From Alphaproteobacteria bacterium (lineage in GTDB: Bacteria; Pseudomonadota; Alphaproteobacteria; SHVW01), in NCBI GenBank assembly GCA_009694085.1, contig SHVW01000007.1, positions 1 to 47,325 of the forward strand: a stretch of DNA of 47,325 bases. Direction: 5' to 3'. The position numbers were made by a program, and so were the translations under genes. Of this stretch, positions 1-47,325 are shown in pieces (within the stretch, counting starts at the first letter, position 1; each line of letters opens with the position of its first letter). The notes under the pieces were generated by a model. That model worked only from the letters and a program-made list of their open reading frames with translations. It had not been told where the DNA came from and did not search any database.

Positions 1-1326
1 GGCGCGTCGCGGCGAAGCTTCATGACGTTGCTCGACAGCGACCCCGCCATTGTCATTTGCGGCGTAACCAGCGGCTACGGTCAGAACGCTCACCAACGCT
101 TCACCCCGGCGGAGCGCCGCCGACATGCGACGCGCGCGCCGATTGCGGCCGGCGTTTCCTTCGGCTCGCCGCTGCCGGAACGGGTCGTGCGCACCATCGC
201 CCTGGCTCGGCTCGCCAACTTTCTGGAGGGTCACGCCGCCGTGCGTCCGCGCCTGACCGAGGCGGTGGCCGCCATGCTCGACGATGCGCGCTTGCCGCCG
301 GTCCCAGCGGACGGCAATGGCGGCGCTGGCGAGATTTTGCCGCTCACCCATTTGTTCGCCGATCTCGCCGCGCGGGTCGGCCTGGAGGAGAAAGAAGGCC
401 TGGCACTGATCAATGGCAGCCCGGTCTCGGCGGCGCTGATAGCCGATGCGGCGTTGGCGGCTTGGGTACGGCTCGACCTGGCGATGGAAGTCTTTGCGCT
501 CGCGATCGAGGCCTTCAAGGCGCCGATGGAGGCTTATGCGCCCGCTCTAGACGACCTCTGGGGCGATCCCCATGAGGCCGAGGCATTGCAGCGTATCCGG
601 CATCTTCTCGCCAGCGGCGGTACGCAGCGCCGATCTTATCAGGCGCCGGTTAGTTTCCGCATCCTTCCCCGTCACTTCGGCCGCGCGCTACGTGCGCTCG
701 CGCAGGCCGAGACGGCTGCCACGGTCTCGCTCGCCTCGGTCACGGACAACCCGGTCTATGTGCCGCCCGATGGCAAGCATCCCCACGGCCAGATTCTCAG
801 CAATGGCGGTTATCAGAACGCCATGGCCTACCCGGCGCTGGACGAGCTGGCGGCATCATGGGCCGATCTATGCCTATTGGCCGAGCGTCAGACTCACAAG
901 ATGCTGGAAGGCCGGGTGTCCCTCCTGCCCGATGGGTTGCGGACGCGGCCGGACGACGATCGCTATATGGGCGCGTTGCCCATGGCCCAGGTCGGTTTCG
1001 GCGAGCGGGCGCGCCATGCCGCCCAGCGGACTTTCCTGCCCGGCTCGGAATCCGGCGACTTCGCGCAGAACGACGTGGCGGCGCCAACTATGCTCGCCTG
1101 GTCGAAAGAGGGCGACGCGGCCCAGGCGCTGGAGGCCTGCTTGGCAATCCTTGCCGTAGTTGCGTCCCAGGCGCTTTATGTGACGGAACGGCCGGCACCA
1201 CCACAACTTGCCAACCTCCTCGCAGAGGTCCGGCAGGTCGTGCCGCCGCTAGAAAGCCAACGCATGCTAAGGCCCGACTGCGAGTGTTTGGCTCAAGCGT
1301 TCAATCGCCGAATCTTCGCGCCCTGA
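1..1326 (+). CDS. HAL/PAL-family aromatic amino acid lyase-like protein, 5' truncated by window edge, probable MIO-less
   Basis: Frame is open to base 1. Motifs ICGVTSGYG (cf. VYGVTTGFG), GLALINGSPVS (cf. ALINGT), GEILPLTHL (cf. GDLAPLAH), HPHGQILSNGGYQN. Confidence 0.8.
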   Translation, partial: GASRRSFMTLLDSDPAIVICGVTSGYGQNAHQRFTPAERRRHATRAPIAAGVSFGSPLPERVVRTIALARLANFLEGHAAVRPRLTEAVAAMLDDARLPPVPADGNGGAGEILPLTHLFADLAARVGLEEKEGLALINGSPVSAALIADAALAAWVRLDLAMEVFALAIEAFKAPMEAYAPALDDLWGDPHEAEALQRIRHLLASGGTQRRSYQAPVSFRILPRHFGRALRALAQAETAATVSLASVTDNPVYVPPDGKHPHGQILSNGGYQNAMAYPALDELAASWADLCLLAERQTHKMLEGRVSLLPDGLRTRPDDDRYMGALPMAQVGFGERARHAAQRTFLPGSESGDFAQNDVAAPTMLAWSKEGDAAQALEACLAILAVVASQALYVTERPAPPQLANLLAEVRQVVPPLESQRMLRPDCECLAQAFNRRIFAP

Positions 1327-1327
1327 C

Positions 1328-1537
1328 TTAGGTGATCTCGTCGATCTCGATGATGTTGCCGGAGATCAAGGGACGGATCAGCTCGATCAATTCGTGCCGG
1401 CTGAACATGACGCGGACAGTTTGGGATTTGGATTCGTCGGTCAAGGTCAGCTTCATGTCCTCGCCGACGATACCGAGGGAATAGCCGAAAGATTCGAAAG
1501 CGTGGTTGCCCTGGGGCAGGTCGAGTTCGGCGTTCAT
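1328..1537 (-). CDS. small hypothetical protein (69 aa from MNAELDLPQG...)
   Basis: ORF 1328..1570; internal ATG at 1537 is the more likely start. Balanced residue composition. Convergent with the lyase-like gene. Confidence 0.55.
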   Translation of the reverse strand: MNAELDLPQGNHAFESFGYSLGIVGEDMKLTLTDESKSQTVRVMFSRHELIELIRPLISGNIIEIDEIT

Positions 1538-1607
1538 GGGAGGATCCCTTTCTGATGGCCTCGCACTCAATGTATTAATAATTCATGAAAAAGTGTCGGT
1601 AGGCAAG

Positions 1608-4043
1608 TTAAGCGCGCAAGCGCGCGTTTTCCGGATCGAAGGGCGATTCCACAATAACCGTGGCACGACGGCGCTCGCCTAGGATTTCGATCTCCAATTC
1701 CGTACCGAGCGCGCCGAGGTCAGGGCGTACCATGCCGAGCGCCAGGGACTTGCTTAACCGCCAGCCATAGCCGCCGCTGGTGCTACGCCCCACGAGGGTT
1801 TGCCCCTGCCAGATCGGTTCGGAACCGCGGGCATCGGCGTCGGTTACGCCATGGACCTCCATGGTGACGAAGCGATTCTTGAAGCCGCGCTCGCGCCAAG
1901 CCGCTAGCGCGGCGGCACCGAAGAACGCGCCTTTGTTCAGATGAACGAAGCGGTCGAGGCCGGATTCGAGCGCGGCATACTCGATCGACAATTCTTGCGG
2001 AATCAGCCGGTACGATTTCTCCAGACGCAGGGAATCCATGGCGCGAATGCCGAAGGGTTTGAGATCGAATTCGCGGCCGGCGTCCATCAGGTGGTCGAAG
2101 ATGTAGTTCTGCATCTCCATCGGGTGATGCAGTTCCCAACCGAGTTCGCCGATGAAATTGACGCGCAGCGCCCGCGCATGGGCCGCACCGATATTGACGG
2201 TTTTGCCGGTCAGCCAGGGGAATGCCTTGTTCGACAAATCCCAGTCGGTCAAACGCTGGAGCAGATCGCGCGATCGCGGGCCGGCCAGGACGAGCACGCC
2301 ATGCTGGGTGGTGACCGTGTCCAGACGGACGCTGCCATCGGCGGGGAGGGACTTTTCCAGGTAGTCGCGGTCGTGACGCTCGAAGGCGCCGGCGCCGACG
2401 AGATAGAAATGCTGCGGTCCCTCGCGATAGACCGTGAACTCCGACCGGACGCCGCCGTTCTTCGACAACATATGCACCAAGCCGAGCCGGCCGATCTTCT
2501 GGGGCAGGCGGTTGGCAACCAAGCCGTCCAGCCAAGCCTGCGCGCCGGGGCCGGACACCTCGTATTTGGCGAAGGCCGTCATGTCGAGCAGGCCGACCTT
2601 CTCGTGAACGTGACGGCACTCATTGCCGACATTGGGGAAATAGTTGGTGCGGCGAAAGCTCCAGACGTCCTTCTGCTCGACGCCGTGGGGGGCGAACCAG
2701 TTCGGCCGTTCCCAGCCATATTTCAATCCGAACACCGCGCCCAGCGCCTTCATGCGGTCGTAACAGGGCGCCTGCTTGAGCGGCCGCGCGGCGGCGCGTT
2801 CCTCATCGGGATAGTGGATGGTGAAGACGTTGGCGTAGGCCTCTTCGTTCTTCTCGCGCAGAAAGCCGCGCCGGGCATAGGGGCCGAAGCGGCGGGGATC
2901 GACGCCCATCATGTCGACGCTGGGCTCGCCCTCGACCATCCATTCCGCCAGCTGCCAGCCGGCGCCGCCGGCTGCGGTCACGCCGAAGCTATGGCCTTCA
3001 TTGAGCCAGAAATTGCGCAACCCCCAAGCCGGGCCGACGATCGGCGAGCCGTCGGGCGTATAGCAGATGGCGCCGTTATAGGCCTTTTTGATGCCGACCT
3101 CGCCGAAGGCGGGCACGCGGTTGATCGCCGCCTCGATATGGGGAGCCAAGCGATCAAGATCTTCTTGGAACAGTTCGTACTCGCTCTCCGCGGAGGGGCC
3201 GTCGACATAGCAACAGGGTGCGCCCTTTTCGTAGGGACCGAGCAGCAGGCCGCCGTTTTCCTCGCGCATGTAGTAGGACGCGTCGCTTTCGCGCAGCACG
3301 CCCATTTCCGGCAAGCCCTGGCGCTTGCGCTCGACGATGGCGGGATGGGGTTCGGTCACCAGGTATTGATGTTCGACCGGGATGACCGGGATCTCCAGCC
3401 CAACCATTTCGCCCGTCTTGCGCACGAAATTGCCGCTGGCGGAGACCACGTGCTCGCAGACGATGTCGCCCTTGTCCGTACGCACCAGCCATTCGCCGCC
3501 GGCCTGCCGCTCGATCGCGGTGACCGTGGTGAAGCGATTGATCTCGGCGCCCAGCTTGCGCGCGCCGATCGCCAGCGCCTGGGTCAAATCGGCGGGCTGG
3601 ATATAGCCGTCCTCAGGATGCTGGATCGCGCCGATCATGCCCTCGACATTGCACAGCGGCCAGATCGCCTTGACTTCGGCCGGCGTCAGAAAACGCACAT
3701 CAATGCCGATGGTCTTGGCAACGCCGGCATAGAAACGGTATTCGTCCATGCGGTCGCGGTTGGTGGCGAGGCGGATATTTGTGACCTGCCGGAATCCGAC
3801 GGTCTGCCCGGTTTCCTGTTCGAGCGTTTTGTAAAGCGCCACCGAGTATTTGTGAATCTGGCCGACCGAATAGCTCAAGTTGAACAGGGGCAGCAGACCG
3901 GCGGCATGCCAGGTGGAACCGGAGGTCAACTCCTTGCGCTCGACCAGCGCGACGTCATGCCAACCCTTTTTAGCCAAGTGATAGAGCGTGCTCACGCCGA
4001 CCACGCCGCCGCCGATCACCACCACACGCGCATGCGATCTCAT
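1608..4043 (-). CDS. FAD-dependent oxidoreductase with C-terminal GcvT/aminomethyltransferase domain (dimethylglycine/sarcosine dehydrogenase-like)
   Basis: VVVIGGGVVGVSTLYHLAKKGW dinucleotide fold, TSGSTWHAAGL covalent-flavin-type motif, C-terminal GcvT-like region (GELGWELHHP). Start placed at MRSHARVVV. Confidence 0.9.
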   Translation of the reverse strand: MRSHARVVVIGGGVVGVSTLYHLAKKGWHDVALVERKELTSGSTWHAAGLLPLFNLSYSVGQIHKYSVALYKTLEQETGQTVGFRQVTNIRLATNRDRMDEYRFYAGVAKTIGIDVRFLTPAEVKAIWPLCNVEGMIGAIQHPEDGYIQPADLTQALAIGARKLGAEINRFTTVTAIERQAGGEWLVRTDKGDIVCEHVVSASGNFVRKTGEMVGLEIPVIPVEHQYLVTEPHPAIVERKRQGLPEMGVLRESDASYYMREENGGLLLGPYEKGAPCCYVDGPSAESEYELFQEDLDRLAPHIEAAINRVPAFGEVGIKKAYNGAICYTPDGSPIVGPAWGLRNFWLNEGHSFGVTAAGGAGWQLAEWMVEGEPSVDMMGVDPRRFGPYARRGFLREKNEEAYANVFTIHYPDEERAAARPLKQAPCYDRMKALGAVFGLKYGWERPNWFAPHGVEQKDVWSFRRTNYFPNVGNECRHVHEKVGLLDMTAFAKYEVSGPGAQAWLDGLVANRLPQKIGRLGLVHMLSKNGGVRSEFTVYREGPQHFYLVGAGAFERHDRDYLEKSLPADGSVRLDTVTTQHGVLVLAGPRSRDLLQRLTDWDLSNKAFPWLTGKTVNIGAAHARALRVNFIGELGWELHHPMEMQNYIFDHLMDAGREFDLKPFGIRAMDSLRLEKSYRLIPQELSIEYAALESGLDRFVHLNKGAFFGAAALAAWRERGFKNRFVTMEVHGVTDADARGSEPIWQGQTLVGRSTSGGYGWRLSKSLALGMVRPDLGALGTELEIEILGERRRATVIVESPFDPENARLRA

Positions 4044-4072
4044 TTTCGTTACGCCTTTCTCCCGTCCCGTTT

Positions 4073-4603
4073 TCAGCTTGCGGGCTGAATCTCGAACAGG
4101 CAATGATCATGGCCGCCCTCGGCGGCGCATTGGATTTCTTCGGCGGTCAGCGCCAGAGAGTGGCCGGATTCGGTTGCTACCCATTCCAGCGCGCCGCAGA
4201 ACCAGCCGCGGAACATGTAGCAGACCTTGCGGCCCGCTGAAGGCCCAGCCTCGGCGACAAACACGGAGTGGCGTATTTCGACGATGCCGCGGCCGGTAGC
4301 CGCTTCGATGCTGCGCACGCAAAACTGGGCCCAGCCGCGCTGGGACAGCCGCATCATATAGTGATGAAACACGTCGATACCGGCGAGACCATGGGTCTGG
4401 GCTTCTTTCGCACACCAGTGATGCGCGGATTTGCGACCGGCTGCAAACAACAGGTCGCGATTGCGTTCGATGCCGATGGCGGTTTCGATCTCTTGGTGAT
4501 TGTTGACCAGGAAGTGGCGCGGTACCAGGATCATGGGCAGGCCGCCGACCCGCCATTCCCCGGTGTTCTCGTCGACCTCGATCGGTATTTGCGGCTGGGC
4601 CAT
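4073..4603 (-). CDS. V4R-like / DUF5943-type small protein
   Basis: 176 aa: GRGIVEIRHSVFVAEAG...CGALEWVATESG...C..EGHDHCLFEI pattern typical of V4R-like domains; immediately upstream of the DMGDH-like gene, same strand. Confidence 0.6.
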   Translation of the reverse strand: MAQPQIPIEVDENTGEWRVGGLPMILVPRHFLVNNHQEIETAIGIERNRDLLFAAGRKSAHHWCAKEAQTHGLAGIDVFHHYMMRLSQRGWAQFCVRSIEAATGRGIVEIRHSVFVAEAGPSAGRKVCYMFRGWFCGALEWVATESGHSLALTAEEIQCAAEGGHDHCLFEIQPAS

Positions 4604-4724
4604 GGTCTCTCCGTCGCCGATGTTCTACCAAATACAGCGCGGCGAGCGGTAAGCAACTAACACACCCGCGACGCCCTCTGCCGTTTCTCCGCCAAGCCGT
4701 GCTAAAGTAAGACGCACGAACACC

Positions 4725-6225
4725 TTGACCGACTATGCTGCGCCCGGCCCGCGCGCCGCCTTCACCGATGCCGATCGCGCCCTCGACCTTGTGCGCGCCA
4801 TCTACGACGCCAATTGCACCTTCTTGCAAGATCGCTTTGCGGCATTTGCGCGCGGCGACGACCTGCCCAACCGGGTGAGCCGCTGCTACCCGTCGGTCGA
4901 ACTTGCAGTGGACACGACCGCCTATGTGGACACTCGGCTTGCCTATGGCTTCGTCGCTGGGCCCGGCACCTATGGCACGACGCTGACGCGGCCGGACCTC
5001 TACGCCTGTTACTACCGGGAGCAGTTTCAGCAGCTCCTGCGCAATCATGGCGTAGCGCTCAAGGTGGGGGTCAGTCCGCAGCCGATTCCCGTTCAGTTTG
5101 CCTTTGCCGAAGGTATGCATGTCGAGGGCAAATTTGGCGCCCGAGCGCTTACGACGCTTGCGCGACCGCTTCGACCTGCCCGATCTCGCCCATATGGACG
5201 ACAGCATCGTCAACGGCACCCACATGCCGGCCGCGGGCGAGCCGCTGCCATTGGCCATGTTCACCGCGCCGCGCGTCGATTACAGCCTGCACCGCCTGGC
5301 GCACTACACCGCGACGACGCCGGATAAGTTCCAGAACTACGTTCTGTTCACCAATTATCAGTTCTACGTCGACGAGTTCGTGCGCCTCGGCCACGAGCTG
5401 ATGCGCGCGACCGACGATCCCGAAGCGCGGGCCTATCGCAGCCAGTACATCGCCTTCTGCGAGCCCGGCAATCGGGTGACGTCCAACGCCAATCTGGGAG
5501 CGGCGGCGTCCACGGGCGAGTTGGCTCAGCGCTTACCGCAGATGCCGGCCTACCATCTCATGCGGGCAGATTCCTGCGGTATCACCATGGTCAATATCGG
5601 CATCGGCCCATCCAACGCCAAGACCATCACCGACCACATCGCCGTGCTGCGCCCCCATGTCTGGCTCATGCTGGGTCATTGCGCCGGCTTGCGCCGGACC
5701 CAGCAGCTCGGCGACTATGCGCTTGCCCATGGTTATGTGCGCGACGACCACGTGCTCGATGCCGATCTGCCGCTATGGGTCCCGGTACCGCCGCTGGCAG
5801 AAGTTCAGGTCGCTCTAGAATCCGCCGTGGCGCAGGCGTCCGGGCTATCCGGCTACGATCTCAAACGCATCATGCGCACGGGCACGGTGGCGACCATCGA
5901 CAACCGCAATTGGGAACTGCGCGAGCAGGCCGAGATTCTGCGGCGCTTTAGCCAGAGCCGCGCCATCGCGCTCGACATGGAATCCGCAACCATCGCGGCC
6001 AACGGCTTCCGCTTCCGCGTGCCCTACGGCACGCTGCTCTGCGTCAGCGACCGGCCGCTCCACGGCGAACTCAAGCTGCCCGGCATGGCCAATAAATTCT
6101 ACCGCGATCGGGTGGATCAGCATTTGAAGATCGGCGTGCTGGCGCTCTAACTCATGCGCGGGCAGGGATTGGGCAAGCTGCACAGCCGTAAGCTGCGCGC
6201 CTTCGCCGAATCCGCTTTCCAATAG
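4725..6225 (+). pseudogene. amn: AMP nucleosidase, disrupted: +1 frameshift near 5127-5131 and in-frame TAA at 6148-6150
   Basis: ORF 4725..5327 (PIPVQFAFAEGMHVEG) continues in another frame as ORF 5098..6150 (RDRFDLPDLAHMDDSIVNGTHMP...). Same-frame read-through after 6150 gives LMRGQGLGKLHSRKLRAFAESAFQ*, which resembles an AMN C-terminus. Confidence 0.8.
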
Positions 6226-6231
6226 CCGGGG

Positions 6232-7185
6232 TTAAACGCTGATCAGCAACACGGTGCCGACGGCGACGATCACGAGCGGCCCGGCGATTTCGAGCGTGTG
6301 GCGCGCCGCCTTATAGGTGGTCGTGTTGCCATCCATTAAGGTGAGCACGCGATCGCGCGCGACGATGGCGACCATGCCCAGCATCGCCATGGTCACGGTC
6401 ATGCCCAGTGCGATGAAGGCCGTCATGATCAAGCCCTGGAGCAGGATGCCGTTGGCCAGCGCATAGACCAGGATCAGGATCGAGCCGGAACACGGCACCA
6501 GTCCGACCACCAGGGATAGCAGCGAGGTCTGCGCCCGGCCGTGATGTTTGTGCAGATGCAGATGGTCCTCGACCTCGTCGTCGTGATGATGGTGATGGTC
6601 GTGATCGTGGCTGAACCAACCGGTCAGCTTCTGCAACAGCATGAACGCGCCGATCGCCACGATCAGGCCGTAGCTCGCATATTTGATCTCGCGCGCCTCG
6701 GCGAGCTGGGTGCCATAGACCCCAGTTAGCACGAAATGGGCGATCACGATGATGGCGATGGCGGAGAGCACGTGGAACGCCGAAATCTGCGCGCCCATCA
6801 GGAACCCGCGGAGCACGCGGGCATGGCGCGCCAGAAAATAGGAGATCACCACGGCCTTGCCATGGCCGGGTCCGGCGGCATGAAAGGCGCCGTAGAGAAA
6901 AGCGAACACGATGCCGACATAAAGTGCGCCGGCCGACCGCTCGTCCTTGATCTCGGCGAGCGTGTTGTTCATGGTGCGATGGACATTGCTTTGCACGCGC
7001 TTAAACAAAATCTTGGCGCGTTGGTAAGATGTCGGCTCGGCCTCGGGCGCGGCCGGCTGCTCGGCCGATTGGGCGGGCGGGCGGCTGCCCGGCGCGAATG
7101 GGTTGGCCGGTTGTTGCGCCATAGCGATTGAGCCGGCGAGCCATACCCATAGCGTTACCGTCAGAGCGACAACGACCCGGGTCAT
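6232..7185 (-). CDS. nickel/cobalt transporter (NiCoT/RcnA-like) with His-rich loop
   Basis: Multi-TM, FHAAGPGHGKAVVISYFLARH, HDHDHHHHHDDEVEDHLHLHKHH loop, LVPCSGSILIL. Start MTRVVVAL at 7185, ATGA overlap with the upstream DUF1007 gene. Confidence 0.88.
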   Translation of the reverse strand: MTRVVVALTVTLWVWLAGSIAMAQQPANPFAPGSRPPAQSAEQPAAPEAEPTSYQRAKILFKRVQSNVHRTMNNTLAEIKDERSAGALYVGIVFAFLYGAFHAAGPGHGKAVVISYFLARHARVLRGFLMGAQISAFHVLSAIAIIVIAHFVLTGVYGTQLAEAREIKYASYGLIVAIGAFMLLQKLTGWFSHDHDHHHHHDDEVEDHLHLHKHHGRAQTSLLSLVVGLVPCSGSILILVYALANGILLQGLIMTAFIALGMTVTMAMLGMVAIVARDRVLTLMDGNTTTYKAARHTLEIAGPLVIVAVGTVLLISV

Positions 7186-7781
7186 CCGCCGCTCCCGCAG
7201 GTCAGATTGACGGCCTCGACAAGGCCGACGCCGAAGGCGGCGGCCAGGGAATCGTCGCGCTCGATGCGGGTCTGGCAGGCGATGCCGCGCGCACCGTCGA
7301 ATCGAATCGGATCGACCTCGGCAAGCAGGATTTCGACGAAATAAGTCTCGTCGAGAATGACGAGCTGGATACCCTGCTTGAGCGGTTCGATCGGCTCGGG
7401 CAGGTCGAGGGTGAAGCGATAGACGACGCGCTTGCCCAGCCGTTCGACGGAAAACGCCCGGGCGGTCTTGAATTTTATCTTGGCGCCGCCAGCCGTTATC
7501 CGAGTGAAGAAATCGTATTCGCCCAGATTGCCGAAGGCATTGACCTCGACCTCTCGGGCCTCCTTGGCGTCGAATTTTCCGTCTTTGTTGCGATCGAAAT
7601 CGTGGATGATGTTGCCGCTGAAAATCTCGTCGAACTGCCATTCCTGGCGGATCGATGTGATGCGGTCGCCCTCGAACACCAGCGTGGCGCTGGCGACGAT
7701 CCAGACATGGGGATGGGCCGCTGCCGGACGTATCGCCAGCCCGGCTATTGCCAGGAGCAGAAGCAGTGCGAACCGGAACAT
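7182..7781 (-). CDS. DUF1007 family secreted protein
   Basis: Signal peptide + AHPHVWIVASATLVF and DFDRNKDGKFDAKE (EF-hand-like); translationally coupled to the Ni/Co transporter. Confidence 0.85.
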   Translation of the reverse strand: MFRFALLLLLAIAGLAIRPAAAHPHVWIVASATLVFEGDRITSIRQEWQFDEIFSGNIIHDFDRNKDGKFDAKEAREVEVNAFGNLGEYDFFTRITAGGAKIKFKTARAFSVERLGKRVVYRFTLDLPEPIEPLKQGIQLVILDETYFVEILLAEVDPIRFDGARGIACQTRIERDDSLAAAFGVGLVEAVNLTCGSGG

Positions 7782-7803
7782 GGCGCAGGGTCGGGTCAGC
7801 GCT

Positions 7804-8616
7804 TCAAACTCCGCCCAGCATCTTCCAGAACTCGTCGTTCAGCTCGCGCATGACGTCGTTGTGTCGCACTTCCAGGCAGTAGCGCAGGGTCACGCGCAGG
7901 CTGGTATCGACGGTGCGGTTGCAGGCGTTGAACATACTGCGTGCCTTTTCCACGCCGGCCGGCGTCACGCCGACGCGTGAGCGTGGGCCGATCACGCGTT
8001 CCCACAGTACGCGACGCAACGCGTCCGGAATATCGCCGCGCTCGGGCAGGGTGTTGATCATGTCGGCAGTCAGCCGCGCGGCATCGGCCCGCTCCTCGGC
8101 GCGCTCGAACACGCTTTCGGCCACGGCGCGATGGGCGCCGGTGGCGAGCGCGCGATTGTCCAGCGCCACCGCAACCTTCTCTTCCACCGGCAGCACGGCG
8201 GCGCGCTCGGCCACTTCGACCGCGAGCTGCATGGCGCCATAGGCGGCGACCGCTTCCGGCTTGAGCACAATCTTGAGCGCGTTGAAGCCGAGATGGCTGA
8301 AGATCGACATGGTCTCGGTCGAATCGAGCCGCCGGGTCTTGCCCGAAGCATCGGTTGCGGTCAGCACCACATCGCCCGCCCGGTTGGCGCGGTAGGCCGT
8401 GCCGTGATCGGGCGGCAGCACCTTTTCCTCCAGGCAGAAGGCGCCGAGGAAGGCGGTACAGCGGCCGTCGGTGCAGGTGACCGGCACGGGCTCGCGCGTG
8501 GCGACCACACCGAGCGTCTGGGGACCTTCATGGCGGGGTGGGATGGCAAGGGTCTGGGCGGCGGCGGTCTGGGCCGCAAGGCCAAGAAGCGCGGCGAGCA
8601 CGAGGCGCTGGAACAT
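7804..8616 (-). CDS. secreted hypothetical protein
   Basis: 270 aa, signal peptide MFQRLVLAALLGLAAQTAAAQ, several Cys (CTDGRC, FCLEE, FNAC, RYCLE). Confidence 0.7.
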   Translation of the reverse strand: MFQRLVLAALLGLAAQTAAAQTLAIPPRHEGPQTLGVVATREPVPVTCTDGRCTAFLGAFCLEEKVLPPDHGTAYRANRAGDVVLTATDASGKTRRLDSTETMSIFSHLGFNALKIVLKPEAVAAYGAMQLAVEVAERAAVLPVEEKVAVALDNRALATGAHRAVAESVFERAEERADAARLTADMINTLPERGDIPDALRRVLWERVIGPRSRVGVTPAGVEKARSMFNACNRTVDTSLRVTLRYCLEVRHNDVMRELNDEFWKMLGGV

Positions 8617-8807
8617 GTGTCGGACTCCCTCTTTTCCACCCCAGGGGAGGCAGAATGCTTAAGAGGAATCATGGCACTAGAGCGCGGCGGGGTCAATGGA
8701 AGCGCGCCCATGGCGCAAACCCTACTGCCCCTGTCGCACCCTCGCTAGAATGGGGGCGGATCGGCCGGGATAGTCGGGCGAATTAGTGCGCGGGGAGGGT
8801 TGCGGTC

Positions 8808-10373
8808 ATGTCCGATGCAGCGAGCGATACCGGTTTGGCCGAGGGCGGCCGGCGCGGGCGGGGCGGTTCTTCGGCCCGGCGCGCCAAGCGCGAGCATCCC
8901 AAGGCGGTGCAGCTCCCCTATATCTCGCGCTCGATCCCGGTCATGGACGTGCTGGGCACGGAGGGGTTGGAGATCCTCGAGCACAATGCCGACACCATCC
9001 TCCATGAAATCGGCATCGAGTTTCGCGGCGACGAGGAAGCGCTTAGCCTCTGGCGCGCGGCCGGCGCCGACGTCAAGGGCGAGCGCGTGCATTTCCCACG
9101 CGGGCTGTGCCGGCAGATCATTCAGAAGTCGGCGCCGCGCGAATTCACCCAGCACGCGCGCAATCCTGGGCGCAACGTCGTCATCGGCGGCAAGACCACC
9201 GTGTTTGCGCCGGTCTATGGCCCGCCCTTCATCCGCAATCTGGACGAGGGGCGGCGCTACGCCACGATCGAGGATTTTCGCAATTTCGTGAAGCTCGCCT
9301 ATATGGCGCCGGCGATCCACCATTCCGGCGGTACCGTGTGCGAGCCCGTCGACTTGCCCGTCAACAAACGGCATCTCGACATGGTCTATGCCCACATGAA
9401 GTTCTCGGACAAGCCGTTCATGGGCTCGGTCACCCACCCGCTGCGCGCGGCCGACACGGTCGCCATGGCGGAAATCCTGTTCGGCGCCGACTTCGTCGAC
9501 CGGAACTGCGTGATCGCCAGCCTGATCAACGCCAACTCGCCCATGGTGTGGGACCAAACCATGCTGGGCGCGCTCAAATGCTACGCCAAGGCGAACCAGG
9601 CGACCGTCATCTCGCCCTTCATCCTGGCCGGCGCCATGAGCCCCGTGACCGTGGCGGGCACGCTGGCCCAGCTTTTCGCCGAGGCGCTCACGGGCATGGC
9701 ATTTGCCCAGCTCTGCCGGCCCGGCGCGCCCGTCATCTTCGGCACCTTCGCCAGCTCGATCTCCATGCAATCCGGCGCGCCCACCTTCGGCACGCCCGAG
9801 CCGACCCTGGTGCTATTCGCCGCCGCCCAGCTTGCCCGGCGCCTCGGCGTGCCCTTTCGCTCCGGCGGCGCGCTGTGCGGCTCCAAGGTCGCCGACGCCC
9901 AGGCCGCCTATGAAAGCGCCAACACCCTGCTGCCCACGCTGTTGGCCGGCACCAATTTCGTGCTCCACGCGGCGGGCTGGCTCGAAGGCGGGCTTTCCTC
10001 GGGCTACGAGAAATTCGTCATGGATTGCGACCAGCTCGGCATGATGCAGGTGCTGGCCGGCGGCGTCGATTTGACCGAGAACGGTCAGGCCTTGAGCGCT
10101 ATTCGCGAAGTCGGCCCGGGCAAACACTACCTCGGCTGCGACCACACCCAAGCCAATTTCGAAACCGCCTTCTATCGCTCTTCCATCGCCGACAACAACA
10201 GCTACGAGCAATGGCTGGCCGAGGGCAGCCAGGACGCCGCTCAACGCGCCAACAAGATCTGGAAGCAGATGTTGAAGGAATACGAAGCGCCGGAACTCGA
10301 TCCGGGGCGCGATGAGGCGCTGAAGGAATACATCGCGAAGAAGAAGGCGAGCTTTCCCGATTCGAACGTGTAG
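8808..10373 (+). CDS. trimethylamine methyltransferase (MttB) superfamily, non-pyrrolysine
   Basis: 521 aa uninterrupted; MttB-type features (VSPFILAGAMSPVTVAGTLAQ, GGALCGSKVADAQAAYES); no in-frame amber codon. Confidence 0.88.
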   Translation: MSDAASDTGLAEGGRRGRGGSSARRAKREHPKAVQLPYISRSIPVMDVLGTEGLEILEHNADTILHEIGIEFRGDEEALSLWRAAGADVKGERVHFPRGLCRQIIQKSAPREFTQHARNPGRNVVIGGKTTVFAPVYGPPFIRNLDEGRRYATIEDFRNFVKLAYMAPAIHHSGGTVCEPVDLPVNKRHLDMVYAHMKFSDKPFMGSVTHPLRAADTVAMAEILFGADFVDRNCVIASLINANSPMVWDQTMLGALKCYAKANQATVISPFILAGAMSPVTVAGTLAQLFAEALTGMAFAQLCRPGAPVIFGTFASSISMQSGAPTFGTPEPTLVLFAAAQLARRLGVPFRSGGALCGSKVADAQAAYESANTLLPTLLAGTNFVLHAAGWLEGGLSSGYEKFVMDCDQLGMMQVLAGGVDLTENGQALSAIREVGPGKHYLGCDHTQANFETAFYRSSIADNNSYEQWLAEGSQDAAQRANKIWKQMLKEYEAPELDPGRDEALKEYIAKKKASFPDSNV

Positions 10374-10484
10374 GCATTCCGCCGCTGACTGTGCCGAGTA
10401 TATTCCCTCCAGACATGGTGATCTGTATGATTGGGGAAAATGACCGGCGCGAAAGATGGCGCTTACGGACACCAGGGGGAGGAC

Positions 10485-11549
10485 ATGCTCATGATATCCG
10501 CATCGATCCGTGCCGTCGCCATGGCGAGTGTAGTCATGGCCCTTGCCTCTGGCTCCGTCCAGGCTCAGCAAACGGCGCAAGCGCCGATCGAGATGAAGCT
10601 GGCCTATTTCGTGGGCGACCAGCACGCCATGTCGCAATGGCTGATCCGGTGGTCCGAGCAACTTGAAAAGGGCTCGGGCGGGCGCATCGCGGTCAAGCGC
10701 TTCCCCAGCGCTCAGATGGGCCCCACGCCCCAGCACTACGATTTCGCCCGCACCGGCCAGGCCGATGTGTCCTGGTTCCTCCATGGTGGCACGCCCGGTC
10801 GCTTCCCGCTGACCGAGCTGATCAACCTGCCCTTCATGGTGGGCAGTGCCGAGATCGGCACCAAGGTGCTGAACGACCCGGAGCTGCGCGCCAAGCATTT
10901 GGATGCCGAGCACAAGGGCATCAAGGTTCTGATGCTGCTGACCCATCAGCCTGGCGGTCCCCACACCACCAAGAAGCCGATCCGCACGCTGGAGGATTTC
11001 AAGGGGCTGCGCCTGCGCTTCGCCTCGCCAACCGTGCGCGATCTCGTGCAGGGGCTCGGTGCCACGCCGGTCGGCGTGCCGCCGACCGAAATGGCCGAGC
11101 AGCTTCAGAAGGGCACGCTCGATGGCGTGTTCATCGATTACGGCGGCGCCGGCATCGCCTTCAAGCTCGGCGGCATCCTGAAATACTCGACCGAACTCTA
11201 CGCCTATGTCACCAGCTTCGGCGTCGGCATGAACGAGGCGTTCTGGGACAAGTTGTCGCCCGATCTGAAGAAGTTGGTGATCGACACCATGACCGGCAAG
11301 GACAAAGAGGTTGGCGAGGCCTGGGACGCGCTCGACGTGCCGGGCAAGAAGGCGCTGATCGATGGTGGCGGCGAGGCGATCAAGCTCTCGGCCGCGGACC
11401 AGGCGAAGGTGCGCGCGATCGGCGCCGAGGTATCCGAAGCCAAGGTCAAAGAGCTCGAGGGCAAGGGCATGCCGGGCCGTGCTGTATATGACATGATGCG
11501 CGGGTTGGCCAATAAGCACGCCTCGACCTCGAAGAACTTCTGGAACTGA
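10485..11549 (+). CDS. TRAP transporter substrate-binding protein (DctP family)
   Basis: Signal peptide, TRAP-type SBP features (LRFASPTVRDLVQGLGATPVGVPPTEMAEQLQKGTLDGV); strong RBS GGGGGAGG before ATG 10485. Confidence 0.9.
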   Translation: MLMISASIRAVAMASVVMALASGSVQAQQTAQAPIEMKLAYFVGDQHAMSQWLIRWSEQLEKGSGGRIAVKRFPSAQMGPTPQHYDFARTGQADVSWFLHGGTPGRFPLTELINLPFMVGSAEIGTKVLNDPELRAKHLDAEHKGIKVLMLLTHQPGGPHTTKKPIRTLEDFKGLRLRFASPTVRDLVQGLGATPVGVPPTEMAEQLQKGTLDGVFIDYGGAGIAFKLGGILKYSTELYAYVTSFGVGMNEAFWDKLSPDLKKLVIDTMTGKDKEVGEAWDALDVPGKKALIDGGGEAIKLSAADQAKVRAIGAEVSEAKVKELEGKGMPGRAVYDMMRGLANKHASTSKNFWN

Positions 11550-11580
11550 GCCACCGGTTTCAATCGTCGCGGACGGCAGC

Positions 11581-12048
11581 ATGACCGCCTGGCGTTCGCT
11601 TGCGGTCAAGCTGTGCGGCACGCTGGCCGGCGTCTCGCTCGTGGCCATGATGCTGCTGACCGTTACCGATGTGATACTGCGCGCCGCAATCAATCGGCCG
11701 ATCCGCGGCACGTTCGAACTGGTCGAGTTGCTGCTGGCCTGCACCTTCTTTCTGGCCTTGCCGGCAGCGTTTCTGCGCGGTGACCATATCGTGGTCGACG
11801 TCATCGACACCTTAGCGCCGCGCCGCGTCGCTCTGCTCAAGCGCGTGGCCGAGGCGATAGCCGTCGTCGTCATCGCCGCGATGGCGTGGCAGGGCTGGTT
11901 GGCCGCGCGCGATACGCTCGTGTTCAACGACGTCACCTCGGATTTGGAGATACCGCGCATCCTGTACTGGATCCCGGTGCTCGCCGGAATGATCGGCGGC
12001 GGTATCGCGGCTGCAATCATGGCCGTCCGTCCGGCCAACCAGCGATGA
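11581..12048 (+). CDS. TRAP transporter small permease (DctQ)
   Basis: 155 aa, 4 TM, RGTFELVELLLACTFFLALPAAFLRGDHIVVDV. Confidence 0.88.
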   Translation: MTAWRSLAVKLCGTLAGVSLVAMMLLTVTDVILRAAINRPIRGTFELVELLLACTFFLALPAAFLRGDHIVVDVIDTLAPRRVALLKRVAEAIAVVVIAAMAWQGWLAARDTLVFNDVTSDLEIPRILYWIPVLAGMIGGGIAAAIMAVRPANQR

Positions 12049-13349
12049 GCGTGGCCGCGATCGGCATTCTGGGCGTCGTCCTGCTGCTCGTCCTCATCTT
12101 CGCACGCGTGCCCATCGCCATTGCGCTCGCCGCCAGCGGCTTGCTCGGTTATGCCGCGCTCGACGGTTGGCCGACCGCGCTCAAGATGTTCGGTACCGTG
12201 CCGTTTCAATTGGCCAGCGCCTATTCCCTTTCTGTGGTGCCGCTGTTCATCCTGATGGGGGCGGTGGCCGCCCGTGCCAACATGGCGACCGAGCTATTCC
12301 AGGCTGCGAACGCCGTGTTTTCCGGCATGCGCGGCGCGCTCGCCAATGCCACCATCGGCGCCTGCGCGCTGTTCGGCGCGATCTGCGGCTCGTCGATCGC
12401 GACCGCGGCGACATTCTCCCGGGTTGCCATTCCCGAAATGCGGCGCCATGGCTACGACCCGGCCTTTGCCGCTGGCGCGGTGGCCTCGGCCGGAACCCTC
12501 GACGTGCTGATCCCGCCATCGGTGCTGCTGGCGATCTACGCCATCGTCGCCGAGCAGTCGCTGCCGAAACTCTATGCGGCGGCGTTTATTCCTGGATTCG
12601 TGCTCGCCGGGCTTTATGTGCTCGCCGTTTTCGCCGTGGCGTGGCGGCGACCGCAATGGGTGCCTAAGGTCGCGGCCATGCAGCTCGGCCAAAGGCTGCG
12701 CGCGGCGGTCGGCATGTGGAAGCTGGGCGTACTTTTCATCTTCGCCGTGTTCGGCATCTATCTCGGCTGGTTCTCGCCGACCGAGGCGGCGGCGGTGGCC
12801 GCCTTCGTCGCCATCGTCATCGCCTTCGGCACCGGCGCCATGGGTTGGCGCGGGTTGGTAGAAGCGATTTTCGAGACCGTCCAAACCACGGCATCTCTGT
12901 TTTTCATCGTGGCCGGCGCCTTCATCTTCTCCCGCTTCATCGTGCTGACCCGGGTTCCCACCGAATTGGCCAATTGGGCGGAGCACATGGCCCTGGCGCC
13001 GGTGTGGATATTGCTCGGGGTGGCCGCACTCTATGTCCTGCTCGGCACTTTCCTCGATGAAGTCAGCACCATTCTGATCACGGTACCGGTGACGCTGCCG
13101 CTCATCCTCGGTATCGGCTATGACGGCATCTGGTTCGGCATCTTCGTCACCGTGATGTGCACGATCGGGCTGATCAGCCCACCCACGGGCATGACCGTCT
13201 TCGTCATCCAGGCCCAGCATCCGGATATTCCCGTGGCGCGCATCTATCGTGGCACCCTGCCGTTTCTGGCCGCCGATTTCGTGCTGGTCGGTATCTTGAT
13301 TCAATGGCCCGCCCTGGTGTCGTGGCTGCCGCGGGTGTTGGGGATGTGA
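12045..13349 (+). CDS. TRAP transporter large permease (DctM)
   Basis: Polytopic; ATG 12045 overlaps the dctQ stop (ATGA); GAICGSSIATAATFSRVAIPEM, PPSVLLAIYAIVAEQSLPKLYAAAFIPG. Confidence 0.9.
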   Translation: MSVAAIGILGVVLLLVLIFARVPIAIALAASGLLGYAALDGWPTALKMFGTVPFQLASAYSLSVVPLFILMGAVAARANMATELFQAANAVFSGMRGALANATIGACALFGAICGSSIATAATFSRVAIPEMRRHGYDPAFAAGAVASAGTLDVLIPPSVLLAIYAIVAEQSLPKLYAAAFIPGFVLAGLYVLAVFAVAWRRPQWVPKVAAMQLGQRLRAAVGMWKLGVLFIFAVFGIYLGWFSPTEAAAVAAFVAIVIAFGTGAMGWRGLVEAIFETVQTTASLFFIVAGAFIFSRFIVLTRVPTELANWAEHMALAPVWILLGVAALYVLLGTFLDEVSTILITVPVTLPLILGIGYDGIWFGIFVTVMCTIGLISPPTGMTVFVIQAQHPDIPVARIYRGTLPFLAADFVLVGILIQWPALVSWLPRVLGM

Positions 13350-13398
13350 GGCTTCGGCTACTCGGTCGGACCTGCGGCAATGTGCATTGCTTGATTTG

Positions 13399-13416
13399 GT
13401 AAGGAAATTTCCTTAC
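13399..13416. promoter_or_regulatory. perfect 18-bp palindrome GTAAGGAAATTTCCTTAC, putative PrlF/YhaV autoregulatory operator
   Basis: Read directly from sequence; lies between TTGATT (13391-13396) and TACATT (13414-13419), 17-nt spacing, 27 bp upstream of the prlF-like ATG. Confidence 0.75.
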
Positions 13417-13443
13417 ATTTACTCAGGCGATGTGGAGGTTGAT

Positions 13444-13767
13444 ATGGCGTCCGTCATTGAGGCAAGCAGCACCATAACGATCAAGGGCCAGACCACCGTG
13501 CCCAAATCGGTGCGTCAGGCGCTCGGCGTCGCTCGCGGCGGCAAGATCGCCTATCGTATCGAAGAGGGCCGCGTGAGCGTCCACAATCCCATGAGCGAGC
13601 AACGCGACCCCGCCTTGACTGCTTTCCTCAACCTGATCCGCAAGGATATCGCTGCCGGTCGCGGGGTGCGCGACATGCCTGCCGGGCTTGCGGTCGTCCT
13701 GCGGAAGACGGCCCGCCAAGTTCCGGTCGATCTAAACGCGCCGTTGGAGGGCGACGTGGCGCTCTGA
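13444..13767 (+). CDS. prlF: PrlF-family (AbrB/SpoVT-fold) antitoxin
   Basis: ASSTITIKGQTTVPKSVRQALGVARGGKIAYRIEEG swapped-hairpin motif; paired with YhaV-like ORF. Confidence 0.85.
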   Translation: MASVIEASSTITIKGQTTVPKSVRQALGVARGGKIAYRIEEGRVSVHNPMSEQRDPALTAFLNLIRKDIAAGRGVRDMPAGLAVVLRKTARQVPVDLNAPLEGDVAL

Positions 13768-13784
13768 TCGCACCGCGATCGCCG

Positions 13785-14273
13785 ATGCTCGTCAACGGCT
13801 GGACGCTGCTATTCCACGACGCCATCATTGGCCAGATCGAGATTCTGGCTGCCGCGACCCGGCGCGCGCGCAAGGCGGCTCCGCAGCGATATCGCACAAA
13901 TGCCAATGTCAAACTGTTGGCGGCTCTCGCCAAACTCATCCTGGAGGATATCCCGGGCGATCCGGGCCGGCCTGAGTACCGCCAGGGCAATACCCTCGGC
14001 CCTGGTTGCCGGCACTGGTTTCGCGCCAAGTTCTTCGGACGGTTTCGCTTATTTTTCCGGTATGACAGCCGCGCGCACCTGATCGTGTTCGCTTGGGTCA
14101 ATGACGAGCATTCCTTGCGTCAACACGGCGGTCGCAGCGATCCCTACGCGCTGTTTCGGCGCATGCTCGACTCCGGCAATCCGCCCGATGATTGGCAAGC
14201 TCTGGTGCAACGCTCCCGTCGTTTGCCGAGGGATGCCCTGGGGCCGGCGGATTTCTCCGTCGAAAAGGATTGA
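13785..14273 (+). CDS. yhaV: YhaV-family toxin (RNase-type)
   Basis: NGWTLLFHDAIIGQIE...QGNTLGPGCRHWFRAKFFGRFRLFFRYDSRAHLIVFAWVNDEHSLRQHG. Confidence 0.88.
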   Translation: MLVNGWTLLFHDAIIGQIEILAAATRRARKAAPQRYRTNANVKLLAALAKLILEDIPGDPGRPEYRQGNTLGPGCRHWFRAKFFGRFRLFFRYDSRAHLIVFAWVNDEHSLRQHGGRSDPYALFRRMLDSGNPPDDWQALVQRSRRLPRDALGPADFSVEKD

Positions 14274-14352
14274 TGAGTTGGGAGTTCGGCTTGTCAGCGT
14301 CGAAGGCTGCGCTTAGTTTCAGCCCGAGCTTAGCATCACCGGGGAGCCCCCC

Positions 14353-16404
14353 TTGTCCGTCTGCCGCACCACCTACCAGGGCGATGAAGCGCTGGCCCGC
14401 CTGTTGAGCAAGGCTGGCGTCGCCAGCGACATCGCTGCTATTCGCTCATTGATCTCGGGAAACGTCGCCGCGCCTCAGACCGCTGCGAGCGAGCGGGATT
14501 GGCTGCGCCTGATAGCGCGGGCGCCGAGCCCGGCTCTGACAGCTCAACTCGTCGCGCTCCGCGATGAAATCGCAGCCGGCATGGCCGATCCCGAAAACCG
14601 GGCTACGCCTGGCGCGAGTGCCGAACGTTTGGCGCTGCTGCGCGCAGAGATGAAGCGGCGCGGCCTTGACGGATTTGTGTTGCCGCGCACCGACGAACAC
14701 CAGGGCGAATATCTGCCCAAACGCGCGCAGCGCGTTGCCTGGCTGACCGGCTTTGTCGGCTCGGCCGGCGTGGTCGTCGTGCTGGCCGACCGCGCCGCCA
14801 TCTTCGTGGACGGACGCTACACGCTTCAGGTGCGCAGCCAGGTCGACACCGCCCTCTACGACCCCCAACACCTGACCGAAACGCCGCCGGATCGCTGGCT
14901 CCAAGCCAATGCCGGCAGGGGCCAGCGCATCGGCTACGACCCCTGGCTGCACACGGTTGACGGCGTCGGCCGCCTACGCACGGCGTGCGAGCGCGCCGGG
15001 GCCGAGCTAGTCGCGCTCGACGGCAATCCGGTCGATGCGGTGTGGACGGCCCAGCCGCCGGCACCGCTCGCCCCGGTACGCGTGCAAGAGATCGCCCATG
15101 CCGGCGCCGGTGCTGCCGAAAAGCGCCGCGCCATCGCCGCCGGAATTGTCGCCGACGGCGCCGATGCGGTCGTGCTCAACGCGCCCGATTCGATTGCCTG
15201 GCTGCTCAACATCCGCGGCGGCGACGTGCCGCGTACGCCCTTCGCGCTCTCCTTCGCCGTGCTCGACCGCGACGGCGCGGTCGATCTGTTCATCGACCGG
15301 CGCAAACTATTGCCCGAGCTGTTCGATCATCTGGGTAATCAGGTGGCCGTGCGCCAGCCCGACGAGCTTGGTCCGGCCCTCGACGCGCTCGGCCGTGCCG
15401 GCCGGCGCGTGCGCGTCGATCCGGCCGCCGCGCCATCCTGGATCTTCGACCGCCTGACCAAGGCCGGCGCCGCCGTGCTGCGCGGCGAGGACCCGGTGCA
15501 ACTACCCAAGGCATGCAAGAACGCGGTCGAGCTGGCCGGTTGCCGCGCTGCCCATCTGCGTGACGGCGCGGCGCTCACCCGCTTCCTCGCCTGGCTCGCG
15601 CACGAGGCGCCCAAGGGCCGTCTAACCGAGATCGCGGCGGGCGAACGGCTCGCAGCGTTCCGCGCCGAGGCGGGCGATCTGCGCGATCTCAGTTTCGATA
15701 GCATCACCGGCGCCGGCCCCAACGGCGCCATTGTGCATTATCGGGCGACGCCCGAATCCAACCGGCCGATCCGGGTGGGCGAGCTGTTTCTGGTCGATTC
15801 CGGCGGGCAGTATCCGGACGGCACCACCGATGTGACGCGCACAATTGCCATCGGCGCACCCGGCGCGGAAGAGCGCGATCGCTTCACGCGCGTGCTCAAA
15901 GGCCATATCGCGCTGGCGACCGCGCGCTTCCCGGCGGGCACGTCGGGCTCGCAGCTCGATGCGCTGGCGCGCCTACCGCTGTGGCAGGCCGGGCTCGACT
16001 ACGACCACGGCACCGGCCACGGTGTCGGCAGCTATCTGAGCGTGCACGAAGGACCCCACCGCATTTCCAAAATCCCCAACACCGTGGCGCTCCGGCCGGG
16101 CATGATCGTGTCCAACGAGCCCGGCTATTACAAGACCGGCGCCTATGGTATCCGCATCGAAAACCTGGTCACGGTGGTCGAACTCTCCGGGATCGCGGGT
16201 GCCGAGCGTTCCATGCTGGGGTTCGACACCCTGACCCTAGCGCCGATCGATCGCAATCTGGTCGAGCCCGCCTTAATGACAGCGGCGGAGACAGCGTGGC
16301 TCGACGCCTATCACAAGCGCGTCCGTGACAATTTTGTGTCCCTCCTGGGGGTGAGGCGCGGGATTGGCTGGCTTGGGCGACCGCACCACTTGATTCGCCG
16401 ATAG
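14353..16404 (+). CDS. M24-family aminopeptidase P / Xaa-Pro aminopeptidase with N-terminal extension
   Basis: VDSGGQYPDGTTDVTRTI, DHGTGHGVGSYLSVHEGPHRI, SNEPGYYKTGAYGIRIENL metal-ligand motifs. Start (TTG) uncertain. Confidence 0.9.
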   Translation: MSVCRTTYQGDEALARLLSKAGVASDIAAIRSLISGNVAAPQTAASERDWLRLIARAPSPALTAQLVALRDEIAAGMADPENRATPGASAERLALLRAEMKRRGLDGFVLPRTDEHQGEYLPKRAQRVAWLTGFVGSAGVVVVLADRAAIFVDGRYTLQVRSQVDTALYDPQHLTETPPDRWLQANAGRGQRIGYDPWLHTVDGVGRLRTACERAGAELVALDGNPVDAVWTAQPPAPLAPVRVQEIAHAGAGAAEKRRAIAAGIVADGADAVVLNAPDSIAWLLNIRGGDVPRTPFALSFAVLDRDGAVDLFIDRRKLLPELFDHLGNQVAVRQPDELGPALDALGRAGRRVRVDPAAAPSWIFDRLTKAGAAVLRGEDPVQLPKACKNAVELAGCRAAHLRDGAALTRFLAWLAHEAPKGRLTEIAAGERLAAFRAEAGDLRDLSFDSITGAGPNGAIVHYRATPESNRPIRVGELFLVDSGGQYPDGTTDVTRTIAIGAPGAEERDRFTRVLKGHIALATARFPAGTSGSQLDALARLPLWQAGLDYDHGTGHGVGSYLSVHEGPHRISKIPNTVALRPGMIVSNEPGYYKTGAYGIRIENLVTVVELSGIAGAERSMLGFDTLTLAPIDRNLVEPALMTAAETAWLDAYHKRVRDNFVSLLGVRRGIGWLGRPHHLIRR

Positions 16405-16485
16405 CGCAAGCCTATTGAAAGCGCTGGCCATCTCGTCCATATTACAAGGGTCATCCTGCGCATGCGGGCTGCAAATAGGGAGGCT

Positions 16486-17490
16486 ATGTCCATGAAAAAG
16501 TCACACATCGTTTGGGGTCTTGTATTCACAGCCGTTCTGGCGCTGGCGCCAGCCTTGGCCGAGGCAGCCGCCGGCCGGTCGTCGAGCCAGGGTAGCCGCG
16601 GGTCGCGCACCGATCAGGCCGTGCCGCAGACCCAGACGGCGCCCCAGGCGGCGCGCCCTATGGAGCGTAGCGCCACCCAACCGCAAGCGGCTCAACCGGC
16701 GCGCCCCAACCAGCCCGCCGCAGCCCCGGCGGCAGCGGCCCAGCCCTCTTGGTTCCAGCGTAATCCTTTCATGGCCGGCATGATGGGCGGCCTGATCGGC
16801 GCCGGCATCGGCGGGATGCTGTTCGGCGGCGGTCTGTTCCCCGAGGGCGGTCTTGGCGGCATGAGCGGCATGCTCGGCTTGCTGCTTCAGATCGCACTCA
16901 TCGGCGGCATTGCCTATCTCGCGATCTCCTTCTTCCGCCGGCGCTCTCAGGCCCAGGCGGGGATGCAGCCGGCTTATGCCGGCGCCGGCGCCACGGGCGG
17001 CACGATGGAGCGCCGCTCGCTCGACCTGAACCCCACGAGCGGGTCCGCCGGCGGCGCGGCGCCCCAGCCGAGCGATGGCGGCAAGGACGAGATCGGCGTT
17101 ACGGATGCCGATTTGGGCCATTTCGAAAAGATGCTGATCGAAATCCAGCGCGCCTGGTCCATGTCGGACGCCAAGGCGCTGGCAGCCCAAGTCACGCCTG
17201 AAATGCTGTCCTACTTTAACGAGCAGCTGGCCGACGAGTCGCGCCGGGGCGTCAAGACCGTGACCGAACAGGTCGCGCTCGAATCCGGCTCGATCGCCGA
17301 AGCCTGGGCCGAGGGCAATGCGGAGTATGCCACCGTGGCGCTCCGCTTCGGCGCGCTCGACTACGGCGTCGATCGCTCCGGCCGCCTGGTCGAAGGGTCC
17401 AACACGGCGCCCACGACCATGACCGAAGTGTGGACCTTCGTGCGTCCGCGCGGCGGCGCGTGGTCGCTGTCGGCCATCCAGCAGGCCTAA
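16486..17490 (+). CDS. Tim44-like domain protein
   Basis: Signal/TM, Gly-rich hydrophobic segment, C-terminal Tim44-like domain (DLGHFEKMLIEIQRAWSMSDAKALAAQVTPEMLSYFNEQL). Confidence 0.85.
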   Translation: MSMKKSHIVWGLVFTAVLALAPALAEAAAGRSSSQGSRGSRTDQAVPQTQTAPQAARPMERSATQPQAAQPARPNQPAAAPAAAAQPSWFQRNPFMAGMMGGLIGAGIGGMLFGGGLFPEGGLGGMSGMLGLLLQIALIGGIAYLAISFFRRRSQAQAGMQPAYAGAGATGGTMERRSLDLNPTSGSAGGAAPQPSDGGKDEIGVTDADLGHFEKMLIEIQRAWSMSDAKALAAQVTPEMLSYFNEQLADESRRGVKTVTEQVALESGSIAEAWAEGNAEYATVALRFGALDYGVDRSGRLVEGSNTAPTTMTEVWTFVRPRGGAWSLSAIQQA

Positions 17491-17512
17491 TCGCTTTACG
17501 CTTGTTCTGCCG

Positions 17513-17546
17513 AAACCCCTCTCTCGCGCAAGCGGGGGAGGGGTTT
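17513..17546 (+). terminator. 15-bp stem with GCAA tetraloop, putative intrinsic terminator between convergent genes
   Basis: AAACCCCTCTCTCGC-GCAA-GCGGGGGAGGGGTTT, fully paired with two G-U wobbles in the + strand RNA, then CTCTTT. Confidence 0.8.
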
Positions 17547-17556
17547 CTCTTTGCCC

Positions 17557-20001
17557 TCAGGCTTTGATCCGCTCGCTCCGCGGATCGTAGAGCGGCCCTA
17601 TCTGCAACCGCGCCGGCACCCGGCGGGTCGCCACTTCAAGCTCGTAGCTTCCGGTCCGGAGATAGTCGTCGCCGACGCCATCGGGATTGCGGACATATCC
17701 GAGCCCGATATTGGTCCCGACCGTATAGCCCCAGCCGCCGCTGCTCAGCCAGCCGACCCGTTCGCCATTGCGATAGATGGTCTCCCGGCCGAGTAGGGTG
17801 ACGGTTGGGTCGTCGACCGTGAAGGTGGTCAGCCGGCGAGCGAGCGATTGCCCGCGCTGGGCCTCGATCGCTTCGCGTCCCAGGAACGGCGTGTTCGCGC
17901 GCAGCTTGACGGCCCAACCCAGCCCCGCCTCGAGCGGCGTATAATCCGGCCCGATATCCGAGCCCCAGGCGCGATAGGCTTTCTCCAGGCGCAAGGATTC
18001 GATGGCGCGATAGCCAGCGTTTGCGATGCTGTGAGCCGCACCGGCCGTCATCAAAGCATCATAGACAGAGGTGGCCGAGGCCGTGGGAACATGAAGCTCC
18101 CAGCCAAGTTCTCCCACATAGGTCACGCGCAGCGCATGAACAGGCGCACCCGCGATGGCGACCGTGCGGACCCGGCCGAAGGGGAAGGCGGCATTGGACA
18201 CGTCGTCGCGCGTGACCGCTTGGAGCACATCGCGCGCCCGGGGCCCCATCAGGGATAGGGTTGCGAATTCGCCCGTCACGTCGATCAGTCGAGCGTCGCA
18301 ATCCAGCGGCAGGTTGCGCTCGATCCAATCGCGGTCATGGGTGGCAAAGGCGGTGCCCGTGACGATGTAGTAGCGGTCCTCCGCCAACCGCGAAACCGTC
18401 AGGTCGCATTCGATACCGCCCCGGCGGTTCAGCATCTGGGTATAGACGAGGCTGCCCGGTGCCCGGGTAACATCCCCGGCGCATATCCATAACAACGCAC
18501 GTTCGGCATCGCGGCCGGCCACCATGAACTTGGCGAAGCTGGTCTGGTCGAACAGCGCGACCCGTTCGCGCACGGCGCGATGCTCGCGCCCGACGGCCTC
18601 GAACCAATTGGCCCGACCGAAGCTGGGCTCGTCCTTGGCGGTTTCGCCCGTGTTGGCGAACCAATTCGGCCGTTCCCAACCGAATTTCGAGCCGAATACC
18701 GCGCCTGCGGCCTTCAATCGCTCATAGAGCGGCGAGGTTCGCCAGGGCCGCGCGGTCTCGTATTCCTCATGGGGCCAGGCGACCGTGTAGTGTTTGCCAT
18801 AGGCCTCCAAGGTGCGTGTCAGTGCAAAATCCCGGTCGCGATGAGGTTGGCCGAAACGGCGGATATCCACGGGCCAGAGATCCATAGGCGGCTCGCCCGC
18901 TGCGATCCATTCGGCCAGAGCCTTGCCCGCCCCGCCGGCGGATGCGATGCCGAAGGCATTGAAACCGGCGCCGACGTAGAAATTGGCCAGCTCCGGCGCC
19001 GCGCCCAAAATGAAATTGCCATCGGGCGTGAAAGATTCCGGGCCGTTGATGAGCTGCTTGATGCCGGCGGTCTGCAAGGCCGGTACACGGGCCAGCGCTT
19101 GGACCATCAGGGGCTCGAAATGATCCCAATTGCTGTCGAGCAGGGTGAAATGAAATCCTTCGGGAATGCCGTCGAGTGCCCAGGGAATGGGGTTGGGCTC
19201 GTAGCCGCCCATGACCAACCCACCCACTTCCTCCTTGAAATAAATCAGGCGATCGGGATCGCGCATCGTGGGCAGGTTGCGCGGCAATCCGGGAACCAGC
19301 TCTGTTACAAGGTATTGGTGCTGAACCGATTGCAGCGGTACGGAAACCCCGGCCATGGCGCCGATATCGCGCGCCCATTGCCCGCCGCAATTGACGACGA
19401 CTTCGCTATCGATATCGCCAGCTTCGGTCGACACGCCAACGGCTCGGCCCTTATCCGTACGGATCGCGGTGACTGCGCAATCCTCGAAAATGGCGACACC
19501 GGCCTGTCGCGCACCCCGAGCCAACGCCGCCGTGATGTCCGATGGGTTGGCCTGGCCGTCCGTGGGCAGGAAAACCGCACCGACCACGTCGTCGACTAAC
19601 ATAGCAGGCCACAGGTCTCGCGCCTGTTTGGCCGTCAGCACCTCGACGGCAAGGCCGAAGCTCCGCGCCGTGGTCGCCTGGCGCTCCAGTTCGATCATGC
19701 GCGCGGGCGTGCAGGCGAGCCTAAGCCCGCCCGATTGCTTCCAGCCCGTGGCCTGGCCGGTTTCCGCCTCAAGCCGCGCGTAGAGTTCGACCGAATGGGT
19801 CAGCAGCCGGGTGATATTGGCGGAGCTGCGGAGCTGGCCGACCAGGCCGGCGGCGTGAAAGGTCGAGCCGCTGGTCAGCTTCTTGCGTTCGAGCAAGACG
19901 ATGTCGCGCCAGCCGCACCGGGCCAGGTGATAGGCGGTCGAGCAACCAATGATGCCGCCACCGATAATGATGGCGCGCGCGTGGCGCGGTGGCGCGCTCA
20001 T
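17557..20001 (-). CDS. second FAD-dependent oxidoreductase/GcvT fusion (dimethylglycine/sarcosine dehydrogenase-like)
   Basis: AIIIGGGIIGCSTAYHLARCGW, TSGSTFHAAGLVGQLRSS, C-terminal GcvT-like region (GELGWELHVP); paralogous to 1608..4043. Confidence 0.9.
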   Translation of the reverse strand: MSAPPRHARAIIIGGGIIGCSTAYHLARCGWRDIVLLERKKLTSGSTFHAAGLVGQLRSSANITRLLTHSVELYARLEAETGQATGWKQSGGLRLACTPARMIELERQATTARSFGLAVEVLTAKQARDLWPAMLVDDVVGAVFLPTDGQANPSDITAALARGARQAGVAIFEDCAVTAIRTDKGRAVGVSTEAGDIDSEVVVNCGGQWARDIGAMAGVSVPLQSVQHQYLVTELVPGLPRNLPTMRDPDRLIYFKEEVGGLVMGGYEPNPIPWALDGIPEGFHFTLLDSNWDHFEPLMVQALARVPALQTAGIKQLINGPESFTPDGNFILGAAPELANFYVGAGFNAFGIASAGGAGKALAEWIAAGEPPMDLWPVDIRRFGQPHRDRDFALTRTLEAYGKHYTVAWPHEEYETARPWRTSPLYERLKAAGAVFGSKFGWERPNWFANTGETAKDEPSFGRANWFEAVGREHRAVRERVALFDQTSFAKFMVAGRDAERALLWICAGDVTRAPGSLVYTQMLNRRGGIECDLTVSRLAEDRYYIVTGTAFATHDRDWIERNLPLDCDARLIDVTGEFATLSLMGPRARDVLQAVTRDDVSNAAFPFGRVRTVAIAGAPVHALRVTYVGELGWELHVPTASATSVYDALMTAGAAHSIANAGYRAIESLRLEKAYRAWGSDIGPDYTPLEAGLGWAVKLRANTPFLGREAIEAQRGQSLARRLTTFTVDDPTVTLLGRETIYRNGERVGWLSSGGWGYTVGTNIGLGYVRNPDGVGDDYLRTGSYELEVATRRVPARLQIGPLYDPRSERIKA

Positions 20002-20192
20002 GTTTGCCCCCATTGCCCCCGATAGTCCGACCATGCCCGCTCGAAACGGGCGAGGTTGAGGTCGGCATAGTGACCGAAATCATGGTCGACAGGCGAGCGT
20101 AATTCCGATGCCATGCCCCACATCGCCTCGCGCATCGGCGAGGCGTCTGAGGAATATCGCATCGGGCGGGCAGGCGTCCTGTCCGCCGTCAT
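19998..20192 (-). CDS. small protein (64 aa), translationally coupled to the DMGDH-like gene
   Basis: Stop overlaps ATG 19999-20001 of the downstream gene (ATGA); composition (Y, F, W, D, H) unlike GC-rich shadow ORFs. Confidence 0.45.
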   Translation of the reverse strand: MTADRTPARPMRYSSDASPMREAMWGMASELRSPVDHDFGHYADLNLARFERAWSDYRGQWGQT

Positions 20193-20255
20193 GGCCGATC
20201 GCGTTACGTTGAGCTAGCATGGCCCACCCATATCGATACCGGAGGCACCAAAATC

Positions 20256-20720
20256 ATGAGCAAGAAACTCAACCCCAGCACCGTTGCGCCGCCCTTCTCG
20301 CGCTATAGTCAAGGCGTGGTAACCGACCCGGGCGCACGCTGGCTCCATGTGTCCGGCCAGGTCGGCGTGCGCCCCGACGGCAGCCTTGCCGGGGGGTTTG
20401 AGGCGCAATACGAGCAGGCGCTCAAGAACGTCCTCGCAATCGTCCAGGCCGCCGGCATGAAGACGGGCGATATCATCAAGCTTGTTACTTACATGATGGA
20501 TGGCAGCCAGGTGCCGAAGGCGCGCGGCATTCGGCAAGGCTTGATGGGCGACGCGGCGCCGGCCTCGACTCTGGTGCTGGTTGCCGGACTGGCCAGCCCG
20601 ACCTGGCTGGTCGAGATCGAGGCGATTGCCGCCAAGGCCGTTCCCGCAGCGAAGGCGGCGGCGAAGAAGCCGACGGCGCGCAAGTCGGCGCCGAAGAAGA
20701 AGCCCCGGGGGCGGCGGTAG
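20256..20720 (+). CDS. RidA/YjgF-like protein with Lys/Ala/Pro-rich basic C-tail
   Basis: SRYSQGVVTDPGARWLHVSGQVGVRPDG...LVEIEAIA, then AAKAVPAAKAAAKKPTARKSAPKKKPRGRR. Confidence 0.85.
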   Translation: MSKKLNPSTVAPPFSRYSQGVVTDPGARWLHVSGQVGVRPDGSLAGGFEAQYEQALKNVLAIVQAAGMKTGDIIKLVTYMMDGSQVPKARGIRQGLMGDAAPASTLVLVAGLASPTWLVEIEAIAAKAVPAAKAAAKKPTARKSAPKKKPRGRR

Positions 20721-20834
20721 CGGCTCTGCCATGGCCACCGACCGCGTTTGCGCAATCGGGTGGCCCGGGCGCATTGACGATAGGCGCGGGCGGGGTTAGG
20801 ACCGATCATCAACACGACAAGGCAGATCAGTGCG

Positions 20835-21323
20835 ATGAAACCCAAGATCATGGTGCTCAACGGCCCCAACCTGAACATGCTTGGCACGCGCCAGCCCGAG
20901 ATTTATGGCTACGACACGCTGGCCGACATCGAGGGCCGGTTGCGTAAGCTTGCGAAAGTTCACGGCCTCGACCTCGCCTTCCGTCAGTCCAACCACGAGG
21001 GCGAGCTTGTCACCTGGATTCAAGAAGCGCGCACGAGTTGCGCCGGCATCATCATCAACCCCGCGGCTTATACCCATACCTCGGTTGCTATCCTCGATGC
21101 CCTGCTGACCTGCGACATGCCGGTGATCGAGCTGCACCTGTCCAACCCGCACACACGGGAAGAGTTCCGCCATCGTTCCTTCGTGTCGCCGATCGTGAAG
21201 GGCATCATCTGCGGGTTCGGCGCCCACGGCTATGAGTTGGCTTTCGAGGCGGTAGCGCGTCTGGTTGGGCCGAAATCGGGCATGCGCCAGGTCGCAGGCA
21301 AGAAAGGCAGAAGTGCGGCCTAG
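20835..21323 (+). CDS. aroQ: type II 3-dehydroquinate dehydratase
   Basis: [77 protein letters not shown]. Confidence 0.95.
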
Positions 21324-21480
21324 GTGCTAAATTGCTGGGGCCGTTGGGTGTTCGGCCTTTACGACTTGTTAACTGCGTTCGTGCTCAAATCGACTGGTGA
21401 CGAGTCGGCATGTCGTCATGCGGGCTCCCCCCGAAGCACTGGTTAGCAGTCAAGCCAACACCAGATTGGAACGAGTTACT

Positions 21481-23029
21481 ATGAGTCTTGCAGCCGCATC
21501 CAACCCACCCAAGCCAAAGGGCGAGGCCGGCCCGCGTGGCACGGCCCACTGCCGGAACATCGATGATGTCTATGGCCTGGAGTCCCGCCGGCTCATCGGC
21601 CGAGTTCTGGCGCCCTACCTGGACGAGATGTGGTTGACCCCGATCGAACTGCTGCACGGTTACGAGTAAGGCTTGGCGCTGACCAATTCCGGCAGCCGGC
21701 TGGCGGGATATGTGCAGCAGGTAGGCCATCGCTCAGGTTTCGGGGACGGGGCAGTCTGCCAGCGATCGCGTGCGCGATTTGTTCGTTTACACCGATGCCA
21801 TCTTTTCGAATGCCAAGAAGCTCGTGCTCGATCTCAGCGATGCCGCATTGTCGGTCAATCTTCTGAATGTGCTGTGCGCGAATAGTAGCGATCTGAAACC
21901 GGCTTTTGCTGCTCTGACGCATCTTTTGAGGGGCGCCACGAGTTGGACCGACAAGATCGAGCGCCTGCTGCCCCTAGGCGAGGGCAAGCTGACGCCGGCG
22001 GCGCTTGGCGCGTTCGATGACTTGTTGAGTGAGATCTTGGCGCGGCCGGCCGTCCTCGACGATCTCTATGGCGCCACGGAAGCCCGCGAGGCGCGCATTT
22101 TACGCTTGCTGGCAATGGCTGAGCGTACGGCCCCGCCGGGCCCGCCCGGCGCGACGGAGCCGGCTCGGCAGAAGCTTGTCAGGTTTTTAGGTACGTTCGA
22201 TTTACCGCTCTGCCGTGCGGTGTTGATGGCCCATGTCAAGCGCGTCATGGATTTGCCGGGCATCTTTGCCTCGCGCTCCCCGACGGAGGAGCTGGCGGCG
22301 CTACAGCGCATGTTGAAGCTGTTCTCGAAGATCGATCCCGCCATCGGTCGGGCAGATATAATTGCATCGATCGAGGCCCGGGTGGGCCGTCTGATCACGC
22401 CTGATATGATGGGCAAGCTCGTGCCGGAGGGGGCGCCCCAATTTCGCAAGATCGCTCTGGTCTTGGATCTGTACGACGAGGTGCCCGGTGAGGTCGCGCG
22501 CACGGCATTGATCAAATTCCTCAATCTCTTGTTCGACGAGGGTAGCCTGACGCGCGCGATGCAGAGCAGTAAGCAGACACCCGCGGAAACGGCGCAGGAG
22601 CTGGACAGCTTGATGGGGCGTATCAACACGGGCTCCACACCGAAGCCGGCACGCCAGCTACTTGTGGAGCGGTTGCTTGCCTGCATTGCGAAGTTGCATG
22701 CTGCAAGTATAGATATGCGGGGGAGTTCGCGTGCCGCGGGCGGTGTCGGCGACTATGTGATCGTCCGAGACGAGCGGGTCGATCTCGTGAACTGGAGCAC
22801 CGTCGGCGTTCTCTTCGGGCCGGTCATGGGCAAGTACATGGTGAACCAAAAGCTCCGGCTGGCCCTCAGAGTCCACACAAACAAAGGGCCGGTGCAGTTC
22901 GATACCGACATTGAGATCGTCCGCGTCCAGAATGGGCAGGTCGCGGCGCGATATTTTTGCGTGCGCAATCAGGACGATCAGATGGTCAAGGCCCACTTTG
23001 CCTTTGTCGCCAAGACCAAGAAGAGTTAG
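21481..23029 (+). pseudogene. possibly disrupted gene encoding a helical N-terminal region and a PilZ-like C-terminus (intact part from about 21725/21770 to 23029)
   Basis: Frame of 21481 continues past TAA 21667-21669 with GLALTNSGSRLAGYVQQV; +1 shift near 21724 joins AIAQVSGTGQSASDRVRDLFVYTDAIF. C-terminus has RGSSR...NWSTVG resembling PilZ RxxxR/[DN]xSxxG. Confidence 0.5.
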
Positions 23030-23156
23030 GGGCAGAGCCCGGGCGCGAGGTGCGGTCGGCGCGGCCGACGAAACTCGGCGACCGCCGTTGCATTCCTCCC
23101 CACACAAGTAATCCGGCCGATGCTATATTCCGCGCCCCGACTGACGCGAGGGCGGC

Positions 23157-24215
23157 ATGGAATTCGGCATTCAGTTTTTCCCCGATGTCGGACCCGAAAC
23201 GAAGGCGGCCGATGCCTATTTTCGGGAATGTCTCGACCTGACGGGGCTATGCGATGCGCTGGGCTACAGCCATGTCCGCACGGTCGAGCATTACTTCAAC
23301 GCCTATGGCGGCTACAGCCCCAATCCGATCGTGTTCCTGGCCGCGGCGGCGCAGCGCACGGCGCGGGCCCGCCTGATCACGGGCGCGGTGCTGCCCGTAT
23401 TCAACAACCCGCTCAAACTAGCGGGCGAGATCGGCATGCTCGATGCCATTTCGGGCGGCCGGTTGGAAGTCGGCTTCGCGCGCGCTTTCCTGCCCCATGA
23501 GTTCCGGCGTTTTCGGGTCAATGTCAACGAAAGCCGGGCGCGCTTCGAGGAAGGCGTGGAGCAGGTCCGTCGCCTGCTTGAAGACGAGAACGTTTCGATG
23601 GCCGGTCGCTTCCATAGCTTCGAGAACGTCACGTCGCTGCCGCGCCCGACCCAGCTCCCGCGTCCGCCCTTCTGGGTAGCGGCGCTGTCGACGCCGGATA
23701 GTTTCATCAACGCCGGCCGTGCCGCCCATTCGATCATGGCGATCCCCATGGCCGGCGCCAAGATGGCGGAGATGATCGGGCTTTATCGCGAGGCCTGGCG
23801 TTCGGCCGGGCACAAGGGCCAGGGCCGGGTCATGCTCGCCTTCCACATGTTCACGGCGCCGACGCGGGCCGAGGCGGTCGATATCGCGCGCGAACCGCTC
23901 AATCGCTATCTCAAATCCCTCGTCGATGCGGCCAGCGACTGGACGGAGGGGCTGAGTTCCGCCGATTACCCCAATTACGATAAGATCATCGCGAGGCTTC
24001 GTCAGGAGACGTTCGAGACCCAGGTTGAAAAGCGCGCCGCTTGGGTCGGCTCGCCCGCCGACGCGATCGACGCGATCGCCGATTACAACCGCCAACTCGG
24101 CGGCTTCGAAATCGCCTCCATGCAGGTCAACTTCAACACCCTCACTTACGACCAGGCCGCGCGCTCGATGCGGCTGTTCTCCGAACAGGTCATGCCGAAA
24201 TTCAAGAAGGCTTGA
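23157..24215 (+). CDS. LLM-class (luciferase-like) flavin-dependent oxidoreductase
   Basis: MEFGIQFFPDVGPE, EHYFNAYGGYSPNPIVFLAAAAQRT, GGRLEVGFARAFLPHEFRRF. Confidence 0.9.
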   Translation: MEFGIQFFPDVGPETKAADAYFRECLDLTGLCDALGYSHVRTVEHYFNAYGGYSPNPIVFLAAAAQRTARARLITGAVLPVFNNPLKLAGEIGMLDAISGGRLEVGFARAFLPHEFRRFRVNVNESRARFEEGVEQVRRLLEDENVSMAGRFHSFENVTSLPRPTQLPRPPFWVAALSTPDSFINAGRAAHSIMAIPMAGAKMAEMIGLYREAWRSAGHKGQGRVMLAFHMFTAPTRAEAVDIAREPLNRYLKSLVDAASDWTEGLSSADYPNYDKIIARLRQETFETQVEKRAAWVGSPADAIDAIADYNRQLGGFEIASMQVNFNTLTYDQAARSMRLFSEQVMPKFKKA

Positions 24216-24221
24216 GCGGGG

Positions 24222-25550
24222 TCAGTCGCCGAACCACACGCCATCGGATCGGAGCGTGCCGGCAAGCCGTGCCATGTCGATCTCCGCCGGCACCGCATTG
24301 CCGCCGAGCAACATGGCAGCCGCCGTGCCCGCAGCCTGGCCCATGACGAAACAGGGGCCGGAGACCCGAAGGCTGGCCTGGCCGTCCTGGGTGGCCGAGG
24401 CGCAGCGGCCGGCGACCATCAGATTGTCCACGCCCTGGGGCAGTAACACGCGGAACGGCACCTGGGCATAGCCGCGGCCCTCGATAAAGCGCCATTCCAC
24501 ATCGCCCAGCACGTGTTGCTCCACCGGCCAGCCATTGACGCCGACGGCATCGTCGAAATCGCGACAGGCGAGGATCGCCTCGGCGTCGAGCTGGAAGGCG
24601 CCGCGGACGCGCCGGGTTTCGCGCACGCCGATCTGGGGCGCGATCTCCAGCAGATAGGATTTTTCAAAGCCGGGCACATAGGCGCGCAGGAATTTGAAAT
24701 AGTCCTGCACCTGGCGGCGGCCCTCGATCTCGCCGAAGCTGAAATCCTCAGCATTTGTGGCGTCGAGCGGCCGGCCGGCCCGGGTGATCTGGGTGGCATT
24801 GATGCGCCACTGGCCCTCATGGTGCTGGGGATTGATAATCACCGACCGGCGCGGAAATGTGAATGCGCCATCCGCCTCCGCCTTGGCCATCAGCTCGCCC
24901 AGGCGCGGTTTACCCTCGGTCAGCGCGCGCGGCGTGTCCACATTGGCGAGTTTGAACATCAGTGTGGGGAAGGCCATGAACCCGCCGGGACCGCCCTTGT
25001 CATAGGGCGCGCCGGCCCAATGGGCGAGGTCGGCGTCGCCGGAGCAATCGATGAACTGATCCGCCGCGATGGCACCGCGACCCGATTTAGTTTCCACGAG
25101 GAGCGCCCGGATGCGCTGTCTCGCCATGACCGAGCCAACCGCGAGCGCATGGAATCGCACGGCCGCGCCGGCGCCGAGCACCATATCGTCCAGCGCCAGC
25201 TTGTAGGCGCTGACGTCATAGGACTGGGCGGCCGTCTTGCCCAGCACGACATGGGGCGTGTTGAGACCGTCGAGCTGCTTGAGCCGGTCGAGAATGTCGT
25301 CGGCGATGCCGTGCACGATCTGGCGGACTTCGCCGCCGATCAAGGCGTGGAGCCCGCAGAAATTGGTCACCATGGCGGCCGTGCCCATGCCGCCGAGGAA
25401 GCCGTAGCGCTCGATCAACAGGGTGCGTGCGCCATGGCGTGCCGCGGCGGTAGCGGCAGCGACGCCGGCCGGTCCGCCGCCAAGCACGACCACATCGGCC
25501 TCCGCAACAATGGGCGTGCGGCGCTCGGGTTCGACGATCTCAGCGGTCAC
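24222..25550 (-). CDS. FAD-dependent oxidoreductase (FAD_oxidored-like)
   Basis: EADVVVLGGGPAGVAAATAAARHGARTLLIERYGFLGG; FIDCSGDADLAHWAG; VDNLMVAGRCASATQDGQASLRV. GTG start. Confidence 0.88.
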   Translation of the reverse strand: MTAEIVEPERRTPIVAEADVVVLGGGPAGVAAATAAARHGARTLLIERYGFLGGMGTAAMVTNFCGLHALIGGEVRQIVHGIADDILDRLKQLDGLNTPHVVLGKTAAQSYDVSAYKLALDDMVLGAGAAVRFHALAVGSVMARQRIRALLVETKSGRGAIAADQFIDCSGDADLAHWAGAPYDKGGPGGFMAFPTLMFKLANVDTPRALTEGKPRLGELMAKAEADGAFTFPRRSVIINPQHHEGQWRINATQITRAGRPLDATNAEDFSFGEIEGRRQVQDYFKFLRAYVPGFEKSYLLEIAPQIGVRETRRVRGAFQLDAEAILACRDFDDAVGVNGWPVEQHVLGDVEWRFIEGRGYAQVPFRVLLPQGVDNLMVAGRCASATQDGQASLRVSGPCFVMGQAAGTAAAMLLGGNAVPAEIDMARLAGTLRSDGVWFGD

Positions 25551-25850
25551 ATCATACCATGAAGGCCTGAGGGGGCGGGGGATGGAACGGGTTGGCGAGC
25601 AAGGGCACGGGAAACTCTAGTGGAGCGTCCCGACGCGTCAAGCCGGGGCCCGTCGAGCCGGAGCGCGTTCGATACGTCGAAGCCTGAATAAATACGGGCT
25701 CCGGGTTGTGGAAATCGGGCATAGCACGGGTTTTCCTGCTGGGACTTGTGGGTAACTCTGTGGGCATTTCCGGCAATTGCGTGTGCTACATAGGTGTTGG
25801 CCGAATCAGCCTGGGCCTGTAAGTTTCGCGCCATTCCGGAGGATGCAGCG

Positions 25851-27014
25851 ATGGCCGAGGCCGCGCGACCCTTGTTTCCCGATCTGCCCGAAACCCTGCC
25901 CGATCCGGGCACGGGCGAGCAGCCGCGCACTACCGGCATCCTTCCGTTCCAGGCCATTCGCGAGCTGGTGCGCACGGGCGAGATTGCGGCGGACCAGGCG
26001 ATCGGCGAAGACCAAGTGCAGCCCGCGAGTCTCGATCTGCGTCTCGGCGTCGAGGCCTTCCGCGCGCCCGCCAGTTTCCTGCCTGGTCCCGACGCCACCG
26101 TGCGCGACAAAATCGCGTCCTTCGACATGCATCGGCTCGACCTCACGGGCGGCGCGGTGCTGGAGCGCGGCTGCGTCTATATCGTGCCGCTGATGGAACG
26201 CGTGGCGCTCGGTGCCAAGCTGGTCGCCTTCGCCAATCCCAAAAGTTCGACCGGCCGGCTCGACATCTTCGTGCGTCTGATCACCGATCGCGGCACCGCC
26301 TTCGACCGGGTCGAGCCGGGCTACAAGGGCCCGCTTTATGCCGAGATCGCGCCGCGCACTTTCAGCGTGCTGGTGCGCCCGGGCACGCGGCTCAACCAAC
26401 TCCGCCTGCGCCGCGGCACACCTCAGTTCAGCGCCAGCGCGCTGCGCAAATTGCAACAGCGCGAAAAGCTCGTCCATGTCGAACCCGGCCGCGAGACCAT
26501 CAAAGACGACATGATCGGCGTCACGCTCGACCTGGAAGGCGACACGGCGACCGGCTTGATCGGCTATCAGGCGCGCAAGCACACGGGCGTGATCGATGTC
26601 GACCGCCGCGCCCATTACGACCCCGAGGAATACTGGGACCCGATCCGCCGGCGCGGCACGCGGGGCATCGTGCTCAACCCCGACGATTTCTACATCCTGG
26701 CAACCAAGGAGGCGGTGACCGTGCCGCCCGACTACGCCGCCGAGATGGTGCCCTACGACACCAATGTGGGCGAGTTCCGCGTCCACTACGCCGGTTTCTT
26801 CGACCCCGGTTTCGGCTGGGGTCAGGCCGGCCAAGGCAGCCGCGCCGTACTCGAAGTGCGTTCCCACGAGGTGCCCTTCGTGCTCGAACACGAACAGGTC
26901 GTGGGCTGGCTGCGCTACGAGCGGCTCTCCGCCCCGCCGGAGCGGCTTTACGGCCAGGAACTGGGCTCGAACTATCAGCGCCAGGGGCTGAGGTTGGGCA
27001 AGCAGTTCAGGTAG
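25851..27014 (+). CDS. dcd: dCTP deaminase, long (duplicated-domain) form
   Basis: LVAFANPKSSTGRLDIFVRLITDRGTAFDRVEPGYKGPLYAEIAPRTFSVLVRPGTRLNQLRLR; GGAGG RBS before ATG. Confidence 0.92.
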   Translation: MAEAARPLFPDLPETLPDPGTGEQPRTTGILPFQAIRELVRTGEIAADQAIGEDQVQPASLDLRLGVEAFRAPASFLPGPDATVRDKIASFDMHRLDLTGGAVLERGCVYIVPLMERVALGAKLVAFANPKSSTGRLDIFVRLITDRGTAFDRVEPGYKGPLYAEIAPRTFSVLVRPGTRLNQLRLRRGTPQFSASALRKLQQREKLVHVEPGRETIKDDMIGVTLDLEGDTATGLIGYQARKHTGVIDVDRRAHYDPEEYWDPIRRRGTRGIVLNPDDFYILATKEAVTVPPDYAAEMVPYDTNVGEFRVHYAGFFDPGFGWGQAGQGSRAVLEVRSHEVPFVLEHEQVVGWLRYERLSAPPERLYGQELGSNYQRQGLRLGKQFR

Positions 27015-27041
27015 ACCCTCGATCGCTGCTGCGACCCGCAC

Positions 27042-27572
27042 TCACCTGATCTTGGCGAAGCTGAAGCAGTCGCGTGGCTCGTCGCTAACATTTTGATGCA
27101 TGGACCAGCGCCGCAGCAATCCCTCTCGCGTCATCCCTGCCTTTTCCATCACGCGTGCCGATGCAAGATTATCCACGTCGCAAAAATCGCCTATGCGCCA
27201 GATATCGCCGCGATTCAGCGCCCAACTCGCGACCTCGGTGAGCGCTTCCGTCATTAAACCCTGCCCCCACCATTTGCGTGCTAGGACGTAGGCATAGCCG
27301 AGCCGATAGGCTTCGGGTTGGCGTATGCCAAAAGCCCCTAGCACCTCGTCGTCCTGCCGTCCCACCAGGGCATATGTGCGGAATAGATGGGACGGAGCCG
27401 TCAGGCATCGAGAGACATAGGCTTCTGTATCCGCAAGGGTCTGGTGCGCCCGCCATGTCAGGTAGCGGGTGACGTCGGGGTCTTGCGCATAGGTATCGAA
27501 AATGGGGGCCGCATCGGACGGTCTGATCGGTCGCAGGATCAGCCGGGCAGTTTGGAATGCGTCTGGGAACAT
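27042..27572 (-). CDS. GNAT-family N-acetyltransferase (RimJ/RimL-like)
   Basis: TARLILRPIRPSDAAPIFDTYAQDPDVTRYLTW, LGYAYVLARKWWGQGLMTEAL, NLASARVMEKAGM. Confidence 0.9.
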   Translation of the reverse strand: MFPDAFQTARLILRPIRPSDAAPIFDTYAQDPDVTRYLTWRAHQTLADTEAYVSRCLTAPSHLFRTYALVGRQDDEVLGAFGIRQPEAYRLGYAYVLARKWWGQGLMTEALTEVASWALNRGDIWRIGDFCDVDNLASARVMEKAGMTREGLLRRWSMHQNVSDEPRDCFSFAKIR

Positions 27573-27601
27573 GGTTGGAAACCACCGAGACTAGCCGCTA
27601 C

Positions 27602-28228
27602 CTACTTCGTCCCGAACAACCGGTCCCCGGCGTCGCCCAGGCCGGGCAGGATGTAGCCGTGGTCGTTGAGCTGGCGGTCGATCGCTGCCGTGAACACCGC
27701 CACGTCGGGGTGCGCCTCCTGAAACGATTTTACGCCTTCCGGCGCGGCCAGGATGCAGACGAGCTTGATGCTCTTGGCCGAGATGTCCTTCAAGCGCTGG
27801 ACCGCGGCGATCGCCGAATTGCCCGTGGCCAGCATGGGATCGACCACGATGGCGAGCCGGTCGGAAATGTCGTGGGGTACCTTGAAATAGTACTCGACCG
27901 AGGCGAGCGTCTGCGGATCGCGGTAGAGCCCGATATGGCCGACCGGCGCGGAGGGCAGCAAATCGAGCATGCCGTCGAGAATGCCGTTGCCCGCGCGCAG
28001 GATCGACACGAAGCACAGCTTGCCCGCCAGCACCGGCGCGTCCATCGGCATCAACGGCGTCTCGATGCGCTCGCGGGTCAGCGGCATGTCGCGCGTGACC
28101 TCATAGGCCAGCAGCAACGCGATTTCGCGCAGCAGCCGGCGAAAATCGCCGGTCTGGGTTTCCTTGCGGCGCAGCCCGGTCAGCTTGTGCTGGATCAGCG
28201 GGTGATCGACGACGGTGACTTGGGCCAT
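27602..28228 (-). CDS. upp: uracil phosphoribosyltransferase
   Basis: [89 protein letters not shown]. Confidence 0.95.
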
Positions 28229-28267
28229 GCGGACTCTCCCCCGGGGCGAAACGGCTTCCTTGATCTG

Positions 28268-29503
28268 TTAGAACACGGTGCCGTCGCTGTCGAGCCGGAT
28301 CGGCGGCGCACCGCCCGGCCTGAGCTCGGCCGCGATACTGCGGCCCGCGCTCCAGGTGCCGCCCTGGAGCACGCGGGCGAGCGGGAAACTTGCCGCCGTC
28401 ACGCCTAACTTGGTGCGTACGCCTTGGGCAAGCCGATCCAGGAGCGCCACGGTCAAAGCCCGCCACTCCACCACGAACACATCGGCCGGCCGGTGAACGC
28501 GGTCGAGCGCGCCGGGATCGCGCGGGACCAGTACGCCCAGATCGATCAACAGCCCGCCATTGCGGTATTCGGGCAGGCCGGTGAGGGCGTCGAGATCGAC
28601 GATCCCGATGCCGGCTTCCTCCAGCGGCTCCAACAGCGAATAGGCCAGCCATTGCGACAGCTTGTGGAAGGGCACGAGACCGTCGGTCAGATCGCCGGTC
28701 TTGATCCCAGGATGCCGCCAGACGTCGCCCAGGTTGACGCCGCCGAGTTCGATCCGCCCGGGCCAGATCGACGACAGCCCGTCGAGCAGTGCCGCGAGCA
28801 CATCGGAAGCCGGCAGCGCGCCGCCGCGTGCGCGCGCCTGGAAATGATCGGTGAGCCGGCCGGTGCGCGGCTCGTTCGCGCCGAACAAGTCCGGTCGCGC
28901 CGCCAGCGCCCGGCCGAGCGCGTTGATCAAGCTCGCGCGGCCGGCGAGCCCGACCAGAGGATTGTCGGTCGTGACTTGGAAGCCTTGGGTCAGTGCGGCT
29001 TGGTCGAACGCCTGGAGGCCTGATGCGTCGGCTTGCAGCTTGCGACCGGCTCGGGCTGAGAACGCGCCGGCGGCGAACATGGCGAAGCTAGCGACCGCCA
29101 ACCCCTCTGACCGTGCATGAACCTGCCCGGTCGCGGCCTCGCGGTAGGACCACGCTGCGCCCGCGCCGGCGTCGAGCAGCACGGAAACCACGGCCAGATC
29201 GATGCGCGCCCGCGCTCGCTCTGTTGGGTCGACAATGGCGGGCGCGAGTTGGGCCCAGCGGTCGATGCCGCCGACTTCGAAATGGCGCCAGCGGCTGTGA
29301 TAGGGCACGTCGAGCGTAGGGTAATTGCGCCGGATTTCCTCGGCGACAGTGGCCGCGGCGATGTCGAGCTTGTCGGCGCGGTAGGCGAAATGGTCGAGTT
29401 TGTTTTGCTCGGCCAGCGCCAGCAGCATGTTGGCCCGCTGCCGGATCGTATTGGGTTGGCGCAAGAATGCGACGGCGGCGACCGGATCGGTCGGGGAGGG
29501 CAA
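28268..29503 (-). CDS. URC4: URC4/urg3 family (DUF1688) uracil-catabolism protein
   Basis: FLRQPNTIRQRANMLLALAEQNKLDHF; YHSRWRHFEVGGIDRWAQL; GVNLGDVWRHPGI; WRALTVALLDRLAQGVR; adjacent to URC1 and upp. Confidence 0.88.
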   Translation of the reverse strand: MPSPTDPVAAVAFLRQPNTIRQRANMLLALAEQNKLDHFAYRADKLDIAAATVAEEIRRNYPTLDVPYHSRWRHFEVGGIDRWAQLAPAIVDPTERARARIDLAVVSVLLDAGAGAAWSYREAATGQVHARSEGLAVASFAMFAAGAFSARAGRKLQADASGLQAFDQAALTQGFQVTTDNPLVGLAGRASLINALGRALAARPDLFGANEPRTGRLTDHFQARARGGALPASDVLAALLDGLSSIWPGRIELGGVNLGDVWRHPGIKTGDLTDGLVPFHKLSQWLAYSLLEPLEEAGIGIVDLDALTGLPEYRNGGLLIDLGVLVPRDPGALDRVHRPADVFVVEWRALTVALLDRLAQGVRTKLGVTAASFPLARVLQGGTWSAGRSIAAELRPGGAPPIRLDSDGTVF

Positions 29504-29510
29504 GACCAGC

Positions 29511-30767
<1,257 letters not shown>

Positions 30768-30789
30768 GGTTAGCGGGCGCCTCCGGGCA

Positions 30790-31797
30790 TCACGGGCCTG
30801 ATTTGCGATAGTCGTAGTTCTTGTCCAGCCGTTCCATCAGATAATCGCCATAGCGCATGGGCGGGAAACGCGGCGGATTGTCGGGGCCGGCGCAGCCGGG
30901 CAGGCATTCGATCCGCGCATCCATGCTGGGGTCGAAAAAGAAGGGCAGGGAATAGCGATCGCTGCCGGTCTTGTTATTGATCACCCGATGCGGTGTCGAG
31001 CGGAAGCGGCCATTGCTCCAGCGCGGCATCAGATCGCCCAGATTGAGCACGAAGGCGCCCGGCATGGGCAGGGCATCGACCCAATTGCCGTCGGGTGTGC
31101 GAACCTGGAGCCCGCCCGAGGTATCTTGAGCCAGGATGGTCATGCAGCCGTAATCGGTATGCGGCGCCGAGCCGAACTGGCCGTCGGGCGCGTCGGCGGG
31201 ATGGGGCGGATAGTGAAGCAGGCGGAGGAACACGGTCGGGCGTTGGAACAGCGGCTCCAGCAACTCGCTCGGCAAACCCATGCCGAGGGTGAACGCGTCG
31301 AGCAGCCGGCGCGCCACGACTTCAAGCGCTTCCATATAGGCGAGGATGGTCGGCTTGAAATCCGGCTGCCACTGGGGCCATCGATTGGGTCCCTGGAGGG
31401 GGCGGCCCGCGACCAAATCGGGATCGTCGGGCGCCAGCTCGTGCATGACCAGAAGCGACTCGCTCAGATTGGGCTTGGTGTTGCGCGCCACGGTCGACGT
31501 CACGATGGTCGAGGTGGCGAAGCCCATATAGCCGCGGTGAAATGCGTTGATCGCGATCGACTGCTTGCGCTCGATCGACGCGGCGTGAAAGGCGCGGCTG
31601 GCGGCGAAGCAGCGGTCGATCAAGTCCCGGGGCACGCCATGGCCGGTGATACTGGCAAAGCCGACCTGCTCGTAAGCGCGGCACAGCGCGTCCGACGTCG
31701 CCCGCGCCGCCGGCGTTTCCGGCGCGGCAAGCGCGGCGATATCGACGACGGGAATGGCGTCGAACGATGCGCGTCGGGGCTGGCTGGCGGTGCTCAC
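30790..31797 (-). CDS. 2-oxoglutarate/Fe(II)-dependent oxygenase (isopenicillin N synthase-like)
   Basis: IPVVDIAALA, GFASITGHGVP, SAPHTDYGCMTILAQD, FRSTPHRVINNKTGSDRYSLPFFFDP. GTG start at 31797 likely. Confidence 0.9.
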   Translation of the reverse strand: MSTASQPRRASFDAIPVVDIAALAAPETPAARATSDALCRAYEQVGFASITGHGVPRDLIDRCFAASRAFHAASIERKQSIAINAFHRGYMGFATSTIVTSTVARNTKPNLSESLLVMHELAPDDPDLVAGRPLQGPNRWPQWQPDFKPTILAYMEALEVVARRLLDAFTLGMGLPSELLEPLFQRPTVFLRLLHYPPHPADAPDGQFGSAPHTDYGCMTILAQDTSGGLQVRTPDGNWVDALPMPGAFVLNLGDLMPRWSNGRFRSTPHRVINNKTGSDRYSLPFFFDPSMDARIECLPGCAGPDNPPRFPPMRYGDYLMERLDKNYDYRKSGP

Positions 31798-31988
31798 GGG
31801 CGACGCCTCCTTATGAACTGTCGTAGCCCAGGTTAGCCCAGGGGGCTGCCTGGTGTCGACGTATCGGCCATACGCGCATTGCATGGCACTAGGGTACGCC
31901 TTCCCGATTGCCGCGTGGCTCCGCCCCGCCTAAACTCTGCCGACCCCCGGCGTTGGGCGTCGGGACAGACATTTCGGGGAGACGGACC

Positions 31989-33218
31989 ATGGCAAAGCTC
32001 GGTCGGCGGAATTTCGTCAAACTCGCGGGCGCGGCCGCCGTTGCGGCGCCGTTGATCCGCCCGGCACAGGCCCAGGCCAAGAAGCTCGTCTTCGGCGGCT
32101 CCGTGCCGCTCAGCGGCCGGGCGGCGGAAACCGGGCTCAACGTCCATCACGGTTATCAGACCGCCATCAAGTTCTTCAACGACAAGGGCGGCGTCGAGAT
32201 CGCGGGCGAGAAGTACATGCTGGAGCTGCGCATGTTCGACGACGCCAGCGATCCCGCGCGCGCCACCACCCTGATCCAGCGCCAGATCGACGAGGGCGTC
32301 GATTTCTATCTCGGCTCGTTCGGCAGCAATATCGTGCTGCCCACGGCGGCGATCACCGAGCGCGCGAAAAAGCCGATGGTGCAGGCCGGCGGCGGGTCCG
32401 ACCAGATCTTCAATCAGGGTTTCAGATACGTGTTCGGCCTATTCCCGCGCGCGACCAAGCAGTTCATCTCCTCCGTCGAGTTCTTCAAGTCGATCGCGCC
32501 GCGGCCGAAGACCTTCGCTGTTATCATGACCAACGATGCCTTCTCCAAGACCCAGGGCGAGGGCGCCATCAACGATTGCAAGGCCGGCGGCTTCGAACTG
32601 ACCGACAGCTTCCAGCTGCCGGAGCAGATCACCGACGTGTCCAGCGTCATGGCCTCGCTCAGGGCCAAGACGCCGGACATGGTGATCTGCACCACCCATG
32701 ACCAGAACTCGCTGCTGATCACGCGCCAGATGATCGCGAGCAACACCAACGTGCCCTTGCTCTACCAGACGCTCGGCCCGCAATTGCAGACCTATCGCGA
32801 GACCCTGGGCAAGTACGCTGGCGCGATCTGCGTCCAGATATATTGGGATGACCGAGCTGCCTACAAGGACAAGTTCTTCGGCTCGGCCGGCCAATTCGCC
32901 GCCTATTACCGCCAGCACAACACGCGACCGCTCGCCTATCACACGGCCGGCGGTGCCACCTGCATCACCCTCTACGTCCACGCCATGGAAGCGGCCAAGA
33001 GCACCAAGCCCGACGCGGTGCGCGATGCGCTGGCGGTGCTCGATGTCGATACGCTCTACGGGCGCGTCAAGTTCACCGCCCAGGGCGATGGCGATGCCAT
33101 CCTGCTCGGACCGGCGATCGGCCAGGTCCAGAAGGGCCAGGTCGAGCTGGTCTTCCCCGCCTCGGCCAAAACCGCAGGCCTCATCTATCCCTCGCCGAAA
33201 TGGACGGAGAAGACCTAA
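31989..33218 (+). CDS. branched-chain-amino-acid-type ABC transporter substrate-binding protein
   Basis: Tat-like signal GRRNFVKLAGAAAVAAPLIRPAQAQ; KLVFGGSVPLSGRAAETGLNVHHGYQTAIKFFNDKGGVEIAG. Confidence 0.9.
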   Translation: MAKLGRRNFVKLAGAAAVAAPLIRPAQAQAKKLVFGGSVPLSGRAAETGLNVHHGYQTAIKFFNDKGGVEIAGEKYMLELRMFDDASDPARATTLIQRQIDEGVDFYLGSFGSNIVLPTAAITERAKKPMVQAGGGSDQIFNQGFRYVFGLFPRATKQFISSVEFFKSIAPRPKTFAVIMTNDAFSKTQGEGAINDCKAGGFELTDSFQLPEQITDVSSVMASLRAKTPDMVICTTHDQNSLLITRQMIASNTNVPLLYQTLGPQLQTYRETLGKYAGAICVQIYWDDRAAYKDKFFGSAGQFAAYYRQHNTRPLAYHTAGGATCITLYVHAMEAAKSTKPDAVRDALAVLDVDTLYGRVKFTAQGDGDAILLGPAIGQVQKGQVELVFPASAKTAGLIYPSPKWTEKT

Positions 33219-33229
33219 CGCCGGCCGCC

Positions 33230-34057
33230 ATGATCGACACACCGGTCATTTGGCCGAACGGCGCGCAATGCGCCGTCTTGCTGACGTTCGACTTCGACGC
33301 CGAGACCCTGTGGCTCGGCCGGGACCCCAGCAACATCAACCGGCCGGGCACGCTCTCTCAGGGTGCCTATGGCGCCAAGGTGGCGGTGCCGAGCATCCTG
33401 CCGATCCTGCGCGAGATGGGCGGGCTGCCCGCCACCTTTTTTGTGCCGGGTTGGACGGCGGAGCACCATACGTCCCGTGTCGAGGCCATCCTCAAGGACG
33501 GCCACGAGGTCGCCCATCACAGCTATTCGCACAAATGGATCGAGCCGACCGATCCCGCCGGCGAACTGGAGGAAATGGAGAAGGGGCTGGAGTCCCTGAA
33601 GCGCACGGTCGGCGTCGTGCCCGTGGGCTATCGTTCGCCCGCGGGCGAGACCAGCAATAACCTGATCAAGCTGCTGGTGGAGCGCAACTTCCTCTACGAC
33701 AGCTCGATGATGGACACCATCAACCCCTATTTCCACGCCCACGGCGCCAACAAGCGCGCGCTGGTCGAGCTACCCTGGCACTGGTCGCTCGACGACGCGG
33801 TGTACATGGTGTTCTCGATCAAGGCGCCGCGCGCGATCCAGACCAACGCCCATGTGCTGACGATCTGGCAGGATGAGTTTCGCGCCATCTACCGAGCGGG
33901 CGGACTGTTCGATCTGGTCATGCATCCCCAAGCGATCGGTCGGCCCTCGCGCCTGCAATTGCTGCGCGACATGATCGCCTTCATCCAGGGCTTTCCCAAC
34001 GTCTGGTTCTGCACCTGCCGCGACGCCGCCCAAGCTTTCATCAACCAGGCGAAGTAA
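33230..34057 (+). CDS. polysaccharide deacetylase-superfamily hydrolase (PuuE/HpPgdA-like)
   Basis: AVLLTFDFDAETLW, GLPATFFVPGWTAEHH, EVAHHSYSHKWIEP, GYRSPAGETSNN, LVMHPQAIGRPSR. Confidence 0.88.
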   Translation: MIDTPVIWPNGAQCAVLLTFDFDAETLWLGRDPSNINRPGTLSQGAYGAKVAVPSILPILREMGGLPATFFVPGWTAEHHTSRVEAILKDGHEVAHHSYSHKWIEPTDPAGELEEMEKGLESLKRTVGVVPVGYRSPAGETSNNLIKLLVERNFLYDSSMMDTINPYFHAHGANKRALVELPWHWSLDDAVYMVFSIKAPRAIQTNAHVLTIWQDEFRAIYRAGGLFDLVMHPQAIGRPSRLQLLRDMIAFIQGFPNVWFCTCRDAAQAFINQAK

Positions 34058-34064
34058 GCGCTTC

Positions 34065-34943
34065 ATGCAGCTTGTCCTGCAAACCCTTGTCGACGGCCTG
34101 GTGCTGGGCGGGCTTTATTCCCTGGCCGCGATCGGATTCTCCCTGATCTTTGGCGTCATGAACGTGGTCAATCTCAGTCACGGCGTGATCGTGCTGATTG
34201 GCGCCTATCTCTCTTATTTTTTCTGGCAGACGCTCGGCGTCGATCCGCTGCTGTCGATCCCGCCGGTCATGGCGGTGCTGTTCTGCCTGGGTTACGTCTA
34301 TCAGCGCGGGTTGATCCAGCTTGCGGTTGACCGTTCGTCCCTGGTCGCGTCCATGCTGGTGACATTCGGCGTGGCGCTCATGCTGCGCAACCTGCTGGTC
34401 CTGATTTTCTCGCCCGATTTCAAGAGCATCACGCCGTCCTGGGCATTCACCTTCTTCGTCATCGGCCCGGTGACCGTCGATCTCGTGCGCATCAGCGCGC
34501 TCTGCGCCAGCCTGGTGCTGCTCAGCTTGCTGGCCCTGGCGCTGCACCGCACCGGGATCGGTCGGGTTATCCGGGCGACGGCGCAGCAGGATTTGGCGGC
34601 GCGCCTGTGCGGGGTCGATGTGCGCCATGTCTATGGCCTGACTTTCGGCATGTCGGCGGCTTTTGCCGGCGCCTCCGGCGCCATTCTCGGCATCGTCATG
34701 CCGTTCTCGCCGCCGGACGAGGTGCATTGGACGATCAACGCCTTTGTCGTCGTCACGCTCGGCGGTGTGGGCAGCCCATCCGGCGCCTTGCTGGGCGGGT
34801 TGTTGCTGGGCGTGATCAGCACCGCGACCTCCCAGGCCATCGGGCCGGCCTTTCCCAATGTCATGATGTTCCTGATCCTGGTGGTCATGCTGCTGGTCCG
34901 GCCGGCCGGACTGCTCGGCAACGCCTTCAGCGGGTCGCGCTGA
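34065..34943 (+). CDS. branched-chain-type ABC transporter permease (LivH-like)
   Basis: LVDGLVLGGLYSLAAIGFSLIFGVMNVVNLSHG; VVTLGGVGSPSGALLGGLLLGV. Confidence 0.92.
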   Translation: MQLVLQTLVDGLVLGGLYSLAAIGFSLIFGVMNVVNLSHGVIVLIGAYLSYFFWQTLGVDPLLSIPPVMAVLFCLGYVYQRGLIQLAVDRSSLVASMLVTFGVALMLRNLLVLIFSPDFKSITPSWAFTFFVIGPVTVDLVRISALCASLVLLSLLALALHRTGIGRVIRATAQQDLAARLCGVDVRHVYGLTFGMSAAFAGASGAILGIVMPFSPPDEVHWTINAFVVVTLGGVGSPSGALLGGLLLGVISTATSQAIGPAFPNVMMFLILVVMLLVRPAGLLGNAFSGSR

Positions 34944-35920
34944 TGCTGGCACAGGGCATCCGCAGTCACCGCCGATGGATCGTCCTGGCATTGATCGCGC
35001 TGGTCGCGCTGGCGCTGGCCCCGGTCTTCCTGGCGCCGTTCCATATCCGCGTGGCGCAGCTGTTTCTGTTCTCCGCCGCGCTCGCGGTCGCCTGGACCAT
35101 TCTGGGCGGCTTCGCCGGCTATTGGAGCTTCGGGCACACCGCGTTCATCGGGCTCGGCGCCTTTGTGGCCGCATTGGTCGAGACCTCGTTCCAGATCAAG
35201 CCGGCCGGGCTGAACTTCGTGGTCGGCATGCTCGCCGGAACAGGTGCCTGCGCCGTGCTGGCGGCGTTGCTGGCCTATCCGATCCTGCGTCTGCGCGGCA
35301 TCTATTTCGCCATCGCCATGCTCGGCGTGTCCCAGGTGCTGGGCGAACTCAACAACAATGTCGATGCCTTCAAGGGCTCGCTCGGCATCGTCCTGCCTCA
35401 GATCGCGCCCGCCCATGTCGAGCCCCAGGCGTTCTATTATTACCTGTTCCTGATTGCCGGGGTCTTGACCTTGGGCGCCGCCTTCGCCGTCAAGGTCACG
35501 CGGCTCGGCCACGGCCTGCTCGCCATCCGCGAGGACGAAGACACCGCCCGTATGCTGGGCGTGCCGACCGAGCGCTACAAGACCGCCGCCTTCGTGCTGA
35601 GTGCCGTGCTGACCGGCATGCTCGGCATCATCTATGCCCATGCCCTCGGTTACATCACGTCGGGGTCGGTCTACCGCACCGATTTCAGCCTCAACGTCAT
35701 GGTCTACGCCCTGCTGGGCGGTATCGGCACGCTGGCCGGGCCGATCCTGGGCGCGGGCATCATGGTCGTGCTGACCCAGATGGTGTTGGGCCGCCTGCTC
35801 GATACCCACATGTTCGTGACGGGTGCGCTGCTCGTTGCCATCGTCATGCTGGCACCGCGCGGCATCCTGGGCTACGTGGCACCCCTGCTGCGCTGGCGCA
35901 AGGATGGTGCGTCGCCATGA
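34943..35920 (+). CDS. branched-chain-type ABC transporter permease (LivM-like)
   Basis: FSFGHTAFIGLGAF-like region (YWSFGHTAFIGLGAFVAA); LLAIREDEDTARMLGVPTERYKTAAFVLSAVLTG; TGATG-type overlap with livH-like stop. Confidence 0.9.
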   Translation: MLAQGIRSHRRWIVLALIALVALALAPVFLAPFHIRVAQLFLFSAALAVAWTILGGFAGYWSFGHTAFIGLGAFVAALVETSFQIKPAGLNFVVGMLAGTGACAVLAALLAYPILRLRGIYFAIAMLGVSQVLGELNNNVDAFKGSLGIVLPQIAPAHVEPQAFYYYLFLIAGVLTLGAAFAVKVTRLGHGLLAIREDEDTARMLGVPTERYKTAAFVLSAVLTGMLGIIYAHALGYITSGSVYRTDFSLNVMVYALLGGIGTLAGPILGAGIMVVLTQMVLGRLLDTHMFVTGALLVAIVMLAPRGILGYVAPLLRWRKDGASP

Positions 35921-36654
35921 GCGAGCCGATCCTTGCCGTCGCCGGTCTGACCAAGCGGTTCCGCGGCGTGGTCGCGGTCAACGACGTTAGCATTGCTGTG
36001 CCCGAAGGCAGCATTTGCAGTCTGATTGGCCCGAACGGCGCGGGCAAATCGTCGTTCTTCAATCTCGTGACCGGCTATTTGCCGCCGAGCGCCGGCGAAA
36101 TCCGATTCCAAGGTCGGCGCATCGACGGCCTGGATACCCACCGCATCGCCCAGCTCGGCATCGCGCGCTGCTTCCAGATCGCCAAGCCTTTCCCCGAACT
36201 GTCCGTACTCGACAATGTGCGCATGGGCGCGCTGTTCGGGCGTGCCGGCGCACGCGATGTCGAGACCGAAACGGCGGCCGCGCTCGCACTGGCCGGGCTG
36301 AGCGACCTCGCCGATCGGCCGGCGATCAGTTTGACCGTGGGCTATCTGCGCCGATTGGAGCTGGCTCGCGCGATTGCCCAACGACCGCTGCTGCTGCTCG
36401 CTGACGAGCCCTGTGCCGGTCTCAACCCGACGGAAACGGAAGAGGTTGTCGACATCCTGCGCCAGGTTCGCCAGCGCGGCGTGACCGTGCTTCTGGTCGA
36501 GCACGACATGCGCGCCGTCATGCGCGTGTCCGACCATATCTTCGTGCTCGACGCGGGCAGCAAGATCGCCGAGGGCGAGCCGGACCGCATCGCGCGCGAT
36601 CCCCGCGTCATCGCGGCCTATCTGGGTACGCCGGAGCCGGCCGGTCCGGCTTAG
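35917..36654 (+). CDS. branched-chain-type ABC transporter ATP-binding protein (LivG-like)
   Basis: LIGPNGAGKSSFFNLVTGYLPPSAGEI; GIARCFQIAKPFPELSVLDNV; LLLADEPCAGLNPTETEEVVDIL; ATGA overlap with livM-like gene. Confidence 0.9.
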   Translation: MSEPILAVAGLTKRFRGVVAVNDVSIAVPEGSICSLIGPNGAGKSSFFNLVTGYLPPSAGEIRFQGRRIDGLDTHRIAQLGIARCFQIAKPFPELSVLDNVRMGALFGRAGARDVETETAAALALAGLSDLADRPAISLTVGYLRRLELARAIAQRPLLLLADEPCAGLNPTETEEVVDILRQVRQRGVTVLLVEHDMRAVMRVSDHIFVLDAGSKIAEGEPDRIARDPRVIAAYLGTPEPAGPA

Positions 36655-37436
36655 TGTCCGAGGAAGGCGCGGCGCACGAACTCGTTGCCGAGCAAGTCCT
36701 TGCCGCTGCCGCTCAACACGATCTGGCCCTTTTCCATGACATAGCCACGATGGGCGATGCGTAGGGATTGGTGCACGTTCTGCTCGACCAGCAGGATGCC
36801 CACACCCTCGGCATTGACCTGCTGGATCAGGCGGAACAGCTCCTGCACCAGGGTCGGCATCAGGCCGAGCGAGGGTTCGTCCAGGATCATCAGCTTGGGC
36901 GAACTCATCATGCCGCGCGCGATCGCCAGCATCTGCTGCTCGCCGCCGCTGAGCGATCCGGCGAGCTGGCCCTGGCGCTCGGCCAAGCGGGGAAAGATCG
37001 CGAGCACGCGCGCCAGGTTGCGCGCGGCTTCGGCGGCCGAGCCCAGCGCGTGGCCGCCCATGCGCAGATTGTCGATCACGGTCATCTGCGGGAAGACCAG
37101 CCGGCCTTCGGGCACGAGCGTGATGCCGTGGCGCACGACGATGTGGCAGGGCGCACCGGCGATAGCATGGCCGGCGAACGCGATCGATCCGTGCGCGGGG
37201 CTGAGGGCGCCAGCGATCATCTTGACCGTGGTGGATTTGCCGGCGCCGTTGGAGCCCAGGAGCGCCACGATCTCACCCGGATTGACCTGGAGCGAGACAT
37301 CGCGCACGGCGACCGCCCCATTATAGGCATAGGCGAGGTTGGCGACGGCGAGCAGGGCGTTGGTGGGTATGCCGTTCACCGGTTTGGCTCCATGGCGGGC
37401 AAGAGTATGGCCAAGCATGACCAGCACACCACCCAT
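36651..37436 (-). CDS. branched-chain-type ABC transporter ATP-binding protein (LivF-like), opposite strand
   Basis: LLGSNGAGKSTTVKMIAGALSP; LSGGEQQMLAIARGMMSSPKLMILDEPSLGLMPTLVQELF. Start 37436 or 37418. Confidence 0.9.
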   Translation of the reverse strand: MGGVLVMLGHTLARHGAKPVNGIPTNALLAVANLAYAYNGAVAVRDVSLQVNPGEIVALLGSNGAGKSTTVKMIAGALSPAHGSIAFAGHAIAGAPCHIVVRHGITLVPEGRLVFPQMTVIDNLRMGGHALGSAAEAARNLARVLAIFPRLAERQGQLAGSLSGGEQQMLAIARGMMSSPKLMILDEPSLGLMPTLVQELFRLIQQVNAEGVGILLVEQNVHQSLRIAHRGYVMEKGQIVLSGSGKDLLGNEFVRRAFLGH

Positions 37437-37581
37437 CGTCAAGGACGCGGCCGCTGCGCTGCCTCGTGACGTCGGGCACTGAAACCGACTTCCGGATTTA
37501 TTGTTGCGCTTTGGAATCCATGCAATCCTGGCCAATGGATAGAGAACATTGTGGTCTTCCCGGAGTTATCGGTTGCTGTCG

Positions 37582-38586
37582 ATGACGGTCATGTATCGAC
37601 TCGCCGCGTGCACCTTGTTCGTCGCCTTGGCGCCGGGACAGCCGTGGGCGCAGCGGGCGCCGGCGCCTCCCGAGCCGGTGTTCGTCGAAACCTTCGTCAA
37701 CGAACCGGCCACGCTGTCGGCGTTGCTTGGCAGGTGGTCGATCTCCGGTGCGCTCGACCGATCGGTCTGGGATTTGCGCATCCGCACCGTCGTCGATCCT
37801 CTGGGCAAGACGGTCGGTCGGATCACGGTTCAGGAGGGCGACGCGCGCGATGGGGTTGCCGAGGCGGCGCGGTTGGCGCAACCGTATGTCTGCGACAGCA
37901 CGGGCTCACGCGCGGCGGAGATCGAGGCCGGTCCGATCGGCTTCCCGCCGACCGAGCGGGCCGAGATTCAGATTAGATCCGAACGTGCGACCGGCATCGG
38001 CGAACTCGTCAAATTCGGTGCGCCCGTGTGGTACCGCTTTTCCTTCAAGATTGGCGGCGACTGGCCGCGCGACGTTCCGGCGGCGGGGCGCACGCCGTGC
38101 CGCACGGTCATTCATCAGGTCAAGCAGGATTCCTCGAGGGATGGCCAATCCTGCCGCGCCTGCCCCTTCCTCAAGATCGAGGCGCGGCCCCTTGGCGAGC
38201 GCGTCCTGTTCTACGCCCAACTGTCGTCGGGTGCGCCCTGTGCCGTGCCGCCGAAGGTGCAGCGGGTAAAAATCTGCGTGGTTGACGATCTGGTTCGCGA
38301 GGTCTGGACGCCAGTAAACGTGCGGTTGCTCCCGACTCAGGATTCGAGCGGCCGCGCCGATTTGTGGTTGAACGGGCGGCATTGCGGGACCTATCGCGGG
38401 CCCATGGGCGATCGCGAACATGGCGAGCGCCGCAATGGCTTGCCGATTGTCAACGCCCAGCCCAGGTTCGGCATCTATCGGGACTGGCGCGCGGAGACAC
38501 AGACGATCTATTTCGACCGGATCATGTTCTGGAATGCCGATCCTACCGGGCACGCCGATTGGGGTGTCGGGGCGCCGCCGTCATAG
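37582..38586 (+). CDS. secreted polysaccharide lyase-like protein (heparin lyase I-like fold suspected)
   Basis: Signal peptide; AEIQIRSE, WYRFSFKIGGDWP, VIHQVKQDSS, LWLNGRHCGTYRGPMG, PRFGIYRDW..TQTIYFDRIMFWN. Confidence 0.65.
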   Translation: MTVMYRLAACTLFVALAPGQPWAQRAPAPPEPVFVETFVNEPATLSALLGRWSISGALDRSVWDLRIRTVVDPLGKTVGRITVQEGDARDGVAEAARLAQPYVCDSTGSRAAEIEAGPIGFPPTERAEIQIRSERATGIGELVKFGAPVWYRFSFKIGGDWPRDVPAAGRTPCRTVIHQVKQDSSRDGQSCRACPFLKIEARPLGERVLFYAQLSSGAPCAVPPKVQRVKICVVDDLVREVWTPVNVRLLPTQDSSGRADLWLNGRHCGTYRGPMGDREHGERRNGLPIVNAQPRFGIYRDWRAETQTIYFDRIMFWNADPTGHADWGVGAPPS

Positions 38587-38716
38587 CGTGGGAATCGAGA
38601 CCCCGATCGTTTCGCTTGGTGACTTCGCGATCTGCCGGATAGCATCGTAGCCGCCCCGGGCGTAAACGGACAGGCCGGTCGGCGTGTTGGATAGACCGCG
38701 CGCAGGGCGACTGTCG

Positions 38717-39154
38717 TTACCGCCAGCCCAGATCGGCCGCCACCATCACCAGATACCCGTCTGGATCCTGCACGAACACCTCGCGCTGTCCGCTATCGCG
38801 GGCGCCGACCCGGCGCCAAACCTCACGTGAGCCCAGATAGAGCGGCCAGTTTCGCGTCGCCAGCGCCGCCAGCGCCGGTTCGATGTTGGTCACGTAAATC
38901 TGGAACATGACGCCTTGGCCGAGCGGATGAGCCATGCCGCCGGTCTCGAACCGGCCATTGCGCTGGCACAGCATGAGTTGGGCGCCCTCGGCGTGTTCGA
39001 GGTAGGCAAACCGTTCGGCCGGCCGCTCATAGGCGATCCGAAATCCCGGCAGGTCGCGCCAGAAGGCCAAGCTGGCCGCAATATCGGTGACGTGAAGCTC
39101 CGGTACCATCTTGGCCCAGCACGATTTGGGCGGTCCACCCTGCGCCTCAGTCAT
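38717..39154 (-). CDS. VOC-family (glyoxalase/bleomycin-resistance-like) protein
   Basis: VPELHVTDIAASLAFWRDLPGFRIAYERP; SGQREVFVQDPDGYLVMVAADLGWR. Confidence 0.9.
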   Translation of the reverse strand: MTEAQGGPPKSCWAKMVPELHVTDIAASLAFWRDLPGFRIAYERPAERFAYLEHAEGAQLMLCQRNGRFETGGMAHPLGQGVMFQIYVTNIEPALAALATRNWPLYLGSREVWRRVGARDSGQREVFVQDPDGYLVMVAADLGWR

Positions 39155-40466
39155 GACCTCGGCTTTTCGATGCTGCTTTCGGTGGCACCACGCGAACGCT
39201 CGTGATCTGGTTGCGCTGACGGCGTAGGATGCGGAAGCGGAAGCCGTGGAAGGTGAATTCTTGACCGACCACGGGAATTTGGCGCGCCTCGTGCAAGATC
39301 AAGCCGGCGACGGTAGCGGCCTCCTCGTCCGGCAAGTGCCAATCGAACTCGCGGTTGAGGTCGCGAATAGTTACGGTGCCGTCGACCGCGAACGTACCGT
39401 CGGGCTGGGCGCGCACGCCGGCCACGCGCTGGTCGCTTTCGTCGTCGATCTCGCCGACGATCTCTTCCAGGATATCCTCTAACGTCGCGATGCCCTTGAG
39501 CGAGCCGTATTCGTCGACTACCAGGGCGAAATGCTCGCGCCGTTGGCGAAAGGCAAGGAGCTGATCGAGCAGCGTCGTGGTCTCCGGGACGAACCAAGGT
39601 TTGGTAACGACCGCCGCAATCTCGATTTTGGCGACCTCGCCCGCGTGTTTGCGCATCTCGGCCAGCAGGCCCTTGGCGTAGAGCACGCCGATCACGTTGT
39701 CGGGCTCGCCGCGCCACAGCGGGATACGGCTGTATTGGCTCGATAGTACGTGGTCGATGATCGCCGTCGCGGGTTCGTCGGCATCGATCATAACGACGTT
39801 GGAGCGGTGGGTCATGATCTCGCCGACCTCGACATCGGCCAGATCGAGGATCGAGCGTAGCATGCGCCGCTCTTCCCGCTCGTCTCCGACGGGCCCGGCG
39901 TGCAAATCGATGGCGCCGCGCAGCTCCTCTTCGCGCTGTTCGACTCGGTCGCCTGCGCGCAGACGCACGCCGGCGAGCCGAAGTGCCATGCGCACGACGG
40001 TCTGAACGGCCCGCGTCGCCGGCCCGAGCACGATGCCGGACGTGCGGATGATCGGTGCCAGCCACAGCACCACCCGGTCGGCGTTGTTGAGGGCATAGAT
40101 CTTGGGCGCGACTTCGGCGAAAACCACGACGAGCACGGTCATGACCACGGTCGCATAGGCGATGCCGGCGTCGCCGAATAATGCGATCAGCACGCCGGTC
40201 GCGATCGCGCTGGCCAAGATGTTGACGATGTTGTTGCCGAGCAGCATGGCACCGATGAGCTGCTCGGAATTATCCAGCAGGCGTTTGACCAGATTGGCGC
40301 GTCGCTTGCCGTGCTTGGCAAGTTGGTGGATGCGCGGGCGCGAGGCGGCAGTCAGCGCCGTTTCTCCGGCCGAGAAAAAGGCCGAAATCACGATCAATAG
40401 AACGATCGCCAGGGCCGGCAGCCAGAGCGGCCATTCCGGGTCGTACAGGTCGAGTTGAATTTCCAT
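39147..40466 (-). CDS. HlyC/CorC (CNNM + tandem CBS) family membrane protein
   Basis: ISAFFSAGETALTAASRPRIHQLAK; DUF21-like TM region, CBS domains (IMTHRSNVVMIDADEP), VVDEYGSLKGIATLEDILEEIVGEIDDESD. Confidence 0.92.
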   Translation of the reverse strand: MEIQLDLYDPEWPLWLPALAIVLLIVISAFFSAGETALTAASRPRIHQLAKHGKRRANLVKRLLDNSEQLIGAMLLGNNIVNILASAIATGVLIALFGDAGIAYATVVMTVLVVVFAEVAPKIYALNNADRVVLWLAPIIRTSGIVLGPATRAVQTVVRMALRLAGVRLRAGDRVEQREEELRGAIDLHAGPVGDEREERRMLRSILDLADVEVGEIMTHRSNVVMIDADEPATAIIDHVLSSQYSRIPLWRGEPDNVIGVLYAKGLLAEMRKHAGEVAKIEIAAVVTKPWFVPETTTLLDQLLAFRQRREHFALVVDEYGSLKGIATLEDILEEIVGEIDDESDQRVAGVRAQPDGTFAVDGTVTIRDLNREFDWHLPDEEAATVAGLILHEARQIPVVGQEFTFHGFRFRILRRQRNQITSVRVVPPKAASKSRGHD

Positions 40467-40479
40467 GGCGCCGGCCCGC

Positions 40480-41601
40480 TCAGGCCGCGGCCGCTTCGGC
40501 CAACATGGCGCGTACCTCGGCGGTCGCCACGTCGTGGGCCAGGAAAGCATCGCCGATGGCGCGGGCAAGCACGAAGGCAATGCGGCCGTCGCGCACCTTC
40601 TTATCTCGTCCCATATGGTCGATGAGCCGGTCCGGGTCCCAGGTCCGCCGCTCCAGATCGGCCAAATCGGCGGGCAAACCGATGGCGGCGAGGTGCCGGC
40701 GCAGCCGGGCGGCATGGTCGAGCGCACACAGGCCGAGCCGAGCCGACAGATCGAACGCCATAACCATGCCGACCGCGACCGCCTCGCCATGCAGCAATTC
40801 GCCGCCGAAGCCGGTCTCCGCCTCCAGCGCGTGACCAAAGGTGTGACCCAAATTGAGCAGGGCGCGCCGGCCCTCTTCGCGCTCGTCCTCGGCGACGATG
40901 GCGGCCTTGGCGCGCACACTGGTGACGACCGCATGCCGCCGTGCCGCCGCGTCGCCCTCGATGACCCTGGCGCCATGGCCTTCGCACCAGGCGAAGAAGG
41001 CGGCATCGCCGATCAGCCCATACTTGACGGCTTCGGCGTAGCCGGCCAAGCGGTCGCGCCGGGGCAGCGTGTCGAGCGCCCCGGTATCGCACAGCACGAG
41101 GCGCGGCTGATAGAATGCACCGATCAGGTTCTTGCCCTCGGCGGTATCGATCCCGGTTTTGCCGCCGACCGAGCTATCGACTTGGGCCAGCAGGGTGGTC
41201 GGCACCTGGATGAAATCGACGCCGCGCAGCAACAGGCTGGCGGCGAGCCCAGTCAAATCGCCGATCACGCCGCCGCCGAGCGCCATCAGGGCGGTACGCC
41301 GCTCCGGCTTGCGTGCGAGCAATTCGGTCAGAAGTTGCTGGAGATGGGCAAAATCCTTGGTCTGTTCGCCCGGCGGCAGGATGATATGGTCGTGGGCGAT
41401 ACCGGCGTCGCCGAGGGCGCGTAACAGGCCGTCGAGATGGTGGGTCGCGACGTTGCGGTCGGTCACCACAATGACCCGCCGCTGGCGTAGCACGGGCGCG
41501 ATAAGCTCGCCCGCTGCCGCAATCAGGCCCGGCCCAACCATCACCTCATAACCGCGTTCGCCAAGGCCGACTCGAACGCACTCGATTGCGGTGGCACTCA
41601 T
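40480..41601 (-). CDS. aroB: 3-dehydroquinate synthase
   Basis: [79 protein letters not shown]. Confidence 0.97.
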
Positions 41602-42176
41602 CCCGCCGCCGATTCGACCGGCGTCGGGGCATCGTGGCGGCGGAGCGCATCGATGACACGGTCGACCATTTCTTCCGGCGGGCCCGAGCCCGAGTCGACA
41701 CAGATTTCGGCCGCGGCATAGACGGGATAACGATCGGTCATGAGTTTTTGGAGAATTTCGCGCGGGTCGCCCTTTTTCAGCAGTGGGCGATTCTGACGGC
41801 GCACGGTGCGCTCAACCAGTAAATCCAGATCCGCCCTGAGCCAAACCGAGATACCACGGGCGGCGATCTCTGCGCGAGTTTGGCTGTCTATGAAGGCGCC
41901 ACCGCCGGTCGCCAGCACATGGGGCGGGCGTTCCAGCAGGCGCTGGATCACGCGGCGCTCGCCGTCGCGGAAATGAGCCTCGCCATGGCGTTGGAAGATT
42001 TCCTCGATGGTACAGCCAGCGGCCAGTTCGATTTCCTGGTCGGCATCGATAAAAGCCAAGCCCAGGCGCTGGGCCAGGCGGCGACCGATCGCCGACTTGC
42101 CCGCGCCCATCAAACCGACAAGGACGACGGTCCGGGGTATGGTCAATTCGATGGGGGAGATCATGCCGCTCGTCAA
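41598..42176 (-). CDS. aroK: shikimate kinase
   Basis: [58 protein letters not shown] overlap with aroB. Confidence 0.95.
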
Positions 42177-42340
42177 CTCTCGCGCAAAATCGTAGTCGGA
42201 AGGGCTGGCCGGCGTTGAAAGCCGAGCCCGGCGGCGCTAGACTGCCGCACATTCGCCATGTACGGAGTTTAGCATAAGGCTTCGGGACTGTCGCAAGCGC
42301 CTGGCCGGAGACGTCCGGCGGCGATTTTGAGGAATCCGGC

Positions 42341-42481
42341 ATGAACAAGACGCTCGCTGTTACCCTTGCTGTCATTGTTTTGGTGGTCGGGGGTATCGTT
42401 GCCTTTCTCGCGAGCTGGCAGATTCCGGCACCCTCGGCGGTGGTGGAAATCGTCATTCCGTATGATCGATTTGCGCGTTAG
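42341..42481 (+). CDS. 46-aa single-TM membrane protein (not in supplied ORF track)
   Basis: MNKTLAVTLAVIVLVVGGIVAFLASWQIPAPSAVVEIVIPYDRFAR*; overlaps the start of the next gene by 20 nt. Confidence 0.7.
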   Translation: MNKTLAVTLAVIVLVVGGIVAFLASWQIPAPSAVVEIVIPYDRFAR

Positions 42482-44273
42482 GTCGCCGCGACCGGTTGGA
42501 CTGGCGGCGCTTGCGCTGGCGTTTCTGCTTGCCTTGCCCCTAACTGCGCAGGTCGGGCCGCCCGTGCGGCTTGGCCCACCCGTACAAACCGCTCCCCTCG
42601 CTCCGGCAACCCCATCCGTCGCGCCGCCTTCGCCGTCCGCACCCGTCGGTCGGGTTGCGGCACCGGCCATCCAGGTCGATCAGCTCCGCGCCGTCGACGT
42701 CGATAGCATGGGCGTGCTCGATGATGCTCAGGGCGGCCTCGGCGTCGATATGTGGAAAGGCACGCGGCGCGCTCATATCGAGCGGCTTCTGACGCGCCTG
42801 CCGGCGGCGCCGTCCTCCCTGGTGCTGCGCGATCTTCAGCGCCGGCTGCTGCTCGGCGTGGCCGGGGCGCCCGAGGGCGAGGGGGCCACGGGCAACGCGG
42901 CCGAAGGCCAACTTGTCGCCTTGCGCGTGGATCGTCTGGCCGCCATGGGCGAGGAGCGGGGATTGGCGGCGCTTTTGGACGCCGTGCCGGCCCGGCTTGC
43001 CAACGAGCCGATCGCGCGCGCGCGCATCGATGCGGCCTGGCTGGCCGGCGACGCGGCCGGTGCCTGCGCCAATGTCCAGCGTGCGGCACCGGGTCATGGC
43101 GGCGCTTATTGGCAGAAAGCCGAAGTGTTCTGCCAGGCCGCTGCTGGCGAGCGCGCACCGGCGGAAACCGGACTGCGGCTGCTTCAGGAACAACGTCTCA
43201 TCGACGATCCTGCCTTCGGCCTTTTGATCGAGGCGATCAACGGCAATGCCCGCATCAAGATCGACAAAGTGGCGCGCCTGGATGCCATGTTGCTCGCCAT
43301 GCTCCGCACGGCCAAGCGCACCGTGCCCGCCGATACCGCGCGCACGGCCACGCCCGGCGTGCTCGCCGCTTTGGCCCAGGGCGCCGCGGCCGAGACCAAT
43401 TTCAGGCTGGCCGCCGCCGAGCGGGCGTTTGCCGCAGGCGCGCTCGCCCGCGAGACTTTGATCGATATCTACAAGACCGTAAGCCTACCGACCGATGCCA
43501 TCGCCAACGCCATGCAACGCGCCGAGGCCGGCGATCCCGCGCTCAGTCAGGCACTGCTTCATCGTGCGCTTGCGATTCAAACCACACCAGCCGAACGCGT
43601 GCGCCTGATCGAGAAGGCGGCCCAGATCGCACGCAAGCGCGGGAACTATGTCGCTGCCGCGCGCGCGCTGGCACCGGTGCTGGCCGAACTCAGGCCCGCC
43701 CCCGAACTGGCTGGCTTCGCCCATGAGGCCGCGCGCATCTTCTATGCTGCCGGCCAGATCAACAGCGCCCATGCTTGGTACGAGCTGGCGCGCACCCAGG
43801 CCGGACGTACGCCGGAGGCCGCCCAAGCGACGACCGCCCTGTGGCCGTTGGCGCGCTTGGCCGAGGGCGACATTGCAGGGCCCTGGGAAGATGGGCGGCT
43901 GACCGCCTGGTTCGACGTCGAACTCAAGCGCGACGGCACGAAGGCGATCGAGCGCGCGACTACCCTCTATAGTCTGCTCGATGCAGTCGGCGAGCCCGTC
44001 ACGGGCGAGGCGTGGCGCGAGTTGCTCCACGGCGCCGAGCGGGCCAGTACGGCCATGCCGTCGCCGGCGCTGTGGCGCGTCTTCGGCGACGCTGCGGAAA
44101 GCCGGCGCGTGGGCGAGACCGTCTTGCTCGCCGCCTTGTCGCTCGGCGATCTGCCGCTCGATCAGGCGAGCCCGATGCTGCTGCACGGGCTGATCACCAA
44201 TCTTCGCCTGGTCGGGCTGGACGCCGAGGCGCGCGCGCTGGCGCTCGAGGCGGCGCTCGCCGCCGGGCTCTGA
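42462..44273 (+). CDS. secreted TPR-like helical repeat protein
   Basis: Signal peptide, Pro-rich linker, then long alpha-helical Ala/Leu-rich repeats; ATG 42462 in frame with ORF 42366..44273. Confidence 0.7.
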   Translation: MIDLRVRSPRPVGLAALALAFLLALPLTAQVGPPVRLGPPVQTAPLAPATPSVAPPSPSAPVGRVAAPAIQVDQLRAVDVDSMGVLDDAQGGLGVDMWKGTRRAHIERLLTRLPAAPSSLVLRDLQRRLLLGVAGAPEGEGATGNAAEGQLVALRVDRLAAMGEERGLAALLDAVPARLANEPIARARIDAAWLAGDAAGACANVQRAAPGHGGAYWQKAEVFCQAAAGERAPAETGLRLLQEQRLIDDPAFGLLIEAINGNARIKIDKVARLDAMLLAMLRTAKRTVPADTARTATPGVLAALAQGAAAETNFRLAAAERAFAAGALARETLIDIYKTVSLPTDAIANAMQRAEAGDPALSQALLHRALAIQTTPAERVRLIEKAAQIARKRGNYVAAARALAPVLAELRPAPELAGFAHEAARIFYAAGQINSAHAWYELARTQAGRTPEAAQATTALWPLARLAEGDIAGPWEDGRLTAWFDVELKRDGTKAIERATTLYSLLDAVGEPVTGEAWRELLHGAERASTAMPSPALWRVFGDAAESRRVGETVLLAALSLGDLPLDQASPMLLHGLITNLRLVGLDAEARALALEAALAAGL

Positions 44274-44281
44274 TCCCTCGC

Positions 44282-45220
44282 GTGGCCCGCGCGCGCCAGG
44301 TCGAGGCCTTTCTGGAGATGCTAGCGGCCGAACGCGGTGCGAGCCGGAATACGCGCGACGCCTATGGTCGCGATCTCGACGATTTTGCGGTGTTTCTGAG
44401 GGCGCGTGCGGTCGATATGGTCGGCGCCTCCGGTACCGACGTTGCGGCCTATATGGCCGGATTGAATCAGCGCGCCATGGCGCCGCGAACGGCGGCACGG
44501 CGGCTATCGGCACTGCGCCAATATCATCGTTTTCTATGCGCGGAGAAACTTCGCGACGACGACCCCTGCACCTTGATCGATGCGCCGCGCCAGGGGCGCC
44601 CGCTGCCCAAGATCCTGGCCGAGACCGAGGTTGCCGCTCTCCTTGGCGCCGCCCACGACACGCCTGGCGTCGAAGGCTTGCGGCTGAGCGCTCTGCTTGA
44701 GTTGTTATACGCCACGGGCTTGCGCGTATCTGAGCTGGTCGGCTTGCCGCTCGCCACGGTCCAGCGCGACACCGGTTTCCTCATCGTGCGCGGCAAGGGA
44801 TCGAAGGAACGGTTGGTGCCGCTGACCGATGCCGCACGCGCCGCGATCAAGGCCTGGCTGGCCGCGCGCGCCGCAGTTTTGCCGCCGGATCGGCCTTCGA
44901 AATGGCTGTTCCCCTCGCGCGGCCGGCAGGGACACCTGACCCGCCATCGCTTCGCCCAGCAGCTCAAGGAACTCGCCACGCGAGCCGGTCTCGATCACCG
45001 GCGATTGTCGCCCCATGTGGTGCGCCACGCCTTTGCCACCCACCTGCTCGATCACGGCGCCGATCTGCGCGCAGTGCAGCAGATGCTTGGCCATGCCGAC
45101 ATCAGCACAACCCAGATCTATACCCATGTCGCCGGCGACCGGCTGCGCAGCTTGGTTGAACAGCATCATCCACTGGCCCGGTCGGCGAAGGCTGCGAAGG
45201 GGCGGGCGGTGAAGGACTGA
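44282..45220 (+). CDS. xerD: site-specific tyrosine recombinase XerD-like
   Basis: YATGLRVSELVGL, HVVRHAFATHLLDHGADLRAVQQMLGHADISTTQIYTHV catalytic R-H-R-H-Y; GTG start. Confidence 0.93.
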   Translation: MARARQVEAFLEMLAAERGASRNTRDAYGRDLDDFAVFLRARAVDMVGASGTDVAAYMAGLNQRAMAPRTAARRLSALRQYHRFLCAEKLRDDDPCTLIDAPRQGRPLPKILAETEVAALLGAAHDTPGVEGLRLSALLELLYATGLRVSELVGLPLATVQRDTGFLIVRGKGSKERLVPLTDAARAAIKAWLAARAAVLPPDRPSKWLFPSRGRQGHLTRHRFAQQLKELATRAGLDHRRLSPHVVRHAFATHLLDHGADLRAVQQMLGHADISTTQIYTHVAGDRLRSLVEQHHPLARSAKAAKGRAVKD

Positions 45221-45315
45221 GTGCTTGCACGATGTGGCTGTATCGGCGGCTTCGGCGTTCCAAGTAGCCTGCCGCTTGACAATTGCTGCGCTGCACCTTA
45301 AGTAGAAACCGTATA

Positions 45316-45347
45316 ATGGAAATTATTTCCATGATATGGAAATTCCA
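45316..45347. promoter_or_regulatory. three ATGGAAAT-type half-sites (ATGGAAAT-T-ATTTCCAT-GAT-ATGGAAATTCCA) upstream of malyl-CoA-lyase-like gene
   Basis: 8-bp perfect inverted repeat with 1-nt spacer and a second 8-bp inverted repeat with 3-nt spacer sharing the central half-site. Confidence 0.65.
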
Positions 45348-45375
45348 GCAGGAAAAGAGATAAAGGGTTAAAATC

Positions 45376-46359
45376 ATGAGCTTCTTCACCGTCGAACCCG
45401 CCACGCCCCGTCTCAACCGTAGCGAACTCGCGGTTCCCGGCACCAATCCCAAACTGTTTGAAAAGGCGGCAGCGGCGCCGGTCGACATCATCTTCCTCGA
45501 CCTCGAGGACGCGGTGGCGCCGGACGAGAAGGAGCAGGCACGCAAGAACATTATTCAAGGGCTGAACGAGGTCGATTGGCGCGGCAAGACCATGTCGGTG
45601 CGCATCAACGGTCTCGATACCCATTACATGTATCGCGACGTCGTCGATGTGGTGGAGCAGGCCGGGCACAAGCTCGATCTAATCATGATTCCCAAAGTTG
45701 GGACTGCCGCCGATGTCTATGCGCTCGACATGCTGGTGACTCAGATTCAAACAGCCAAACGCCAGCCCAAGCGCATTGGGTTCGAGCTGATCATCGAAAC
45801 CGCGCTCGGCATGATGAACATCGACGCCATCGCGGGCGCCAGCAAGCGCAATGAATCCCTCAGCTTCGGGGTGGCCGACTATTCCGCCTCGACCAAGGCG
45901 CGCACCACCAATATCGGCGGCGCCAATCCCGACTACGCCGTGTTGACCGACAAGGACGGCGCCGGTAATCGCGCCGCCCATTGGGGCGACATGTGGCACT
46001 ACGCCTTGAACCGCCTGGTGGTGGCGGCGCGCGCCAATGGGCTTCGCCCGCTCGACGGGCCGTTCGGCGATTTCTCCGACGCCGAAGGTTACAAGTCGTC
46101 AGCTCGCCGCGCCGCGGTGCTCGGCTGCGAGGGCAAATGGGCGATCCATCCGAGCCAGGTGGCGCTTGCCAACGAGGTGTTCAGCCCGGCGGAAGCGGAA
46201 CTGACCAAGGCCCGCCGCGTGATCGCCGCCATGGAGCAGGCCCAGCGCGAAGGCAAGGGCGCGGTGGCCCTCGACGGTAGGCTGATCGATATCGCGTCGA
46301 TTCGGCAAGCCGAGGTGATGGTCAAGAAGGCGGAGATGATCGCGGGGCAGGGGCGATAG
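45376..46359 (+). CDS. HpcH/HpaI-family CoA-ester lyase (L-malyl-CoA/beta-methylmalyl-CoA lyase-like)
   Basis: RSELAVPGTNPKLFEKAAAAPVDIIFLDLEDAVAPDEKEQAR; IGFELIIETALGMMNI; GCEGKWAIHPSQVALANEVFSP. Confidence 0.92.
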   Translation: MSFFTVEPATPRLNRSELAVPGTNPKLFEKAAAAPVDIIFLDLEDAVAPDEKEQARKNIIQGLNEVDWRGKTMSVRINGLDTHYMYRDVVDVVEQAGHKLDLIMIPKVGTAADVYALDMLVTQIQTAKRQPKRIGFELIIETALGMMNIDAIAGASKRNESLSFGVADYSASTKARTTNIGGANPDYAVLTDKDGAGNRAAHWGDMWHYALNRLVVAARANGLRPLDGPFGDFSDAEGYKSSARRAAVLGCEGKWAIHPSQVALANEVFSPAEAELTKARRVIAAMEQAQREGKGAVALDGRLIDIASIRQAEVMVKKAEMIAGQGR

Positions 46360-46408
46360 CCGGTCGGGGGTATTTTCGGTCTAGGGAGAAGTAACCCCTA
46401 ATTTTACC

Positions 46409-47158
46409 CTACCCTTTTAGTGCAAGAACCAAATCGGCACGATCGGCTAAGCAGGCGACATAGTTGCCGCCGATAAAGGTTTCATCGGTGACGGTGTAAT
46501 TTTTGAAATCGACACAATCCGGATAAAGACGTCCAAGAACATAGCCCGACACCGAGAAAAAGCCGTGCATGTCCGCCAATAGCCAACGGCTACTTACGTT
46601 GGCGGGGCCATATTCGAGTTGAACAACGTCGATGGCCCGACGACGAAAAGCCTCGGCAAATCCATCGATTGCGAATTTCTCGGCGCCCTCGGTGTCAATC
46701 TTGAGCAGATTGATACGCTCCACGCCTCGCGCCGCCATATAGGCGTCACCGGTCGTGGCACGAACCGTTATCACCGGGGCTTTGTTTCTTGCGGGCCAGA
46801 TGCTGGTGTATTCGCTGCTCGCGGCATTCAAATGCAAGCGTAGTTGGCACGCTCGGTCAAACAGGCCATGAATATTGACGGTCAAGCGGCTCTCTCCGGC
46901 GAAGCGAGACTCGAACCGTGCTGCGATATCCGGAGCGGGTTCGAAGGCATCAACGATGGCCTTGCTTGCCGTAGATAGAACCAGGGCGGTCCAATTGCCC
47001 TCGTTGGCGCCAACGTCAAAGACCCGAACTAGATCGGACGCCAACCTACCGATCAGCCATGCTTCGCCGTTGCTTTTCGCATTGTAGTTCCAGTTGAGTG
47101 CATTCATGTAAATCAGTCGAGCGAGATTGCGAAAAACGACACGATCTTCGTGCGACAT
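46409..47158 (-). CDS. FkbM-family methyltransferase
   Basis: VFDVGANEGNWTALVLS...VDAFEPAPDIAARFE...INLLKIDTEGAEKFAIDGF. Confidence 0.88.
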   Translation of the reverse strand: MSHEDRVVFRNLARLIYMNALNWNYNAKSNGEAWLIGRLASDLVRVFDVGANEGNWTALVLSTASKAIVDAFEPAPDIAARFESRFAGESRLTVNIHGLFDRACQLRLHLNAASSEYTSIWPARNKAPVITVRATTGDAYMAARGVERINLLKIDTEGAEKFAIDGFAEAFRRRAIDVVQLEYGPANVSSRWLLADMHGFFSVSGYVLGRLYPDCVDFKNYTVTDETFIGGNYVACLADRADLVLALKG

Positions 47159-47165
47159 CTCGCGC

Positions 47166-47325
47166 TGAGCTGGTCTTGGAAAATCGGACAGGGGGTTAAG
47201 GTGTATTCCGCCGGCTAACGGAGGGATGCGACATGACGACGCGACGACGGTTTACGGGCGATTTCAAGGCTCGTGTGGCGCTGGAAGCATTGCGGGGCGA
47301 CAAGACGGTTCAGGAGATCGCGTCC
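47166..47325 (+). mobile_element. left end of an IS3-family-like insertion sequence, truncated by window; OrfA (helix-turn-helix) starts at 47233
   Basis: TGAGCTGGTCTTGGAAAATCGGACAGGG terminal sequence followed by ATG: MTTRRRFTGDFKARVALEALRGDKTVQEIAS, a typical IS3 OrfA N-terminus. Confidence 0.75.

Follow-up and report, generated by a model that had tools for sequence, protein, structure and literature searches.

A MIO-less clade of the histidine ammonia-lyase fold in Alphaproteobacteria and its candidate role in betaine elimination

The truncated gene and its active-site residues

We analyzed a stretch of 47,325 nucleotides (the window) from an alphaproteobacterial genome that is 70.6% complete. 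Base 1 of contig C100 is also the first base of the window, which opens with a plus-strand gene (1..1326) encoding a MIO-less protein of the HAL/PAL superfamily (PF00221; E 1.2e-55 with Pfam). Its open frame covers nt 1-1323 and ends with a TGA stop codon (1324-1326). The earlier note had described a long intact reading frame, but the frame is incomplete: a relative has 36 extra residues at its N-terminus, and about 36 N-terminal residues are missing from the window protein because the contig end cuts the gene. The best NCBIfam matches were HutH models, with scores (155 and 146 bits) well under the respective cut-offs of 524 and 539, while the genome has its own HutH elsewhere, with the ASG triad intact. 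A convergent gene (1611..4025, minus strand) codes for an FAD oxidoreductase and GcvT-type protein resembling dimethylglycine/sarcosine dehydrogenases. It is kept in the sister genome, the congener G001, as is, some 7 kb away from the lyase gene, a gene (8808..10373, plus strand) for an MttB-superfamily (PF06253) methyltransferase, possibly a methylamine or betaine enzyme. A second dimethylglycine/sarcosine-dehydrogenase-like FAD and GcvT gene (17560-20001, minus strand) was 42% identical to the one at 1611-4025.

The MIO loop reads GNGGAGE (313..333, plus strand), and the motif GGAGEILPLTH was confirmed, with GAG at nt 322-330. When aligned with HutH and ergothionase (PADGNGGA-GE vs PAKGSVGASGD), the window loop was one residue short; PADGNGGA-GEILPLTH is one residue shorter than PAKGSVGASGDLAPLAH of HutH, as it is than the loop of ASG-bearing HAL in general. 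The MIO triad is truly lost, as had been proposed, but by the deletion of one residue (A-S-G to A-G) and not by a plain substitution of ASG with GAG; the Gly-Ala-Gly reading depends on where the gap is placed. The aligned triad was absent from all 27 aligned sequences (A1), and the window loop contains no Ser. As for an intact Ala-Ser-Gly elsewhere in the loop, the string ASG in two clade members (PASGQVGAGE and AASGQGGAGE) lies upstream of the aligned triad and unconserved.

The pocket was mapped to GkHAL, for which mutants of pocket residues have been tested (PMC11432326). On this map, Y52, N194, Q274 and R280 are present in the clade, whereas Y277 has become Val and E411 Asn or Asp. Asn138 of the window protein (412..414, plus strand) corresponds to N194, and the motif YQAPVSFR (637..660, plus strand) contains Tyr213, Gln214 (Q274), Val217 (for Y277/Y280) and Arg220 (R280; nt 658-660), the roles again being those of PMC11432326. 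Together with Gly110, Glu111 and Asp358, these residues are invariant in the 27 aligned members, which agrees with the earlier observation that the NGS Asn and the SFR Arg remain. The Val seen before the SxR motif (nt 649-651) replaces the second active-site Tyr (PpHAL Y280, GkHAL Y277) in 31 of 31 clade members. At 1066..1074 (plus strand), Gln-Asn-Asp aligns with the (Q)-Glu-Asp of HAL and ergothionase (GkHAL E411). The joint loss of Y277 and E411 is coherent, because Y277 was suggested to assist E411 in GkHAL (PMC11432326).

The first Tyr (HAL Y52/Y53) behaved differently, and the proposed loss of both catalytic tyrosines held only for the QDPY Tyr. The base Tyr, whose mutation to Phe abolishes activity in GkHAL (PMC11432326), is kept in 30 of the 31 clade members (26 of 27 in A1). 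The Cys20 codon TGC (58..60, plus strand) is indeed present, but private to the window contig. In the 78%-identical congener G001 codon 20 is TAC; G001 reads ATTGTCATTTACGGC at the first-Tyr site and the window reads ATTGTCATTTGCGGC. Tyr20Cys may be an error or a functional alteration. There is a substantial possibility, somewhat short of even, that the family is active but Tyr20Cys has inactivated or altered the window copy, or that the Cys is a sequencing or assembly error near the contig end. A single base differs, the DNA on either side matches closely and the contig end is 58 bases away; the window departs at just one further site from the columns at least 95% conserved in the other members. 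Against this, the dN/dS between the window and its congener (0.17) shows no sign of decay.

The clade and its relatives

Homologs at 47-78% identity were found in 16 of 385 sampled alphaproteobacterial genomes, on six other named contigs and on megaplasmids of Rhizobium jaguaris and R. tropici. A phylum-wide sample yielded homologs only within the same class. The existence of a conserved clade of GAG-type members, which the earlier note had proposed to look for in a tree, was borne out with 100/100 support in the superfamily tree. Given this support, the invariant residues, the dN/dS of 0.17 and the mere two column departures of the window, the clade is a family of maintained proteins and not of degenerating ones. 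Neither decay nor replacement is likely: Asn, Gln and Arg of the pocket have been retained, dN/dS is low and a genuine HutH scores above cut-off in 13 of the 16 carrier genomes. Plain HutH replacement was rejected on those 13 genomes, and pseudogene decay was rejected for the family and is unlikely for the window copy on dN/dS and column departures. One member, L174 (G489:C68), carries a TGA stop and is probably a pseudogene. The family is strongly expanded locally in the 2.7-Mb genome G087, with 11 copies in arrays of five and six (L036, L037).

The AlphaFold model adopts the HAL fold (mean pLDDT 72.8), with TM of about 0.76 to HAL, TAM and ergothionase (Foldseek); with pLDDT below 50 at residues 1-34 and 105-114, its active-site loops are too uncertain for pocket geometry. 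The top fold match was the TAM of Streptomyces globisporus, also among the best phmmer hits. TAM, TAL and PAL carry both the MIO and the second Tyr, whereas the clade has neither. With HutH (TIGR01225) the clade shares the fold, the equivalents of Asn194, Gln274 and Arg280 and, except in the window, that of Tyr52, but it differs in lacking ASG and in having Val for Y277/Y280 and Asn for E411. All 27 clade members searched fell on HutH/PAL-type NCBIfam models, far below the cut-offs, and risk being named histidine ammonia-lyases, a reaction that is very probably beyond them. None of the 27 fell on an ergothionase model, and no NCBIfam model names the clade.

Ergothionase eliminates trimethylamine from ergothioneine. 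The enzyme works without MIO (PMC13405746). In the ergothionase structure 6s7j, the MIO loop reads SSIGE-GDI, one residue short, and the QDPY motif is QDPL; the clade profile matched 6s7j with an E of 9.9e-26. Both ergothionase (Treponema denticola 6s7j/6s7q and Burkholderia sp. HME13) and the clade thus combine the HAL fold with the absence of MIO, a loop shortened by one residue, an aliphatic residue for the Y280-type Tyr, a conserved Arg and, the window excepted, a conserved Y53-type Tyr. However, they form separate lineages in the tree, with 17% identity over the fold match, and their pockets differ. The E411-type Glu is Asn in the clade, and the Lys ten residues after the Tyr, common to ergothionase and its hydratase-linked relative, is absent; the window has Ala30 and Asn357 where 6s7j and that relative have this Lys and the Glu of xxEDx. 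The NGS motif is kept in the clade, whereas ergothionase has SCN. Membership of ergothionase proper was rejected on the tree (own 100/100 clade) and on the pocket residues.

The superfamily tree is unrooted with long branches, and three deep lineages meet in it: the window clade, the ergothionase-containing clade and the MIO-bearing proteins, with further MIO-less groups among the latter and HAL4_L097 as a long-branch joiner. A branch order uniting the window clade with ergothionase is no more than a possibility in such a tree, which fits either several losses of MIO or its gain within the superfamily.

Gene neighbourhoods and the proposed reaction

In G087, the five tandem copies lie downstream of an S-methyl-thiourocanate hydratase gene (NF058531, 890.8 vs cut-off 880), with a gene resembling S-methyl-thiohydantoin desulfurase also upstream (396 vs cut-off 450); the six other copies are on another contig. 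The Rhizobium jaguaris gene is divergent from ErtD (760 vs 600), ErtE (575 vs 520), UbiD and UbiX; an OpuAC-type betaine ABC transporter comes after it. ErtE, UbiX, UbiD and a LysR regulator neighbor L034, and UbiD is also found beside L046 and L043. In G365, where HutH was not found, a HutC-like regulator, HutU and the family gene form one run, an arrangement that would suit a hercynine lyase producing urocanate. In other genera, most loci lacked an ergothioneine-type neighbour within about 10 kb. ErtD occurred in 3 of 16 carriers vs 4 of 369 other genomes (p 0.002), an association uncorrected for relatedness and treated as weak. Neither ErtD nor S-methyl-thiohydantoin desulfurase was found in the window genome (70.6% complete) or its congener (94%), and the only window-genome match to the thiourocanate-hydratase model NF058530 was the HutU beside HutH, below cut-off. 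The FAD/GcvT and MttB neighbours of the window gene, with unrelated genes between them, are consistent with methylamine or betaine use. Overall, gene context gives direction, not proof, on the substrate.

We favor, at slightly better than an even chance, the reading that the clade is a family of MIO-independent betaine (trimethylamine) lyases, set apart from ergothionase by the tree and by the pocket residues. By analogy with ergothionase, the window protein itself is most likely such a lyase, a MIO-less member of the HAL fold outside the ergothionase clade. We infer the reaction, the leaving group, the substrate and the role of each residue as follows. The protein would be an α,β-eliminating lyase acting on a substrate that already contains a good leaving group; the likeliest candidate is the trimethylammonium group of an aromatic amino-acid betaine, histidine-type or other. 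With so good a leaving group, an electrophilic MIO for amine activation would be unneeded. The Tyr equivalent to HAL Y52/Y53 would take the β proton, while Arg220, Gln214 and Asn138 would anchor the carboxylate and orient the substrate, and the products released would be trimethylamine and a urocanate-like acrylate. A substrate of this kind would explain why the base and the carboxylate anchor are retained when the electrophile and the adjacent Tyr are not. Activity of the window's own copy is less certain than that of the family, given the Cys in place of the base. The Tyr20Cys explanation is compatible with the betaine-lyase reading and was not counted against it.

More tentatively, and as a possibility rather than a probability, the alphaproteobacterial clade, with as many as 11 copies in a single genome, may be an undescribed family of amino-acid-betaine lyases that work without MIO and have diversified in substrate. 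This lineage, apart from ergothionase, would act on S-methyl-ergothioneine, hercynine or plant aromatic betaines. A search of the open literature found no description of the clade or of an S-methyl pathway. If trimethylamine is removed from histidine-type or plant betaines, these enzymes would add sources of trimethylamine and routes of betaine use in soil, root-associated and marine bacteria.

The variety of neighbours also bears on another MIO-independent chemistry, in which a group other than trimethylamine (sulfur or hydroxyl) is eliminated, or an acrylate is hydrated or isomerised, with substrates varying by subclade. UbiD/UbiX accompany L034, L043, L045 and L046, HutU accompanies L038 and S-methyl-thiourocanate hydratase L036, while many loci have none of the genes sought. 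We consider this unlikely, as the neighbours defined best are part of ergothioneine-type breakdown, a route that a homologous MIO-less enzyme opens by eliminating trimethylamine. Still less probable is a fold kept for a non-catalytic role. The clade has lost MIO together with the Y280-type Tyr and the E411-type Glu, and the window copy is also without the base Tyr, but the remaining pocket residues are invariant, 30 of 31 members have the base Tyr and an active ergothionase bears the same lesions. An enzymatic role also accords with the catabolic operons and with the tandem arrays of one genome (five and six copies). The earlier note had left a choice between a pseudoenzyme, a scaffold and a MIO-independent enzyme; the kept pocket, the ergothionase-like lesions and the catabolic clusters argue for the last, while the first two are unsupported for the family, though either is conceivable for the window copy owing to Cys20. 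An ordinary histidine or aromatic amino acid ammonia-lyase without MIO is very improbable: the G365 gene does follow HutU and a HutC-like regulator in a genome where HutH was not found, but 13 of 16 carriers have genuine HutH, the substrate-contacting Glu (E411) is Asn in the clade and a triad Ser-to-Ala change costs more than 1000-fold in HAL/PAL (PMC3903478).

MIO and the second Tyr across the superfamily

We assembled 120 superfamily proteins (63 ASG-bearing, 26 other MIO-less and 31 of the window clade). The Y280-type Tyr was kept in 63 of 63 ASG-bearing proteins, absent from 25 of the 26 MIO-less proteins outside the clade and replaced by Val in all 31 clade members. The association between MIO and this Tyr was strong, with a p of 3e-21 in the non-clade set, although the proteins are related and independent events are fewer than the counts. 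The Y53-type Tyr was retained in every protein except that of the window. If the clade is a substrate-diversified betaine-lyase family, the absence of both MIO and the Y280-type Tyr would generally mark lyases whose substrate supplies the leaving group. Should its members remove trimethylamine from histidine-type or plant betaines, the clade would also be a natural experiment on the HAL scaffold without its electrophile. MIO-dependent members can be told from MIO-independent ones by a simple two-site test that looks at triad length and at the Tyr of QDxY. The coupled loss had a sole exception: L143 (PF00221; GSVGYLGPEGH) lacks MIO yet has the second Tyr in place (QDTY).

The other MIO-less PF00221 lineages (GSxGYLTHxAH; GSIGA(A/G)DL) resemble the window clade in lacking MIO and in having Leu for the second Tyr in nearly all cases, and differ from it in loop length and clade. 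Proteins of the GSIGA(A/G)D type (L157-L160, L164, L049, L091) grouped with the ergothionase clade where sampled in the tree. The GSVGYLTHxAH lineage has a loop three residues shorter and QDAL (L131, at G495:C4:26980-28953, L132, L139, L141, L142, L156). This lineage may be the counterpart of the second hutH copy in Pseudomonas hut loci. Its genes are found no more than about 10 kb from a genuine HutH and immediately adjoin it in G495 and G596.
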